Origin: an uncultured Clostridia bacterium
Lineage (GTDB): Bacteria > Bacillota > Clostridia > Christensenellales > Pumilibacteraceae
DNA: 64,000 bases
Direction of reading: 5' to 3'
Assembly: GCA_947581755.1 (NCBI GenBank)
Contig: CANPVN010000001.1
Span: forward strand, 1-64,000
Part shown: positions 1-64,000 of the stretch, in pieces
Layout: each line of letters starts with the position of its first letter
How positions within the stretch are numbered: position 1 is the stretch's first letter
Position numbers and translations under genes: made by a program
The notes under the pieces: generated by a model
The model's input: the letters and a program-made list of their open reading frames with translations, nothing else
What the model was told of the DNA's origin: nothing
The model's database searches: none

Positions 1-60
1 CAGCCTCAACCGCAACCTCAGCCCCAGCCTCAACCGCAACCTCAGCCCCAGCCTCAACCG
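1..60 (+). repeat. 24-bp tandem repeat coding Gln-Pro
   Basis: The unit cagcctcaaccgcaacctca+gccc occurs at 1-24 and 25-48, and starts a third, partly diverged copy at 49. The copies use the same synonymous codons, which points to recent duplication or slippage instead of selection on the protein alone. The array probably extends left of the window. Confidence 0.85.
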
Positions 61-168
61 CAATTTCAACCTCAGCCTCAGCCGGGCACCAATATTCGCA
101 GCGGCAGAGTAGCCGTTCCCAATGGAGAGCCCGAATTCCTCAGAAGAATACGAGAAAAGAAACAATAA
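1..168 (+). CDS. C-terminal end of a Pro-Gln repeat protein (5' truncated by window)
   Basis: Frame 1 is open from the first base to a TAA at 166-168. The first about 27 codons alternate Gln and Pro almost perfectly, encoded by a 24-bp tandem unit (1-24, 25-48, then a diverging copy). The last about 27 residues are mixed and basic and end in a Lys/Arg-rich tail. Pro-Gln stretches usually form extended, disordered linkers or cell-wall-spanning regions, but the rest of the protein lies outside the window, so its function is unknown. A strong terminator follows at 192-224. The coding frame is clear; the identity is not. Confidence 0.7.
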   Translation, partial: QPQPQPQPQPQPQPQPQPQPQFQPQPQPGTNIRSGRVAVPNGEPEFLRRIREKKQ

Positions 169-191
169 AAATTATAGGCTTTATAAATGAT

Positions 192-224
192 TTATAGAGG
201 CGGTATATTCGCCTCTATAATTTT
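192..224 (+). terminator. Rho-independent terminator of the Pro-Gln gene
   Basis: An 11-bp perfect stem (192-202 with 210-220) with a 7-nt loop is followed by TTTT. It separates the Pro-Gln gene from the aldo/keto reductase, whose RBS (agagga) lies just downstream. Confidence 0.85.
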
Positions 225-244
225 AATAAACAGAGGAATAAAAA

Positions 245-1441
245 ATGTATTATAATAATTTTAAAGATAAAAAAATATCCGCGCTTGCATTCGGAACCAT
301 GAGACTTCCTGTTGACGCTTCGGGCGCCATCGATGAAAAACAGACTTTCGATATGGTGGATTATGCGATCGCGCATGGAGTGAATTATTTTGACACGGCT
401 TATCCTTATCACGGAGGAATGTCTGAAATTGTAGACGGAAAGGCGTTAAAGCGTTATCCGAGAGATTCTTTTTATCTTGCCACCAAATTTCCGGGGCATC
501 AGATAAGTTCGTCATACAATCCGAAAGAAATTTTCGAAGAGCAACTTGCAAAATGCGGAGTAGACTATTTTGATTTCTATTTATTGCATAATGTTTATGA
601 AAATTCCATCAATGTTTATACCGATGAAAAGTGGGAGATTCTGAAATACTTCAGAGAACAAAAACGTCTCGGCAGAATACATCATCTCGGTTTTTCATCG
701 CATGGAAGTATCGATGTAATCAAAGAATTTATCGATTATTGCGAAGGCGATATGGAGTTTTGTCAGATTCAATTCAATTATCTTGATTGGACACTTCAGA
801 ATGCAAAGGAAAAATATCAAATACTTGCCGAACGAGGTATCCCCATGTGGGTCATGGAGCCTGTCCGCGGGGGACGACTTGCCAAACTCGATCCCGAGAC
901 GGAATCTCAAATGAAGAAAATGCGTCCCGATGACAGTATTGCTTCATGGGCGTTCAGGTGGATTCAGGGTATGGATAATGTTACCGTTACTTTAAGCGGA
1001 ATGTCCGATATGGCGCAGATGGTTGATAATATAAAAACTTATGAAAAGAAATCGCCTTTGACGGAAGAGGAAAAGAAGGTGCTTGAATCTGCCGTCGAAA
1101 AGATGTATGACTCCATACCTTGCACGGCGTGTCGATATTGTTGCGACGGCTGTCCCAAGGGTATAAATATTCCTTTGATGATTTCTATATATAACGAGAT
1201 GAAATTTGCGCCCGTCGTCAATGCTTCCATGAGATTGGAAGCGTTGCCAAAGGACAAACTTCCGTCTGCGTGCATAAAGTGCGGAAAATGCTCTAAAGTC
1301 TGCCCTCAGAAAATAAATATTCCCGAAGCAATGACGGAATTAAACATTGCTCTTTCCAAGATGCCCAAATGGACGGATATCAGCAAAGAAAGAGAAGAAG
1401 CAGCCAAAAAACTTAAAACGCAGCAAAAAACAAGCAAATAA
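245..1441 (+). CDS. Aldo/keto reductase with C-terminal 4Fe-4S ferredoxin-like domain
   Basis: A 398-residue protein of the COG1453-type predicted oxidoreductases. The N-terminal about 280 residues form an aldo/keto reductase barrel; the start reads ALAFGTMRLP, followed by the FDTAYPYHGG segment that carries the family Asp/Tyr and by TKFPGH and LLHN. The C-terminal part has two cysteine clusters, CxxCxxCC near residue 293 and CxxCxxCxxxCP from residue 343, as expected for iron-sulfur centres. It probably couples NAD(P)H- or ferredoxin-linked electrons to reduction of a carbonyl; the substrate cannot be told. The start ATG has agagga 8-12 nt upstream. It looks monocistronic, ending at the 1468-1501 terminator. 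Confidence 0.92.
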   Translation: MYYNNFKDKKISALAFGTMRLPVDASGAIDEKQTFDMVDYAIAHGVNYFDTAYPYHGGMSEIVDGKALKRYPRDSFYLATKFPGHQISSSYNPKEIFEEQLAKCGVDYFDFYLLHNVYENSINVYTDEKWEILKYFREQKRLGRIHHLGFSSHGSIDVIKEFIDYCEGDMEFCQIQFNYLDWTLQNAKEKYQILAERGIPMWVMEPVRGGRLAKLDPETESQMKKMRPDDSIASWAFRWIQGMDNVTVTLSGMSDMAQMVDNIKTYEKKSPLTEEEKKVLESAVEKMYDSIPCTACRYCCDGCPKGINIPLMISIYNEMKFAPVVNASMRLEALPKDKLPSACIKCGKCSKVCPQKINIPEAMTELNIALSKMPKWTDISKEREEAAKKLKTQQKTSK

Positions 1442-1467
1442 TCATTTTCAGAAGTTCTGTGATTTTT

Positions 1468-1501
1468 ACGGCAATCGTTTGATTTAACGATTGCCGTTTT
1501 T
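1468..1501 (+). terminator. Rho-independent terminator after aldo/keto reductase
   Basis: A 12-bp perfect stem (1468-1479 with 1486-1497), a 6-nt loop and a following T-tract. It cleanly ends the reductase transcript upstream of the sporulation operon. Confidence 0.92.
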
Positions 1502-1513
1502 GGTGTTACCAAA

Positions 1514-1552
1514 TTCGTCAAAAATTTATAATTTGAATTTGATAATTCGACT
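1514..1552 (+). promoter_or_regulatory. Candidate Spo0A boxes upstream of spoIIGA
   Basis: Two 6-of-7 matches to the 0A-box consensus TTCGACA lie in the 94-nt gap before spoIIGA: TTCGTCA at 1514-1520 and TTCGACT at 1546-1552, with a TATAAT at 1527-1532 between them. In Bacillus subtilis the spoIIG promoter is a sigma-A promoter activated by phosphorylated Spo0A. The matches are short, so this is an inference from position and operon identity. Confidence 0.4.
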
Positions 1553-1595
1553 TTTATTGAAAGACTTTGCGGTTTCAAACGAGTAGAATGGCTGT

Positions 1596-2441
1596 ATGAC
1601 TGTTTATGTAGAGTATGTATTCATAGACAACTTCACAACCACTTATCTCATAAGCAAACTTTCTTATGCGTTGCTAAGGCTTACGGATTGCAAAGGAAGA
1701 TATGTGATTGCTTCGGCGATAGGTACTGCGGCGGCATTTGTGTATCCTTTGATGAATTTCAACAGTTACATATTGATGGCGGTACGGGTTGTTTTATGGC
1801 TTTTATTGTCCGCAATTCTTTTTGTCGGGAAAAAGAAATTTTTCGCTTCTGCATTGGTTTTTCTTATAACCACTTTTATTTTCGGGGGAGCCATGATAGC
1901 GTTGGGATACATCGTTTACGGAAATATAGAATCCGCATTGCGGTTGCCGCCTTTTAATTTTCCTTACGGCTTTTGTATTATAGGAATTTATTCCATATAT
2001 AAAGTCGTAAAAAAGTTGATTGAATTTACAAAGAGTCGCTTCAAAATAGCGGAAAACAAACAAAAGTTCGAGATACAGGTCATGGACAAAACTTTGCATG
2101 GCGAAGGACTTATGGACAGCGGTAATCTTTTGACAGATAACGGGCGACCTGTAATCATTTTGGGACTGAAATTAGCCGGCAGATTACTTAACGAAGAGCA
2201 GTTTGCAATGCTTGCGCTCGGTAAAGGGGAAAATATAACATATGACGCTCATTACATAGAAAGTTCTACATTGACAAAGAAACATAAAATATTAATTATT
2301 TCGAATGGTAAAATTCGATTATATTCCAAGGACAACTCTAATATATATATAACGGTGTCCATAGGAATAAGTCTTGCGCTTAATAATTTCGACGCGATTT
2401 TGAGTCCGCAGATTTTAAACTACGGGGAGGTAGTAAAATGA
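1596..2441 (+). CDS. spoIIGA: SpoIIGA, pro-sigma-E processing aspartic peptidase
   Basis: A 281-residue membrane protease that in sporulating Bacilli and Clostridia sits in the septum and cleaves the prosequence from sigma-E in the mother cell after a signal from the forespore (SpoIIR). The N-terminal about 150 residues contain several hydrophobic spans; the soluble C-terminal half carries the aspartic-protease signature MDSGN with the catalytic Asp at about residue 174. Length is close to the Bacillus protein (about 309). It overlaps sigE by 4 nt (ATGA), so the protease and its substrate are translationally coupled. The RBS before the ATG is weak. Confidence 0.93.
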
Positions 2442-3148
2442 ATATCTTGATGAGAATAAAACAATTTATCAAATCATTATTGAAAAATCCCGAGGAAGAT
2501 TCGTTATTCTACATAACAGGAAGCGAAGCGTTGCCCACGCCTCTTTCTCCCGAAGAGGAGATTGCGGCAATCGGACAGTTGAGCGAAGGCAATATGCAGA
2601 TAAAAAATATTCTTATAGAAAGGAATTTACGGCTTGTCGTATATATTGCCCGCAAATTCGATAATACGGGAATAGATCTCGACGACTTGATTTCCGTGGG
2701 TACGATAGGCTTGATAAAGGCGGTAAATTCCTTTGCCCCTGACAAAAACATTAAGTTAGCGACGTATGCCTCACGCTGTATAGAAAACGAAATTCTTATG
2801 TATCTGAGAAGAATGGTAAGACAAAAGGCGGAAATTTCATTGGACGAACCCTTGAACGTGGACTATGAAGGTAACGAATTGTTGATTGGAGATATTTTGG
2901 GTACGGAGCCCGATCTCGTAAGCAAAGACATAGAAAACAGCGTGGAAAAACAACTTTTATGGAACGCCATAAATAAACTCGGCGGAAGAGAAAAAACCAT
3001 AATGCAGTTGAGATTCGGACTTAACGGCAAAGAGGAAAGAACGCAAAGAGAGGTTGCCGAATACTTGGGAATATCTCAATCTTATATTTCCCGCCTTGAA
3101 AAGAAAATCATAAACCGATTAAAAAAGGAAATATCAAAAACGATTTGA
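2438..3148 (+). CDS. sigE: RNA polymerase sigma-E (mother-cell sporulation sigma factor), pro-form
   Basis: A 236-residue sigma-70 family factor. The N-terminus is a 24-residue amphipathic basic/hydrophobic prosequence followed by YITGSEALP, the conserved site where SpoIIGA cleaves pro-sigma-E (between about residues 24 and 25 by analogy with B. subtilis). Region 2 ([42 protein letters not shown]) and the region 4 helix-turn-helix ([12 protein letters not shown]) are intact. Its place directly behind spoIIGA settles the assignment against the close paralogues sigK, sigF and sigG. The run of both genes shows the organism has an early mother-cell sporulation programme. Confidence 0.96.
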
Positions 3149-3162
3149 CCCTTGAACATAAC

Positions 3163-3205
3163 AAAAAAAACGAACATCTCGATGTTTTCGACTGTTCGTT
3201 TTTTT
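3163..3205. terminator. Bidirectional terminator between sigE and tmcAL
   Basis: An A-rich arm aaaaacgaaca (ending about 3176) pairs with tgttcgttttt (from 3193), giving A-tract and T-tract on opposite sides. The hairpin can therefore end both sigE (plus) and the convergent tmcAL (minus). Confidence 0.8.
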
Positions 3206-3233
3206 ATTATGAATATTTATTTCCAAGGCGATT

Positions 3234-4382
3234 TTATAAAATAACGGGTTTAAGCGATAGAGGATTTCCGCTTTTTCCCAAAAGTAACGCGGCTAAAACA
3301 GAGGCGTTGTTATCTATCTCCAAAGAGCGAGGAATATCTTCTTTATACTCGGAGTTTTTTACAAAAACAGGCTTTTTGAAATTCCCTAAAATGTGTTCGT
3401 CTTTAATAAATCCGAGGACTTTGGCGGGGTATATCCGCATCTTATAATCTTCTCGCCTTATTCCCAATACGAGTTGTAAAATTATTCTTTTAAGTCTTGC
3501 ATAAGTATATCGTTTTGTCTTTGTATTAATGATGATTTCTTCTAAACTATTGTATTTGAGTGCATTTTTTTTCAATTTGAATTCCAAACCTTCCGTACAG
3601 TCGGGAAGGGCGGATAAATCGTCGCAAGAGGCGAGTTTCAAATTCGCGGTTGCGATTTTGTCGAACAGAGCGTAATCGCAGATTTGAGGTAAAGGATAAT
3701 TAAAATATTTACAGGCGTTTTCTCCTTTTTTCAAAACTTCTCGCAAAGCGGTAGCCGAAGGAAAGGAATTGTCCGAAAGGGATTTATCGTTATAATCGTT
3801 GCCTTGTCTTTGGATCATAAGAGTTTGGAGCAAATTGCCTCGTTTTTTATTTGCTTTAAGATATTCTATCGCCAAAACGTTATTCGGTTTCGATAAAACG
3901 GCTTTAACTTCGGAGTTGTTTAGGGACGATTGAGTTGCCTCCGTCAGAGCGGTAGCGTAAGGCGCTCCCGCGTCGAGCAACGTTTTCATAACAGCAGTAA
4001 AGTTTTCCGTGGGGCAGAGTTGAACGGCGGCTATTTCCTCCAAAAGCGACGAAGGAGTTTCGCAACCGAATGCGAGAACGGAAGCTCCGACATTCAAAGC
4101 AATATCGATTCCCGATGCCGCAAACAATTCCGCGGACGCCGTGGAAAAGAGTGTGGGAATTTGCACAACTGCGGAAAAGCCGTTTTTCAGCGCAATTTCC
4201 GTCCTGAAATATTTATCGAAGATCGCGGGTTCGGCGCGCTGAACGAAATCGCCGCTCATTATCGCTACGAGACGATAATCGGGTAATAATGCCTTTATTT
4301 CCTTTACCAAATGGGCATGTCCTTCGTGAAAAGGGTTGAATTCACATATTACTGCACAAATTTTTTGTTTTTCGTTTTTCAT
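3234..4382 (-). CDS. tmcAL: tRNA(Met) cytidine acetate ligase TmcAL (YlbM family)
   Basis: A 382-residue protein of the TmcAL family, which uses acetate and ATP to make N4-acetylcytidine at the wobble position of elongator tRNA-Met. The N-terminus CEFNPFHEGH is the nucleotidyltransferase (H/F)xGH adenylation motif, and MSGDFVQRAEPAIFDKYFR follows as in the family. The ATG at 4382 is preferred; a TTG at 4391 is an alternative. It lies next to pta-ackA on the opposite strand, the genes that interconvert acetyl phosphate and acetate, the latter its substrate; the adjacency is seen, the functional link is only suggestive. It is convergent with sigE. Confidence 0.92.
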   Translation of the reverse strand: MKNEKQKICAVICEFNPFHEGHAHLVKEIKALLPDYRLVAIMSGDFVQRAEPAIFDKYFRTEIALKNGFSAVVQIPTLFSTASAELFAASGIDIALNVGASVLAFGCETPSSLLEEIAAVQLCPTENFTAVMKTLLDAGAPYATALTEATQSSLNNSEVKAVLSKPNNVLAIEYLKANKKRGNLLQTLMIQRQGNDYNDKSLSDNSFPSATALREVLKKGENACKYFNYPLPQICDYALFDKIATANLKLASCDDLSALPDCTEGLEFKLKKNALKYNSLEEIIINTKTKRYTYARLKRIILQLVLGIRREDYKMRIYPAKVLGFIKDEHILGNFKKPVFVKNSEYKEDIPRSLEIDNNASVLAALLLGKSGNPLSLKPVIL

Positions 4383-4396
4383 TTTATTCAAATTGA

Positions 4397-4425
4397 TTTA
4401 CTTTTTTCCCGTTTATTGGTATAAT
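4397..4425 (+). promoter_or_regulatory. Sigma-A promoter of pta-ackA
   Basis: TTTACT (4397-4402), a 17-nt spacer and a perfect TATAAT (4420-4425) precede pta by about 50 nt. Confidence 0.75.
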
Positions 4426-4473
4426 TATAGCACATCTCAAGATTTATAACAACAAATAAGGAGAGAAATTATT

Positions 4474-5460
4474 ATGAAGCTGTTAGATCAAGTAAAAGAA
4501 AAAGCGCGTAAAGCAGGAAAACGAATTGTTTTGGCTGAAGGCGAAGAAGAAAGAAACATAAAAGCCGCCGAAATAATTACGAGAGAAAAAATCGCCGAAG
4601 TAACTTTGATAGGTGACGAGGCTGTCATTCGTAAAGTTTGCCCCGATGTAAAACTCGACGGAATTAAAATCGTCAATCCAAAGACTGCGGATTTGTCTAA
4701 ATATTCCGATACGCTTTATGAACTCAGAAAGGCAAAGGGTATGACTCCGGAACAGGCAAAGGAATTGACGAAGGATTGTTTGTATCTCGGTGTCCTTATG
4801 GTAAAGTTGGGTGAAGTGGACGGCATGGTATCCGGCGCCATTCATGCGACAGGAGATGTTTTGCGTCCCGCATTGCAGATTATAAAGACTGCTCCCGGCA
4901 TCAGTACGGTAAGCAGTTGCTTTATTATGATTTTACCCGAAGGCTGCAAATACGGAGAGAACGGCATCATGGTATTCGGCGATTGCGCGGTAAATCCCAA
5001 TCCCACGGCGGAACAACTTGCCGCAATAGCGATTTCTTCGGCAGCAAGCGCAAGAAATATTGCGGGGATAGATCCCAAAGTCGCAATGTTGTCCTTCTCG
5101 ACAAAAGGTTCCGCAAAGCATGAGCTTGTGGATAAGGTTGTCGAAGCGACAAAACTCGTTAAAGAACTTGCGCCCGATCTTGCCGTAGACGGCGAACTTC
5201 AGGCAGACGCCGCTATGGTTGAGAAAGTGGCTAATCTTAAAGCACCCGGTTCTTCCGTTGCGGGCAAGGCAAACGTGCTTATCTTCCCCGATTTGCAGGC
5301 GGGAAATATCGGATACAAGCTTGTTCAGAGACTTGCAGGCGCCGAAGCGATCGGCCCCGTATGTCAAGGTTTTAACAAGCCCGTCAACGACTTGTCGAGA
5401 GGTTGCTCCGTTGACGATATAGTCAATGTTGTTGCAATGACTGTCTTGCAGTGCAAATAG
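4474..5460 (+). CDS. pta: Phosphate acetyltransferase
   Basis: A 328-residue single-domain PTA that interconverts acetyl-CoA and acetyl phosphate in the cytoplasm. The length and the motifs [21 protein letters not shown]-like segment, [17 protein letters not shown] and the C-terminal [12 protein letters not shown] are those of short bacterial Pta enzymes; the extra N-terminal DRTGG regulatory domains of enterobacterial Pta are absent. Start ATG has aaggagag upstream. With ackA 11 nt downstream it forms the substrate-level phosphorylation route from acetyl-CoA to acetate, fitting a fermentative anaerobe. Confidence 0.96.
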
Positions 5461-5471
5461 GAGGAATTCAA

Positions 5472-6659
5472 ATGAATATCTTAGTCATAAACGCAGGTAG
5501 TTCGTCCCTCAAATATCAACTTATCGATATAGATACCGAAAAGGTTCTTGCAAAAGGTCTTTGCGAAAGAATAGGTATCGAGGGTTCGACTCTTACCCAT
5601 AAAGGCAAAAAAGAAGTTGTCATAAAACAGCCCATGCCCACTCATGTAGAGGCAATAAAACTGGTTTTGAACGCTCTTATAGATCCCGACCATGGCGTTA
5701 TTAAGAGTATGGATGAAATCGGAGCGGTGGGACATCGTGTTGTCCATAGCGCCGAAGACTTTACCGAGAGCGTGGTTATTAACGATAAAACGCTTAAGAT
5801 CATTGAAAACAATACCGATTTGGCGCCTTTGCATCAACCTGCAAATATCACGGGTATAAATGCTTGCAAAGAAGTTATGCCCAAGACTCCTATGGTGGCG
5901 GTATTCGATACGACCTTCCACTCGACGATGCCCGATTATGCTTATATGTACGGTATTCCTTACGAGGATTACAAAAATTACAGAGTAAGGAAGTACGGTT
6001 TCCACGGTACGAGCCACATGTTCATTACAGGCGAGGCTCAAAGGATAGCAGGCAAAAAAGATATCAAGATAATTATTTGCCATCTCGGAAACGGCGCTTC
6101 TGTCAGCGCAGTCAAGAACGGAAAATGTATAGATACTTCTATGGGATTGACTCCGCTTGAGGGACTTATTATGGGAACCAGAAGCGGTGACTTGGATCCT
6201 GCGGTAATAGAATATCTTATGGACAAGAAAGGCATGAATATCCATGAAGCCACAAATTATCTCAACAAAAAGAGCGGAGTCCTCGGTATAAGCGGAGTCA
6301 GTTCGGATTTCCGAGATTTGCTTGCGGCAAAGGAAGAAGGCAACGACAGAGCGCGTCTTGCGCTTGACATGTTCTCGTACAGAGTCAGAAAATATGTCGG
6401 ATCTTATGCGGCGGCGCTCGACGGCGTCGATATGTTGGTATTTACCGGCGGAATAGGAGAGCATACCCCCGAAGTCAGAGCGTTCGTTATGGATGGTTTG
6501 AGATTTGCGGGACTCAAATACGATGAGAAAAAGAATCTCAACCCCGGAAGAGGCAACGAAATCGAACTTTCGACTTCCGACAGTAAGATAAAAGCCTATA
6601 TAATACCCACAAATGAAGAGCTTGTAATCGCAAGAGAAACTTATCGTCTTGTAAAATAA
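5472..6659 (+). CDS. ackA: Acetate kinase
   Basis: A 395-residue ASKHA-fold kinase converting acetyl phosphate and ADP to acetate and ATP. It starts [17 protein letters not shown], the standard AckA N-terminus with the catalytic Asn; the family segments [21 protein letters not shown] and TGGIGEH follow. The ATG at 5472 is chosen because it matches family starts and has aggaggaa 6-12 nt upstream; an in-frame start further up at 5451 would run into pta. It is co-transcribed with pta. Confidence 0.97.
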
Positions 6660-6676
6660 CGGCTCGGATTTACGAG

Positions 6677-7387
6677 ATGAAGATTTCCGACAGTATTTTG
6701 AATTTGTTGTTTCCCGAGGGAATAGTCTGTATCGGTTGCAATGCCGAGATGTCCGTTCCCTCGGAATACGGACTTTGCGGCGAGTGTTCGGTATACAAGA
6801 ACACTCGCTTTTGTCGTATATGCGGCAGAGGTTTGGTAGGCGAAGGAGAGTATTGCAACGATTGTCAAAAGGATAAACGCTATTTTGACGCGGCAAGAGC
6901 GCCGTTGATTTACGAGGGTTTATCGAGGACTTTGATACATAGGTTTAAGATCGGAAATTTGAAATATCTTGCAAAATATTTGGCAAGATTTATGTATGAC
7001 GCCTACTCGAAAGAAGATTGGCAACCCGATCTTATGACTTTTGTACCGATCGGCGCTCGTAATTTGAAGAGCCGAGGATTCAATCAATCTCAACTTTTGG
7101 CACTTGAACTTTCGAAGCTGAACGGTATAAAAGTCAAAGACCTTTTGAAAAAGGTTACCGATAAGGAAGATTTTTCAAAACAGGGACGAAAAGAAAGAGA
7201 GGCGGGAATAAAGGATAGTGTAGAAGCGTCGGAGAAATTACATAAAGAAGATATTTTGCTCATCGATGATGTGCTTACCACGGGCGTTACCGCGGAAGAA
7301 TGTGCAAAAGTACTTAAGAAAGCGGGAGCGAACAAGGTTTTCGTACTTACATTTGCCACATCCGAATGTAAACCCGTCCTTTATTGA
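6677..7387 (+). CDS. comF: ComF family protein (phosphoribosyltransferase fold with zinc ribbon)
   Basis: A 236-residue ComFC-like protein. The N-terminus has four CxxC-type pairs (CIGC, CGEC, CRIC, CNDC) forming a zinc-binding double finger, then a phosphoribosyltransferase domain with the PRPP loop LLIDDVLTTGVT at about residues 194-205. In naturally competent bacteria ComFC takes part in handling incoming single-stranded DNA; in many non-competent clostridia it is kept with unknown role. It lies 17 nt after ackA and is probably on the same transcript. No helicase-like comFA is visible nearby. Confidence 0.88.
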   Translation: MKISDSILNLLFPEGIVCIGCNAEMSVPSEYGLCGECSVYKNTRFCRICGRGLVGEGEYCNDCQKDKRYFDAARAPLIYEGLSRTLIHRFKIGNLKYLAKYLARFMYDAYSKEDWQPDLMTFVPIGARNLKSRGFNQSQLLALELSKLNGIKVKDLLKKVTDKEDFSKQGRKEREAGIKDSVEASEKLHKEDILLIDDVLTTGVTAEECAKVLKKAGANKVFVLTFATSECKPVLY

Positions 7388-7441
7388 GAGATATACAAAA
7401 AAATATTTTATCGAAAATATCTCAAAAGAGTTTAAAAGTTA

Positions 7442-7470
7442 TTGACTTTTCAAATAATTAATATTATAAT
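7442..7470 (+). promoter_or_regulatory. Sigma-A promoter of thrS
   Basis: TTGACT (7442-7447), 17-nt spacer, perfect TATAAT (7465-7470). The predicted start is near 7477, just before the T-box leader. The 337-nt space 7388-7724 is fully accounted for by this promoter and the T-box. Confidence 0.88.
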
Positions 7471-7477
7471 AAACTCA

Positions 7478-7706
7478 AATTTGAATTTTTCGTTGACCGA
7501 GAGACAAGTAGACGGAGACGGGCTTACTACAGAGAGTACCGCAGAGCTGAGAGCGGTGTGTAAGTGTTTTCGATCGAAACCACTTTCGCAGAAAAGCGTT
7601 GCCGCATCGCAAATGCAGGCTTAATGAGACCGATTTTTTTCGGTGAAAAAAGGTGGAACCACGGGAATAACACTCGTCCTTGCTTATTGGAAGCAAGGAT
7701 TTTTTT
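7478..7706 (+). promoter_or_regulatory. T-box riboswitch controlling thrS (threonine specifier ACC)
   Basis: The leader contains the T-box core AAGGTGGAACCACGGG (about 7650-7665) and, right after it, an intrinsic terminator (stem 7677-7685 with 7691-7699, loop attgg, then seven T). In stem I the segment cgaaACCActttcg fits the usual specifier-loop pattern GAA-codon-A, giving ACC (7579-7581), a threonine codon, which agrees with the downstream gene. Established mechanism: uncharged tRNA-Thr pairs with the specifier and the TGGA of the T-box, favouring the antiterminator, so thrS is expressed when threonine is short. Confidence 0.95.
7677..7706 (+). terminator. Regulated terminator of the thrS T-box
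   Basis: A 9-bp perfect stem, 5-nt loop and T7 tract immediately downstream of the T-box sequence; it is the off-state structure of the riboswitch. Confidence 0.93.
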
Positions 7707-7724
7707 ATACAGGAGGAAATATAG

Positions 7725-9662
7725 ATGAATTTGACGCTAAAAGACGGTTCTTGTCTGGAAGTACAGCAGGGCATAACCGCATTGGATGCAGCAAAGCAAA
7801 TAAGCGAGGGGCTTGCGCGCGCCGCGCTTTGCGCAAAAGTTGACGGAGTATTGGTGGATCTCAATACAAAACTCGATAAAGATTGCTCTTTGGAAATCAT
7901 AACGTTCAAAGATGATGAAGGTAAAGAAGTTTACAGACATACAACGGCTCATATTTTGGCGCAGGCTGTAAAAAATATATATCCCGATGCAAAACTTGCA
8001 ATCGGACCCGCAATTCGAAACGGTTTTTATTATGATTTTGATTTTCCCACACCGATCACCAATGCCGATTTCGATTTGATAGAGAAGGAAATGACAGCCA
8101 TAATAAAGGCGGATTTTCCTATAGAAAGACAAGTCGTGTCCAAAAAACAAGCGCTCGCCAAAATGAGAGGATTCGATGAGTCGTATAAAGTACAATTGAT
8201 ACAGGATCTTCCCGACTCGGAGACGATTACTTTGTATCAACAAGGGAATTTCATAGATTTGTGCAGGGGACCTCATCTTCCTTCGACGGGATATGTCAAG
8301 AATTTCAAACTTACCCAACTTGCAGGCGCATATTGGAAAGGCGACGAAAAGAATAAGATGCTCACACGTATTTACGGAACATCGTTTGACAAGAAAGCCG
8401 ATTTGACTCAATATCTTGAACAGATAGAAGAAGCAAAAAAACGCGATCACAACAAACTCGGACGCGAACTCGGTATATTCATGACGGAGGAAAAAATCGG
8501 ACAGGGATTGCCTTTGCTTATGCCCAAGGGAGCAAAATTGTTCCAGATTTTACAAAGATTCGTAGAGGACGAAGAGGAAAGACGCGGCTATCAACTTACT
8601 CGCACACCTTCTTTTGCAAAGAGCGATCTTTATAAGATAAGCGGACATTGGGATCATTATCGAGATAAGATGTTTGTTTTGGGCGATGAGGAAAAGGACA
8701 GCGAGGTATTTGCTTTGCGTCCCATGACTTGCCCGTTCCAATATATGATTTACCGTAACGGACTCAAAAGTTACAGAGATTTACCTATTCGATATAATGA
8801 GACATCTCCGCTATTCAGAAAAGAAGCGAGCGGTGAAATGCATGGACTTATCAGAGTAAGGCAATTCCATCTTTCGGACGGACATATAATTTGTACTCCC
8901 GAACAACTCGAAGAAGAATTCAAAGGATGTTTTGATTTGAGTTGCTATTTCTTGCGTTGCCTTGGAATGTTCGATGACGTTTATTTCAGATTCTCGCGCT
9001 ATGATCCCAACGATAAGGATAAATATATCTATGCTCCCGAAAAATGGGATCATGCCGAAGCGCTTATGAAGAAAATTCTCGATGACCTTAATATCAAATA
9101 TATAGAGGAAATAGGCGAGGCTGCGTTCTACGGTCCCAAACTTGATATACAAGCGACCAATGTATTTGGTAAAGAAGATACCATAATGACGATTCAAATC
9201 GATATGTTCTTGTCCGAGAATTTTGATATGTGGTATGTCAATGCCGCGGGAGAAAAGCAACATCCATACATTATTCACAGAGGCGCGTTTGGTTGTTACG
9301 AGAGAATGATGGCAATGCTTATCGAAAAATATGCGGGAGCATTTCCCGTTTGGATGAGTCCCGTTCAAGTAAAGATTTTATCGCTTACCGACAGAACCGC
9401 GCAAAAAGCCAACGAGACTGCCGATAAGTTACGAAGACTCGGAATCCGTTGCGAAGTCGATAACAGAAACGAAAAAATCGGCTATAAGATAAGGGAAGCC
9501 GCAAAAGAGAAAGTTCCGTATATGCTTGTTATAGGCGATAAGGAAGCCGAAAAAGGCGAGGTTGCAGTACGAAGCAGAAAGATAGGAGATATCGGAACTA
9601 TGACTCTCGAGGCGTTTATCTCCAAAATTACCGAAGAAATCGATAAAAAAGTTTTGGATTGA
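7725..9662 (+). CDS. thrS: Threonyl-tRNA synthetase
   Basis: A 645-residue class II synthetase charging tRNA-Thr. The order is an N-terminal TGS domain (to about residue 60), the second additional (editing) domain with HTTAHILAQAV, the catalytic core with MTCPFQYMIYR (zinc Cys) and HPYIIHRGAFGCYERMMAMLIE (motif 3), and the C-terminal anticodon-binding domain (PVQVKILSLTD onward). Length is typical. The ATG has aggagg 10-15 nt upstream. It is regulated by the T-box and followed by the infC promoter, so it probably has its own transcript. Confidence 0.98.
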   Translation: MNLTLKDGSCLEVQQGITALDAAKQISEGLARAALCAKVDGVLVDLNTKLDKDCSLEIITFKDDEGKEVYRHTTAHILAQAVKNIYPDAKLAIGPAIRNGFYYDFDFPTPITNADFDLIEKEMTAIIKADFPIERQVVSKKQALAKMRGFDESYKVQLIQDLPDSETITLYQQGNFIDLCRGPHLPSTGYVKNFKLTQLAGAYWKGDEKNKMLTRIYGTSFDKKADLTQYLEQIEEAKKRDHNKLGRELGIFMTEEKIGQGLPLLMPKGAKLFQILQRFVEDEEERRGYQLTRTPSFAKSDLYKISGHWDHYRDKMFVLGDEEKDSEVFALRPMTCPFQYMIYRNGLKSYRDLPIRYNETSPLFRKEASGEMHGLIRVRQFHLSDGHIICTPEQLEEEFKGCFDLSCYFLRCLGMFDDVYFRFSRYDPNDKDKYIYAPEKWDHAEALMKKILDDLNIKYIEEIGEAAFYGPKLDIQATNVFGKEDTIMTIQIDMFLSENFDMWYVNAAGEKQHPYIIHRGAFGCYERMMAMLIEKYAGAFPVWMSPVQVKILSLTDRTAQKANETADKLRRLGIRCEVDNRNEKIGYKIREAAKEKVPYMLVIGDKEAEKGEVAVRSRKIGDIGTMTLEAFISKITEEIDKKVLD

Positions 9663-9674
9663 TATTCAAAACAG

Positions 9675-9703
9675 TTGACAACGGCAAATAAAATCAATAT
9701 AAT
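9675..9703 (+). promoter_or_regulatory. Consensus sigma-A promoter of infC-rpmI-rplT
   Basis: TTGACA (9675-9680), 17-nt spacer, TATAAT (9698-9703): a perfect consensus promoter, as fits a ribosomal-protein operon. Confidence 0.92.
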
Positions 9704-9709
9704 ATTTAT

Positions 9710-9840
9710 TGAACAAAGTAGATTTTACATCTCACCGATTGGGAAATCTCGAATCGGTTGCTTCCGAACGAATAATTCATAATCTTGATTATTGATTTGT
9801 TTTTTTGAGCGAGGTGTAAATTACTTCGCTCATATTTTTT
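9710..9840 (+). promoter_or_regulatory. L20-type leader with attenuator upstream of infC
   Basis: The about 145-nt untranslated leader has a small hairpin (ccgatt with aatcgg, about 9736-9758) and, directly before infC, a 9-bp stem with one G-T pair (9807-9815 with 9823-9831) followed by a T-rich run to 9840. In Firmicutes this operon is controlled by L20 binding to such a leader, causing premature termination. The position and terminator support this; I cannot verify the L20 binding core by eye. Confidence 0.6.
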
Positions 9841-9856
9841 ATGGAGGTATCTTCTT

Positions 9857-10366
9857 ATCAATAAAGAAGTCGAAATCAACGAAAGAATTCGTGATGAAAG
9901 GATTCGAGTCATCGATGAAAAAGGCGAACAACTCGGTATTATGTCGAGCGAAGAGGCAAACAGGATTGCCGACGACCGCAATCTCGACTTGGTAAAAATC
10001 AGTCCCAATGCCGATCCGCCTGTCTGTAAGATTATGGATTACGGAAAATATAAATTCGACATGATCAAAAAGGAAAAGGATGCTCGGAAAAAGCAGAAAG
10101 TAGCCGAACTCAAAGAAGTTTGGTTGTCGATGACGATAGATACGCACGACCTCGAGACCAAGGCAAAACAAGCCGCAAAATTTTTATCTGGCGGAGACAA
10201 AGTCAAGGTTTCGATAAGGATGCGAGGACGACAACAAGCGTATGCGGCGTCGGGCGTACAGGTAATGAATGACTTTTTTGCTCTTGTACAGGAAGTGGGA
10301 ATTATTGAAAAACCGCCTTTGACAGAGGGCAGAAACATATTGATGATACTTTCACCCAAAAAGTAA
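9857..10366 (+). CDS. infC: Translation initiation factor IF-3, probable ATC start
   Basis: IF-3 binds the 30S subunit, prevents subunit joining and checks the start codon. The IF-3 N-terminus begins [17 protein letters not shown] well upstream of the first in-frame ATG (9941), which would remove the first 28 residues of the N-domain. GGAGG at 9843-9847 points to an ATC at 9857 (9-nt spacing) as start. Non-AUG starts are well known for infC, where they let IF-3 repress its own translation. The protein is then 169 residues with the N-domain, linker ([16 protein letters not shown]) and C-domain complete. Confidence 0.9.
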
Positions 10367-10388
10367 ATTATTTCGGAGGATAAATAAT

Positions 10389-10586
10389 ATGCCAAAAATG
10401 AAAAGCAACAGCGGCGCGAAAAAACGTTTTCGTATAACGGCAAACGGCAAAATCAAGCGCGCTCAACAAGGTAAGAATCATATTCTTAACAAAAAAGATC
10501 GTAAAAGAAAAGATCGCTTGCGCAAGGGTGCGTATATGGGTAGCGCAAAGCAAAACAGCACTTTGCGCACTATGATTCAGAAATAA
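10389..10586 (+). CDS. rpmI: Ribosomal protein L35
   Basis: A 65-residue, strongly basic protein beginning [17 protein letters not shown] and ending in a [12 protein letters not shown]-type tail: standard L35 of the 50S subunit. The RBS cggagg precedes the ATG. Second gene in the infC-rpmI-rplT operon, 22 nt after infC. Confidence 0.96.
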
Positions 10587-10598
10587 GGAGGCGGAATT

Positions 10599-10952
10599 AT
10601 GAGAATCAAAAGAGCGGTAAATGCAGTAAAAAAACGAAGAAAGATAATGAGACTTACAAAAGGATACTTCGGATCCAAGTCTAAGTCTTATCGTATAGCA
10701 AGAGAAGCCTTGATGAAGTCGCAGATGTACGCATTCATCGGACGCAGACAGAAAAAACGTGATTTCCGTCGTTTGTGGATTGCTCGTATTAACGCGGCGG
10801 CAAGAATGAACGGAATGTCTTACAGCAAGTTTATGTGCGGACTTAAAAAAGCGGGAATCAATCTTAACCGCAAAGTTCTTGCGGAAATCGCCGTGTCCGA
10901 TGCCGTAGCGTTTAAGGCTTTGGCGGAAAGAGCGGCAGATGCAAACAAATAA
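10599..10952 (+). CDS. rplT: Ribosomal protein L20
   Basis: A 117-residue basic protein, [19 protein letters not shown] onward, with the typical [17 protein letters not shown] and [22 protein letters not shown] segments. It binds 23S rRNA early in 50S assembly and in Firmicutes also represses its own operon through the upstream leader. It is 12 nt after rpmI (RBS aaggagg) and ends at a strong terminator. Confidence 0.97.
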
Positions 10953-10959
10953 ATTTTAT

Positions 10960-10998
10960 AAAGACGTCTTTTGTATTATATAAGACGTCTTTCTTTTT
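10960..10998 (+). terminator. Rho-independent terminator of the infC operon
   Basis: An 11-bp perfect stem (10960-10970 with 10982-10992), 11-nt loop, then ctttttc. Confidence 0.88.
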
Positions 10999-11003
10999 CA
11001 ATC

Positions 11004-11750
11004 ATGATAGAAATTTATTCTCCTTCAAATTCAAAAATCGGATTTGTAAAAAATCTTGCCGATAAGAAATTTCGCGACGAAACACGACTTTTCTTTGTCG
11101 AAGGCTATAGAAGCGTAACCGATATGCTGAAAGTTGTGCATTCTTCAAAAGTCCATTCGATATATGTAACGGAAAAGTACAGTAAAAATCAAGAACTTAA
11201 TGCGTTTAATGAGAAATTGATTTTGACCAACGATATTTGTATGCAAAAAATGAGCGATACAAAGACTTCTCAGGGAATTATTGCGGTGTTGGAACAACCC
11301 GAGTTTGCCAAGGAGCTTTCCGATTACAACATATTGCTTGACGGGCTTACCGATGGGGGAAATATAGGAACCGTCATAAGGACAAGCGCCGCCGCGGGAT
11401 ACGGAGTCATACTGAAAGATTGCGCCGATATATTTTCTCCCAAGGTTGTAAGAAGTTCTATGTCTGCAATAGTCAAGACTCGTATGTATAAATACACTCC
11501 CGAATTGATACGTGAATTAAAATCGAGAGGAACTTGTTTCTATGCGGGAGATATGGACGGCGCGGATATTTTCGGACTGTCTCGGGAAGCAAACAGAGTT
11601 TGTATAGCGGTAGGCAACGAAGCCGAAGGTCTGAGTAATGAAATACTCGGTATATGCGATCGAAAGGTAAGTATTCCTATGCAAAATATGGAATCTCTTA
11701 ATGTTGCCGTCAGCGCAGCTATATTGATGTATAATATAAAATTTCGGTAA
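11004..11750 (+). CDS. TrmH/SpoU-family RNA 2'-O-ribose methyltransferase
   Basis: A 248-residue SPOUT methyltransferase acting on rRNA or tRNA ribose. An N-terminal substrate-binding domain (about residues 1-100, KFRDETRLFFVEGYRSV) precedes the knotted SPOUT domain with its three family motifs: DGGNIGTVIRTSAAAGYG, CIAVGNEAEGLSNE and IPMQNMESLNVAVSAAILMY. The ATG at 11004 is chosen because an earlier in-frame ATG at 10971 lies inside the rplT terminator; no clear Shine-Dalgarno is present. The exact target nucleotide cannot be inferred. It stands alone between rplT and uvrB. Confidence 0.9.
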   Translation: MIEIYSPSNSKIGFVKNLADKKFRDETRLFFVEGYRSVTDMLKVVHSSKVHSIYVTEKYSKNQELNAFNEKLILTNDICMQKMSDTKTSQGIIAVLEQPEFAKELSDYNILLDGLTDGGNIGTVIRTSAAAGYGVILKDCADIFSPKVVRSSMSAIVKTRMYKYTPELIRELKSRGTCFYAGDMDGADIFGLSREANRVCIAVGNEAEGLSNEILGICDRKVSIPMQNMESLNVAVSAAILMYNIKFR

Positions 11751-11826
11751 AAAACAATCAGATAATCACATTTTCCGACTTTGAAAATTTTATATTCAAT
11801 GGAGCGAAAAAAAAGAACTCCTATTG

Positions 11827-11855
11827 TTGCAAAAATAAATAAAAGTTGCTATACT
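11827..11855 (+). promoter_or_regulatory. Promoter of uvrB giving an apparently leaderless mRNA
   Basis: TTGCAA (11827-11832), 17-nt spacer, extended -10 TGCTATACT (TATACT at 11850-11855). The uvrB ATG begins 8 nt after the -10 box, where transcription would start, and no Shine-Dalgarno lies upstream. Confidence 0.75.
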
Positions 11856-11862
11856 TATAATT

Positions 11863-13827
11863 ATGGATAAATTTGAAATTGTTTCGGAATTTAAGCCGAC
11901 GGGAGATCAACCCGAAGCAATAAATGCCCTTACGGAAGGGATAAACGATGGATTGCGTTCTCAGGTTTTGAAGGGAGTAACGGGAAGCGGAAAAACTTTT
12001 ACGATGGCGAATATAATCGAAAGGGTTGGGCGTCCCGCTCTTGTTTTGGCGCACAACAAAACTTTGGCGGCGCAACTTTGCAACGAATTCAGGGAAATTT
12101 TTCCGCATAACAGAGTTGAATTTTTTGTTTCGTATTACGATTACTATCAACCCGAAGCGTATATAGCCAGCAGCGATACTTATATAGAAAAAGATATGTC
12201 CGTCAACGACGACATAGATAAACTCCGTCATTCGGCGACATGCAGCTTAAAGGAAAGACGAGACACGATCGTTGTGGCTTCGGTTTCGTGTATTTACGGT
12301 CTCGGCGCGCCCGAGGACTATTATCGAATGGCAATTTCTCTGCGTCCGGGCATGAAACTCGAGCGAGAAGAACTTATAAGAAGGCTTGTAGAGATAAATT
12401 ACAAACGCAATGATGTTGAATTTACCAGAACAAATTTTCGTGTTCGCGGCGATACCGTTGAGATATTTGTTGCGAACAGCAGTGAGATTGCGGTAAGAGT
12501 GGAATTTTTCGGAGATGAAATAGACACGATTTCGGAATTCGAGGCGGTAACGGGACATACAAAGGCTATTTTGAAACACGTTGCGATTTTTCCCGCGAGT
12601 CACTATGCTGTTGAAAGAGAACGTTTGAATATGGCTATCGCTCAAATTCAGATAGATTTGGAGCAACAGATAAAGGAGTTTACCGAAGCGGGCAAACTCA
12701 TAGAAGCCCAAAGGATAGAGCAGCGCGTCAATTATGATATCGAGATGATGCGTGAACTCGGTTATTGCAGCGGAATAGAAAACTATTCGCGTTATTTTGA
12801 CGGCAGACATCCCGGCGAACCGCCATATACGTTATTGGATTATTTTCCCGATGATTTTATATTATTCGTAGACGAAAGTCACATGACGATACCGCAACTT
12901 AGAGCCATGAATCACGGAGACTATTCGCGAAAAAAGAGTCTCGTAGAGTACGGTTTCAGATTGCCTGCGGCTTTCGATAACAGACCTCTCAATTTCGAGG
13001 AGTTCAATAAACGTATAGGACAAGTTATCTATGTTTCGGCTACACCTGCGGATTATGAACTCGGAATGGCAAAGGGCGCAGTCGTAGAGCAACTTATTCG
13101 TCCTACGGGGCTTTTGGATCCGCCCGTGACGGTACGTCCCATAAAAGGACAAATAGATGATTTGTTGGGAGAAATAAAGGCGACGGTCGCTTCCGACGGC
13201 AGAGTTTTGATTACTACGCTTACTAAAAAGATGGCGGAATCTTTGAGCGAATATCTGTCCTCGCAAGGCGTTAAAGTGCGTTATCTTCACTCCGATATAG
13301 ATACTATGGAGAGAATAGATATTGTTAACTCTTTGCGTTCGGGTGAGTTTACGACTTTGGTCGGTATAAATCTGTTGCGAGAGGGACTTGATATTCCCGA
13401 AGTAAAACTCGTTGCAATTCTCGACGCCGACAAAGAAGGATTTTTAAGGAGCGAAACGTCTTTGATACAGACGATAGGAAGAGCGGCGAGAAATGCCGAA
13501 AGTCGAGTAATAATGTATGCGGATAATATAACGGATTCCATGCGAAAAGCGATAGACGAAACGGAAAGACGCAGAAAAATACAAAACGAATTTAATGTTA
13601 CGCACGGTATAACTCCCAAGACTATAATAAAACCCATAAAGAACACTCTCGAAATATCTTCGAAAGTTTCGAGCAAAGTGGATATAAAAGACATTCCGAA
13701 GCAAATAGATAAATTGAAAGGTTTGATGAGGGTTGCGGCAAACGCGCTTGACTTCGAACGGGCGATAGAGTTGAGGGAACAAATAGCCGAACTCAATAAA
13801 TTAAGAGGACGTTATAAGAAGGACTGA
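11863..13827 (+). CDS. uvrB: Excinuclease ABC subunit B
   Basis: A 654-residue helicase-like damage-verification subunit of nucleotide excision repair; it loads onto lesions with UvrA and recruits UvrC. Walker [11 protein letters not shown], the beta-hairpin region [21 protein letters not shown], the helicase motifs VDESH and QTIGRAARN, and a C-terminal UVR motif ([21 protein letters not shown]) are intact. The start matches family N-termini ([19 protein letters not shown]) and sits at the predicted transcription start, so translation is probably leaderless. uvrA follows after 24 nt. Confidence 0.97.
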
Positions 13828-13851
13828 TCTCGGAGGGCAGATGTATTCACT

Positions 13852-16671
13852 ATGGAAGAGATAATTATCAAAGGCGCAAGAGAAAATAACTTAAAAAATA
13901 TAGATCTTACCTTACCCAGAAACAAGTTGATTGTTTTTACGGGACTATCGGGAAGCGGAAAGACTTCATTGGCATTCGATACGATTTTCGCAGAGGGACA
14001 AAGGCGTTATGTGGAGTCTCTTTCGAGTTATGCCAGACAATTTTTGGGACAAATGGCAAAGCCCGAAGTAGAGAGCATATCGGGACTTTCTCCCGCTATT
14101 TCGATCGACCAAAAGACAACGAGCAGAAATCCTCGTTCTACAGTGGGAACGGTTACGGAAATTTACGACTATCTCAGATTGTTGTATGCAAGAACGGGTA
14201 CGGTGCATTGCTATAAGTGCGGGAACCCGATAGAGCAACAGACTATCGACAATATAGTTGACTCCGTAATGGAGTATACGGAAGGTTCGAGGATCCTTAT
14301 TCTCGCTCCTGTCATTCGCGGCAGAAAGGGAGAATATAAAAAGGAATTTGAAAACTACCGAAAGGATGGTTTTGTTCGCGTCAAAGTTGACGGAGAAATA
14401 AAACTTTTGGAAGAAGAAATAACGTTGGATAAGAAAGTCAAGCATGATATAAGCGTAGTGGTTGACAGATTGATAATAAAATCGGGAATAGAAACAAGAC
14501 TTACGGACAGCCTTGAAACCGCGCTCAAACTTGCGGACGGCATAGTCGATATAGAAGATGATAACGGACTAAGGACTTTCAATACAAAATATGCCTGTCC
14601 CGATTGCGGTATTTCATTTGCCGAAGTGGAGCCGAGATTGTTCTCTTTCAACAGTCCTTTCGGCGCATGCCCTCATTGCATGGGTTTGGGCTTTATCGAG
14701 ACGATAGATCCCGCGCTGATTTACGGAGACGGCTCTAAAACTTTGAGAGAGGGAGCGTTGACCGTTACGGGATGGAATTTCGACTCCGCAGCGCATAGTT
14801 TGATGTATTTCAAAGCCTTATCCGAAAAATACGGATTTTCTTTGGATGTTCCCTATAAGGATTTGCCCGATAACATAAAACAAATTTTGCTTTACGGCAA
14901 CAACGGAGAGCGTTTGGATTTGGAGTATAACTCGTCTTGGTTTTCGGGTAATTATACGGCAAGTTTCGAGGGCGTGGTTCGAAACCTCGAAAGGAGATAC
15001 AGAGAAACCAATAGCGAATATGTAAAAGCCGATATATCCAAATTTATAAAAAATGTTCCTTGCGAACATTGTCACGGACTTCGTTTGCGTCCCGAGGCGC
15101 TTGCCGTAAAAGTCGGAGGACTGAATATTGCCGAGCTTACAGCAAAGCCTATATCGGATATCGTAACGTTTTTCGGTGGGCTTGAGTTCGGAAAGACAAA
15201 TTCGATTATTGCAGCGCCCATTATTCGCGAGATAAACGCAAGACTCAATTTTTTATGCGATGTGGGACTTGATTATCTTACTTTGTCGAGAGCGGCGGCG
15301 ACTCTTTCGGGCGGAGAGGCTCAAAGAATAAGGCTCGCCACACAGATAGGTTCGGGATTGACGGGAGTGCTGTATATCCTTGATGAACCGAGTATAGGAC
15401 TTCATCAAAGGGATAATGCAAAACTCATTGCGACGCTTGAACATCTTCGGGATCTCGGAAATACTTTGATTGTCGTGGAACATGATGAAGAAACCATGCT
15501 TGCCGCGGATTATATTGTAGATGTTGGTCCCGGCGCGGGTGTGCATGGCGGAAATATAGTAGCGGCGGGAACTCCTTCCGAGATAATGCAATGCGAAGAT
15601 TCCGTTACGGGAAAATATTTGTCGGGAAAACTGAAAATAGACATACCTTCGGCGCGCAGAGCCTTTGTAAAAACCATTTCGATATTCGGAGCGAAGCAAA
15701 ATAATCTTAAAAATATAGACGTCAATATTCCCATAGGAGTCATCACCGCGGTAACGGGAGTATCGGGCAGCGGAAAAAGCAGCCTTGTGAATCAGATACT
15801 GTTCCCGATCGCGTCCAATAGAATAATGGGTTCGAGATATGAAGAGGGCAAGGCAGACGGCGTATCGGGACTCGAATATATCGATAAGGTAATAAATATC
15901 GATCAAAGTCCTATAGGTCGTACTCCTCGCAGTAATCCCGCCACTTATACGGGTGTATTTTCTTTTATAAGAGAACTGTTTGCAAAAACGCCCGATGCCG
16001 TACAACGAGGATATAAATCGGGCAGATTCAGTTTCAACGTCAAAGGCGGCAGATGCGAAAATTGCAGCGGAGACGGTATACTCAAAATCGAAATGAACTT
16101 TCTTCCCGACGTATATGTTCCTTGCGAAGTCTGCGGCGGCAGTCGATATAACAGAGAAACGTTAAACGTTAAGTTCCGAGGAAAGAATATCGCCGATGTC
16201 CTTGATATGACGGTAGAAGAAGCCTATTCGTTTTTTGCCAATATCCCCAATATTTATAATAAAATCAAAACGTTATACGATGTCGGACTCGGATATATAA
16301 AACTCGGACAATCCGCGACTACTTTGTCGGGCGGAGAAGCGCAAAGAGTAAAACTCGCAACGGAATTATCCAAACGCACGACGGGAAGTACGTTATATAT
16401 TCTCGACGAACCGACGACAGGGCTGCATAGCGCAGATGTGGATAAATTGATAACGATCCTGCAACGGCTTGCCGATGCGGGGAACACCGTTGTCGTCATC
16501 GAACACAATCTCGATGTAATAAAGATAGCTGATTATATAATCGATTTGGGTCCCGAGGGCGGAAACAGAGGAGGACAAATCGTGGCATTAGGTACTCCCG
16601 AGGAAGTTTCGGAAAACCAAAACAGTTATACGGGGCAATTTTTAAAAAAGATTTTGACAAAAAAAGTATAA
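13852..16671 (+). CDS. uvrA: Excinuclease ABC subunit A
   Basis: A 939-residue double ABC ATPase that scans DNA for lesions and delivers UvrB. Two nucleotide-binding halves are seen: Walker [13 protein letters not shown] near the start and [11 protein letters not shown] near residue 640, each with a LSGGEAQR(I/V)(R/K)LA signature. Zinc-finger cysteines appear as CYKCG, CPDCG/CPHC and CENC/CEVC. Length is typical. The RBS GGAGGG lies 14 nt before this ATG, somewhat far; an ATG at 13841 is out of frame. It is probably co-transcribed with uvrB. Confidence 0.97.
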
Positions 16672-16686
16672 AATTAATTAAAAATT

Positions 16687-16716
16687 TGACACTCGGTTAT
16701 GAGCTATGATATAATT
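16687..16716 (+). promoter_or_regulatory. Sigma-A promoter of the yebC-radC-ruv cluster
   Basis: TTGACA (16687-16692), 18-nt spacer, extended -10 TGATATAAT (TATAAT at 16711-16716). Confidence 0.9.
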
Positions 16717-16762
16717 AAAAAGTATGAATAAAACTCACAAATTTCGGGGGGGGAGGTAAATT

Positions 16763-17506
16763 ATGTCCGGACATAGCAAATGGGCAAACATAAAAAGAAC
16801 AAAAGGCAAGACAGATGCTGCAAGGGGCAAGGTCTTTACAAAGATAGGACGTGAAATCGTCGTGGCTGTCAAAGCGGGCGGCCCCGATCCCAACAGTAAT
16901 GCAAAATTGAGAGATGTAATTGCAAAGGCAAAAGCCGCAAACGTTCCCAATGACAATATTATGCGAAGCATAAAGAAGGCGAGCGGCGAATTGAACAATG
17001 TGGATTATGCTGCCGTGACATACGAAGGTTATGCTCCGGGCGGAGTTGCCGTAATCGTCGAAGCGTTGACAGACAATAAAAACAGAACGGCGAGTGATGT
17101 AAGGCATATATTCGATAAGACGGGCGGTTCCATGGGCACAAACGGCTGCGTTTCCTATTTGTTTGAATCCAAGGGCGTTTTGGAAATCGAAAAGACGGAC
17201 AAAAGCGATGACGATGAGATGATGATGGAAGCGCTTGATGCGGGAGCCGAGGACTTTGCCGTAGAAGACGGAGTTTATATTATCACAACATCTCCTGCGA
17301 CTTTTTCCGAAGTCAGAGAAAATCTCGAAAAGAAGAATTTTACATTTTTAAGAAGCGAATTGGATATGATCCCTTCAAATTATGTAGATGTTACGGACGA
17401 AGTTGCCGCTAAAGTCAAAAGAATGCTTGACATGTTTGACGACAACGATGATGTACAGAATGTTTATCATAATGCCGTATTACCCATGGAAGAGGAGGAA
17501 GAATAA
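16763..17506 (+). CDS. yebC: YebC/PmpR (TACO1) family protein
   Basis: A 247-residue member of the YebC family, starting [20 protein letters not shown] with the usual three-domain fold and an acidic tail ending EEEEE. Members have been described as DNA-binding regulators, and more recently as factors helping ribosomes through difficult (proline-rich) sequences; which applies here is not visible. It commonly precedes ruvC, as here. The Shine-Dalgarno GGAGG is preceded by a run of eight G (16746-16753). Confidence 0.95.
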
Positions 17507-17508
17507 TC

Positions 17509-18312
17509 GTGGCTGATAAGAAATTGATTATAGACGGACAACCCGAGAAGAAAAATATTCACGAAGGACACAGACAACGTCTGAAACAATCCGTACTCAA
17601 AGATCCCGAATTAAACAGTTTCAGTGATATAGAAGTTTTGGAATATGTGTTGACTTTTGCTGTTCCGAGAAGGGATACGAATCCGATAGCGCACAGGTTG
17701 TTGGATAAATTCGGTTCATTATATTATGTTTTCTCTGCAAATTATAATCAATTATTATCGGTTTCGGGAGTGACTCAAAATGCCGCGCATTTGATATCCA
17801 ATTATTTTACGATTTTCAGAAGGATTTGTTCGACGAGAGCCGAAAGAAATATATCCGTAAAAAATGTGCGGGATGCCGTAAATGTATTACAACCTTACTT
17901 TGTGGCGCGAGATATCGAGTATGTTTACATGTTGTGTTTGGATGTGCATGAAAATTTAATCGCCGTGGAACGGGTTGCCGAAGGCGACGCCTCAAGCATT
18001 ACCTTGAATAAGGTCTATATTGTCAAATTGGCAATGAAAAACAATGCCGTAAGCGTGATTTTGGCTCACAATCATCCCGGAGGATATTGGCAACCTTCAC
18101 AAAGCGATGTCAATTCTACTATAGCTATCGGAATGACATGCGAGGCAATGAATATTCATTTCTCGGATCATATAATTTTCTTTGAGGGCGGTTATTGCAG
18201 CTTTTTCTATGGCGGATTATTGCCGAATAGTCCTCGCGGCGCTACGCTCGAAAACGGCTTGATGCTGTATAATGAACCCAAAAATATTGTTTATATGAAT
18301 TACTTGTCCTGA
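17509..18312 (+). CDS. radC: RadC family JAB-domain protein
   Basis: A 267-residue protein with a helix-hairpin-helix-like N-terminal region (LLSVSGVTQNAAHLISNYF, residues about 82-100) and a C-terminal JAB/MPN domain whose metal motif is complete: H187, H189, S197 and D200 in the HNHPGG...SQSD stretch. RadC was once thought to act in recombination repair; its true activity is unsettled, with a metal-dependent hydrolase fold. The GTG start at 17509 has an aggagg in the yebC end. About 35 residues beyond the usual family end are present. It sits between yebC and ruvCAB, inside a recombination operon. Confidence 0.88.
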   Translation: MADKKLIIDGQPEKKNIHEGHRQRLKQSVLKDPELNSFSDIEVLEYVLTFAVPRRDTNPIAHRLLDKFGSLYYVFSANYNQLLSVSGVTQNAAHLISNYFTIFRRICSTRAERNISVKNVRDAVNVLQPYFVARDIEYVYMLCLDVHENLIAVERVAEGDASSITLNKVYIVKLAMKNNAVSVILAHNHPGGYWQPSQSDVNSTIAIGMTCEAMNIHFSDHIIFFEGGYCSFFYGGLLPNSPRGATLENGLMLYNEPKNIVYMNYLS

Positions 18313-18317
18313 TATAT

Positions 18318-18806
18318 ATGAAGATAATGGGGATTGATCCCGGTTACGGTATAATCGGGTACGGTATTTTGGATAAATCGGGGAACAGATTGACTCCGCT
18401 AAAATACGGAGTGATAGAAACTCCGAAGGAAGAAAGCACCGCCGTGAGGTTGGCTATTCTCAATCAAGAACTTACCGAAATAATAAAAACTTATACTCCC
18501 GAAGAAATTGCGGTCGAGGATTTATTTTTCAATACCAATATTACCACGGGAATAAAAGTGGCGCAGGCTCGCGGTGTGATATTATTGTGTTCCATTCTCG
18601 AGTGCGGCAAATTGTTCGAGTATACGCCTTTGCAGATAAAACAGGCGCTTACGGGACAAGGAAGAGCAGAAAAAAAACAAGTACAATATATGGTTAAAGC
18701 CATTCTCGGTTTAAGCGAGATTCCCAAGCCCGACGATGCGGCGGATGCTCTCGCGGTGGCTATATGCCATGCAAATACGGGAATGTTCGGAAGGAATCTT
18801 AAATAG
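18318..18806 (+). CDS. ruvC: Holliday junction resolvase RuvC
   Basis: A 162-residue RNase H-fold endonuclease that cuts Holliday junctions symmetrically. The catalytic acidic residues are in place: D7 (MKIMGIDPGYG), E67 (AVED) and the C-terminal pair in KPDDAADALAVA. The length is typical. It is 5 nt after radC and 9 nt before ruvA. Confidence 0.96.
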   Translation: MKIMGIDPGYGIIGYGILDKSGNRLTPLKYGVIETPKEESTAVRLAILNQELTEIIKTYTPEEIAVEDLFFNTNITTGIKVAQARGVILLCSILECGKLFEYTPLQIKQALTGQGRAEKKQVQYMVKAILGLSEIPKPDDAADALAVAICHANTGMFGRNLK

Positions 18807-18815
18807 GAGACTTAA

Positions 18816-19394
18816 ATGTTTGAATATTTGTCGGGAATTGTTTCCGATATTAACGGATTTAATGTGATAATAGATGTCAACGGAGTCGGCTATTCTCTGT
18901 TGTGTTCTGCTTCCGCCGTCGGTTCTTTGAAAGTGGGAGAAAAGGCAAAAATTTATGCCTATCTTGCAGTGAGAGAAGATGATGTAAGTTTATACGGCTT
19001 TGATTCAAAAGCGGAAAAAAACATTTTTTTAAGATTGATAGAGGTAAGCGGAATAGGAGCAAAAGGCGCCATAGGCATACTTAGCAGCATATCTGCGGAT
19101 GAACTTGCGTTATGCATCGTAAACGGAGACGTCAAACGTCTCAATTCCGTCAAGGGAATCGGTAAAAAGACCGCGGAGAGAATTGTATTGGAACTTCGCG
19201 ATAAACTCAATCTCGAACTCAAAGATTCCGCCGTCACGGATTATGTTCCCGTTGCCGAAGTTTCCGACGATGCTTTGATGGCTCTTATGAGTTTGGGCTT
19301 TAACAAAAACGAAGCGGCAAAAGCGTTGGCAAATGTAGATAAATCTCTTCCCGTAGAGGAAATGATAAGATTGGCACTGAAAAACAAGCGTTAA
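18816..19394 (+). CDS. ruvA: Holliday junction branch-migration protein RuvA
   Basis: A 192-residue protein with the three RuvA domains: an N-terminal OB fold (residues 1-62), tandem helix-hairpin-helix motifs (VSGIGAKGAIGILSS and VKGIGKKTAERIVLEL) and a C-terminal RuvB-binding UBA-like domain (DDALMALMSLGFNKNEAAKAL). It forms the tetramer that holds the junction for RuvB. RBS taggag precedes the ATG; ruvB follows after 12 nt. Confidence 0.96.
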   Translation: MFEYLSGIVSDINGFNVIIDVNGVGYSLLCSASAVGSLKVGEKAKIYAYLAVREDDVSLYGFDSKAEKNIFLRLIEVSGIGAKGAIGILSSISADELALCIVNGDVKRLNSVKGIGKKTAERIVLELRDKLNLELKDSAVTDYVPVAEVSDDALMALMSLGFNKNEAAKALANVDKSLPVEEMIRLALKNKR

Positions 19395-19406
19395 AAGGAG
19401 TCGGAT

Positions 19407-20445
19407 ATGGACGAAAGATTGATCAGTCCCGAAGAATTGAATAACGAGGATGAACTTGACTATACGTTAAGACCCAAAACGCTTGATGAATATGTTGGGC
19501 AAGAACAGATAAAAGCCAATTTGCAAGTATATATCAAGGCGTCAAAGATGCGCAAGGAAGCATTGGATCATGTGTTGTTATACGGCCCTCCGGGACTCGG
19601 CAAAACCACATTATCGCACATAATCGCCAACGAACTCGGTGTGCAAATCCATATAACAAGCGGACCCACTATTGAGCGCGCGGGAGATCTTGCCGCGATT
19701 TTGACAAACCTCGGAGAAAACGACGTGTTGTTTATCGATGAGATACATCGACTTAATCGCGCGGTAGAAGAGATTTTGTATTCCGCAATGGAAGATTATG
19801 CGCTTGATATAATGATAGGCAAGGGTCCGAGCGCAAGAAGCATGCGAATAAATCTTCCGAAATTCACTCTTATAGGCGCTACGACGAGAGCAGGTATGTT
19901 GACGGGACCTTTGCGCGATCGCTTCGGTATAATAGGGCGACTTGAAATATACACTCCCGAGCAACTTGCTCGGATTTTGCGTCGTTCCTCGTCGATTTTG
20001 AATATCAAACTTTCCGAAGACGCGTGTACGGAAATTTCCCGCAGAAGCAGAGGTACTCCTCGAATTGCAAACAGACTTTTGAAAAGAGTACGCGATTTTG
20101 CCGACGTCGAAGGTTCGTCTGTCGTAACAAAGGAAATTGCGGAACATGCACTGAAATGCATGGACATAGATGATCTCGGATTGGATTACAGCGACCGAAA
20201 AGTCCTGAAAACAATGATTGAAAAGTTCGAAGGGAAGCCCGTTGGATTGGATACTTTGGCAGCGGCTACGGGAGAAGAATCCGTAACCATAGAGGACGCG
20301 ATAGAACCTTATCTTATGCAAATAGGATTTATTGCAAGAACAGGCAGAGGCAGAATTTGTTTGCCTGCGGCATATCGTCATCTCGGATATAATTTAAGCG
20401 AAGCGGATAATAGGCAATTGAGTATTTTTGAGGTACAGGATTCAG

Positions 20446-20459
<14 letters not shown>
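19407..20459 (+). CDS. ruvB: Holliday junction helicase motor RuvB
   Basis: A 350-residue AAA+ ATPase that drives branch migration with RuvA. It has the RuvB N-terminal [18 protein letters not shown], Walker [11 protein letters not shown], Walker B FIDEIHRL, sensor 1 [19 protein letters not shown] and the C-terminal winged helix ([16 protein letters not shown]). It overlaps queA by 14 nt. Confidence 0.97.
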
Positions 20460-22631
<2,172 letters not shown>

Positions 22632-22726
22632 AGAGCGTAAACCCGTTAAAATTCTACTGAAAAAAGGGACGGATCGTCGGCAAAAGGCGGAAAGGATTTT
22701 TGTCGCTTTTTTCTTAAAAGTATTTC

Positions 22727-22753
22727 AAAGGAAAATGACTTTTTTCCTTTTAT
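22727..22753 (+). terminator. Rho-independent terminator after tgt
   Basis: A 9-bp stem aaaggaaaa (22727-22735) with ttttccttt (22742-22750) followed by tattt. It closes the yebC-tgt cluster before the rpsB promoter. Confidence 0.65.
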
Positions 22754-22757
22754 TTAC

Positions 22758-22786
22758 TTGTTTTTTTTATTTGACTATGATATAAT
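22758..22786 (+). promoter_or_regulatory. Promoter of rpsB-tsf
   Basis: TTGTTT (22758-22763), 17-nt spacer, extended -10 TGATATAAT (TATAAT at 22781-22786). Confidence 0.82.
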
Positions 22787-22792
22787 AATTGA

Positions 22793-22906
22793 AGTTTTTT
22801 GATTTCACACCCGAAAGCGGAGTGCTTTCTGTTGCGTAAGAAAATTTTTAATCTTGCGTTGAAAAGCACGAATGATGCGCGGGGAGGCAAAAACAGGAGG
22901 AAAAAA
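22793..22906 (+). promoter_or_regulatory. Structured rpsB leader RNA with two competing hairpins
   Basis: The about 114-nt leader can form a long hairpin, GTGCTTT (22822-22828) with AAAGCAC (22863-22869) enclosing CGTAAG (22835-22840) with CTTGCG (22853-22858). A short hairpin GAAAGC (22813-22818) with GCTTTC (22824-22829) uses the same strand, so the two exclude each other. Autogenous control by S2 is known for rpsB leaders in bacteria; whether this is such a leader is inference. Confidence 0.5.
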
Positions 22907-23779
22907 ATGGAAAATGTAATTTCAATGAAGCAGCTTCTTGAAGCAGGTGTACACTTCGGACACCCTACAAGAAAATGGAACCCCAAGATGAAGAAGTATA
23001 TATATACCGCTCGAAACGATATATATATCATAAATCTCGAAAAGACGGTCGGTCTTATCGATGAAGCGTATGCCTTTATCAAATCCGTTGCGGATTCGGG
23101 TAAGAACATTTTGTTTGTCGGTACGAAAAAGCAGGCTCAGGAAGCAATAAAGAGCGAAGCCGAAAAATGCGGAATGTTTTATATTAATTACAGATGGCTC
23201 GGCGGTACTTTGACAAATTTCACAACTATAAGATCGAGAATAGAAAGACTCAACAAACTCAACCAAATGGAAAAGATGAATGAGTTTGCCGTATTACCCA
23301 AGAAAGAAGTAAGCAAATTGATTGCCGAGCGTGATAAACTCGAACAAAATCTCGGCGGTATCAAAGATATGAGAACTCTTCCGGGAGCGATTTTCGTTGT
23401 CGATCCCAAGAAAGAGCATTTGGCGGTAGCCGAAGCAAGAAGTTTGGGTATTCCCGTCGTAGGTATCGTAGATACAAACTGCGATCCCGATGAAGTGGAT
23501 TATATAATTCCCGGAAACGATGACGCGATTCGCGCTATAAAGCTTATAGTGGGCGCGATGGCGGACGCCGTAATCGAAGCGAAAGAGGGAGAAGAAGGAC
23601 TTAAAGCGCGTAAAGAAATAGAAGCGCAGATGCAAGCCAAGTTGGAAGCGGAAATGCAAGCAAAACTCGAGGCTGAAGGTTTGGCTCAGAGTGAAGATAC
23701 CGAAGTTACCGAAGGCGTGGGCGATAAGACCGAAGAACCTTCCCAAGAAAATGTTGTTGAAGAGAAAAAAGACGAATAA
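22907..23779 (+). CDS. rpsB: Ribosomal protein S2 with acidic C-terminal extension
   Basis: A 290-residue S2 of the 30S subunit. The S2 core ([74 protein letters not shown]) ends near residue 225. A further about 60 residues follow: a charged helix with a near-perfect repeat of [10 protein letters not shown]-type units and a Glu/Asp-rich tail. The ATG at 22907 has caggaggaa upstream and matches family starts. tsf follows after 13 nt, as usual. Confidence 0.96.
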
Positions 23780-23792
23780 GGAGATATAAATT

Positions 23793-24719
23793 ATGGCATT
23801 TACGGCAAAAGACGTAGCAAAATTAAGAGAAATAACGGGCGCCGGCATGATGGATTGCAAGAAGGCGCTCACGCACACCGACGGCGATATGGATAAGGCT
23901 GCAGAGTATTTGAGAGAAATAGGCGTAAATATCGCTATGAAAAAGAGTTCGAGAATAGCATCCGAGGGCGCTGTCAGTTCATATACCTCACAGGATGGAA
24001 AAATCGGTGTTTTGGTAGAGATAAATTGCGAGTCCGACTTCGTTTCAAAGGGCGAAGGCTTCCAGACTATGGGTAAAAAACTTGCCGAGCACATAGCAAA
24101 AATAAAGCCCGCAAATGAAGAAGAGTTTTTAAAAGCGCCTTACGAGGGCGGCACGGTAAATGATTTCATCACTGCCGAAATCGCAAAGATAGGCGAAAAG
24201 ATTTCCTTCCGCAGATTTTCTTTGCAGGAGATAGCAAACGGACACGAAGAAGCGTATATTCACATGGGCGGTAAGATAGGCGTGTTATTAGAGGTCGAAA
24301 CAGGAAAGGATTTAAGCGGTGACGCCGAGTTCAAGACAATGTGCCATGACATAGCAATGCATATTGCCGCATTCGCTCCCAAATATCTCTATAATGAAGA
24401 AGTTCCCGCCGAAGAGATCGATCATGAAAAAGAAATTCTGAAGATTCAGGCGCTCAACGATCCCAAGAATGCAAACAAGCCCGAGATGGTTTTGAATAAA
24501 ATGATAGAGGGTCGATTGGGTAAATTCTTTAAAGAAGTTTGCTTGATAGATCAGGATTTTGCAAAAGATGCAAGCATAACAATTCGTCAGCTTGTCGATG
24601 GATTTGCAAAGAAGACGGGCACTCAAATCAAACTTAAAAAATTCACCCGCTTTGTAATGGGCGAGGGACTTGAAAAGAAGTCGGAAAACTTCGCTGAAGA
24701 AGTTGCAAAGATGATGTAA
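23793..24719 (+). CDS. tsf: Elongation factor Ts
   Basis: A 308-residue nucleotide-exchange factor for EF-Tu. The N-terminal UBA-like domain (AKDVAKLREITGAGMMDCKKAL) and the core region with INCESDFVSKGEGF, which contains the TDFV-like EF-Tu contact, are seen, followed by the dimer-type second half. RBS aaggag precedes the ATG. It ends at a terminator. Confidence 0.96.
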   Translation: MAFTAKDVAKLREITGAGMMDCKKALTHTDGDMDKAAEYLREIGVNIAMKKSSRIASEGAVSSYTSQDGKIGVLVEINCESDFVSKGEGFQTMGKKLAEHIAKIKPANEEEFLKAPYEGGTVNDFITAEIAKIGEKISFRRFSLQEIANGHEEAYIHMGGKIGVLLEVETGKDLSGDAEFKTMCHDIAMHIAAFAPKYLYNEEVPAEEIDHEKEILKIQALNDPKNANKPEMVLNKMIEGRLGKFFKEVCLIDQDFAKDASITIRQLVDGFAKKTGTQIKLKKFTRFVMGEGLEKKSENFAEEVAKMM

Positions 24720-24725
24720 TTACAG

Positions 24726-24752
24726 TGGGACGGTATTTTTACTGTCCCATTT
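24726..24752 (+). terminator. Rho-independent terminator after tsf
   Basis: A 10-bp stem with one G-T pair (24726-24735 with 24740-24749), loop TTTT, then tttcttt. It separates rpsB-tsf from pyrH. Confidence 0.85.
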
Positions 24753-24776
24753 CTTTAGATTTACGGAGGTGGATAT

Positions 24777-25472
24777 ATGTATAAAAGGATTCTACTTAAA
24801 ATCAGCGGAGAAGCGCTTGCCGGAGAACACGGTGTAGGTATAGATCCTAAACGTGTTGACGATGTTGTAAATCAACTTGTTACACTGCATAACAACGGTT
24901 TACAGATAGGTATAGTTGTCGGCGGCGGCAATTTTTGGCGCGGAAGGCAAGGAACGCACATGGACAGAACCACAGCGGATCACATGGGAATGTTGGCTAC
25001 CGTCATGAATGCTTTGGCGCTTCAGGATGCGATAGAGGCAAAAAATATTTCCACGCGAGTACAGACGGCAATAAGTATCAATCAAATAGCGGAACCTTAT
25101 ATTCTCAGGAAGGCATTGAAACATTTTGATAAAGGAAGGATAGTTATTTTTGCTTGCGGAACGGGGAATCCTTATTTTTCCACGGATTCGGGCGCGGCAT
25201 TGCGTGCCGCGGAAATAAAAGCCGATGTCCTTCTTATGGCAAAAAATATCGACGGAGTTTATGATAAGGATCCGAATAAATTCAAAGATGCACATAAATA
25301 CGATAGGATAACTTATATGGATGTGATAAATCAAGGATTGTCCGTTATGGATTTGACTTCGATAACCATGTGCAAAGAAAACAATATACCCATTATAGCG
25401 TTCGGACTCAATATTCCCAATAGCCTTGTAGATGCGGCAATGGGTGAAAAAATAGGTACATTGATTAGTTAA
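24777..25472 (+). CDS. pyrH: UMP kinase
   Basis: A 231-residue amino-acid-kinase-fold enzyme phosphorylating UMP to UDP. It opens YKRILLKISGEALAGE and has GGGNFWRG, TADHMGMLATVMNALALQDA and FACGTGNPYFSTDSGAALRA, all PyrH signatures. RBS cggagg precedes the ATG. Position between tsf and frr is the standard bacterial order. Confidence 0.97.
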   Translation: MYKRILLKISGEALAGEHGVGIDPKRVDDVVNQLVTLHNNGLQIGIVVGGGNFWRGRQGTHMDRTTADHMGMLATVMNALALQDAIEAKNISTRVQTAISINQIAEPYILRKALKHFDKGRIVIFACGTGNPYFSTDSGAALRAAEIKADVLLMAKNIDGVYDKDPNKFKDAHKYDRITYMDVINQGLSVMDLTSITMCKENNIPIIAFGLNIPNSLVDAAMGEKIGTLIS

Positions 25473-25478
25473 AAACGA

Positions 25479-25507
25479 TTGTACTCGCAAAAAAAATTTG
25501 ATATAAT
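25479..25507 (+). promoter_or_regulatory. Internal promoter before frr
   Basis: TTGTAC (25479-25484), 17-nt spacer, extended -10 TGATATAAT (25502-25507), between pyrH and frr. Confidence 0.78.
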
Positions 25508-25542
25508 ATACTTAAAAAATACGGTAGACAGGAGGCATATAT

Positions 25543-26118
25543 ATGAAGTTTGAAAACGAAGAAGTACAACTTCTTTTCGATGTTTATCAAGAGGATCTTA
25601 AGAAGGCGATCGATCATCTTAAGACGCAGTTGCTCACCATAAGAGCGGGCAGGGCAAATCCGCACATTCTTGATAAAATAACGGTGGATTATTACGGAAC
25701 ACTTACTCCTTTGAATCAAATGGCGAACATTTCCGTTCCCGAAGCGCGCATGCTTACGATTTCTCTTTGGGATGCGAGTATGATCAAAGAAGTCAACAAG
25801 GCGATTTTGGCGTCCGATATAGGAATAACTCCTACCGATGACGGAAAAATCATACGATTGATTTTCCCTCAACTTACCGAAGAAAGACGCAAAGAATTGG
25901 TTAAACAGGTCAAAAAGATAGGCGAGGACAGCAAAGTCGTTTTGCGCAATTCTCGTCGCGATGCAAACGAGGCTATAAAAAAGCTCAAAAAGGATAACAA
26001 TATTTCGGAAGACGAACAAGCGGAATGCGAGAAGGAAATTCAAAAGATATTGGATAGTTCTGTTCAACTTGTTGATGATTTATTAAAAGATAAGGAAAAA
26101 GAAATTCTTGAAGTATAG
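25543..26118 (+). CDS. frr: Ribosome recycling factor
   Basis: A 191-residue RRF that splits post-termination ribosomes with EF-G. The conserved segments LLTIRAGRANPHILDKITVDYYGTLTPL, NISVPEARMLTISLWD and the C-terminal helix RRDANEAIKKLKKD are present. The RBS caggagg precedes the ATG. It overlaps uppS by 11 nt. Confidence 0.96.
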   Translation: MKFENEEVQLLFDVYQEDLKKAIDHLKTQLLTIRAGRANPHILDKITVDYYGTLTPLNQMANISVPEARMLTISLWDASMIKEVNKAILASDIGITPTDDGKIIRLIFPQLTEERRKELVKQVKKIGEDSKVVLRNSRRDANEAIKKLKKDNNISEDEQAECEKEIQKILDSSVQLVDDLLKDKEKEILEV

Positions 26119-26791
26119 CCCCGAACATGTCGGTATAATAATGGACGGCAACGGAAGATGGGCAACAAAAAGAGGTTTGCCGAGAATGATGGGACACAAC
26201 GCAGGAGTAAAAAGGTTGATTAAGATATTGCCTTATATTTACGAGCGTGGCGTAAAATGTGTTTCACTGTACGCTTTTTCGACAGAGAATAAATTTCGAC
26301 CTGCCGAAGAAGTGGATAATCTCATGAAGTTGTTGTCTAAAAATTTACAAAAACTTTCGGACGAGATTGCCGACAAAGATATAAAATTTTCGGTAATGGG
26401 GGATACCGATTTTCTCCCTTCCGATGTAAGAGAAACAATAAAAGCGTTGACGGAGCAAACGAAACATAAACAAGGCGGATATTTGAATGTGGCATTGAAT
26501 TACGGAGCGCAGGACGAGATTTTGCGTGCCGTAAACCTTGCCGTCAAAAAACGAAAAGAACTGAATAAACAGGAATTTTCGGAATTGCTTTACACAGCCG
26601 GACTTCCCGCTCTCGATCTCATTATCAGAACGGGAGGAGAAAAAAGATTGAGTAATTTTATGCTATATCAAGCGGCTTATGCGGAGTTGTATTTTACCGA
26701 TATCTTATGGCCTGATTTTACCGAAAAGGAAGTAGATAAAGCATTGGATTTTTATGAGAAACGAAACAGACGTTTCGGCAGAGTCGATTAA
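26108..26791 (+). CDS. uppS: Isoprenyl (undecaprenyl) diphosphate synthase
   Basis: A 227-residue cis-prenyltransferase making the undecaprenyl carrier used in cell-wall synthesis. The catalytic motif MDGNGRWATKRG near the N-terminus, the SLYAFSTENKFRP segment and RTGGEKRLSNFMLYQAAYAELYF identify it. The frame opens with a TTG at 26108 inside frr; the next in-frame ATG would start at MDGNGRW and cut off the first strand, so the coupled TTG is preferred. First lipid gene of the uppS-cdsA-dxr-rseP-ispG run. Confidence 0.93.
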   Translation: MKYSPEHVGIIMDGNGRWATKRGLPRMMGHNAGVKRLIKILPYIYERGVKCVSLYAFSTENKFRPAEEVDNLMKLLSKNLQKLSDEIADKDIKFSVMGDTDFLPSDVRETIKALTEQTKHKQGGYLNVALNYGAQDEILRAVNLAVKKRKELNKQEFSELLYTAGLPALDLIIRTGGEKRLSNFMLYQAAYAELYFTDILWPDFTEKEVDKALDFYEKRNRRFGRVD

Positions 26792-26804
26792 GTAATATTT
26801 ATAT

Positions 26805-27671
26805 ATGAAAAAACGAATTATTACAGGTAGTTTAATTGCCATTGTTTTTATAGGCGTTCTTTGCGGGACTCTTTTGTTGAGTACGCTGTTTTATGATGTT
26901 TTCATAATATTGATATCGATAGGCGCGATATTCGAACTTTGGCGATGCCTTGATGATAAACATTATATCGATGTGCTTATATTGGCTTTTCTTGCGGCTT
27001 TCGGATGTTATGCGATATTGATGTTCGATAATTCGGGTTTTGCTTCATTGGGTTGGTGCTTTGTCGTTTTGCTTGCCGCGGCAGTATCGGAATTTGTTAT
27101 TTGCATGTTTTTAGGTAGGAATATTGATTGCGTTAAAAATTTTATTCTCATACTTTTTTATCCTACGGCATTGATCGTTTGTTTGCTTGCAATCAATCAT
27201 TTAATAGTCGATGAGTTGAAATTTTCCGCTGTTTTGCTCATGTTTACAGTTTCTGCTTTTACCGATATGTTTGCGTATTTCGGTGGAACTTTGATAGGCG
27301 GTCCAAAACTTTGTCCCGCGATAAGTCCCAAAAAGACCGTAGCGGGCGCCGTTGTCGGATTATGCGGAGGCATTGCTGCTGCGGGATTGGTTATTTTATT
27401 TGCTCTTGTTCCCGCATTTGATTTTTTGAACATAAGCATCTTTGCCACAAAAACAGCCTATATAGTCAATATTTTGATTATGGGAGTTTTGGGTTCGGTT
27501 TGTACGCAGATAGGAGATCTTGTCGCTTCATTTATAAAGAGACAGGTCGGTATAAAAGATTTCGGCAAACTCTTACCCGGGCACGGAGGAATAATGGATA
27601 GAATAGACGGATTTGCCGTCAATGGATTTTTCTTGTTTGTCTATACGGCAATATTTCAAATGTTATTATGA
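26805..27671 (+). CDS. cdsA: Phosphatidate cytidylyltransferase
   Basis: A 288-residue integral membrane enzyme making CDP-diacylglycerol from phosphatidic acid and CTP. About eight hydrophobic spans are seen, and the C-terminal CDP-alcohol signature reads KDFGKLLPGHGGIMDRIDG. It overlaps dxr by 4 nt (ATGA). Confidence 0.95.
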   Translation: MKKRIITGSLIAIVFIGVLCGTLLLSTLFYDVFIILISIGAIFELWRCLDDKHYIDVLILAFLAAFGCYAILMFDNSGFASLGWCFVVLLAAAVSEFVICMFLGRNIDCVKNFILILFYPTALIVCLLAINHLIVDELKFSAVLLMFTVSAFTDMFAYFGGTLIGGPKLCPAISPKKTVAGAVVGLCGGIAAAGLVILFALVPAFDFLNISIFATKTAYIVNILIMGVLGSVCTQIGDLVASFIKRQVGIKDFGKLLPGHGGIMDRIDGFAVNGFFLFVYTAIFQMLL

Positions 27672-28774
27672 AAAGGATCGCGCTATTGGGAAGTACGGGT
27701 TCTATAGGCAGACAAACTTTGAACGTTGTTCGCAGATACCCGAATAAATTCAAAATACAAGCGCTGTTTGCAAACAGTTCCGTTGATTTATTGAAAGTTC
27801 AGGCGGAAGAGTTTGCTCCGCGGTATTTGGCATTGGGCGACGAAAGCAGAGTAAAAGAACTCGACACACTGAAAGCCGAAGTATTTTCCGGCGCAGATGC
27901 CGCGCGAAAGCTTTGCGAACTCGATGATATCGATGTAGTTGTAGTGGCGGTTGTAGGAATGGCAGGACTTGATCTTGTTGTTTCCGCACTGAAAAACAAA
28001 AAAATAATAGCGCTTGCGAACAAAGAATCATTGGTTGCGGGCGGTAAACTTATTAATGATATCATGCGGGAAACAAATGGCGTGATATTGCCCATAGACA
28101 GCGAACACAGCGCGGTTTGGCAATGCCTTCAAGATAAAGAGGGCGTAAAAAAAATAATTCTGACTGCAAGCGGCGGTCCCTTCCGAGGATATTCGAAAGA
28201 AAAACTTCGCGATGTTTCCGTCGAACAGACGTTAAAGCACCCCAATTGGAGTATGGGGAAAAAGATAACCGTTGACAGCGCAACGATGATGAATAAAGCG
28301 TTTGAGATTATCGAAGCGCGTTGGTTGTTTGACGCCGAGGATGTCGATTATGTAATACACCCCGAAAGCATAATTCATTCGTTGGTTGAGTATTATGACG
28401 GTAGCATGATTGCGCAATTGGCGGTGCCGAATATGGAAATTCCCATTGCGTATGCGCTGTCTTATCCGCAGCGATTGAAAAATCCTTTCGGCAGTTTTCA
28501 ATTCGATAGGCCGTTGACTTTTATAAAACCCGATGAAACGGTTTTCAATGCGCCTCGGCTTGCATATAATTGTTTGAGAAAGGGTGGAAATTCCGCTTGC
28601 GCTTTGAATGCCGCAAACGAAGCTGCCGTTGAATTGTTTTTGGAACGGAAAATAAGTTTTCTTGAAATTACAAAAATATGCGAAGATGCATTGAAGCATT
28701 TCAGATTTATTCCCGAGCCGAGCTTAAATGATCTGCATGATACTTTTACGGAAGTTTATACGAGTATAAAATAG
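27668..28774 (+). CDS. dxr: 1-deoxy-D-xylulose 5-phosphate reductoisomerase
   Basis: A 368-residue MEP-pathway enzyme converting DXP to MEP with NADPH. It opens MKRIALLGSTGSIGRQTL (Rossmann motif), then ALANKESLVAGG, PIDSEHSAVWQCL with metal-binding acidic residues and KKITVDSATMMNKAFEIIEA. It supplies isoprenoid precursors for the uppS product, together with ispG downstream. Confidence 0.96.
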   Translation: MKRIALLGSTGSIGRQTLNVVRRYPNKFKIQALFANSSVDLLKVQAEEFAPRYLALGDESRVKELDTLKAEVFSGADAARKLCELDDIDVVVVAVVGMAGLDLVVSALKNKKIIALANKESLVAGGKLINDIMRETNGVILPIDSEHSAVWQCLQDKEGVKKIILTASGGPFRGYSKEKLRDVSVEQTLKHPNWSMGKKITVDSATMMNKAFEIIEARWLFDAEDVDYVIHPESIIHSLVEYYDGSMIAQLAVPNMEIPIAYALSYPQRLKNPFGSFQFDRPLTFIKPDETVFNAPRLAYNCLRKGGNSACALNAANEAAVELFLERKISFLEITKICEDALKHFRFIPEPSLNDLHDTFTEVYTSIK

Positions 28775-28788
28775 AGCAAGGAGAGAAG

Positions 28789-29913
28789 ATGATAGTTCTA
28801 TATATTTTGTTGGCAATAGTTGTTTTGTTGGTAATGATAATAGTCCATGAATTTGGGCATTATCTCGCGGGCAAAATACTGAAATTCAAAATAAACGAAT
28901 TTTCGGTAGGCTTCGGACCGAAAATTTTTTCCAAGAAAAAAAAGAACGGAGAGGTATTTTCGTTAAGATTGATACCGTTGGGCGGCTATTGCGCTTTTGA
29001 CGGAGAAGACGAAGTCGATTCCGAAAAGAACGAAGAGCCTTTCCCCGAAGAAACAAAACCGCAAGAAGAACAGTGTGAGGAACAGCCTCGTTTGAAGAAG
29101 TTCAACGAGCAACCTCCTTGGAAAAGAATAATCGTGCTTATAAGCGGCGGAATGTTCAATATACTTTCGGCGATAATCTTTTCATTGATGTACGTGGCAA
29201 TCGTAGGCGCGCAGATCCCTGTTATTTCTTCCGATCTCGTTGCCGACAGACTTATGGAAGGCGATCGGATAGTCGCGGTTGAAGGTGTGGAAGTCAGTGT
29301 TTTACATCCGTTTAATGAAATTTTTCCTGCGGCAGAGGAAGGTAAAGCCGTAACGGTAACGATAGAGAGAAACGGAGAAAGAAAAGACGTCGAATTGGTG
29401 GGAAGTCGTTTCGAGATGAAAGACGATAAAGGCAATTATATTTTCGAGAACGGCGAAATAAAGACAGAAGTAAAGTACGGATTGCAATACGGGAATACCG
29501 AGTTCAGAAAATACGGCTTTTTCAAAACCATAGGACTCAGTTTTCCTTTTACGGGGAAAATGATAGGAGCTGTTTTTCAATCTCTTTGGATGTTGATAAC
29601 GGGGCAAGTAGCCATTACCGATGTCACGGGTCCTATAGGTACCGTTACGGTAATTGCGGAATATACTCAAATAAATATTTTGAATTTGTTTGTATTTTTG
29701 CCTTTGATTTCTGCAAATTTGGGAGTTTTCAATTTGTTGCCTATTCCAGCTCTCGACGGGTCGAAGGTTGTATTTTGTTTGATCGAGTGGGTAAGAGGTA
29801 AGCCAATAAAGCCGGAGATAGAAGCCAAGATTCATACAATAGGGCTATTTGTTCTGTTTGGATTGGTAATTGCTTTGGATATTGCCGGGCTTATAATCAG
29901 GAGTTTAGGGTGA
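28789..29913 (+). CDS. rseP: Site-2 membrane protease RseP/RasP
   Basis: A 374-residue intramembrane metalloprotease. The zinc motif HEFGH (H20, E21, H24) lies in the first membrane span; a PDZ region follows (about residues 150-230), and the second metal motif with NLLPIPALDGSK is in a C-terminal span. A charged Glu-rich insert (about residues 80-110) is seen after GGYCAF. In Bacilli the orthologue cleaves anti-sigma factors and leftover signal peptides; targets here are unknown. The ispG start overlaps its stop by 4 nt. Confidence 0.94.
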   Translation: MIVLYILLAIVVLLVMIIVHEFGHYLAGKILKFKINEFSVGFGPKIFSKKKKNGEVFSLRLIPLGGYCAFDGEDEVDSEKNEEPFPEETKPQEEQCEEQPRLKKFNEQPPWKRIIVLISGGMFNILSAIIFSLMYVAIVGAQIPVISSDLVADRLMEGDRIVAVEGVEVSVLHPFNEIFPAAEEGKAVTVTIERNGERKDVELVGSRFEMKDDKGNYIFENGEIKTEVKYGLQYGNTEFRKYGFFKTIGLSFPFTGKMIGAVFQSLWMLITGQVAITDVTGPIGTVTVIAEYTQINILNLFVFLPLISANLGVFNLLPIPALDGSKVVFCLIEWVRGKPIKPEIEAKIHTIGLFVLFGLVIALDIAGLIIRSLG

Positions 29914-30947
29914 AACAATTAAAAGTAGGAAATTTAATATTGGGCGACGGTGCAATACCCATTCAATCTATGACCAATGTGCCGACTTCGGACAGAGAAG
30001 CGTTATATGCTCAAGCCAAGTCGCTTATAGATAACGGTTGTGATTTGGTACGAGTTGCGGTATGCAGTCGCGCCGAAGCGGAGATTTGTTCGAAAGTATT
30101 CGTTGAACTGAACGCTCCCGTTTGCGCCGATATTCAATATGATTATAAATTAGCCGTTTTATGCAGTGATTTGGGCTTTGCGAAGGTTAGGATAAATCCC
30201 GGGAATATAGGCGGCGACGACAAAGTCGGAGAGGTCGTTGCCGCGGCAAAAGCCAACGGCACGGTACTCCGTGTCGGCGTAAATTCAGGCAGTTTACATA
30301 AAGATATAACAGCGCAATACGGAAAAGGCGCCGAGGCTATGGTAAAAAGCGTCGAGCAAAATTTGAGAATTTTGGAAAGACATAATTTCTTCGATACCGT
30401 TGTGTCGTTAAAGAGCAGTTCGGTGGCGTTGACTGTCGAGGCGAATCGTTTGTTCAGAAGTCGTTTTGATTATCCCTTGCATATAGGGATAACGGAAAGC
30501 GGTATCGGTGAAAATGCCGTCATAAAGTCGGCAATCGGAATAGGAGCGTTGTTATTGGATGGAATAGGAGAGACATTGAGGGTTTCTTTATCGGGCGATC
30601 CCGTTGCCGAGGTCGTTTATGCAAAGAAAATCCTGCGAGCGTTGGGAAAGGATAAAAATTTTTGTGAAGTTATCTCTTGTCCCACTTGCTCGAGATGTAA
30701 TTACGACCTTGCATCCATTGCCGATAAATTTCAAAAAGCGACAGCGAGCATTACAAAACCCGTAAAGGTTGCGATAATGGGTTGTTCTGTCAACGGAATA
30801 GGAGAAGCCGGAGACGCCGATTTCGGCATCGCCGGCGGTCGTGAAGATTGTGTAATATTTGCTCACGGAAAATTGATCCGTAAGCTGCCTTTCAACGAGG
30901 CTTATAATGAACTGCTGAAAATGGTAACGGAGTTTACAAATGAATAA
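29910..30947 (+). CDS. ispG: 4-hydroxy-3-methylbut-2-enyl diphosphate synthase
   Basis: A 345-residue [4Fe-4S] enzyme converting MEcPP to HMBPP, the sixth MEP step. GAIPIQSMTNVPTSD at the start, ADIQYD and RVGVNSGSL in the barrel, and the iron-sulfur domain with C257, C260 and C292 plus NGIGEAGDADFGIAGG are diagnostic. The GTG start overlaps rseP. In Bacillus the same slot carries proS, so ispG here completes an isoprenoid run. Confidence 0.95.
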   Translation: MKQLKVGNLILGDGAIPIQSMTNVPTSDREALYAQAKSLIDNGCDLVRVAVCSRAEAEICSKVFVELNAPVCADIQYDYKLAVLCSDLGFAKVRINPGNIGGDDKVGEVVAAAKANGTVLRVGVNSGSLHKDITAQYGKGAEAMVKSVEQNLRILERHNFFDTVVSLKSSSVALTVEANRLFRSRFDYPLHIGITESGIGENAVIKSAIGIGALLLDGIGETLRVSLSGDPVAEVVYAKKILRALGKDKNFCEVISCPTCSRCNYDLASIADKFQKATASITKPVKVAIMGCSVNGIGEAGDADFGIAGGREDCVIFAHGKLIRKLPFNEAYNELLKMVTEFTNE

Positions 30948-32490
30948 TTTAATGGTACGCTTCCATGACGAAACATTGGGAGAATTCGAATATCTTAAAT
31001 TAAATCTTTTGACTATAATCAAAAGTCGGAATGTTTTGGAGATAGATTTATCTTGTCCGCGTAAGTACGAAGAGACGGTTCGAAAGAATTTGTCTTATTT
31101 GGAAAAAGTTTTTGCCGATATTTTGGATGTAGACTATAAGATAGAAGTAAAATACAATTGTCCCGTATTCGAAAAGGACAAATTCATTCAGGATGTTATT
31201 GACTTTTTGGATGCGTATCCCGTTGTAAAAGGCAATCTTAAAAGAGAAAATATTTCCGTAGAAGACAGAGACGATTCCATAAAATGCGCTCTTAAGTTCG
31301 ATAAAAGTACTTATGATTATTGTCGGGGAATAAATTTGGTTCTTATTTTGAATAAGTTTGCGCGAGATAAATATTTCGACACAATAAGTTTTGAAATTTC
31401 TTCTTATGAAAATTCATTTGATTTTTCCGTTTTGGAAAAAAACGATATAATAGTTGAGGATAAAAATAATCTTATCGGCAACAGCCTTATGAGAAGGATA
31501 ACGGTTACCGATGTCGAAAGATACATAGGCTATGAAATAACAGGGGACGCTTTTTATATAGAGGACGCGACCGAAGGCGAAAAAATCTTTTGCGGAACTA
31601 TTGAAAATTATACCGAAATCAAAAGGAAACCCAAAGAGGGAGAAAAACAAGAAGATTTAAGACCTTTTTATAAATTTGTTTTAAGGGATTTTACGGGAGA
31701 GATCAATTGCGTGTATTTTCCCACAAAAGCTTCTTTTCCAAAAATGGCGGAGATAAAAAACGGTATTACCGTAAAGGCTCAAGGAATGGTAGAGAAAGAC
31801 AATTATACTCAAGGTCTCGTATTCAAGATCAGATCCATATCGTTTTGTAAATTGCCCGAAAACTTCGAGAAGGTCATCATCAAAAGGTGTGTGCCGAGGG
31901 AGTATATTTGCGTTCATCCCAAGCCTTATTTCACGGCGGTCCAAAAAGACCTGTTCGGCTTATCGGAAATCCGAATTCCGCCTTATCTGTCGGATAAAAC
32001 ATTTTGCGTATTCGATACCGAAACAACAGGGTTGGACCCTCGATTGGACAAAATTATAGAGATAGGCGCAGTTTTGTTGGAACACGGAAAAATCACTCAA
32101 ACATTTCAAAGTTTTATAAATCCGCACAGGGGATTGACTCCCAAAATAAGACAACTGACAAATATCACCGAAGCCGACTTGATCAACGCTCCCGAAACCG
32201 AAGATGTTTTATCGGATTTTTATAAATTCAGTTACGGATTGCCGTTGGTGGGACATAATATCAAATTCGACTACGAGTTTATTACCATGGAAGGGAAACC
32301 TTATAATATAGTTTTCGAAAATGAGCTTGTAGATACTTTGACTCTTGCGCAAAAGTTTTTGTCCTTGCGGCATTATAAGTTAGATAATGTGGCAAAATAT
32401 TTTGCCATAGTCAACGAGGGCGCGCACAGAGCGATATACGACGCATTGACAACCGCAAAGATTTTTATGAAATTTGCCGAAAGGCTATAA
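30940..32490 (+). CDS. PolC-derived protein: PolC N-terminal and OB domains plus DEDDh 3'-5' exonuclease, no PHP or polymerase
   Basis: A 516-residue protein at the locus where polC normally lies (after the uppS-rseP genes and before rimP). Residues about 1-150 resemble the PolC N-terminal region in layout and charge; residues about 180-310 form the OB-like domain (GTIENYTEIKRK, FYKFVLRDFTGEINCVYF). The stretch that should hold the first half of the PHP domain is reduced to about 40 residues without its HxH motifs. Residues 355-516 are a complete exonuclease: ExoI D359 and E361 (FDTETTG), ExoII N440/D444 (GHNIKFDYEF), ExoIII H496/D501 (HRAIYDAL). The gene then ends; no polymerase sequence follows. 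It overlaps ispG by 8 nt. It may be a stand-alone proofreading nuclease; its partner is unknown. Confidence 0.85.
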   Translation: MNNLMVRFHDETLGEFEYLKLNLLTIIKSRNVLEIDLSCPRKYEETVRKNLSYLEKVFADILDVDYKIEVKYNCPVFEKDKFIQDVIDFLDAYPVVKGNLKRENISVEDRDDSIKCALKFDKSTYDYCRGINLVLILNKFARDKYFDTISFEISSYENSFDFSVLEKNDIIVEDKNNLIGNSLMRRITVTDVERYIGYEITGDAFYIEDATEGEKIFCGTIENYTEIKRKPKEGEKQEDLRPFYKFVLRDFTGEINCVYFPTKASFPKMAEIKNGITVKAQGMVEKDNYTQGLVFKIRSISFCKLPENFEKVIIKRCVPREYICVHPKPYFTAVQKDLFGLSEIRIPPYLSDKTFCVFDTETTGLDPRLDKIIEIGAVLLEHGKITQTFQSFINPHRGLTPKIRQLTNITEADLINAPETEDVLSDFYKFSYGLPLVGHNIKFDYEFITMEGKPYNIVFENELVDTLTLAQKFLSLRHYKLDNVAKYFAIVNEGAHRAIYDALTTAKIFMKFAERL

Positions 32491-32497
32491 AAATCGC

Positions 32498-32526
32498 TTG
32501 ATTTTTATTTGAATTTATGATATATT
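32498..32526 (+). promoter_or_regulatory. Promoter of the rimP-nusA-infB operon
   Basis: TTGATT (32498-32503), 17-nt spacer, extended -10 TGATATATT (TATATT at 32521-32526). Confidence 0.8.
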
Positions 32527-32553
32527 TTAGATAGTAAATATCTGCGTATGTGG

Positions 32554-32575
32554 GAGTGAGCCGAAAGGTTCACTC
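32554..32575 (+). promoter_or_regulatory. GNRA-capped hairpin in the rimP leader
   Basis: A 9-bp stem with one G-T pair (32554-32562 with 32567-32575) closed by a GAAA tetraloop, followed by only TTACTTT. It lies 10 nt before the rimP RBS. The lack of a proper T-run argues against a terminator; it may be a protein-binding or stability element. Confidence 0.5.
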
Positions 32576-32599
32576 TTACTTTATGAGGAGGCTGAAATT

Positions 32600-33055
32600 T
32601 TGGATATCAAAAAGTTGGGCGAACAAATTTCTCCTACGCTCGAAGGTTTGGGGTACGAGTTGGTAGATATAGAATACGTTAAAAAGTACGGAGACATGCA
32701 TCTTATAATCTATATCGATACTCCTGCCGGAATAACCCTCGACGATTGCGAGAAAGCGAGCAATGCTCTCGACCCTCTTCTCGATGAAATAAATCCCACG
32801 GCAGATGCGCCGTACTCATTAGACGTTTCTTCTCCCGGGTTGGACAGACCTTTCAAAAAGCAACGCGACTACGAGAGAAATTACGGCAAGGAAGTAGAGA
32901 TAAAATTGTATGCTCCGATAAAAGGCAAAAAAGTTATCGAAGGCATACTGAAAGAAAAGACCGAAAACGTATTGACCGTCGAAGTTAACGGTGAAGACAA
33001 AACAATAGAATGTAACAGAATTGCGGTAGTCAGACCGCTTGTTAAATTCGAGTAA
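32600..33055 (+). CDS. rimP: Ribosome maturation factor RimP
   Basis: A 151-residue RimP, needed for 30S maturation. The N-terminal alpha/beta domain (LGYELVDIEYVKKYGDMHLIIYID...ITLDDCEKASNALDPLLDE) and the signature LDVSSPGLDRPFK are followed by the SH3-like domain. The TTG start at 32600 has GAGGAGG 8 nt upstream and matches family N-termini. First gene of the nusA operon, as in Bacillus (ylxS). Confidence 0.94.
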   Translation: MDIKKLGEQISPTLEGLGYELVDIEYVKKYGDMHLIIYIDTPAGITLDDCEKASNALDPLLDEINPTADAPYSLDVSSPGLDRPFKKQRDYERNYGKEVEIKLYAPIKGKKVIEGILKEKTENVLTVEVNGEDKTIECNRIAVVRPLVKFE

Positions 33056-33074
33056 TCACGGAGGAACAATTTTA

Positions 33075-34214
33075 ATGGTAAACAAGGATTTTTATGCCGC
33101 GCTTGACGAACTTGAATCGCAAAAACATATAAAGAAGGAAGTTTTTCTTCAGGCATTGGAAACGGCTCTTACTATTGCTTATAAAAAACATACAGGTGAA
33201 AGCCGAGCAATAGAGGTGAGACTTTCTCCCGAGCGCAACACAATCAGGATTTTTGCATATCTTACTGTAGTGGAACAAGTCGAAGACAGAGATACTCAAA
33301 TAAGTCTCGAAGATGCCAGACTCAAAGACAAAAAGATAAAAATAGGCGAGACTGTAAGTGAGGAGATAAATTCCAAGGATTTCGGCAGAATTGCGGCTCA
33401 AACAGCAAGACAGGTTATAATGCAAAAACTGAGAGAAGTCGAAAGTGAAATTGCTTACAGTGAACTCAGCCAAAAAGAGGACGAATTGATTACCTGTGTT
33501 GTACGACGTATCGAAGGCGATAATGTTTATGTGGAAATAAATAAATTGGAAGCGTTGTTAGCTCCCGCGGATCAAGCGCCTCATGACCGATTCAGCGTGG
33601 GTGACAGAATAAAAGTTTATGTAAAAAAAATCAAACCCGGCAATCACGGTCCTCAGATAATGGTATCGAGAACTGTTGCGGGATTTGTAAAAAAACTTTT
33701 CGAACTCGAAGTGCCCGAGATTGCCGCCGGACTTGTAACTATTAAATCGATCGTGCGCGAAGCGGGTTACAGAACCAAGATGGCGGTTTACAGCGAGGAT
33801 AGTTCCATCGACGCTCTCGGAGCATGCGTCGGTAATCGCGGAATGAGAGTAAATGCGATTGTTTCAGAACTCGGCGGCGAAAAAATCGATATAATTCCTT
33901 GGTGTCCCGATATATTGGAGTTTATAGCGCGTTCTTTGTCTCCCGCAAAAGTTGTGGCGGTACAGGCGATCGACGAGGAAAAAGTCGCAAAAGTAATAGT
34001 TATGGACGATATGTTATCGTTGGCAATAGGTAAAGACGGACAGAATGCGAGACTTGCGGCAAAACTTACGGGTTGGAAAGTCGATGTCAAGCCTTATTCC
34101 AAATATCTTATAGAGCAAGAAGAAGAAAAAGCGGAGGAGCCTCAAAGTAAGGAGACAAACGAAGAGGACGACCTTTCCGAATTGGACTCTTTGGAGGATG
34201 ACGGTGACAAATAG
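33075..34214 (+). CDS. nusA: Transcription termination/antitermination factor NusA
   Basis: A 379-residue NusA binding RNA polymerase and nascent RNA. Order: N-terminal polymerase-binding domain (to about 125), S1 (about 135-200), then KH1 and KH2 (ACVGNRGMRVNAIVSELGGEKIDIIPW; LAIGKDGQNARLAAKLTGW), and an acidic C-terminal tail. The E. coli-type C-terminal repeats are absent, as in Firmicutes. The ATG at 33075 is chosen: GGAGG is 10 nt upstream and earlier in-frame ATG would overlap rimP. Confidence 0.96.
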   Translation: MVNKDFYAALDELESQKHIKKEVFLQALETALTIAYKKHTGESRAIEVRLSPERNTIRIFAYLTVVEQVEDRDTQISLEDARLKDKKIKIGETVSEEINSKDFGRIAAQTARQVIMQKLREVESEIAYSELSQKEDELITCVVRRIEGDNVYVEINKLEALLAPADQAPHDRFSVGDRIKVYVKKIKPGNHGPQIMVSRTVAGFVKKLFELEVPEIAAGLVTIKSIVREAGYRTKMAVYSEDSSIDALGACVGNRGMRVNAIVSELGGEKIDIIPWCPDILEFIARSLSPAKVVAVQAIDEEKVAKVIVMDDMLSLAIGKDGQNARLAAKLTGWKVDVKPYSKYLIEQEEEKAEEPQSKETNEEDDLSELDSLEDDGDK

Positions 34215-34467
34215 ACCTCAACGAATGTGTGTGGCATGCCGCAGTCATGAGGAAAAGAGAAATCTCGTAAGAATAGTTCGTTCATCGGATGGAACGGTTT
34301 CCGTGGATTTGACGGGCAAGGCAAACGGCAGAGGAGCATATCTTTGCTTGAATAAAGAGTGCATTGCAAAAAGCAAAAAGACAAATGCTTTGGGTAGGGC
34401 GCTTAAGTGTGAAATCGATTCCGAAATCTATTCTTTATTGGAGAGTAAATGCGATGGGAATGGTTGA
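34204..34467 (+). CDS. ylxR: YlxR family protein (RNase P-associated regulator RnpM)
   Basis: An 87-residue protein with the family signature RMCVACRSHEEKRNLVRIVR and GKANGRGAYLC, starting inside the nusA end. The GTG at 34204 is preferred over the ATG at 34198 since GGAGG (34193-34197) abuts the ATG but is 6 nt from the GTG. Bacillus YlxR binds RNase P RNA and modulates it. Conserved member of the nusA-infB operon. Confidence 0.9.
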   Translation: MTNRPQRMCVACRSHEEKRNLVRIVRSSDGTVSVDLTGKANGRGAYLCLNKECIAKSKKTNALGRALKCEIDSEIYSLLESKCDGNG

Positions 34468-34759
34468 AAAACTTTTGGGCTTTGCCATAAAAGCAAATAA
34501 GATAGTTTTTGGGACCGATAATATTTTAAAGAAAAGAGTTTATTTGATTATAGCGGCGGATTCGTTAAGTAAAGTTGCTGTAAAAAAATTGGTATCGACA
34601 AAGAAAGACGTACCGCTATTCATAACGAACTTATCTATTGAGCAGTTTATAAGACGAGAAGGTTGCAAAGTCATAGGACTTGCAGACAGTCAGATGGCAA
34701 ACGCAATAATCAATAATTTTGACAGTAATTATCAGAGGATAATCTTGGAGGAAAACTGA
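34454..34759 (+). CDS. ylxQ: L7Ae/L30e-like ribosome-associated protein YlxQ
   Basis: A 101-residue protein of the L7Ae/L30e/Gadd45 kink-turn-binding fold: KLLGFAIKANKIVFGTDNI..., then a mid-region AADSLSKVAVKKL and NLSIEQF. A start at 34454 is chosen from GGAGAG 8 nt upstream; it overlaps ylxR by 14 nt. Between ylxR and infB, exactly as in Bacillus; the function is likely k-turn RNA binding, not experimentally settled. Confidence 0.85.
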   Translation: MGMVEKLLGFAIKANKIVFGTDNILKKRVYLIIAADSLSKVAVKKLVSTKKDVPLFITNLSIEQFIRREGCKVIGLADSQMANAIINNFDSNYQRIILEEN

Positions 34760-34761
34760 TT

Positions 34762-37359
34762 TTGGCAAATACTACCTCAACACCGAAAAAAGAAGCAAAA
34801 TTCGAAAGCGTTAAAAAGTTGAACGCTATTGTGCAATCCGGAGAGACTACGGCGCTTATTGCCGATTTCAAGGATTTGCGAATGAAAATAGACGCCCTGA
34901 TTAAATCCGAGAGGGCAAAAGTTCAACAAATAAAGCAAAGAAAAGTAGAACTTGATAAAAAACAAGAAGATGAAACGATGGTAAGTCGGGTTAAACCCGA
35001 ATTGAAAAAGGAAGTATCCGAAGATACCGCTACCACCGTGGTTTCCGTTCCCAAAGAAAAGCCGACGGAAAAGCCCAAGAAGGATAATTCTGCGACTTCG
35101 AAAACAGCGTCTAAACCGATTTCAAAAGAAAAAGTGATTGTAGAGCCGAAAAAACCCGAGATCCGCACGAAAACCATCGATAATTCAGTGGTGCCCAATT
35201 ATATAAGAGGAGTTATGACTCCCTCGCAAAAAACGGCGATACAACCGACTAAGCCCAATCGCGATTCCAAAAAGAATACTTCTCAGTCCAATAAGCCAAA
35301 TCAGAACGGACCGAGAAATTCTTCTTTCGAAAGGAAACCGATCGATAAAAACAAGAATGAATTCCGCACTTCGAAGCCGAGCGGAACATACGTTGCGGAA
35401 TTTGTTGCGCCCGTAACAAAAGAGCGCAAGCAACACGAGAAGAAAAAGGATAATTTCAAACCCGAAGATAAAAAATCAATGAATAAGCGTACCCTTATTC
35501 GTAAAGGATTCATAACCGAAGATGTTGATGAAGACAGAATGGGTACCCGAAAATTAAAGAACAAAAAGACAAAACCTCAGCCTGTATTTACTCCGATTAA
35601 AATTACAAAAGCGGTTATAACCACCGAAAATCTTACGGTTAAGATATTGAGTGAAAAAATAGGTAAGACCGCGCAGGAAATTATCAAGCAACTCATGCTG
35701 TTGGGAATTATGACTAATATAAACAGCGTGGTGGACTTTCCCACAATGGAACTTGTTGCGAACGAACTCGGGGTCGAATTGGAATTAAAACTCGAACAGA
35801 CTCAAGAAGCCAAAATAGAAGCAGGTTTCGAAGAAGCCGATGACGAAAACAATCTCGTAAAAAGACCTCCCATAATTACCGTTATGGGTCACGTCGATCA
35901 CGGTAAGACCTCTTTACTCGATGCGATAAGAAAGACAGCAGTCGCGTCGGGAGAAGCGGGCGGCATTACTCAGCATATCGGCGCTTATTCGGTAATGTGT
36001 AAAGGAGAAAAGATAACATTCCTTGATACACCGGGACATGAAGCGTTTACGGAAATGCGCGCAAGAGGCGCAAAAGTTACGGATATAGCGGTGCTTATTG
36101 TTGCTGCCGATGACGGCGTAATGCCTCAAACCGTAGAAGCGATCAACCATGCAAAAGCCGCAAAAGTTCCCATTTTGGTTGCTATTAATAAAATAGACAA
36201 ACCCGGCGCAAACCCCGATAAAGTCAAACAGGATTTGATGAACTACGATCTTGTCCCCGAAGAGTGGGGCGGAGAAACAATCATGGTTCCCGTTTCGGCT
36301 AAGACGGGCGAAGGGTTGGATAAACTTTTGGAAATGATTCTTTTGTTGTCCGAATACAACAATTACAGAGCAAATCCCGCAAGAAAGGCAAAATGTTCGA
36401 TAATCGAAGCCAAACTTGATAAAGGGAAGGGACCTATTGCGAACATTATCGTTATGAACGGAACACTTCATACGGGTGATTTTGTAGTATCGGGAATGAC
36501 TTTCGGAAGAATAAGAGCGATGGTCGATGACAAGGGAAGAACGATAAAAGAAGCGACTCCGTCTACTCCCGTGTCGGTGCTCGGCTTTACCGATGTGCCT
36601 CAGGCGGGGGACGTTGTATATGTCGTAGACGACGAAAAGACCGCAAAGCAAGTGGTAGACGAGAGAAATACAAAACTTAAAAACAATGCCGCAAACCAAG
36701 GACAGAAAATCACTCTCGATGATGTATTTAACAAAATTTCCGAAGGCAATATGAAAGAGTTGAATATTCTTATAAAAGCAGATGTTCAGGGTTCTGTCGA
36801 GGCTCTTAAAAATTCTCTTATAAAACTTTCCAATGACGAAGTGAAAGTCAATGTGGTTCACGGCGGAGTGGGAGCAATAAACAAGTCGGATCTTATGCTT
36901 GCCGAGGTTTCCAACGCGATAATCATAGGATTTAACGTAAGACCTGACGCGGAATCTAAAACAGTAGCGGAAAACAAAGGTATAGATATTCGTCTGTACA
37001 GAGTTATATACGAGGCTATAGATGATGTACAGAATGCAATGAAGGGACTTATTGCGCCCAAGACAAAGGAAACTGTTTTGGGACGAGCGTTGGTCAAAAA
37101 TATCATAAAGATACCCAATGTCGGATTTATTGCAGGTAGTTATGTAAAATCAGGCAAGATATTGAGAAATTCTTTTGTCAGAATATATCGTGATAACGTT
37201 GTCGTATTCGACGGCAAAATAGATACTCTCAAAAGGTTTAAGGATGATGTAAAAGAAGTCGCCACAGGTTTCGAATGCGGCATAAGCGTAGAAAATTTTG
37301 ATAAATTCCAAGAAAACGACGAAATCGAATCTTATATTTTAGAGGAAGTTCGCGAATAA
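34762..37359 (+). CDS. infB: Translation initiation factor IF-2
   Basis: An 865-residue IF-2, which delivers initiator tRNA and joins subunits. The first about 280 residues are a low-complexity Lys/Pro/Ser/Thr-rich linker after a short N-terminal helix; then the IF2_N domain, the GTPase domain with [12 protein letters not shown] (G1), DTPGHEAF (G3) and NKIDKP (G4), and the C1/C2 domains. The TTG start at 34762 has GGAGG 10 nt upstream and there is no closer ATG. It is the core of the rimP-ribF operon. Confidence 0.96.
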
Positions 37360-37362
37360 AAA

Positions 37363-37728
37363 ATGAATGTCAGACTTGAAAGAATTAACAGTGAAATAAT
37401 GAAAGAACTTTCGGTAATCATAAGGAACTTAAAGGATCCGAGAATTACCGAAATGATAAGCGTTCTGTCCGTGGATACCGCCAAGGATCTGAAAACAGCA
37501 AAAGTATATGTCAGTATATACGGAAATGAAGAAAAGAAGCAAGAGACCTTCAATGCGCTTGTTCATTCCGTAGGCTTTATTCGTAAGGAATTATCTGTTG
37601 CCTTGAGAGATTTGAAAAGTGTACCTCAAATTAAATTCATTTTGGATACTTCAATGGAATACTCTCAAAAAATAAATACAATTCTCGAAGGAATTACTTT
37701 CCATGATGATACTACAGATACTGAATAA
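37363..37728 (+). CDS. rbfA: Ribosome-binding factor A
   Basis: A 121-residue KH-type protein needed for 16S rRNA maturation: R(L/I)ERINSEIMKELSVIIR at the start, DPRITEMISVLSVDTAKDLKTAKVYVS, then PQIKFILDTSMEYSQKI. It lies 3 nt after infB and overlaps nrnA by 26 nt. Confidence 0.95.
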   Translation: MNVRLERINSEIMKELSVIIRNLKDPRITEMISVLSVDTAKDLKTAKVYVSIYGNEEKKQETFNALVHSVGFIRKELSVALRDLKSVPQIKFILDTSMEYSQKINTILEGITFHDDTTDTE

Positions 37729-38641
37729 TTGTAAAACCGTCCTTATAGTCGGACACATGAGAGCGGACGGAGACTGCATAGGCGCGGGACTTGCGTTAAA
37801 GATCGCTTTGGAAAAGAGCGGAATGCAAGCGGATTTTGTATGCGATTCCGATTTACCGTCTTTTGATTTTATGCCGTGTTTCGATACCGTAAACAAACCT
37901 CGATTTACTTCTTATGACGCCGTTATTGCGGAAGATTGCGGTGATAAGATGAGAATGGGCAAATATAAGACGGAGTTTTCTTCTGCAAAATTAACTTTGA
38001 ACATAGATCATCATATTTCCAATATAGGATTTGCCGACTATAACGAAGTCAAATCGGACAAGAGCAGTACTTGCGAGGTATTGTATGATATTTTGAAGCC
38101 GTTGGATTTAATCGATAAAGATATAGCGACATGTCTTTATGTGGGATTGAGTACCGATACGGGGCATTTTATCCATAATACGACTACTCAAAAGGTCTTT
38201 TCGATAGCGGCGGATTTGTTGGGTTACGGCATTGATGCGTCGCAAATAGCGTCCGATATTTATCGCCGAAATACAATTGAAAAGACGATGCTTGTGTCCA
38301 AGGCGTTGGCGTCGATAAAAACATATTTGAATGATTCTTTGGGAATTATAGTGATTACAACCGAAATGTTGGAAAGTTGCGGATGTACCATAGTCGATAC
38401 AGAAGGGATTATAGATGATTTGATGAAAATCGGGAAAGTCAAAATCGGCTTGTGTATTACCGAGCAAAAAGCGAATTTTTATAAAGTCAGCATTCGTTCC
38501 AAAGGCGCAAATGTTGCAAGAGTTGCCGAGCAATTCGGAGGCGGCGGGCATGTTCGCGCTGCGGGGTTTGTTATAAGCGGAATTTTGCAAAATGCCATAG
38601 ATTCGATAATAACCGCCATTCAAGAAAGCGATATTTTATGA
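37703..38641 (+). CDS. nrnA: DHH-family bifunctional oligoribonuclease/PAP phosphatase
   Basis: A 312-residue DHH/DHHA1 phosphoesterase of the NrnA type that degrades short RNA oligonucleotides and dephosphorylates pAp. The catalytic set is seen: RADGDCIG (motif I), EDCGD (motif II), IDHHISN (the DHH motif) and the C-terminal GGGGHVRAAGF of DHHA1. GAAGGA is 9 nt before the ATG. It lies between rbfA and truB, a frequent clostridial arrangement. Confidence 0.93.
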   Translation: MMILQILNNCKTVLIVGHMRADGDCIGAGLALKIALEKSGMQADFVCDSDLPSFDFMPCFDTVNKPRFTSYDAVIAEDCGDKMRMGKYKTEFSSAKLTLNIDHHISNIGFADYNEVKSDKSSTCEVLYDILKPLDLIDKDIATCLYVGLSTDTGHFIHNTTTQKVFSIAADLLGYGIDASQIASDIYRRNTIEKTMLVSKALASIKTYLNDSLGIIVITTEMLESCGCTIVDTEGIIDDLMKIGKVKIGLCITEQKANFYKVSIRSKGANVARVAEQFGGGGHVRAAGFVISGILQNAIDSIITAIQESDIL

Positions 38642-39483
38642 AGGGCATAATAAATCTTTATAAGCCGAGTGGATTCACTTCGTCCGACGCGGTAGTAAAA
38701 ACAAAAAAAATTTTGAACGAACGCACAGTCGGGCACATGGGGACTTTGGATCCGATGGGAGAAGGCGTTTTGCCTTTGGGAGTCGGAAAAGGCGCAAGGC
38801 TTTTTGATTATTTTCTGAGAAAGGACAAGTTATATCGCGCGACATTCCGTTTCGGATACGAGACGGATACATTGGATAGGTGCGGAGAAATTATTGCCGA
38901 CGGCGGAAAAATTCCTTTATTTGAAGATATAAAAGAAGCGACAAAGAATTTTATCGGAACTATACGGCAATTGCCTCCGAGGTATTCCGCTAAGAGCATA
39001 AACGGTGAAAAAGCATATAAAAAGGCAAGACGCGGAGAAAATTTTGAATTAAAGCCGACGGAGGTAACTATTTATTCGCTTGATGCGGAAGAGCAAGGCG
39101 AAGACATCTCATTAACCGTAAAATGTTCCGCGGGCACTTATATCAGATCTATCGGACGCGATTTGGCGCACTATCTCAATACTTTTTGTACGATGACGAG
39201 TATTGTAAGGTTGCAAGCGGGACCCTTTCGTATAGAGGATTGCATCACTTTTGACTCGCTGGAAAAACTGAAAGAAAAGGCAATTATTCCCTTGGAGAGG
39301 GTTTTACGTGATGTTAAACGCATTGATGTTCCTTCCGATATGTATTTTAAATTGAGTAACGGAATATCGATATCGACGGCTCCTTTTACGGATAAAAGAA
39401 CGGTATTTTGTCGGGGCGAATTATTCGGATTGGGTTCGGCTCCCGAGGGACAACTCAAAATCGAAACCTATTTAAAGGACTGA
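38638..39483 (+). CDS. truB: tRNA pseudouridine-55 synthase
   Basis: A 281-residue TruB making pseudouridine 55 in the T-loop of tRNAs. The catalytic Asp is D38 in GHMGTLDPMGEGVLPLGVG, followed by the KLYRATFRFG, PPRYSAKSINGEKAYKKARRG and CSAGTYIRSIGRDLA motifs. It overlaps nrnA by 4 nt and is followed directly by ribF. Confidence 0.96.
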   Translation: MKGIINLYKPSGFTSSDAVVKTKKILNERTVGHMGTLDPMGEGVLPLGVGKGARLFDYFLRKDKLYRATFRFGYETDTLDRCGEIIADGGKIPLFEDIKEATKNFIGTIRQLPPRYSAKSINGEKAYKKARRGENFELKPTEVTIYSLDAEEQGEDISLTVKCSAGTYIRSIGRDLAHYLNTFCTMTSIVRLQAGPFRIEDCITFDSLEKLKEKAIIPLERVLRDVKRIDVPSDMYFKLSNGISISTAPFTDKRTVFCRGELFGLGSAPEGQLKIETYLKD

Positions 39484-39484
39484 T

Positions 39485-40357
39485 ATGGATAATAAGATTT
39501 GCTTAGCGTTGGGTTTTTTCGATAGTGTTCATATTGGACACAGAAAAATTATTGCGTCGTTAAAAGATATTTCGTTAAAGGCAAAAGCGACTCCCTGCGC
39601 GATGACTTTCAAAAACAATATTTACGGAATAGTAAAAAGCGGAAGCAAACTTATATATACTTTTGAGGAACGGGAAAAGATATTCGACAGACTCGGAATC
39701 AAGCCCATCGCTTTTGAATTTACTTCGGAGTTTTGCAATACCGACAGAGAAAGTTTTTTGGAAATGCTTGTCGGCGAATACGATATTCAAGCCTTTGTTT
39801 GCGGGAGGGATTTTACTTTCGGAAAAAACAGAGCAGGCAACGCCGAATATTTAAGGGAGTATTCGAAAAAGAAAAATATTCTCGCAATTATAGAAGACGA
39901 TGTATGTATCTCGGGCGATCGCATTTCCACGACATTGATAAAGCAATATTTGAGTAACGGAAAAAATCTCGAAAACGCAAATAAACTATTGGGAGAAGAT
40001 TACTCCGTCAGCGGTACCGTTATCGGCGGAATGGGACGAGGAAAGTCATTGGGCTTTCCCACAGCCAATGTAAGTATTCCGCATGAAAAATTTTTGATAG
40101 GAGAAGGCGTATATTCAACCGATACGATAGTGGACGGCATTGTTTATAAATCGATTACGAATATAGGACCGAAGCCTACTTTTTCCGAAGAGACTTCCAC
40201 GATAGAAACTTACTTGATCGGTTATAACGGAAATCTTTACGGAAAGGAAATAACGCTCGTTTTCAGACGATTTATGCGTGATATAATAAGGTTTTCAGAC
40301 AAAAACAAGTTGATAAATCAATTGGAGGAGGATAAAAAGACAAGATGCTCAGAATAG
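39485..40357 (+). CDS. ribF: Bifunctional riboflavin kinase/FAD synthetase
   Basis: A 290-residue RibF. The N-terminal FMN adenylyltransferase domain carries the nucleotidyltransferase motif GFFDSVHIGHRKII and the CGRDFTFGKNRAGN and STTLIKQYL segments; the C-terminal riboflavin kinase domain has GRGKSLGFPTANV and the closing NIGPKPTF. It makes FMN and FAD for flavoenzymes. The last gene of the Bacillus-like operon; nfo overlaps its 3' end by 13 nt. Confidence 0.95.
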   Translation: MDNKICLALGFFDSVHIGHRKIIASLKDISLKAKATPCAMTFKNNIYGIVKSGSKLIYTFEEREKIFDRLGIKPIAFEFTSEFCNTDRESFLEMLVGEYDIQAFVCGRDFTFGKNRAGNAEYLREYSKKKNILAIIEDDVCISGDRISTTLIKQYLSNGKNLENANKLLGEDYSVSGTVIGGMGRGKSLGFPTANVSIPHEKFLIGEGVYSTDTIVDGIVYKSITNIGPKPTFSEETSTIETYLIGYNGNLYGKEITLVFRRFMRDIIRFSDKNKLINQLEEDKKTRCSE

Positions 40358-41187
40358 GACCTTCGGGCAATTCCGCTGTTTTTTATGATTCGGGGCATAC
40401 ACATTCTTACGAGGCTCCCGAATTTTTAAAAAGTATAGATCTGAATGCTTATGAATATTCATTCGGCAGAGGCTTCGGCATGAAAGACGAAACCGCGCTT
40501 AAAATGGGCGAAGAAGTCGCAAAATACGATATTGCTTTGAGTGTACATGCGCCTTATTATATAAATTTTGCGAATCCCGATCCCGAAATGATAAAAAAAT
40601 CTTTCGGATATATTGAGGAATCGATTAAAAAAGTCAGACTTATGGGAGGGAACAGGGTTGTTTTCCATTCCGCGACGCAAGGCAAAATGACACGAGAAGA
40701 AGCGTTGAAAACGACTCATGATAATATAAAAAAGCTTTTGGCTTATCTTGACGAACAGGGATTTGAGGATTATATACTTTGTCCCGAAACCATGGGAAAA
40801 TATTCTCAAATAGGCAATTTAAATGAAATTGTCGATTTATGTCTGATAGACTCAAGGCTTATGCCGTGTTTTGATTTTGGGCATTTGAATTGTTTGCTTC
40901 AAGGAGGATTGCGCTCTTACGAAGATTATAGAATATTGATGGATTATACTTTGGAAAAATTGGGCGAGCGGGCTAAAAATTTGCATATTCATTTTTCCAA
41001 GATAATGTACGGAAAGGGCGGAGAAATAAAGCATCTGGATTTTTCCGATGATTTTTACGGTCCGCCTTTCGAACCGTTGGCAAAGTTGATAAATGATTAC
41101 AAAATGTCGCCTACGATAATATGCGAATCCAAGGATTTAATGATGGAAGACGCTATAAAAATGAAAAATATCTGCAAAAACGTTTAA
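40345..41187 (+). CDS. nfo: Endonuclease IV-like AP endonuclease
   Basis: A 280-residue TIM-barrel protein of the AP endonuclease family 2, which cuts abasic sites with a trinuclear zinc centre. Expected metal-ligand segments are visible: SVHAPYYINF, VVFHSATQG, CPETMGK, CFDFGHLNC, HIHFSK and ICES near the C-terminus. Length matches the clostridial form. It is 3' overlapping with ribF. Close relatives include sugar isomerases of the same fold, but the motif set favours Nfo. Confidence 0.88.
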   Translation: MLRIGPSGNSAVFYDSGHTHSYEAPEFLKSIDLNAYEYSFGRGFGMKDETALKMGEEVAKYDIALSVHAPYYINFANPDPEMIKKSFGYIEESIKKVRLMGGNRVVFHSATQGKMTREEALKTTHDNIKKLLAYLDEQGFEDYILCPETMGKYSQIGNLNEIVDLCLIDSRLMPCFDFGHLNCLLQGGLRSYEDYRILMDYTLEKLGERAKNLHIHFSKIMYGKGGEIKHLDFSDDFYGPPFEPLAKLINDYKMSPTIICESKDLMMEDAIKMKNICKNV

Positions 41188-41212
41188 CTTATTCGTTGAA
41201 ATATGCTATAAT
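41184..41212 (+). promoter_or_regulatory. Promoter of pepP-efp
   Basis: TTAACT (41184-41189), 17-nt spacer, extended -10 TGCTATAAT (TATAAT at 41207-41212). The -35 overlaps the end of nfo. Confidence 0.8.
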
Positions 41213-41243
41213 AAAGCGTAAGTTATTTTGGAGGTAATTATTA

Positions 41244-42281
41244 ATGTTTGAGAATGTTGATGCCTATGTCATTTTAAGCGAAGTAAATCGTTTTTATTTT
41301 ACAAAAGTAAAAACCTCTTTCGGTTGTGTCATTTTGACTCCTGTTGAAAAAATATGTATTACCGATTTTCGGTATGCCGCTTATGTCAAGCAGACTTTGA
41401 AAGACTTTACTGTCCTTACCATAAAGGGAAGTTCTCTTATGCAAGTTATTAATGAGAACCTTGCAAGACTCGGCGTCAAAAAAGCGGGATTCGAAGAGGA
41501 ATCCGTAACAGTAAAGATGTTTGAGGGGCTTAAGAAAAATTGTCCTTCGATAGAATTTGTTCCTGCGTCGCGGGAAATCGCTTTGATAAGATCCATAAAA
41601 TCTCCCATGGAGATTTCTCTTATGACTCAGGCGCAAAGAATTGCGGAGAAGGCGCTGGAGGAAGTTATTGCTTCTTTGAAGCCCGGCGTTACCGAGCGTG
41701 AAATCGCCGCTCAGTTGTTGTTTAAGATGCAAATGATGGGAGCGGATGACAAATCTTTTGATACCATTGTTGCCTTCGGAGAAAATTCCGCGGTTCCTCA
41801 TCACGAGTCCGGAGATCGAAAACTTGAAAAGAACGATATAATATTGATTGATATGGGTGCCGTTTATAAGGGATATTGTTCGGATATGACAAGGACATTC
41901 TTTTACGGAACGCCAAATGAAGAACTTAAGACGATATACGGTATAGTACAAGAAGCGCAGTTATATGCGTTGAAACATATCAAAGCGGGAATGACGGGAT
42001 TGGAAGCAGATAGTTTGGCAAGAGAATATATTACCGCTAACGGTTACGGCGAACAATTCGGACATTCTCTCGGACACAGCGTCGGAGTGGAAATCCATGA
42101 GTGGCCTTCGTTGTCCGTTGCAAGCAATGATGTATTGAAACCCGGTATGATAGTTACCGTAGAACCCGGAATTTATGTTGACGGTTTGGGCGGAGTAAGA
42201 ATCGAGGATATGGTTGTTGTCACTGAGGATGGGGTTAATGATCTGACAGAGTTTGACAAGAGCATAGACTATATAAAATAA
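41244..42281 (+). CDS. pepP: Xaa-Pro aminopeptidase (M24 family)
   Basis: A 345-residue creatinase/M24 metallopeptidase releasing N-terminal residues before proline. The short N-terminal creatinase domain (about 1-125) precedes the pita-bread catalytic domain, with metal ligands in ILIDMGAVYKGYCSDMTRTF (two Asp), GHSLGHSVG (His), VEPGIYV (Glu) and RIEDM (Glu). RBS ttggagg precedes the ATG. It is followed by efp after 30 nt; pepP-efp is a conserved pair, sensible since EF-P rescues ribosomes at proline runs. Confidence 0.94.
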   Translation: MFENVDAYVILSEVNRFYFTKVKTSFGCVILTPVEKICITDFRYAAYVKQTLKDFTVLTIKGSSLMQVINENLARLGVKKAGFEEESVTVKMFEGLKKNCPSIEFVPASREIALIRSIKSPMEISLMTQAQRIAEKALEEVIASLKPGVTEREIAAQLLFKMQMMGADDKSFDTIVAFGENSAVPHHESGDRKLEKNDIILIDMGAVYKGYCSDMTRTFFYGTPNEELKTIYGIVQEAQLYALKHIKAGMTGLEADSLAREYITANGYGEQFGHSLGHSVGVEIHEWPSLSVASNDVLKPGMIVTVEPGIYVDGLGGVRIEDMVVVTEDGVNDLTEFDKSIDYIK

Positions 42282-42311
42282 TTTTAGATAAAATTTTTGG
42301 AGGAAAAATTA

Positions 42312-42872
42312 ATGATTGTAGCAGGCGATTTCAGAAAGGGTGTAACTTTCGAAATGGACGGTAAGGTTTATATGATTGTTGACTTTCAGCACGTTAAACC
42401 GGGCAAGGGCGCTGCGTTTGTTCGCGCAAAGATAAAGAACGTAGTGACCGGACAAGTGTTGGAGCAAACCTTCAACCCTTCGGACAAATTCCAGAATGCG
42501 ACTATCGAGAGAAAGCAAATGCAGTATTCTTACAATGACGGTGGTCTTTATTACTTTATGGATATGGACACATTCGAAACCATACCTCTTAACAAAGATA
42601 TGGTCGAAGACGCGCTCAACTTCATAAAGGAAGAAATGATAGTTGATGTGGAGTTTTATAAAGGAGAGGCGTTCAGCGTAGAGCCGCCCAATTTTGTCGA
42701 ACTCAGAATTGCCGAAACCGAACCCGGTATTCAGGGCGATACCTCGAAGGCAGGAAATAAGCCCGCGACATTGGAAACCGGATATATCATACAGGTTCCG
42801 CTCTTTATCAATAACGGCGAACTTATTCGTGTTGATACAAGAACGGGAACATATATGGAAAGAGTTAAATAA
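42312..42872 (+). CDS. efp: Elongation factor P
   Basis: A 186-residue EF-P that relieves stalling at polyproline stretches. The KOW-like N-domain, two OB domains and the end [11 protein letters not shown] are present. The tip lysine is K32 (KPGKGAAF), the position modified in Bacillus; the modification enzyme is not in this window. The ATG at 42312 is chosen over a TTG at 42297, with GGAGG 8 nt upstream. It ends at a terminator. Confidence 0.97.
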
Positions 42873-42887
42873 TTATTTTCAATATCG

Positions 42888-42917
42888 GACCGCCTCTTTT
42901 TGTGGCGGTCTTATTTT
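42888..42917 (+). terminator. Rho-independent terminator after efp
   Basis: Stem GACCGCC (42888-42894) with GGCGGTC (42904-42910), then TTATTTTT. Confidence 0.9.
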
Positions 42918-42929
42918 TATGGGGTGAAT

Positions 42930-44621
42930 ATGAAAGTTAAAGATCTGGAATATAAAAGAGTAGACGTATTGACAATAAAAGAAAAACTTATACAAATTGT
43001 TGATGCGATAAAGAACGCTTCCGATGCAGAGGCAGTATTAAAAGCAAGGAAAGATTATCTTGAGACATTGGGCGAATTGACTACGGCGGGTTCCTTATGT
43101 TATATGAGATATACTTTGAACAGTTTCGATGAATTTTATTGTAAAGAAAAAGAATACTACGATCAAAATTCTCCGTTGCTTTTGGAAGTTTCCAATGCTT
43201 ATGCCAAAGCCATGCTTGACAGTCCCTTCAGGGGCGAGGTGGAAAAGCGTTTGCCCGAGACCTTGTATCCCGGCTATGAGTTGGCGGTAAAAATCAACGA
43301 TCCGAGAATTGCGGACGATTTGAGAAGAGAGTCGGAACTTGTGATGGAATATTCTACGCTTATGAGCAGGATGTTGTTCGAATATAACGGTAATTCCATT
43401 CCGCTTACGCTGCTCAAAGGATATTTGCAGGATACCGATCGCAATGTAAGGAAACAGGCTGCGATTGCTCTCGGAAAGGGGCTTGAAGCCAATTCCGAAA
43501 AGCTCGATGAAATCTACGATAACCTTGTTCATGTCAGACATAATATGGCAAAAACGCTCGGTTTTGAGAATTATATTGCCCTTGGATATATGTTGATGTC
43601 TCGAATAGATTATCAGCAAAAAGATGTGGAAAATTTCAGAAAGAACGTACTTACGGATTTGGTTCCCGTAGTCGGAGATTTGAAAAAACATGTTGCGAAT
43701 AAATTGGGACTCGATAAGATATATTTTTACGATAATGAAGTCACTGTAAAAGGCGGAGAGCCCAAACCTATCTTAGATAAAAAAGGTATATTCGAAGCCG
43801 CGCAAAAGATGTATGACGGAATACATCCCATGCTCGGAAAATTCATGAGAAGTATGCAAGAGGCAGAGGCTTTTGACGTAGATTCGAGAGAAGGAAAATG
43901 GGGTGGCGGATATTGCACTTCGTTTGAAAAATACAAGCAACCTTTTATTCTTGCGAATTTCAACGGTTCGGCTTCGGATATTGATACGATTACTCATGAA
44001 TTCGGTCATGCTTATGCTATGCAACGCGCATTCGAAGTCGGTGATTATGAATGTAATATCGGTAGCAGTGAAACGGCGGAATGTCATTCCATGAGTATGG
44101 AATTTTTAAGTTGGAAGTATATGGATTTGTTTTTCGGAAAAGATAAAGACAGATATTGTTATAAACATTTGTTGGATTCCATAAGTTTTATACCTTACGG
44201 TGTAATAGTGGATGAATTTCAACATATAGTATATTCCAATCCTGATATGACTCCCGCGGAGAGAAATGAAGCGTACAGGCAGTTGGAACTGAAATATCGT
44301 CCCTTTTTGTCTTACGAAGGCATTCCGTATTTGGACAAAGGAACTCGATGGCAATATCAAATGCATATATATGAAACTCCTTTCTATTATATCGATTATT
44401 GCTTGGCGCAGACAGTCGCTCTCAACTTTTTGATTTTATCTCAAAAGGATTATAATTCGGCATTACAAAAATATCTTGAATTTGTCGATAAGGGGGGATC
44501 CGAAAAATTCAGCAGACTTGTAAAAGAGGCAGGTTTTGCATCTCCGTTTGAGCGCGGCGCATTGAAAACTCTTTCCGAGAATGTAATGAGAATCGTGGAG
44601 GATCTTGAAAAAAGAATATGA
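42930..44621 (+). CDS. M3-family oligoendopeptidase (PepF-like)
   Basis: A 563-residue zinc metallopeptidase of the M3 oligopeptidase family, cytoplasmic, degrading short peptides. The zinc site HEFGH is at residues 356-360, with the second-glutamate helix SSETAECHSMSMEFLSWKYM following, and the C-terminal segment IYETPFYYIDYCLAQTVALNFL. The ATG at 42930 is preferred over one at 42900, which lies in the efp terminator. It is followed by the zinc-ribbon gene with a 4-nt overlap. Confidence 0.92.
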   Translation: MKVKDLEYKRVDVLTIKEKLIQIVDAIKNASDAEAVLKARKDYLETLGELTTAGSLCYMRYTLNSFDEFYCKEKEYYDQNSPLLLEVSNAYAKAMLDSPFRGEVEKRLPETLYPGYELAVKINDPRIADDLRRESELVMEYSTLMSRMLFEYNGNSIPLTLLKGYLQDTDRNVRKQAAIALGKGLEANSEKLDEIYDNLVHVRHNMAKTLGFENYIALGYMLMSRIDYQQKDVENFRKNVLTDLVPVVGDLKKHVANKLGLDKIYFYDNEVTVKGGEPKPILDKKGIFEAAQKMYDGIHPMLGKFMRSMQEAEAFDVDSREGKWGGGYCTSFEKYKQPFILANFNGSASDIDTITHEFGHAYAMQRAFEVGDYECNIGSSETAECHSMSMEFLSWKYMDLFFGKDKDRYCYKHLLDSISFIPYGVIVDEFQHIVYSNPDMTPAERNEAYRQLELKYRPFLSYEGIPYLDKGTRWQYQMHIYETPFYYIDYCLAQTVALNFLILSQKDYNSALQKYLEFVDKGGSEKFSRLVKEAGFASPFERGALKTLSENVMRIVEDLEKRI

Positions 44622-44971
44622 CGGAAAACGAAATGAATCAACAGAACAAGGACAATGATAACGGCGAAAGTTTGCCCCGTGACAATATCGGTCCCGAGGA
44701 AAACAAACTCGACACTGCCGAAAAACCGGAACTCGAGACAAATAGAGAAAGAGTCGGAGAGGATGAGTTGAAGGATGTTGAAATGATAAAATGTCCTCGT
44801 TGCGGCAAGGAAACGCCTAAGTCGGTGCGTATGTGTATGTTTTGCGGTTATGATCTTGTCGAGAAACCCTATATCCCCATGGATAAGAAAAAGACAAGGA
44901 TAATCAAATGGGCGATAGGAATTCCTCTTGTAATTGCTTTCTTGATTTGGTTTATAATAACGAGAACTTGA
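44618..44971 (+). CDS. Zinc-ribbon protein with acidic N-terminus and one C-terminal membrane helix
   Basis: A 117-residue protein starting within the last codons of the peptidase gene. Residues 1-57 are highly polar, Asn/Glu/Asp-rich and probably disordered; residues 58-75 form a zinc ribbon with two knuckles, CPRCG and CMFCG; residues about 92-113 are one hydrophobic span followed by RT, so the protein is likely tail-anchored with its ribbon in the cytoplasm. Such zinc-ribbon/TM proteins are common in clostridia and of unknown function. Coupling to the peptidase suggests co-expression only. Confidence 0.8.
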   Translation: MTENEMNQQNKDNDNGESLPRDNIGPEENKLDTAEKPELETNRERVGEDELKDVEMIKCPRCGKETPKSVRMCMFCGYDLVEKPYIPMDKKKTRIIKWAIGIPLVIAFLIWFIITRT

Positions 44972-44978
44972 TCTTTTT

Positions 44979-45920
44979 ATGGATTTCACGACTTCGTTAG
45001 TAAATGTTGCCATACTTTTTGCTTTGGCGATACCCGGGTTTGTTTTGAAAAAATTCAAACTTATCGATTCATGCGCAACAAAAAGCATAGTCAATATTTT
45101 GCTATATATATGTATTCCCGTTTTGGCATTGAAAGCCTTTCTTACATCCGAGTTTACACCGACGCTTGCTTGGAATATGTTGTGGACTTTCTTGTTGGGT
45201 TTCGGCTTTTCGATTTTGCTTTTCTTTTTTTCAAAACTCATATTTTGTCGCTTTAAGGATAAGGACAGTTCTCGAGCGGCGACGGCGTCTGCCTATATGT
45301 CGAATTTTTCTTTTATGGGTATTCCCGTAATTCAAGCGTTGTTTCCCGACAATTCCGAGATGATTTTATATGCATCCGTCTTTATGGTCGTCGGAAATAT
45401 TTTGAATTGGACTCTTGTCTCGTACACCTTGACATCGGTAACAAAATACATAAGCATAAAAAAGGCTTTGATAAATCCTCCGACAATAGTTCTGCTGCTT
45501 GCGTTGCCGTTGTTTTTCTTTTCGGTTAAGGTCCCGAATGTAATTATCGACGGACTCGGTATGCTTGGCGGAATCACGACGCCTCTTGCCATGATCGTTA
45601 TAGGCGTTCGCTTTGCCGAGATGAACCTTAAAGAGTTGTTTTCGGGTGTGGAAGTCTATATTCCATCTGTTTTTAAGCTCATTGTTGCGCCTCTTTTATG
45701 CCTCGGAATAATGCTGTTGATTAAAATGGCGGCGCCTCTCGATATCGACATAGTGAATACGCTTTTTATAATCATGGCAATGCCGACTGCCAACATTATT
45801 ATGATGTTGTCGGAATTTTACGGATTACAAAGTAAGACTGCGGCAAAATGCGTTATATTTTCTTCGCTTTTCAGCATCTTGACAATTCCGTTGCTGACAG
45901 CCTTGCTGTCATTGATTTAA
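44979..45920 (+). CDS. AEC-family transporter (auxin efflux carrier/malonate-type)
   Basis: A 313-residue integral membrane protein with about ten hydrophobic spans in two halves and the family start FTTSLVNVAILFALAIPGFVLKKFKLI. In this family FMGIPVIQALFPD and MAMPTANIIMMLSEFYG are the crossed membrane regions. Members export small organic acids or other anions; the substrate is not visible. It starts 7 nt after the zinc-ribbon gene with no clear Shine-Dalgarno. Confidence 0.9.
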   Translation: MDFTTSLVNVAILFALAIPGFVLKKFKLIDSCATKSIVNILLYICIPVLALKAFLTSEFTPTLAWNMLWTFLLGFGFSILLFFFSKLIFCRFKDKDSSRAATASAYMSNFSFMGIPVIQALFPDNSEMILYASVFMVVGNILNWTLVSYTLTSVTKYISIKKALINPPTIVLLLALPLFFFSVKVPNVIIDGLGMLGGITTPLAMIVIGVRFAEMNLKELFSGVEVYIPSVFKLIVAPLLCLGIMLLIKMAAPLDIDIVNTLFIIMAMPTANIIMMLSEFYGLQSKTAAKCVIFSSLFSILTIPLLTALLSLI

Positions 45921-45928
45921 CGAATAAG

Positions 45929-45968
45929 ATCCTCCGATAAGAGAAAAACTTTTAGCGGAGGATTTTTT
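45929..45968 (+). terminator. Terminator hairpin whose 3' arm holds the RBS of the next gene
   Basis: ATCCTCCG (45929-45936) pairs with CGGAGGAT (45956-45963), then a run of T. The GGAGG (45957-45961) in the 3' arm is the apparent Shine-Dalgarno of the gene at 45972, so read-through transcripts would have a masked RBS. Confidence 0.7.
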
Positions 45969-45971
45969 ATA

Positions 45972-46406
45972 ATGAATGATAATAAAAATGCCGAATTGCT
46001 TAATTTTTTAAGACAAAATGCCGAAATGGGCTTAAACACTCTCAGACAAATCAATTCCATAATACAACCCGGTGAACTTCGTAAAGTTTTAGAAAAACAA
46101 CTTCTCGAATATAAGAATGTTTACGATCAATGCACGCGAAAGTTGGAAAGTTTGGGAGAGGAAGTCAAAAATGTTTCTCAGGCAGTCAAAGCGACGGCGG
46201 GCATAATGATAAATGTAAAAACAATTGCCGATAAAACGGATGAAAAGATTGCCAAGATGATTATCGAGGGTAGTACCATGGGCATAATCGAAATCGGCAA
46301 AAAACTCAAATTTTATGTGGATGCCGATGATGATTATAAAAATATAGGTTATAAATTACTTGTTGTGGAACAAAAAGATATAGATGAGATGAAACATTTT
46401 CTATAA
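45972..46406 (+). CDS. Helical protein of unknown function, possible ferritin-like bundle
   Basis: A 144-residue soluble, mostly alpha-helical protein with regular hydrophobic heptads and no signal peptide. Segments NFLRQNAEMGLNTLRQI and MIIEGSTMGIIEIGKKLK resemble small clostridial proteins that seem to form a four-helix bundle of the DUF2383/ferritin-like kind. No metal-ligand set (ExxH) is obvious. Function unknown. Its RBS lies in the terminator arm of the AEC gene. Confidence 0.75.
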   Translation: MNDNKNAELLNFLRQNAEMGLNTLRQINSIIQPGELRKVLEKQLLEYKNVYDQCTRKLESLGEEVKNVSQAVKATAGIMINVKTIADKTDEKIAKMIIEGSTMGIIEIGKKLKFYVDADDDYKNIGYKLLVVEQKDIDEMKHFL

Positions 46407-46420
46407 ATATACTATCTTTA

Positions 46421-46449
46421 TTGACCTTTCGGAACAATTGTGATATACT
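46421..46449 (+). promoter_or_regulatory. Promoter of the small membrane gene at 46477
   Basis: TTGACC (46421-46426), 17-nt spacer, extended -10 TGATATACT (TATACT at 46444-46449). Confidence 0.85.
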
Positions 46450-46476
46450 TATAAGGTAATATTTTCAAAAGGGGAA

Positions 46477-46806
46477 ATGAAATTGACTCCGAAGTACAGA
46501 AGATTTATTGCGGCTATAGGGGCGGTATTTGCTATTTTGGCAACGACCGCTTTGATAGTCTATTTTTTTAAACCCGATTTATGGGGAGGCGCGGTCGGAA
46601 TCATCGCTATATTTTGTTATATAATCACCGTAGGCATATTCTTGCTTATAAGGCTTAACGATAAAAAGATGAACGAGCGCGAAAACGAACGTTTCAAATA
46701 TATTCCCTCGGATGACGCCGATGAGGGAACCAAGACAGAAGATAATGTCGATAACTCAACGGCGAATAATGAGGAAAATAACAAAGACGACGGCTCCGAC
46801 AAATAG
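46477..46806 (+). CDS. Small two-span membrane protein of unknown function
   Basis: A 109-residue protein: a short basic N-terminus (PKYRRF), two hydrophobic spans (about residues 10-32 and 38-60), a basic loop (RLNDKK) and an about 40-residue acidic Asn/Glu/Asp-rich tail, probably cytoplasmic. The ATG at 46477 is only 3 nt from GGGG; an in-frame TTG at 46483 is 9 nt away and may be the true start. It has its own good promoter and converges with the gene at 46807. No family recognised. Confidence 0.75.
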   Translation: MKLTPKYRRFIAAIGAVFAILATTALIVYFFKPDLWGGAVGIIAIFCYIITVGIFLLIRLNDKKMNERENERFKYIPSDDADEGTKTEDNVDNSTANNEENNKDDGSDK

Positions 46807-47571
46807 TTACTTTTTAAGTTTTGCTATTATGTTCGATTTTGCTATTATGGAAAGGATCAGCATTAAAGAAGCGCAAATTATATAATAAATCGAATATTGA
46901 ACGAAAAAAGAAAAGGCGAGAAAAAATATAAACAGAGAGAAATATCTCGGAGATTTATCCGGAGCCAATATTCCGCCGAAGTTTTTCATAAATCCTTTTT
47001 TCTCTTTTGTTATATTTATGTTTGGAGTCGGAAAATTAAGCCACTTAAGAAAGCGATAACATTCTGCGCCTTCAAGAATTATTATTTTCATATCATTTAA
47101 TTTATCGGCATAATTTTTTGCTTTTGGGTGGGCTTCGGAACACAAAATTATTAACTTTTTCATTCTCGCTTTTGTCGCTTCCGTATAGAATTTTGCAAGG
47201 ATCTGTACTGAACATCTTTCTCTGAAAGAAATACAAAAAGCGCTTTTGTCGGAAATTATCAAATTGCTTTCTATTCTTGATTCATGTTTTTGTTGTATAA
47301 GATCGTTTAATTTTATAAGTTCTTCCGCTTCATCCGTGAACATTAATTTTTCGAAAAAAATCGAACAATCTTTCCGCATTTTTTTTACGGAGTGTTTGTC
47401 TTTAAAAATGATTCCCGCCAAAGAAAGAGCCGCGATGCTTATAAATAAAGATATTATAATAAGTAAAATCAAGGACGTTACATAATAGCGCAGCAAACAG
47501 AAAGATAGGGCAAATGTGCCCGAAATAATAAAAATTCCATCTAAAATTTTGGCTAATTTGCTTTTATTCAT
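46807..47571 (-). CDS. Membrane protein of unknown function with central soluble domain
   Basis: A 254-residue protein: two hydrophobic spans near the N-terminus (about residues 12-55), a soluble central region of about 140 residues, and two further spans at the C-terminus (about 207-247). The central part (ERCSVQILAKFYTEATKARMKKLIILCSEAHPKAKNYADKL...IIILEGAECYRFLKWL) has an alternating strand-helix pattern resembling restriction-endonuclease-like folds such as those of membrane-bound NERD/Mrr relatives, but a clear D...ExK site is not seen. This is a resemblance, not an assignment. It is divergent from sua5. Confidence 0.75.
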   Translation of the reverse strand: MNKSKLAKILDGIFIISGTFALSFCLLRYYVTSLILLIIISLFISIAALSLAGIIFKDKHSVKKMRKDCSIFFEKLMFTDEAEELIKLNDLIQQKHESRIESNLIISDKSAFCISFRERCSVQILAKFYTEATKARMKKLIILCSEAHPKAKNYADKLNDMKIIILEGAECYRFLKWLNFPTPNINITKEKKGFMKNFGGILAPDKSPRYFSLFIFFLAFSFFVQYSIYYIICASLMLILSIIAKSNIIAKLKK

Positions 47572-47614
47572 AACAAAATTATTGCCTTAAGATATAAATC
47601 ATAAACCGAAAATC

Positions 47615-48604
47615 ATGAAAACTTTAATTCTACAACCTACAAAAGACAATATAGAAATGTGCGCCGAGGAAATTCGAAGTCACGGCATTGTCGCTTTTCC
47701 TACCGAGACCGTTTACGGTCTCGGCGCAAATGCTTTTGATCCCGCAGCAGTGGAAAAAATATATCAAGCAAAAGGGCGCCCTTCCGATAATCCTTTGATA
47801 GTGCACATATCTAACTTTGAAACCCTCTATGATTTATGCGAACAGATTCCCGAAAGCGCTTGCAATTTATTTGATTTGATGCCGGGACCTTTGACCGTAA
47901 TCTTCAAGAAAAAATCCATAGTGCCGGACTGCGTTACCGCAGGTATGGATACCGTAGGTATAAGGATGCCGGAGCATAAGGTTGCGCTTGATTTTATAAC
48001 GGCTTGTAAAACACCTATATGCGCACCCAGCGCGAATTTAAGTTCTTCTCCGAGTCCGACCGAGGCTGCCCATGTATATGACGATCTGAACGGTCGAATC
48101 AAATATATTTTGGACGGCGGCTGTTGCAGAGTGGGAGTTGAGTCTACAATAGTGGATCTATCTGCAAGCAAACCTCGGATTTTAAGGAAAGGAGGGATCC
48201 CTTCCGAAATTATAGAGGAAAGATTGGGTAAACTCGAAACATTGGAAAGTTCCGATAAAGCCCTGTGTCCCGGTATGAAATATAAGCATTATTCGCCCCA
48301 AGCAAAAGTCTTTTATTGTGAATATCGTCATAATATGTCAGATATAATAAAGCAAAAATACGATTCTTTGAGTGGCAAGAAACAAATTTTTTGTTTGTCC
48401 GATAATGTGAAGAACTATGAAGGCTATGATTTCAGAGATATGGGTAAGACTTCTTCCGATTATGCTTACGAAATTTTCCGCGCCTTCAGAAATGCGGACA
48501 AAGAGAATTATGATTATATTATATTAGAGGGAGTAGAAAACAAAGGTATTGGCGCCGCTCTGATCAACAGAGCTTTTAAAGCATCCGGAGGTAATGTTAT
48601 ATGA
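47615..48604 (+). CDS. sua5: L-threonylcarbamoyladenylate synthase (Sua5 type)
   Basis: A 329-residue two-domain TsaC2/Sua5 enzyme making threonylcarbamoyl-AMP for t6A37 in ANN-decoding tRNAs. The YrdC domain has FPTETVYGLGANAFD, KGRPSDNPLIVHI and the ASNLSSSPSP-type segment; the C-terminal Sua5 domain has PGMKYKHYSPQAKV. No Shine-Dalgarno is clear before the ATG. It overlaps the next gene by 4 nt; sua5-ywlE-rpiB follows the Bacillus ywlC-ywlE-ywlF order. Confidence 0.95.
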   Translation: MKTLILQPTKDNIEMCAEEIRSHGIVAFPTETVYGLGANAFDPAAVEKIYQAKGRPSDNPLIVHISNFETLYDLCEQIPESACNLFDLMPGPLTVIFKKKSIVPDCVTAGMDTVGIRMPEHKVALDFITACKTPICAPSANLSSSPSPTEAAHVYDDLNGRIKYILDGGCCRVGVESTIVDLSASKPRILRKGGIPSEIIEERLGKLETLESSDKALCPGMKYKHYSPQAKVFYCEYRHNMSDIIKQKYDSLSGKKQIFCLSDNVKNYEGYDFRDMGKTSSDYAYEIFRAFRNADKENYDYIILEGVENKGIGAALINRAFKASGGNVI

Positions 48605-49197
48605 GAGATAACAAGACGGAAAACGAAGAAAAAGAGAATATCGGAGACACAACGCAACGCTCGGAATCGGTTGTTAAAAAGGCAAAAACCGATAAACCCA
48701 AAAAGCCGAGACAAAAGAAACTTCGTGTTTTATTTGTATGTACGGGTAATACATGCAGATCTGCCATGGCAAATTATATTCTTCCCTATGAGGCAAAGAA
48801 ATTCAAAAAAGCGAGTCGCTTTACGGTATCGAGCGCGGGGCTGGATGCCGAAGTCGGAGGGGAAATGAGCGAGCAAGCAAAAACCGCTCTCACTCAAAGG
48901 AATATTCCCTTTAAAAAACATGTTCCCAAGCAACTCGATGTTGCGACTATCGAAAAATCCGATTACGTGATATGTATGACCGAATATCATAAATATGCGA
49001 TAGAAGCGGTGACCGGCAAACGGGACAATTTATTTACAGCGGGGGATTTCGACGGTAACGGTGATGTTGCGGATCCTTACGGATACGGTGATGATGTATA
49101 CGCCGCAGTTGCTGACAGACTTATTTATTTATGTGATATGATAGTATGTAAACTTTGTCCGCCCGAACCTGAAAAAAATATCGATTATTTATCTTGA
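48601..49197 (+). CDS. ywlE: Low-molecular-weight phosphatase, arginine-phosphatase (YwlE) type
   Basis: A 198-residue protein. About 40 Lys/Glu-rich residues precede a LMW-PTP domain with the loop CTGNTCRS (nucleophile C47, R53) and a DPYG acid further on. The Thr at position C+4 (T51) replaces the Ile/Val of tyrosine-specific enzymes and is the residue that gives Bacillus YwlE its phosphoarginine specificity. It would reverse McsB-type protein arginine phosphorylation; mcsB is not in the window. The N-terminal extension is unusual. Located between sua5 and rpiB as in Bacillus. Confidence 0.88.
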   Translation: MRDNKTENEEKENIGDTTQRSESVVKKAKTDKPKKPRQKKLRVLFVCTGNTCRSAMANYILPYEAKKFKKASRFTVSSAGLDAEVGGEMSEQAKTALTQRNIPFKKHVPKQLDVATIEKSDYVICMTEYHKYAIEAVTGKRDNLFTAGDFDGNGDVADPYGYGDDVYAAVADRLIYLCDMIVCKLCPPEPEKNIDYLS

Positions 49198-49201
49198 TAG
49201 A

Positions 49202-49230
49202 TTGACAACACCATAAAAATAATGTATAAT
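49202..49230 (+). promoter_or_regulatory. Sigma-A promoter before rpiB and the V-ATPase operon
   Basis: TTGACA (49202-49207), 17-nt spacer, TATAAT (49225-49230): perfect consensus. It can drive rpiB and, since rpiB overlaps the next gene, the whole ATPase operon. Confidence 0.92.
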
Positions 49231-49259
49231 AAATCAAATAAATAATGGGAGAGATTTTT

Positions 49260-49706
49260 ATGATTGCTATCGGTTGCGATCATGCGGCATACGGATTCAA
49301 AACTTTGATTATAGATCATTTACGTGAGAAAGGCTATGAAGTTAAGGATTTCGGGACTTTCGATGCCGAGAAAAAAGTTGATTATCCCGACTTTGCTTTT
49401 GAAGTAGCAAACGCCGTTGCTTCGCATGAATGCGAAAAAGGGATTCTTATTTGCGGGACGGGAATAGGCATGTCGATTGCCGCCAACAAGGTAAAGGGCA
49501 TAAGATGCGCTCATTGTTCCGATACTTTTTCCGCAAGGGCAACTCGTCAGCACAACGATGCAAATATTCTGGCAATGGGTGAACGCACTTTGGGACCCGG
49601 GCTTGCGTTGGATATAGTGGATATTTTTTTGACTACCGAATTTTCCGGAGACGAGCGCCATGTCCGACGTTTGCAGAAAATTTCCGACTACGAGGATAAA
49701 AAATGA
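49260..49706 (+). CDS. rpiB: Ribose 5-phosphate isomerase B
   Basis: A 148-residue RpiB/LacAB-fold isomerase interconverting ribulose and ribose 5-phosphates. MIAIGCDHAAYGFK, the active-site C65 (GILICGTGIGMSIAANK) and RATRQHNDANILAMGERT are family hallmarks. The ATG at 49260 has GGGAGAG 6 nt upstream; an upstream ATG at 49245 overlaps that RBS. It overlaps the first ATPase gene by 4 nt. Confidence 0.95.
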   Translation: MIAIGCDHAAYGFKTLIIDHLREKGYEVKDFGTFDAEKKVDYPDFAFEVANAVASHECEKGILICGTGIGMSIAANKVKGIRCAHCSDTFSARATRQHNDANILAMGERTLGPGLALDIVDIFLTTEFSGDERHVRRLQKISDYEDKK

Positions 49707-50017
49707 TTGAAGAAGTTATAAACGAAATACTTTCCAAAGAAAGTGAAGCGGATAATATAATAGCGGAAGCGCACAACAAGGCGACGGAAATTTCTCTCAA
49801 AACCGCGGAAAGATTGAACGCAGAGTCGGCCGCTCGTTCCGAAGCGCTTAAAGCGCAGGTAGCGGATATCGCTCGAAAATCCGAGAGCGAAGGCATGAAA
49901 AGAAAAGAAGCAATTCTTGTCTCGACCCGCGAAGAGGGAAATAAGATTTATCTTGAGGCGCAAAAGAATTTTTCTTCGGCGGCTGATTATATAATCAAAA
50001 CGATAATCGGAGCATAA
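49703..50017 (+). CDS. ntpF: V-type ATPase stalk subunit (NtpF/subunit G-H type)
   Basis: A 104-residue, almost wholly alpha-helical, charged protein (EILSKESEADNIIAEAHNKATEISLKTAERL...) with heptad-like repeats, as expected for the peripheral-stalk coiled coil that pairs with subunit E. Position as the first ATPase gene, before ntpI, matches Enterococcus hirae. Sequence alone is generic; assignment rests on context. Confidence 0.85.
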   Translation: MIEEVINEILSKESEADNIIAEAHNKATEISLKTAERLNAESAARSEALKAQVADIARKSESEGMKRKEAILVSTREEGNKIYLEAQKNFSSAADYIIKTIIGA

Positions 50018-50019
50018 CT

Positions 50020-52092
50020 ATGGCAGTAGCGGCGATGAAAAAAATCCGTCTTATCGGATTGCGAAAGGACGGAGACAAAATTTTGGATATTTTGGCGCGA
50101 AGTTGTTCGTTCGAGCCTTTAACCGTACCCGAGGTGGATGGGGCGCGGAAGATTATGCCGCTCGAGAACACAGACAAGCTTTTATCCAAACGGGCAAAAC
50201 TTTCTTTTGCCATCGATTTTTTGTCTTCGCAGAACAAAAATGCCGCCGAAAAAATAAAGAAAGCAAAAAAGAAAAAAGAACAGACGATCGAATATACTCC
50301 ATATAAAGAAACGAGCAAAAAAGAAATAATAGGTATGTCGGATTTGTATGATGTGGGCGCGGAAGAGTACGAACTCATGTCGGCTGTTCGGGATATTGAA
50401 AAGATAAGTACGGAAATAGGAGATTTAAATTCTCAGATTGCAAAACTCAAGGCGAAAGAATTGAGTTATTTGCCGTATTCGGGACTTACTCTTAAATTTT
50501 CGGAAATGAGAGACACAAAACGCATTTCCGTTATCATAGCGCAAACGCAATCGGTAAATCAAAAGACTTCGAATTGTCTTGACGGACATACTGCGTGCGT
50601 GCAGAACTATTATAATAAGAAGGGAATGGTCACCGTCGCGGTGTGTCTCATAGAACAAAAACCCGAAATTCTTTCGGCATTGAACGACGCGGGTTTTTCG
50701 TTATGTCCTTTTGCGGATGATGCGACAGCGGATAATATTATAGCTTCGATACAAAACGAAATAGCGCAACTTGAAAAATATATAGAGCGAAAAGTTTCCG
50801 ATGTTCTTTCATACGAGAAGTACATGTTCGAATTTAAACTTCTGTATGACTTTTATACTTTGGAATTGGAAAAAGACGGGGCTGAGGCAAAATGCAATCA
50901 GACTGCTTATACGTTTAATATGGAAGGGTGGATTCCCGAGGTCAACTGCGATAAGATCGTCGAAAAACTCAAAAAAGAATTCGGCGCGCTCATTATCGTT
51001 ACGGAAACGCCTCAAAAAGGCAAGGATGAGCCGCCTACGTTGCTCAATAACCCGAAGTTAATAAAGCCCTTTGAAGATGTTACGAACCTTTATTCTTCGC
51101 CCAATTATTTTGAATTCGATCCCAACCCTATAATGGCAGTCTTTTTCTTTATTATATTCGGTATTCTGACTGCGGATTTCGGTTACGGATTGATACTGAT
51201 GATCGGTTGCCTTGCCTTTGTCAAATTCGCAAAACCTCAAGGGGGACTGAAAAATCTGTTGACATTATTCGGTATATGCGGATTGTCAACCGCGCTCATG
51301 GGACTTGTTTTCAACGGAATTTTCGGTTACGCGATCTTCGGAGAAGGCTCTGTTCTGGAAATGTTAGGCATAAATACAGGTGTAAAATTATATTGGTTTG
51401 CCATGATGGACGAGCCGATGAAGCTTTTGGCTTTATCCATTGCGATAGGTATCGTTCATATAACCGTGGGATATATAATAAAACTTGTTGCGTTACTTAA
51501 AGAAAAGCAATTTGTTGCCGCAATATGCGATGCGGGATTTATGATAGTGATTATGTGCGGTATAGGCTGTTTGGCATTCGATGTTTTGCTTTATGCTTTT
51601 CAGACGAATGTTTTGAGTCTGTCGGGAGGAGCGTTGCCCGAAGCAACTGCGGATTTGCTTTCTAAAATAGGTATGTACTTGCTCTTGGGTGGAATTGCGG
51701 CGAACTTCTTTACCGCAGGTCGCGGTAAGAAAATCGGCGGCTATCTTGGCGCAGGATTTAACAGTATTTACGGACTGGTCAATTTGATTTCCGATATTTT
51801 GAGTTATTTGAGAATTTTCGGTATCGCATTGGCAAGCGCTTCCATAGCCTGGGCATTCAACACATTTATAGGAGTACTTGTAGATATCTTGCCTATAGGC
51901 GTAAATTATGTGGCGGGAGTAGTCATATTCATTGTAATGCACTTATTCAATATTGCGCTTGGACTTTTGGGAGCCTATGTCCACAATGCAAGACTTCAAT
52001 TCCTTGAATTTTACGGTAAGTTTTATACTGGAGAGGGCAGACTTTTTGCGCCTTTGGGTTCCAAATCCAAGTATACTATGATAGGGAAATAA
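50020..52092 (+). CDS. ntpI: V-type ATPase subunit I (membrane stator)
   Basis: A 690-residue protein: a long N-terminal cytoplasmic half with coiled coil (about residues 1-360), then about seven membrane spans beginning near PIMAVFFFIIFGILTADFGYG. The conserved arginine helix region (DILSYLRIFGIALASASIA) carries the arginine that faces the ion-binding glutamate of the ring. It forms half of the ion channel. Two nt separate it from ntpF; ntpK follows after 58 nt with its own RBS. Confidence 0.95.
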   Translation: MAVAAMKKIRLIGLRKDGDKILDILARSCSFEPLTVPEVDGARKIMPLENTDKLLSKRAKLSFAIDFLSSQNKNAAEKIKKAKKKKEQTIEYTPYKETSKKEIIGMSDLYDVGAEEYELMSAVRDIEKISTEIGDLNSQIAKLKAKELSYLPYSGLTLKFSEMRDTKRISVIIAQTQSVNQKTSNCLDGHTACVQNYYNKKGMVTVAVCLIEQKPEILSALNDAGFSLCPFADDATADNIIASIQNEIAQLEKYIERKVSDVLSYEKYMFEFKLLYDFYTLELEKDGAEAKCNQTAYTFNMEGWIPEVNCDKIVEKLKKEFGALIIVTETPQKGKDEPPTLLNNPKLIKPFEDVTNLYSSPNYFEFDPNPIMAVFFFIIFGILTADFGYGLILMIGCLAFVKFAKPQGGLKNLLTLFGICGLSTALMGLVFNGIFGYAIFGEGSVLEMLGINTGVKLYWFAMMDEPMKLLALSIAIGIVHITVGYIIKLVALLKEKQFVAAICDAGFMIVIMCGIGCLAFDVLLYAFQTNVLSLSGGALPEATADLLSKIGMYLLLGGIAANFFTAGRGKKIGGYLGAGFNSIYGLVNLISDILSYLRIFGIALASASIAWAFNTFIGVLVDILPIGVNYVAGVVIFIVMHLFNIALGLLGAYVHNARLQFLEFYGKFYTGEGRLFAPLGSKSKYTMIGK

Positions 52093-52150
52093 TTTCGGTT
52101 TTATGCACTATGTGCTTTAACGATAAACATTCTTTTGGAGGAAATTTATT

Positions 52151-52687
52151 ATGACAACGGGACACATTTATGGTCTTATCGGAGCCGCACTTGCGATTAT
52201 ACTTTCTTCGATCGGCTCGTCGATTGCCGTAGGCAGGGCAGGACAGATGGCGGGCGCCATTATGTCTAAGGATCCGAGCAAATTTACAAGTTCTATGATT
52301 TTGACTCTTTTGCCTTCTTCGCAGAGTTTGTATGGTTTGATAGTTGCATTCCTTGCAATCTCTCAGATGAAAATTTTGGGAACTCCGGATCCGTTATTCT
52401 CGACTTCGGACGGATTATCCATGCTTTTGTTGTGCTTGCCTGCGGGTGTAATAGGACTCATAAGCGCATTGTTCCAAGGCAAGGTCGCTATGACCGGTAT
52501 GGAACTTTGCATGAAGCAAGAAGGACAAATGGGTCGTGCAATCATTTTTGCCGCATTCGTTGAGATTTTTGCCATATTCGCACTTGTTATATCTTTGGTC
52601 GGAGTTGTTTCGATTAAGGCTACGGGAACTCCTTCGCTGGATATTCCTGTGGAAGAAGCGGTAAAAGCATTGACAGCTCTTATCTAA
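52151..52687 (+). CDS. ntpK: V-type ATPase subunit K (rotor ring), sodium-type site
   Basis: A 178-residue protein with four membrane helices (two fused c-type hairpins). Only the second hairpin has the ion-carrying acid, E138 in FVEIFAIFALVIS; the corresponding first-hairpin position is PSSQSLYG. Sodium ligands known from the E. hirae ring have counterparts: S57/Q58 (for Thr64/Gln65), Q109 (FQGKVA, for Gln110) and E138 (for Glu139). This suggests sodium coupling. RBS ttggagg precedes the ATG. Confidence 0.94.
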   Translation: MTTGHIYGLIGAALAIILSSIGSSIAVGRAGQMAGAIMSKDPSKFTSSMILTLLPSSQSLYGLIVAFLAISQMKILGTPDPLFSTSDGLSMLLLCLPAGVIGLISALFQGKVAMTGMELCMKQEGQMGRAIIFAAFVEIFAIFALVISLVGVVSIKATGTPSLDIPVEEAVKALTALI

Positions 52688-52698
52688 AGGAGCCGCCA

Positions 52699-53286
52699 AT
52701 GGATGAAAAACAGGCAATTATTTCGCAGATAATTTCCACTGCAGAAGCAACTGCAAAGAGTATAGTGGACGGAGCGCAGGCAGAGCAGGACAGGCTCGTA
52801 ACCGAAAGAGCCGCTTTGGATGAAAAGAAAAATTCGGTGGTTTTGGAAAAAGCGCAAAAAAATGCCGAAGAAAATATCAAACGAAGCGAAATGCTTGCAA
52901 AGCTCGATGCGAAGAAATATTTGCTCGAAGTCCGACAGAAGGCGATTTCCGAGGTTTATCTGTTGGCTGTGGATAATCTCTCTCGACTTGAGGACGATAA
53001 GTATCGCAATTTATTTGCAAAATTCATTTTGGAGTTTGCCCTGGACGGAGATAAAATTTCCGTTTGCGAAAAAGATAAAGCCCGATTGAATGACGATTGG
53101 CTTAAATCTTTGTCAACCGAGAAAGGGATAAAACTTGTGTTCGGCGAAAACCATAATTATAAAGGCGGTATTATAATATCGGGAAAGAAGTACGATATTA
53201 ATTGTACTTTGGAAGCGCTTGTAGCCGGAGCGAGAGATAATACCGAGAAAAAAGTTTCGGAGATTTTATTCGGAAATAATGGATAA
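52699..53286 (+). CDS. ntpE: V-type ATPase subunit E (peripheral stalk)
   Basis: A 195-residue protein: a long N-terminal charged coiled coil (to about residue 90) and a globular C-terminal domain ending KYDINCTLEALVAGARDNTEKKVSEILF, as in subunit E. It links the catalytic head to subunit I together with NtpF. RBS aaggag precedes the ATG; the 3' end overlaps ntpC by 8 nt. Confidence 0.92.
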   Translation: MDEKQAIISQIISTAEATAKSIVDGAQAEQDRLVTERAALDEKKNSVVLEKAQKNAEENIKRSEMLAKLDAKKYLLEVRQKAISEVYLLAVDNLSRLEDDKYRNLFAKFILEFALDGDKISVCEKDKARLNDDWLKSLSTEKGIKLVFGENHNYKGGIIISGKKYDINCTLEALVAGARDNTEKKVSEILFGNNG

Positions 53287-54247
53287 TATAAAAAGCGCGA
53301 TTTATTCGAATACACTTGCAATGATAAGGGAAAACGGGATGTTGACGGAAGAAAAATTCATTCGTCTTTCCGACGCCGATTTTTCCGACGCATTAAAAAT
53401 GTTGCGAGATTACGGTTACGGAACATCCGATGTCGAGGATGCCGGAGATTTTGTCACGTCCGGAATAAATTCTCTTATTGCTTTTATCCGAGAAGAATGC
53501 CATTCTTCGAATCTCAAAAGTTTTATTCTGAATCAATTTTATTATGGCAATGCTCAATTGTTGTATAAATCGAGATTTGTGGACGTGAATCCCAAAGCTT
53601 TTTATGAAATCGGAGGGATGGAAGAATTAAAAAACGCAAATGAAAAGCGTAATTACGAAGATCTTCCCAAAAACATGCGTGAGGCTTTCGAAACGCTTGA
53701 TTTGAAAGCAGAGCAGCATCCTTTAACGGCAAGAGAAATAGATATAGTATTTACTCGAGCAATGAATAAGGATAATTTGAAAAACTCTGCAAAATGCGGG
53801 CGTAACATAAAGCGTTATTATCGTAAAAAAATCGATTTGACGAATTTTATTACATCGTTAAGATGCAGAAGATTGAATATTCCCGAAGAAACGTGCAGAG
53901 AAATGCTTTTGGAAGGCGGGTTTACGGAAATCGGATTCTTTTCGGAGTTGATTAAATTGCCTGAAGATGGCTTCAACGAGGCAATGAAACAAACCGGATA
54001 CGAGAAGATAATTCCGGCTGAAGATATATCCGATTTATCTAAGGCAGAAGAACGGGCAAATGATTATCTTTTGGGCTTTACCAAAGCGCAGATTGTCGAT
54101 TATACCGCCAACGAACCGTTTTTGAGATATTTCCTTTTACAAATGAGAGAATTCGGTTTGATAAAATTTTTGTTGATTTCTTTGAAAAACGGAGACAGAG
54201 AACGACTGAAAGGGAGGTTGAAAGAACTTTATGATTCAGTCCGCTAA
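53279..54247 (+). CDS. ntpC: V-type ATPase subunit C (d-type central adaptor)
   Basis: A 322-residue, all-helical protein joining the central axle to the rotor ring. SLRCRRLNIPEETCREMLLEGG and the C-terminal EPFLRYFLLQMREFGLIKFLLISLKNG are characteristic of subunit C/AC39. It overlaps both neighbours (8 and 17 nt). Confidence 0.92.
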   Translation: MDNIKSAIYSNTLAMIRENGMLTEEKFIRLSDADFSDALKMLRDYGYGTSDVEDAGDFVTSGINSLIAFIREECHSSNLKSFILNQFYYGNAQLLYKSRFVDVNPKAFYEIGGMEELKNANEKRNYEDLPKNMREAFETLDLKAEQHPLTAREIDIVFTRAMNKDNLKNSAKCGRNIKRYYRKKIDLTNFITSLRCRRLNIPEETCREMLLEGGFTEIGFFSELIKLPEDGFNEAMKQTGYEKIIPAEDISDLSKAEERANDYLLGFTKAQIVDYTANEPFLRYFLLQMREFGLIKFLLISLKNGDRERLKGRLKELYDSVR

Positions 54248-54557
54248 GATAGCCGTTATCGGTGATAAAGACAGTATTTTGGCATTCAAAGCCGTAGGTG
54301 TCGAAGTTTTTTCGGCAAACAACGTCTTTGAAACAAATAATATTTTGAGAAAACTTGCAAAAGAAAATTACGGAGTGATTTTCATTACCGAAGATATAGC
54401 GGCTCTTGTCCCCGATACATTGGATAAATTAAAAGACAGACCTACGCCGGCGGTTATACCTATACCTTCTTCGCAAGGAGCGACGGGATTCGGTATGGCG
54501 GGAATCAAAAAAGACGTAGAAAGAGCTATTGGCGTAGATATTTTGTTTAATAAGTGA
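54231..54557 (+). CDS. ntpG: V-type ATPase subunit F (NtpG)
   Basis: A 108-residue small alpha/beta protein binding the axle: [33 protein letters not shown], and [33 protein letters not shown]. The motifs are diagnostic for subunit F. It overlaps ntpC and nearly abuts ntpA. Confidence 0.95.
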
Positions 54558-54565
54558 GGAATAAT

Positions 54566-56326
54566 ATGAACGGAAAAATTGTTAAGGTTTCTGGACCTTT
54601 GATTGTTGCCGAAGGTATGGGCGATGTTAAGATGTATGACGTCGTCAAAGTCAGTAAGCATAAACTTATAGGCGAAGTTATCGAATTGAGAAATGATTTG
54701 GCTTCCATTCAGGTCTATGAAGAGACAAGCATGCTTCAACCCGGTGAAGAAGTAGAAAGCACCGGAGAACCGCTTTCCGTGGAACTTGGACCGGGACTTA
54801 TGGAAGGAATATTCGATGGTATTCAAAGACCTTTGAATGTTTTGGTAGAAAGAAGCGGAGACCGTATAGGAAGAGGAATTGCCGTTACCGCTTTGGATCA
54901 TAGTAAAAAGTGGCATTTCATTCCCACAAAAAAGAGCGGAGATAAAGTTGAAGCGGGCGATGAAATAGGCTATGTTAATGAAAACGAAGTTGTTCGCCAT
55001 GTCATAATGGTGCCTTATGGCTTAAACGGAACAATAAAAGAAATTGTCGAAGGCGATTTTACCGTTGACGAACAGATAGGAGTACTTGAAACGGAAAAAG
55101 GCGCCGTTACTCTTAAAATGTTGCAGCGTTGGCCTGTTCGACGAGGCAGACCTTATCGCGAGAAGATGGCTCCAGTCACTCCTATGATTACGGGACAGAG
55201 AGTAATAGATACATTGTTCCCGATTGCAAAGGGCGGCGTCGCAGCCGTTCCCGGACCCTTCGGTTCGGGTAAAACCGTCGTACAACATCAGTTGGCGAAG
55301 TGGGCGGATGCGGATATAATCGTGTATATAGGTTGCGGTGAACGAGGAAATGAGATGACTGATGTTTTGCAAGAGTTTCCCGCTTTGAAAGATCCGAAAA
55401 CGGGAAAACCATTGATGACAAGAACGGTTTTGATTGCAAATACATCGGATATGCCCGTTGCCGCGAGAGAAGCGAGTATCTATACGGGAATAACGATTGC
55501 CGAATATTTCCGCGACATGGGATACAGTGTCGCTATTATGGCGGACAGTACATCGCGATGGGCGGAAGCCTTGAGAGAAATGAGCGGACGTTTGGAAGAG
55601 ATGCCCGGTGAAGAGGGCTATCCCGCATATCTTTCGAGTCGTCTTGCGGAATTTTACGAGAGAGCGGGTATTTGTAAATTGCTTGGGTCGAAAGATAAAA
55701 TAGGCTCCATAACCGCAATCGGAGCGGTTTCTCCTCCGGGCGGCGACATGAGTGAACCCGTTTCTCAGGCAACTTTGAGAATTGTTAAAATATATTGGGG
55801 ACTATCGAGCGCGCTTGCGTATAAAAGACATTTCCCCGCGATAGATTGGCTTGTAAGTTATTCGCTTTATTCCGACAAATTGGCGGATTGGTTTTCCGAG
55901 AATGTTGCTCCGGATTGGTCCACATATACCGGAGATACGATGAGGGTTCTTCAGGAAGAGGCGCGTCTCGATGAAATTGTTCGTCTTGTAGGTATGGACG
56001 CTTTGTCTCCTCGGGATCGTTTGACTATGGAAGCGGCAAAATCGATCCGTGAAGATTATTTGCATCAAAACGCTTTCCATGAAGTCGATACTTATGCGTC
56101 CGTACAAAAACAGTATAAGATGTTGAAATTGATAATAGATTATTATTTCGAAGGCATGAATGCGTTGGATAACGGCGCCGATATCGAAGATATTTTGACG
56201 ATACCCGCGCGTGAAGGCATCGGACGAGCCAAATATATACCGGAATCCGAAATAAGCGAAATAGATAAGATAGAAAACGAAATGAAATCTCAGCTTGGAT
56301 CGCTTGCGGTAAAGGAGAGTTTCTGA
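54566..56326 (+). CDS. ntpA: V-type ATPase catalytic subunit A
   Basis: A 586-residue catalytic subunit with Walker [12 protein letters not shown] at about residues 230-240, the non-homologous insert (about 110-200), the glutamate-switch region GCGERGNEM and [32 protein letters not shown]. The ATG at 54566 follows gtgagg by 6 nt and matches family starts; a GTG at 54554 is less likely. Overlaps ntpB by 1 nt (TGATG). Confidence 0.97.
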
Positions 56327-57705
56327 TGGACAGAGAATATCGCACAATAAAAGAAGTTGTAGGACCCTTGATGCTTGTAGAAGGCGTAGAAGGCGTCGGA
56401 TACAACGAGTTGGTTGAAATCGAACAGGCAGACGGAGAAATTCGTCAAGGTAAAGTTCTGGAGATCAACAAAGACAAAGCCTTGGTTCAGCTTTTCGAAG
56501 CAAGTCAAGGACTTAAAATAAGTTCTTCAAAAGCAAGGTTTTTGGGGCACAGCATAGAATTGGGCGTCTCAATGGATATGTTGGGCAGGGTGTTTGACGG
56601 TATGGGCAAACCGAAGGATGGCGGCGCTCCGATTATTCCCGATGCAAGAGTAGATATAAACGGTGAACCCATAAATCCCGCTGCTCGTGATTATCCCGAT
56701 GAGTTTATACAAACGGGAATTTCGGCAATTGACGGATTGAACACTCTTGTCAGAGGACAAAAATTGCCTGTGTTCTCTGCGAGCGGTTTACCTCATGCGA
56801 ATTTAGCTGCGCAGATAGCGCGTCAAGCAAAGGTCTTAAAAGAGGGAAGCAAGTTTGCCGTAGTGTTTGCCGCTATAGGTATAACTTATGAGGAAGCGGA
56901 TTTCTTTGTTTCTGATTTCAGAAGAACGGGAGCGATAGACAGAACAGTACTTTTTATGAACCTTGCTTCGGATCCCGCTATCGAAAGAATTTCCACACCG
57001 AGAATGGCTTTGACTGCAGCAGAGTACCTTGCTTTCGAAAAAGGAATGCATGTGCTTGTAATTATGACAGACATAACAAACTATGCCGAGGCATTGAGAG
57101 AAGTTTCTGCGGCAAGAAAGGAAGTTCCCGGACGACGTGGTTATCCCGGATATTTATATACGGACCTTGCAAGTCTTTACGAAAGAGCAGGAAAGATAAA
57201 AGGACGAGAGGGATCTATAACGCAAATTCCCATTTTGACTATGCCCGAGGATGATAAGACTCATCCCATTCCCGACTTGACAGGTTATATAACGGAAGGA
57301 CAAATCATATTGTCGAGAGATCTTTATAAAAGAGGTTACAATCCTCCCATAGATGTTTTGCCTTCGTTGTCTCGATTGAAGGATAAAGGTATAGGAGAAG
57401 GCAAGACCAGGGAAGATCATGCGGATACAATGAATCAATTATTTGCCGCTTATGCAGCGGGAAAGGATGCGAAAGAATTATCCGCGATATTGGGCGAAGC
57501 CGCGCTTACCGAGGTTGACAAAAAGTATGCAAAGTTTGCCGAGAAATTCGAGAGACGTTATATAGCGCAAGGATTTGACGAAAATCGTTCTATAGAAGAA
57601 ACTTTGAATCTCGGTTGGGAGTTGTTGAAAATTTTACCGAGAACGGAATTGAAGCGTATCAAAGATAAATATATAGAAAAGTATTTGCCTCAAGAGGTGA
57701 AGTGA
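56326..57705 (+). CDS. ntpB: V-type ATPase subunit B
   Basis: A 459-residue non-catalytic nucleotide-binding subunit. [41 protein letters not shown] replaces a Walker A, as typical for B, followed by [38 protein letters not shown] and [34 protein letters not shown] aaaggag precedes the ATG. Confidence 0.97.
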
Positions 57706-57706
57706 G

Positions 57707-58336
57707 ATGGCAAGACTTGCAGTAAATCCCACAAGAATGGAGTTGAGACGGCTCAAAGATCGACTTAAAACCGCTCAACGAGGTCATAAGTTGCTTAAGG
57801 ATAAATCCGATGAAATGATACGTCAGTTCATGAATTATGTCAGACAAAACAAGCAATTAAGAGAAGAAATAGAGGATGAACTTCGCAGAGCGTTACAAAA
57901 ATTTATGTTTGCGGGAGCCATGCGACCCGTTCAGGAAATAGAACAAGCGCTTGCGATGCCGAGTTATAAAGTCGACGTTTCGATAGGCACAAAAAACGTA
58001 ATGGGCGTAGATGTTCCGGATATATCCATAACGCCGTCTGCGTCAAATGAATTACTGCCGTATAATTTTGTTTCGACTTCTGCGGAAACAGATGAAGCTA
58101 TTATAACGATTTCCAATTTGATTGAAAAAATGTTAAAACTTGCGGAAATAGAAAAGACATGTAATATGCTTGCAAATGAAATAGAAAAGAACAGAAGACG
58201 CGTCAATGCTTTGGAATATGTTGTCATTCCTCAGTTGGAAGAAACCATCAAATACATTGTCATGAAACTCGATGAAAACGAAAGGGCTAATTTGATCAGA
58301 CTGATGAAAGTCAAGACGATGATAGAAAACAGATAA
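57707..58336 (+). CDS. ntpD: V-type ATPase subunit D (central axle)
   Basis: A 209-residue helical protein: N-PTRMELRRLKDRLKTAQRGHKLLKDKSDEMI at the start and EKNRRRVNALEYVVIPQLEETIKYI near the end are the two long helices of the rotary axle. It ends the operon at a terminator. Confidence 0.96.
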   Translation: MARLAVNPTRMELRRLKDRLKTAQRGHKLLKDKSDEMIRQFMNYVRQNKQLREEIEDELRRALQKFMFAGAMRPVQEIEQALAMPSYKVDVSIGTKNVMGVDVPDISITPSASNELLPYNFVSTSAETDEAIITISNLIEKMLKLAEIEKTCNMLANEIEKNRRRVNALEYVVIPQLEETIKYIVMKLDENERANLIRLMKVKTMIENR

Positions 58337-58341
58337 AAGGG

Positions 58342-58376
58342 AAAAAGCGGTTGATTTTATATCATGCCGCTTTTTT
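58342..58376 (+). terminator. Rho-independent terminator of the V-ATPase operon
   Basis: AAAAAGCGG (58342-58350) pairs with CCGCTTTTT (from 58367) with a 16-nt loop and a T6 tail. Confidence 0.87.
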
Positions 58377-58389
58377 AGAGTAAGAATGT

Positions 58390-59106
58390 ATGAGACGAAT
58401 TGTTCCTACAATCGAACTTTTAAGTTACTTTAAGACGCGTCCGGATATGCTCATATTCGAGGGTAACTGTGTAAATGCCGCCGATATAACACTTTTATCG
58501 GAAAATGACAATTATGTCTTGATAGCAAAGACCGACAAAGGATATAAATGTTGCTTTTCGACAGACAATAATACTTTTACGGAAGAAGTATTGCATCCAT
58601 TATATGGAGAGATCAATTTTTGCGGAGTGGATCCGCTTGTGACGGAATATATAAGTTCGAAATATGAGTTTATATATAAAACGCCTTGTTATCTTTATGC
58701 TTGGAACGGAAAGCCTTTGCCGTTGATAGATACCGATGATATACAGTCTATGTCTCCGTTGTTTGCGCAAAGAGTATCGGATGGTACGTATTATCATGCA
58801 AGCATAGAGGAAATAAACGAGTGTCTGAAGTTGCATCCTTCTGCGGCGATATATTTTAACAAAGAGCCGATATGCTGGTGCCTGTGTCACAGAGATAAAA
58901 GCCTCGGAATGTTGTATACATTATCGGAATATCGTAATAAAGGGTACGCGCTTAAAGTAATGACAAAGTTGTGCAATACAATAATAGAAAAAGGCGATAT
59001 TCCTTTTGCCTATATCTTAACAGACAACATTGCGTCGATGAACCTTGCCGCAAAATATAATCTCGTACCGATAAAAAGAGCGGATTATTTCAGTATCATA
59101 AAATAA
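58390..59106 (+). CDS. GNAT-family N-acetyltransferase
   Basis: A 238-residue protein. The C-terminal about 110 residues show the GNAT fold: LGMLYTLSEYRNKGYALKVMTKL holds the acetyl-CoA loop (RxxGxA-like RNKGYA), followed by PFAYILTDNIASMNLAAKYNLVPI. The N-terminal about 130 residues have no recognised motif and may be a second degenerate GNAT or a substrate domain, as in glycine N-acyltransferase-like proteins. Acceptor unknown. Its RBS is weak. Confidence 0.82.
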   Translation: MRRIVPTIELLSYFKTRPDMLIFEGNCVNAADITLLSENDNYVLIAKTDKGYKCCFSTDNNTFTEEVLHPLYGEINFCGVDPLVTEYISSKYEFIYKTPCYLYAWNGKPLPLIDTDDIQSMSPLFAQRVSDGTYYHASIEEINECLKLHPSAAIYFNKEPICWCLCHRDKSLGMLYTLSEYRNKGYALKVMTKLCNTIIEKGDIPFAYILTDNIASMNLAAKYNLVPIKRADYFSIIK

Positions 59107-59121
59107 TTTTTGGAATTGATT

Positions 59122-60621
59122 ATGAATCGAAAATATGGAATTTTACTACCGATATTTTCATTGCCCGGAAAATACGGAATAGGAACATTGGGCGAACATT
59201 CTTATAAATTTATAGATTTTTTACGCGCTTCGAAGGCGGGAATTTGGCAAATATTGCCAATAGGACCTACGGGATTCGGCAATAGCCCATATCAATCGCT
59301 GTCTGCATTTGCCGGAAGCGAATATCTTATTGATTTATCGGACTTGCAACAACAAGGACTTTTGAAAAAATCCGAGTTAAAGGAATTTGATTTAGAAGAG
59401 GAACGCGGAAGAGTTAATTATGCCGTGTTATTCCGAAACGGTAACGCTTTACTGAAAAGGGCTTTTTCCCGTTTTGATGTTTCGGATAGAAGTTTTGCCA
59501 AGTTTTGCGAAGATGAAGAAATTTTTAATTATGCTCTTTTTTCGGCATTGAAGACGTCTTTTTCTTATAAGCCCTGGTATGAGTGGGATAGGCTATACAG
59601 AGAGAGAAACGTCAAGGCTCTGGAAACTTTTTATAAAGATAATCGTCAACTCGTAGATTTCTTTCTTTTTGCGCAATTCCAATTTTTCAATCAATATAAA
59701 AAATTGAAAAAATATGCAAACGCCAACGGTATTGAAATTTTCGGAGATATGCCGTTATATGTCTCTTTGGACAGCGCAGACGTTTGGAAACATCGCGAGT
59801 TTTTTCAACTTGAGCCCGACGGAACTCCCAAAGCGGTGGCGGGCGTTCCTCCCGACGCATTCAGTTCGGAGGGGCAACTTTGGGGTAATCCGCTTTTTGA
59901 TTGGGAAAAGATGAAAGAAGATAATTATGCTTGGTGGAACGAAAGAATCAAAAAAGCCTTTGAACTTTATGATATAGTCAGAATAGATCATTTCCGAGGC
60001 TTTGACCGATATTATTCGATAAAGTTCGGAAACGAGAACGCAAAGGAAGGGCAATGGATAGACGGACCGAAGTTCGAATTTTTTAAGAATAAATTAAATT
60101 TGCAAATTGTTGCCGAAGATTTGGGCATAATTGACGACGGAGTCAAATCATTATTGGCGAAAACGGGGTTCCCGGGAATGAAGATCCTTTTGTTTGGCTT
60201 TAACGGAGATCCCGCTAACCCTTATTTGCCGAGTAATGTCGGGAATAATTTTGTAATATATACGGGAACGCATGACAATTTGCCGGTTAAAGCATATCTC
60301 AAAAGTCTCACTTTGGAAGAAAGAAATTTTGTTGTTTCATTATTGAAACAGCAATGCGCCACTCTTAAGATTCCCATGTACAGCAAAACCATAGACGGGT
60401 TAACGGACAAATTTGTCGAACTTGCATTTGCGTCGAAAGCCGATTGCGCGATAATTCCCATGTGGGATTTGCGTAGACTCGGAGAAGATGGCAGAATAAA
60501 TTTTCCTTCTACATTATCCGAAAAGAATTGGAGTTACAGGTTTTCGGAGTGTGATTTTGATACAAATTTACAGAAGCGGCTTTATAAACTCGCAAAAAGA
60601 TATAACAGAGCCGAATGTTAA
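59122..60621 (+). CDS. malQ: 4-alpha-glucanotransferase (amylomaltase, GH77)
   Basis: A 499-residue GH77 enzyme moving maltooligosaccharide units between glucans. The catalytic triad is complete: nucleophile D289 (VRIDHFRGFD), acid/base E332 (QIVAEDLG) and D385 (YTGTHDNLP). It starts MNRKYGILLPIFSLPGKYGIGTLG. The ATG at 59122 is preferred to a TTG at 59110. It implies use or storage of glycogen or starch. Its 3' end overlaps the opposite-strand gene by 4 nt. Confidence 0.96.
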   Translation: MNRKYGILLPIFSLPGKYGIGTLGEHSYKFIDFLRASKAGIWQILPIGPTGFGNSPYQSLSAFAGSEYLIDLSDLQQQGLLKKSELKEFDLEEERGRVNYAVLFRNGNALLKRAFSRFDVSDRSFAKFCEDEEIFNYALFSALKTSFSYKPWYEWDRLYRERNVKALETFYKDNRQLVDFFLFAQFQFFNQYKKLKKYANANGIEIFGDMPLYVSLDSADVWKHREFFQLEPDGTPKAVAGVPPDAFSSEGQLWGNPLFDWEKMKEDNYAWWNERIKKAFELYDIVRIDHFRGFDRYYSIKFGNENAKEGQWIDGPKFEFFKNKLNLQIVAEDLGIIDDGVKSLLAKTGFPGMKILLFGFNGDPANPYLPSNVGNNFVIYTGTHDNLPVKAYLKSLTLEERNFVVSLLKQQCATLKIPMYSKTIDGLTDKFVELAFASKADCAIIPMWDLRRLGEDGRINFPSTLSEKNWSYRFSECDFDTNLQKRLYKLAKRYNRAEC

Positions 60622-60914
60622 AACAGATTATTGCGTCTGCGAGTTCCGGCATAAAAATAGCGCGAGAGTTTGCCGAAAATCTCATCGTTGGCGATATCTG
60701 TAATTAAATCCAATCCTCCGGGAGTGGATTTTTTTTCTTTTTGATTCCCCAAAATACTTAAAAGCGGCGCGTAATTCGAGCCGGCAAATTCGGATATTAC
60801 CGAACTTTTATCGGTGTTTCCGCTCATTGCTTTAATAAGAGCCATTGTTTTTGGATCTATATTTCCCGACCCTTTCATGCTCATAAGCAAAGGGAGAATA
60901 GAATTTAAATTCAT
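60618..60914 (-). CDS. Small hypothetical protein
   Basis: A 98-residue protein beginning NLNSILPLLMSMKGSGNIDPKTMALIKAMSG and ending in an Arg-rich tail (YAGTRRRNNLF). There is a good RBS (AGGAG, 60922-60926 on the minus strand). Short helices with Met/Leu-rich faces alternate with polar linkers; no membrane span or known motif. It is divergent from the small gene at 60987 and may be linked to that system. Function unknown. Confidence 0.7.
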   Translation of the reverse strand: MNLNSILPLLMSMKGSGNIDPKTMALIKAMSGNTDKSSVISEFAGSNYAPLLSILGNQKEKKSTPGGLDLITDIANDEIFGKLSRYFYAGTRRRNNLF

Positions 60915-60986
60915 TTTTCAACTCCTATCACTAATAATTATATGATGTCATATTATAGAAGTGAACTTATATCGGAGGTTAATTTT

Positions 60987-61259
60987 ATGAGTTTAAAGAA
61001 TTATAAAAGGTCTTATGATAACGAATATATAGATGATAAAGACTATATAGAACAGGCTTTGAATAAATATAAAGGTTATGACGAAGATATGTTGATTACC
61101 GCGTTGATGCAGAATCTCAGAAAAAGTAAAGCGGATGGCACTTTCAATGAAGAGGAGCTTGATAACTTTGTTTCGATGATAATGCCTAATTTGTCTCATG
61201 AACAACAAGTCAGATTAAATAACGTTATTAAAATTATTAAGTCGGATAATGCCAAATAA
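60987..61259 (+). CDS. Small acidic helical protein coupled to a subtilase
   Basis: A 90-residue, acidic, helical protein: a charged Tyr/Asp-rich N-terminus (YKRSYDNEYIDDKDYIEQAL) then ALMQNLRKSKADGTFNEEELDNFVSMIMPNLSHEQQVRL. The ATG at 60987 has a strong GGAGG and is preferred to one at 60942. It overlaps the subtilase start by 11 nt, implying coupled translation. It could be a substrate, chaperone or inhibitor of the protease; this is unknown. Confidence 0.75.
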   Translation: MSLKNYKRSYDNEYIDDKDYIEQALNKYKGYDEDMLITALMQNLRKSKADGTFNEEELDNFVSMIMPNLSHEQQVRLNNVIKIIKSDNAK

Positions 61260-62322
61260 TCTTTATATAGTTTTTGTAGAGCCCGACGAGTTTGCCGAAT
61301 TTGAGCCCGACCCCTTTGTAAACGAAGTCGTGGCAAGGTTCGACTTTATTTGCGCCTATGGAATAAAAGCCGAAAAAGACAAATTGGAGAAACTCGAAAA
61401 TTTAAAATGTATAAGCGCAATAAGTATACATACAAATGTTATATGCACCGAAAATCAAGCTTTTAATGCCTTCGGCTTGAAATTTAATTCTCAATTTACA
61501 GGTAAGGGCGTTACGGTTGCGGTAATCGACAGCGGAATTTTCAATCATCTCGATTTTGTTATGCCTGTTAACAGGATAAAAGTCTTTAAGGATTTTATTA
61601 ATTCAAAACAGGAACCGTATGATGACAACGGACACGGAACTGCCGTAGCGGGTGTTATAGGCGGCAACGGTATATCAAGCGGCAAAAAAATTCGAGGAAC
61701 CGCGGATGAATGCGATCTTATTGTATTAAAAGCAATAAAGGAAAACGGAGAAGGAAGCGCGTTCGATATTCTTGAGGCAATGCAGTGGATTTATGAAAAT
61801 CATTCCAAGTATAATATTCAGGTTGTTTGCATGTCTTTCGGCGCGCCACCGTTGGCAAATAAAGATCCCTTGGTCATAGGCGCGGAAGCGTTGTGGGATG
61901 AGGGGATTGCTGTGGTTGCAAGCGCCGGAAATAACGGACCTAAAATGAAAACAATCCTTTCTCCCGGGTGTAGCGCAAAGATTATAACCGTTGGGGGAGC
62001 CGAAATAGAAAACGAAATGTTGAGAGTTCCCGATTTCTCTTCTCGGGGACCTGTCGATGACGCATCCAAACCGGATATAGTAGCCCCCGCCACGGATATA
62101 GATTGCTGTAATTATAAAGGAGGATATGTCAAATACAGCGGAACAAGTTTTGCCGCTCCTTTTGTTGCGGGTATTTGCGCTCTCATAAAGTCAAAAAGAC
62201 CGGAATATACTCCAGATAAAATTAAAGAATTACTTCTTGAAAATGCAGTTGAATTTTGCGGAGATAAAAACGTCTGCGGTAGCGGACTTATTAATATTGA
62301 TTTTCTCTCATCCGATTTTTGA
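61249..62322 (+). CDS. Intracellular subtilisin-like serine protease (S8)
   Basis: A 357-residue S8 peptidase with an intact triad: D94 (AVIDSG), H129 (DDNGHGTAVAG) and S300 (SGTSFAAPFVAG), and the oxyanion Asn region SAGNNGP. No signal peptide or membrane span is visible, so the enzyme is probably cytoplasmic or spore-associated. Residues 1-75 (PNNLYIVFVEPDEFAEFEPDPFV...) are acidic and could act as a short propeptide or inhibitory domain. It converges with the gene at 62308, overlapping its 3' end by 15 nt. Confidence 0.93.
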   Translation: MPNNLYIVFVEPDEFAEFEPDPFVNEVVARFDFICAYGIKAEKDKLEKLENLKCISAISIHTNVICTENQAFNAFGLKFNSQFTGKGVTVAVIDSGIFNHLDFVMPVNRIKVFKDFINSKQEPYDDNGHGTAVAGVIGGNGISSGKKIRGTADECDLIVLKAIKENGEGSAFDILEAMQWIYENHSKYNIQVVCMSFGAPPLANKDPLVIGAEALWDEGIAVVASAGNNGPKMKTILSPGCSAKIITVGGAEIENEMLRVPDFSSRGPVDDASKPDIVAPATDIDCCNYKGGYVKYSGTSFAAPFVAGICALIKSKRPEYTPDKIKELLLENAVEFCGDKNVCGSGLINIDFLSSDF

Positions 62323-63438
62323 TAACGCTTTAATCAATTCATCGACTTCTTCCATAGTATTTTCCAATCCGAAGCTTACTCGCACCATTCCTTGTTTTGT
62401 GGTTCCGAAATGTTTATGTACCAAAGGAGCGCAATGCAATCCGCCTCGTACGCATATACCATATTCTTTGCTGAGATAATTTGCCACGTCCTGAGAAGAT
62501 ATATCTGCCGCATTAAAAGAGATTATGCCGTTAAGAATATCTGCAGAAGAATATATTTTAATTTTTTTTAGTGCATTTAGCCTTTCTATAAGATACATAG
62601 AGAGGCTTGTGAGTTTTGTGCGGATTTTAAACATATTTTCTTTGTTCCAGTCGATTGCGGCATTGAGAGCGGCGATTGCCGGCGTTGCAAGAGTACCGGC
62701 TTCCAAGGCTTCGGGCAATTCTCTCGGCTGCAACAGACTATAGCTTTCCGTTCCCGTGCCACCGTATTTCAGAGGTTTTATATACATTTTATCGGATAAA
62801 ACCAGACAGCCTATGCCTTGACAACAGTGTAAGCCCTTGTGCGCGGCTATACTGAGCATATCTATGTTTTGTTCCTTTATATCGAGTTGTTGATAACCGA
62901 TGCTTTGCGCGCCGTCAACGGAAAAAATGAGATTGTGCTTTTTGCAAATTTTTCCTATTTCTGTAATAGGCATAACTGCGCCTGTGACGTTGCTTATATG
63001 ATTCACCGCGACAAGATAAGTGTTGGGTTTTACGGCTCGTTCAATCATATCCGCCGTCACCACGCCAAAGTTGTTGGGTCTCAATACGGTTATATCGATC
63101 AAACCTTGTTTTTTCATTTCGAATAACGGTCTTAAGACGCTGTTATGCTCGTAAGCCGTTGTTATTACATGCCCATGTAGTTTTAACGATCCCAAAATCG
63201 CAATGTTAAGAGCTTCGGTGCAATTTGAAGTGAAAATGACTCTTTCGGAGACAGCGCCCACTAAAGAGGCGACTTTTGAGCGGGTCTTTTCCACGAGCAT
63301 TGCCGCGCGGGTGGACATTGTGTGACCGGCTCTTCCCGGATTTGCGGAAAGATATTTCATAGCGACTACGCTTGCATTAATTACGCATTGAGGTTTATAT
63401 CCTGTTGTGCTACTGTTATCAAAATAAATTATTTTCAC
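62308..63438 (-). CDS. Cysteine desulfurase family (class V aminotransferase)
   Basis: A 376-residue PLP enzyme of the NifS/EF2568-like group. The PLP lysine is K201 (LSIAAHKGLHCCQG), SVDGAQSIG holds the PLP-ring contacts, and the catalytic cysteine is C336 (CVRGGLHCAPLVHK). It starts with GTG (minus strand) with a GGAAGG about 11 nt upstream. It could release sulfur or selenium from (seleno)cysteine; pairing with the neighbouring DUF3343 gene favours the selenium/sulfur relay seen next to selenium-dependent molybdenum hydroxylases. Function inferred. Confidence 0.88.
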   Translation of the reverse strand: MKIIYFDNSSTTGYKPQCVINASVVAMKYLSANPGRAGHTMSTRAAMLVEKTRSKVASLVGAVSERVIFTSNCTEALNIAILGSLKLHGHVITTAYEHNSVLRPLFEMKKQGLIDITVLRPNNFGVVTADMIERAVKPNTYLVAVNHISNVTGAVMPITEIGKICKKHNLIFSVDGAQSIGYQQLDIKEQNIDMLSIAAHKGLHCCQGIGCLVLSDKMYIKPLKYGGTGTESYSLLQPRELPEALEAGTLATPAIAALNAAIDWNKENMFKIRTKLTSLSMYLIERLNALKKIKIYSSADILNGIISFNAADISSQDVANYLSKEYGICVRGGLHCAPLVHKHFGTTKQGMVRVSFGLENTMEEVDELIKALSKIG

Positions 63439-63540
63439 TTATAAATACCCTTCCTAATATAATGTATTAAAAGATGATATATTTTATTTTACGGCACAAG
63501 TTTGGATTTTAGCACTATTAATCAAAGGAAGTGACATAAG

Positions 63541-63798
63541 ATGTATGGTTTTTTTGCTTTTCGTTCTCGCGCCAATGCTATAAATTTTTATGAAACATTA
63601 TTGTCTCGCGGCATCAATGCCGAATTGATAAATACGCCATCGGCAGCGCAACTCGGATGCGGTTTGTCGGTACAGGTGCGTTATGAAGATATCGAAACCT
63701 CCTCGGAAATTTTATCTCAAGGGTATTACAGTACTTTCAAAGGACTGTTTTCTTTATATCAAGATGGGTGCAGAACTGTTGTAGGAAGAATCAAATAA
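63541..63798 (+). CDS. DUF3343 protein, putative selenium/sulfur carrier
   Basis: An 85-residue protein matching the DUF3343 pattern: a ferredoxin-like start FFAFRSRANAINFYETLLSRGI, the conserved NTPSAAQLGCGLSVQV with its cysteine, and a short C-terminal helix. Proteins of this family accompany cysteine-desulfurase-like genes and are thought to carry activated S or Se on the conserved Cys. It is divergent from the desulfurase with 102 nt between them. RBS aaggaag precedes the ATG. Confidence 0.85.
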   Translation: MYGFFAFRSRANAINFYETLLSRGINAELINTPSAAQLGCGLSVQVRYEDIETSSEILSQGYYSTFKGLFSLYQDGCRTVVGRIK

Positions 63799-63811
63799 AA
63801 TAAAATTTCAA

Positions 63812-63840
63812 TTTACATTTTTTTTCCGATGTGATATAAT
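63812..63840 (+). promoter_or_regulatory. Promoter of nth
   Basis: TTTACA (63812-63817), 17-nt spacer, extended -10 TGATATAAT (TATAAT at 63835-63840). Confidence 0.85.
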
Positions 63841-63872
63841 CATTATACAAAGCTTGACAGTGGAGAAAAGCT

Positions 63873-64000
63873 ATGGATAGGGCGCAATCGGAAGAAATTT
63901 TGGATGAACTAAAGAAAACATATCCCACGGCAAATTGTGAACTTGAATACGGTTCGGAGTTTGAATTATTGGTTTCAGTAATTTTAAGCGCGCAGTGTAC
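63873..64000 (+). CDS. nth: Endonuclease III, N-terminal part (cut by window end)
   Basis: From the ATG at 63873 the frame is open to the window end (42 codons): AQSEEILDELKKTYPTANCELEYGSEFELLVSVILSAQCT. The ending LLVSVILSAQCT is the first conserved helix of Nth, a base-excision glycosylase/AP lyase. RBS tggagaa precedes. The helix-hairpin-helix and Fe-S cysteines lie beyond the window. Confidence 0.9.
   Translation, partial: MDRAQSEEILDELKKTYPTANCELEYGSEFELLVSVILSAQC

Follow-up and report, generated by a model that had tools for sequence, protein, structure and literature searches.

A polymerase-free descendant of PolC occupies the polC locus in an order of Clostridia and probably serves DnaE

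INTRODUCTION

The epsilon subunit (DnaQ) of Escherichia coli DNA polymerase III is a stand-alone DEDDh exonuclease that serves DnaE and carries a short clamp motif near the exonuclease domain, after it. PolC of the Bacillus subtilis type holds its exonuclease within one chain, in the order N-terminal domain (NTD), OB domain, PHP domain split by the exonuclease, polymerase, and HhH. Errors of DnaE are proofread in trans by the PolC exonuclease in B. subtilis, where DnaE also brings PolC to the primer end (PMC5627055). The NTD of PolC is a domain pair related to domain V of tau for which a contact with the clamp loader has been proposed (PMC3919608). The consensus motif for binding to the sliding clamp is QL[S/D]LF or QxxLF (PMC12309361).

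Clostridia that have only DnaE1, as well as PolC that lacks the exonuclease, are known from the C-family polymerase surveys of 2013 and 2026. Why Clostridia have PolC in addition to a DnaE1 that is seemingly able to replicate alone has been left open (PMC3919608). In the openly searchable literature that we covered, we found no description of a PolC without a polymerase. The 2026 survey covers complete representative genomes only and would therefore miss most of the metagenome-assembled genome (MAG) lineages that carry the protein described here, which we call SA, for stand-alone PolC-derived protein.

RESULTS AND DISCUSSION

Locus and domain architecture

The gene for SA lies at 30940..32490 (+) of the window, which is the whole 64,000-nt stretch of DNA that was analysed, and encodes 516 aa from an ATG. 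Its start overlaps the end of ispG (29910..30947, +) by 8 nt, and 109 nt separate it from rimP (32600..33055, +), which is followed by nusA (33063..34214, +). The order ispG-SA-rimP-nusA is that of the polC position, as the first-pass annotation had proposed, and the 8-nt coupling and 109-nt gap that it reported are both present in the sequence. Among the relatives described below, ispG and rimP-nusA bracket SA and PolC alike wherever the contig permits the comparison, and the locus of SA is that of PolC in the sister families.

SA is the N-terminal third of PolC, i.e., the NTD, the OB domain, and the exonuclease in the same order. The NTD (NI plus NII; residues 1 to 175; 30940..31464, +) matches that of PolC with an E value of 1.8e-9 and is modeled with a pLDDT of about 90, and the OB domain (residues 176 to 315; 31465..31884, +) gives an E value of 3.5e-17 with hhalign. 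Single-sequence searches did not see these two domains beyond a weak, sub-threshold Pfam match (PF01336) at residues 238 to 290; they surfaced when residues 1 to 315 of the SA family were compared as a profile with 24 PolCs from the same order, other Clostridia, and Bacillota. In that comparison, residues 15 to 302 of SA and the NTD and OB domains of PolC (27 to 312) are collinear (hhalign E value of 2.2e-23; probability, 99.5), which upholds the earlier reading of these regions as PolC-like.

The exonuclease domain (residues 350 to 516; 31987..32487, +) was found directly by Pfam (RNase_T at 357 to 509; E value of 1.6e-34) and by NCBIfam. It is of the PolC type and retains all of the residues first listed for it: D359, E361, D444, H496, and D501, which are the DEDDh catalytic residues shared with DnaQ, and N440, which is the conserved Asn of ExoII and not itself a DEDDh residue. 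PolC models score best among those of NCBIfam, only over the exonuclease (350 to 515) and far under their full-length cutoffs. In the DnaQ-type test (TIGR01406/TIGR00573), SA scores 106.6 with the general subfamily model TIGR00573, above the cutoff of 71.5 and lower than with the PolC models, and 83 with the proteobacterial DnaQ equivalog, below the cutoff of 222.7. In the PDB, Thermotoga PolC provides the closest sequence match, through its exonuclease domain.

An AlphaFold model built with 29 sequences has a mean pLDDT of 87, with the NTD, OB, and exonuclease domains all well formed, residues 158 to 182 disordered, and the linker around 331 to 350 poorly ordered. Its top Foldseek match is a solved PolC (9qpc), on which a second aligner covers residues 193 to 516, i.e., the OB domain plus the exonuclease; the rmsd is high, presumably because the placement of the domains differs. 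The fold searches were largely uninformative for residues 1 to 192, because exonuclease matches crowd the lists.

SA differs from PolC in lacking the polymerase core and HhH, as the frame stops after the exonuclease, and in lacking PHP, for which there is neither a motif nor a Pfam match. In place of the N-terminal half of PHP, alignment with PolC places a flexible linker of about 34 aa (residues 316 to 349; 31885..31986, +). The first-pass annotation had described about 40 residues without PHP motifs here; PHP is indeed missing, but the stretch is not featureless, since it holds the sequence QKDLF at residues 335 to 339 (31942..31956, +).

A putative clamp-binding motif in the linker

QKDLF, which is modeled with a pLDDT of 60 to 68 around it, is a putative sliding-clamp-binding motif, predicted from its resemblance to the consensus and its conservation. 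The pattern Q-x-x-[LIMF]-[FYL] is present in the linkers of 85 of 93 SAs with a live exonuclease, versus 5.7 expected and a maximum of 16 in 2,000 shuffles of the linkers. Of these 93, 87 have Q at position 335 and 81 have F at position 339, in a stretch that otherwise varies. None of 16 PolCs inspected has a clamp-type motif at this place; the same 16 have a QxSLF-like motif at the extreme C terminus, a part lost in SA, and no motif of the QLSLF type is found at the extreme C terminus of SA. A few SAs lack a QxxLF motif, among them those of family f6 and of G090 (L102), G095 (L095), G065 (L098), and G015 and G028 (L065/L068). The OB region of the G090 protein is also shortened.

A stand-alone DEDDh exonuclease with a short clamp-type motif nearby and a predicted role in serving DnaE is reminiscent of epsilon. 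However, SA is not derived from DnaQ, its motif stands before the exonuclease domain whereas that of epsilon stands after it, it has an NTD and an OB domain in addition, and the DnaE of its host has an active-looking PHP domain.

Distribution and history

We tallied by hand 101 genomes, comprising that of the host, 60 from the same family, and 40 from the same order. SA is encoded in 77 of these (in one case split over two contigs) and full PolC in 19; the two are mutually exclusive (0/101 with both). Neither is found in the remaining 5, three of which are only 67 to 84% complete. With E value cutoffs of 1e-30 and 1e-85, SA was not seen in 113 sampled genomes from other orders of the class or in 148 further genomes of a phylum sample. 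A scan of named genomes added 29 SAs; the sources are MAGs of uncultured Clostridia or the like, and one bears the name Candidatus Coproplasma stercoripullorum.

PolC is the nearest relative of SA by profile, tree, and structure, which, together with the locus, bears out an origin from PolC via loss of PHP and the polymerase, and we regard the domain identity and this history as established. A single change separates SA from PolC on the exonuclease tree, and genomes without PolC form one clade, plus G098, on the DnaE tree; therefore, one ancient loss of PHP and the polymerase would be the simplest history. What had been read as a deletion at one locus is thus an ancient, order-wide family. It is a mirror image of the PolC without an exonuclease known from Clostridia and Negativicutes, which likewise represents modular loss within PolC but has kept the polymerase (PMC3919608). 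Both PolC and SA are missing from G098 (family f11; 96% complete), although G070, its closest relative by DnaE, has PolC; G098 has thus lost PolC separately and completely. A second origin of SA in G098 was ruled out, as the 307-aa DEDDh protein of this genome clusters on the tree with other proteins of the DEDDh type and not with SA.

Exonuclease decay in three lineages (see below) and the few SAs that have lost the motif could be taken to mean that SA is a decaying remnant, or that polC was deleted in assembly. Such an explanation is very unlikely and is already refuted for the family: the same architecture recurs in about 77 independently assembled relatives and 29 named MAGs, the frames are intact, there is no second polC, and dN/dS values of 0.04 to 0.2 among close SA pairs indicate purifying selection. 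These observations rule out an assembly error or pseudogene and agree with the initial view, drawn from the intact catalytic residues and the coupling to ispG, that SA is not decaying.

A probable trans-acting proofreader for DnaE

At 97% completeness, the 1.67-Mb host genome yields a single match to PF07733 and a single one to TIGR00594, both in the same 1,232-aa DnaE on contig 6. It has no polC elsewhere, the PolC model matching only exonuclease and PHP/DnaE fragments, and its dnaN is present and normal. DnaE, suggested from the outset as a possible partner, is therefore the only replicase left for SA to serve. It has a clamp motif of its own (GQISFFDF) and all nine PHP residues (HHDHEHCDH). 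Incomplete sequences apart, the same holds for nearly all DnaEs of 56 genomes, with or without PolC, and all nine residues are kept wherever their columns are covered; inactivation of PHP in DnaE is thus ruled out as the reason for retention of the exonuclease. SA is consequently not the sole candidate proofreader, and a DnaE with an intact PHP domain does not obviously need a second one. A parallel is the noncanonical DnaQ of mycobacteria, a second proofreader beside a PHP-active DnaE1 (PMC12926913), although the protein and its domain make-up differ from those of SA. The host genome also encodes another DEDDh exonuclease (contig 5, 84608-85060, -; a 225-aa frame), which lies near a frame for a Pol I-type 5' nuclease and is a further candidate proofreader or repair nuclease.

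A role in proofreading for DnaE in trans is consistent with the retention of the NTD, OB domain, and exonuclease together with a clamp-type motif, and SA, which descends from PolC, is probably such an exonuclease tethered to the clamp. The PHP and polymerase domains and the C-terminal clamp motif of PolC would have been lost in the common ancestor of most families of the order, after which DnaE would have taken over all replication, and the residual protein would have been retained with a QxxLF motif in the linker before its exonuclease. From the motif and the domain homologies, we infer the partner, clamp binding, substrate, and proofreading role as follows: behind DnaE, the linker motif would tether SA to the free site of the beta clamp; the NTD may contact the clamp loader or DnaE; the OB domain may capture the single-stranded 3' end where it frays; and mispaired 3' ends would be removed in trans by the DEDDh domain, beside the PHP proofreader of DnaE.

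Alternatively, SA could be a clamp-directed 3' exonuclease that acts not on errors of DnaE but in repair, such as excision in mismatch repair, cleaning of 3' ends, or processing of Okazaki or recombination ends. The intact PHP site of DnaE would leave room for this, and the fold of SA also matches DEDDh domains of the DinG, RNase T, ExoX, and ExoI types. However, SA has stayed at the polC locus with the NTD and OB domain of PolC, so inherited replisome contacts are more likely, and the PolC exonuclease is known to proofread for DnaE (PMC5627055). We consider the repair function improbable.

Lineages with a dead exonuclease

Of the 76 unsplit SAs in the set of 101 genomes, 64 have intact catalytic residues, as do all 29 of the named homologues. 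These residues are replaced in three lineages, i.e., genus g8 (10 genomes), G079, and G076, all of which retain the NTD and OB domain in a full-length frame. All 10 of the g8 proteins keep a motif of the type Q-x-x-[LIMF]-Y, and their dN/dS is 0.18 to 0.44 overall and lower (0.12 to 0.33) in the OB domain. A comparable case is PolA2/APEX of Actinobacteria, which has a QxxLF clamp motif along with a vestigial exonuclease (PMC12926913) but is a family A polymerase, whereas SA has no polymerase at all.

These lineages would fit a protein that is chiefly a structural or regulatory adaptor of the replisome. On the lagging strand, its NTD, OB domain, and clamp motif would join DnaE to the clamp and the clamp loader and so take over from PolC as an architectural element, which would leave the exonuclease optional. 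The clamp loader contact proposed for the PolC NTD (PMC3919608) points the same way, as does the possibility that DnaE proofreads for itself via PHP. Against this, the exonuclease residues are intact in the 64 relatives and 29 named MAG homologues, and the strongest constraint in genus g18 falls on the exonuclease (dN/dS of about 0.05 versus 0.08 to 0.16 in the NTD). An adaptor role as the main function is therefore unlikely, if less so than the repair function.

A separate DEDDh exonuclease of about 200 aa (PF00929), forming one family, is encoded in all 11 g8 genomes and in G079 (E value below 1e-30; loci of the family are L113:1984-2580, L268 to L272, and L274 to L281), and none of the 64 genomes with a live SA has a match below 1e-20 outside SA itself. 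There is no close copy in G076. The family also occurs in G070, in whose PolC the first Asp is replaced by Y, and in G087, with a live PolC, and was not found in G072 or G099, both with a dead PolC exonuclease. A perfect swap is thus ruled out. Three of four independent contrasts agree and none disagrees, in an independent-pairs test that cannot reach significance with four contrasts (sign test, P = 0.25). It is suggestive that the exonuclease activity is needed and was handed over to the ~200-aa protein in two independent SA lineages. The substituted catalytic residues in full-length PolCs of the order read YENDHD in G070 (L046), SRNTFE in G099 (L047), and SRSSTE in G072 (L049).

Since the exonuclease is dead in three lineages that keep the rest of the protein, the term "proofreading module" of the first-pass annotation is not the whole story; the intact catalytic residues elsewhere and DnaE as sole replicase speak for it, but the dead exonucleases and the intact PHP of DnaE do not. 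We therefore infer that the probable clamp-tethered proofreader has a noncatalytic scaffold role at the replisome as well, in places as its sole role. More tentatively, SA may be an unnamed replisome subunit, a second replicase turned into a clamp-bound, polymerase-free accessory with exonuclease-dependent and -independent roles, the latter surviving as a pseudoexonuclease in three lineages or more, with the same kind of separate exonuclease encoded in two of them.

Implications

The order amounts to a natural experiment: the polymerase of PolC could be dispensed with, but the NTD-OB-exonuclease part could not. The prediction that follows is that PolC acts on DnaE in trans through its exonuclease/scaffold half. 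One large group of gut-type Clostridia has lost the polymerase half, and the exonuclease that remains probably serves DnaE. The family offers a putative clamp motif that can be put to the test, and its exonuclease-dead members are ready-made variants. PolC inhibitors such as ibezapolstat would also have no target in these bacteria, which bears on the sparing of the microbiome.

Other features of the window

An Rfam scan of the 64,000 nt gave no match. A run of genes at 50020-58336 resembles, as recognized by eye, a V/A-type ATPase operon.
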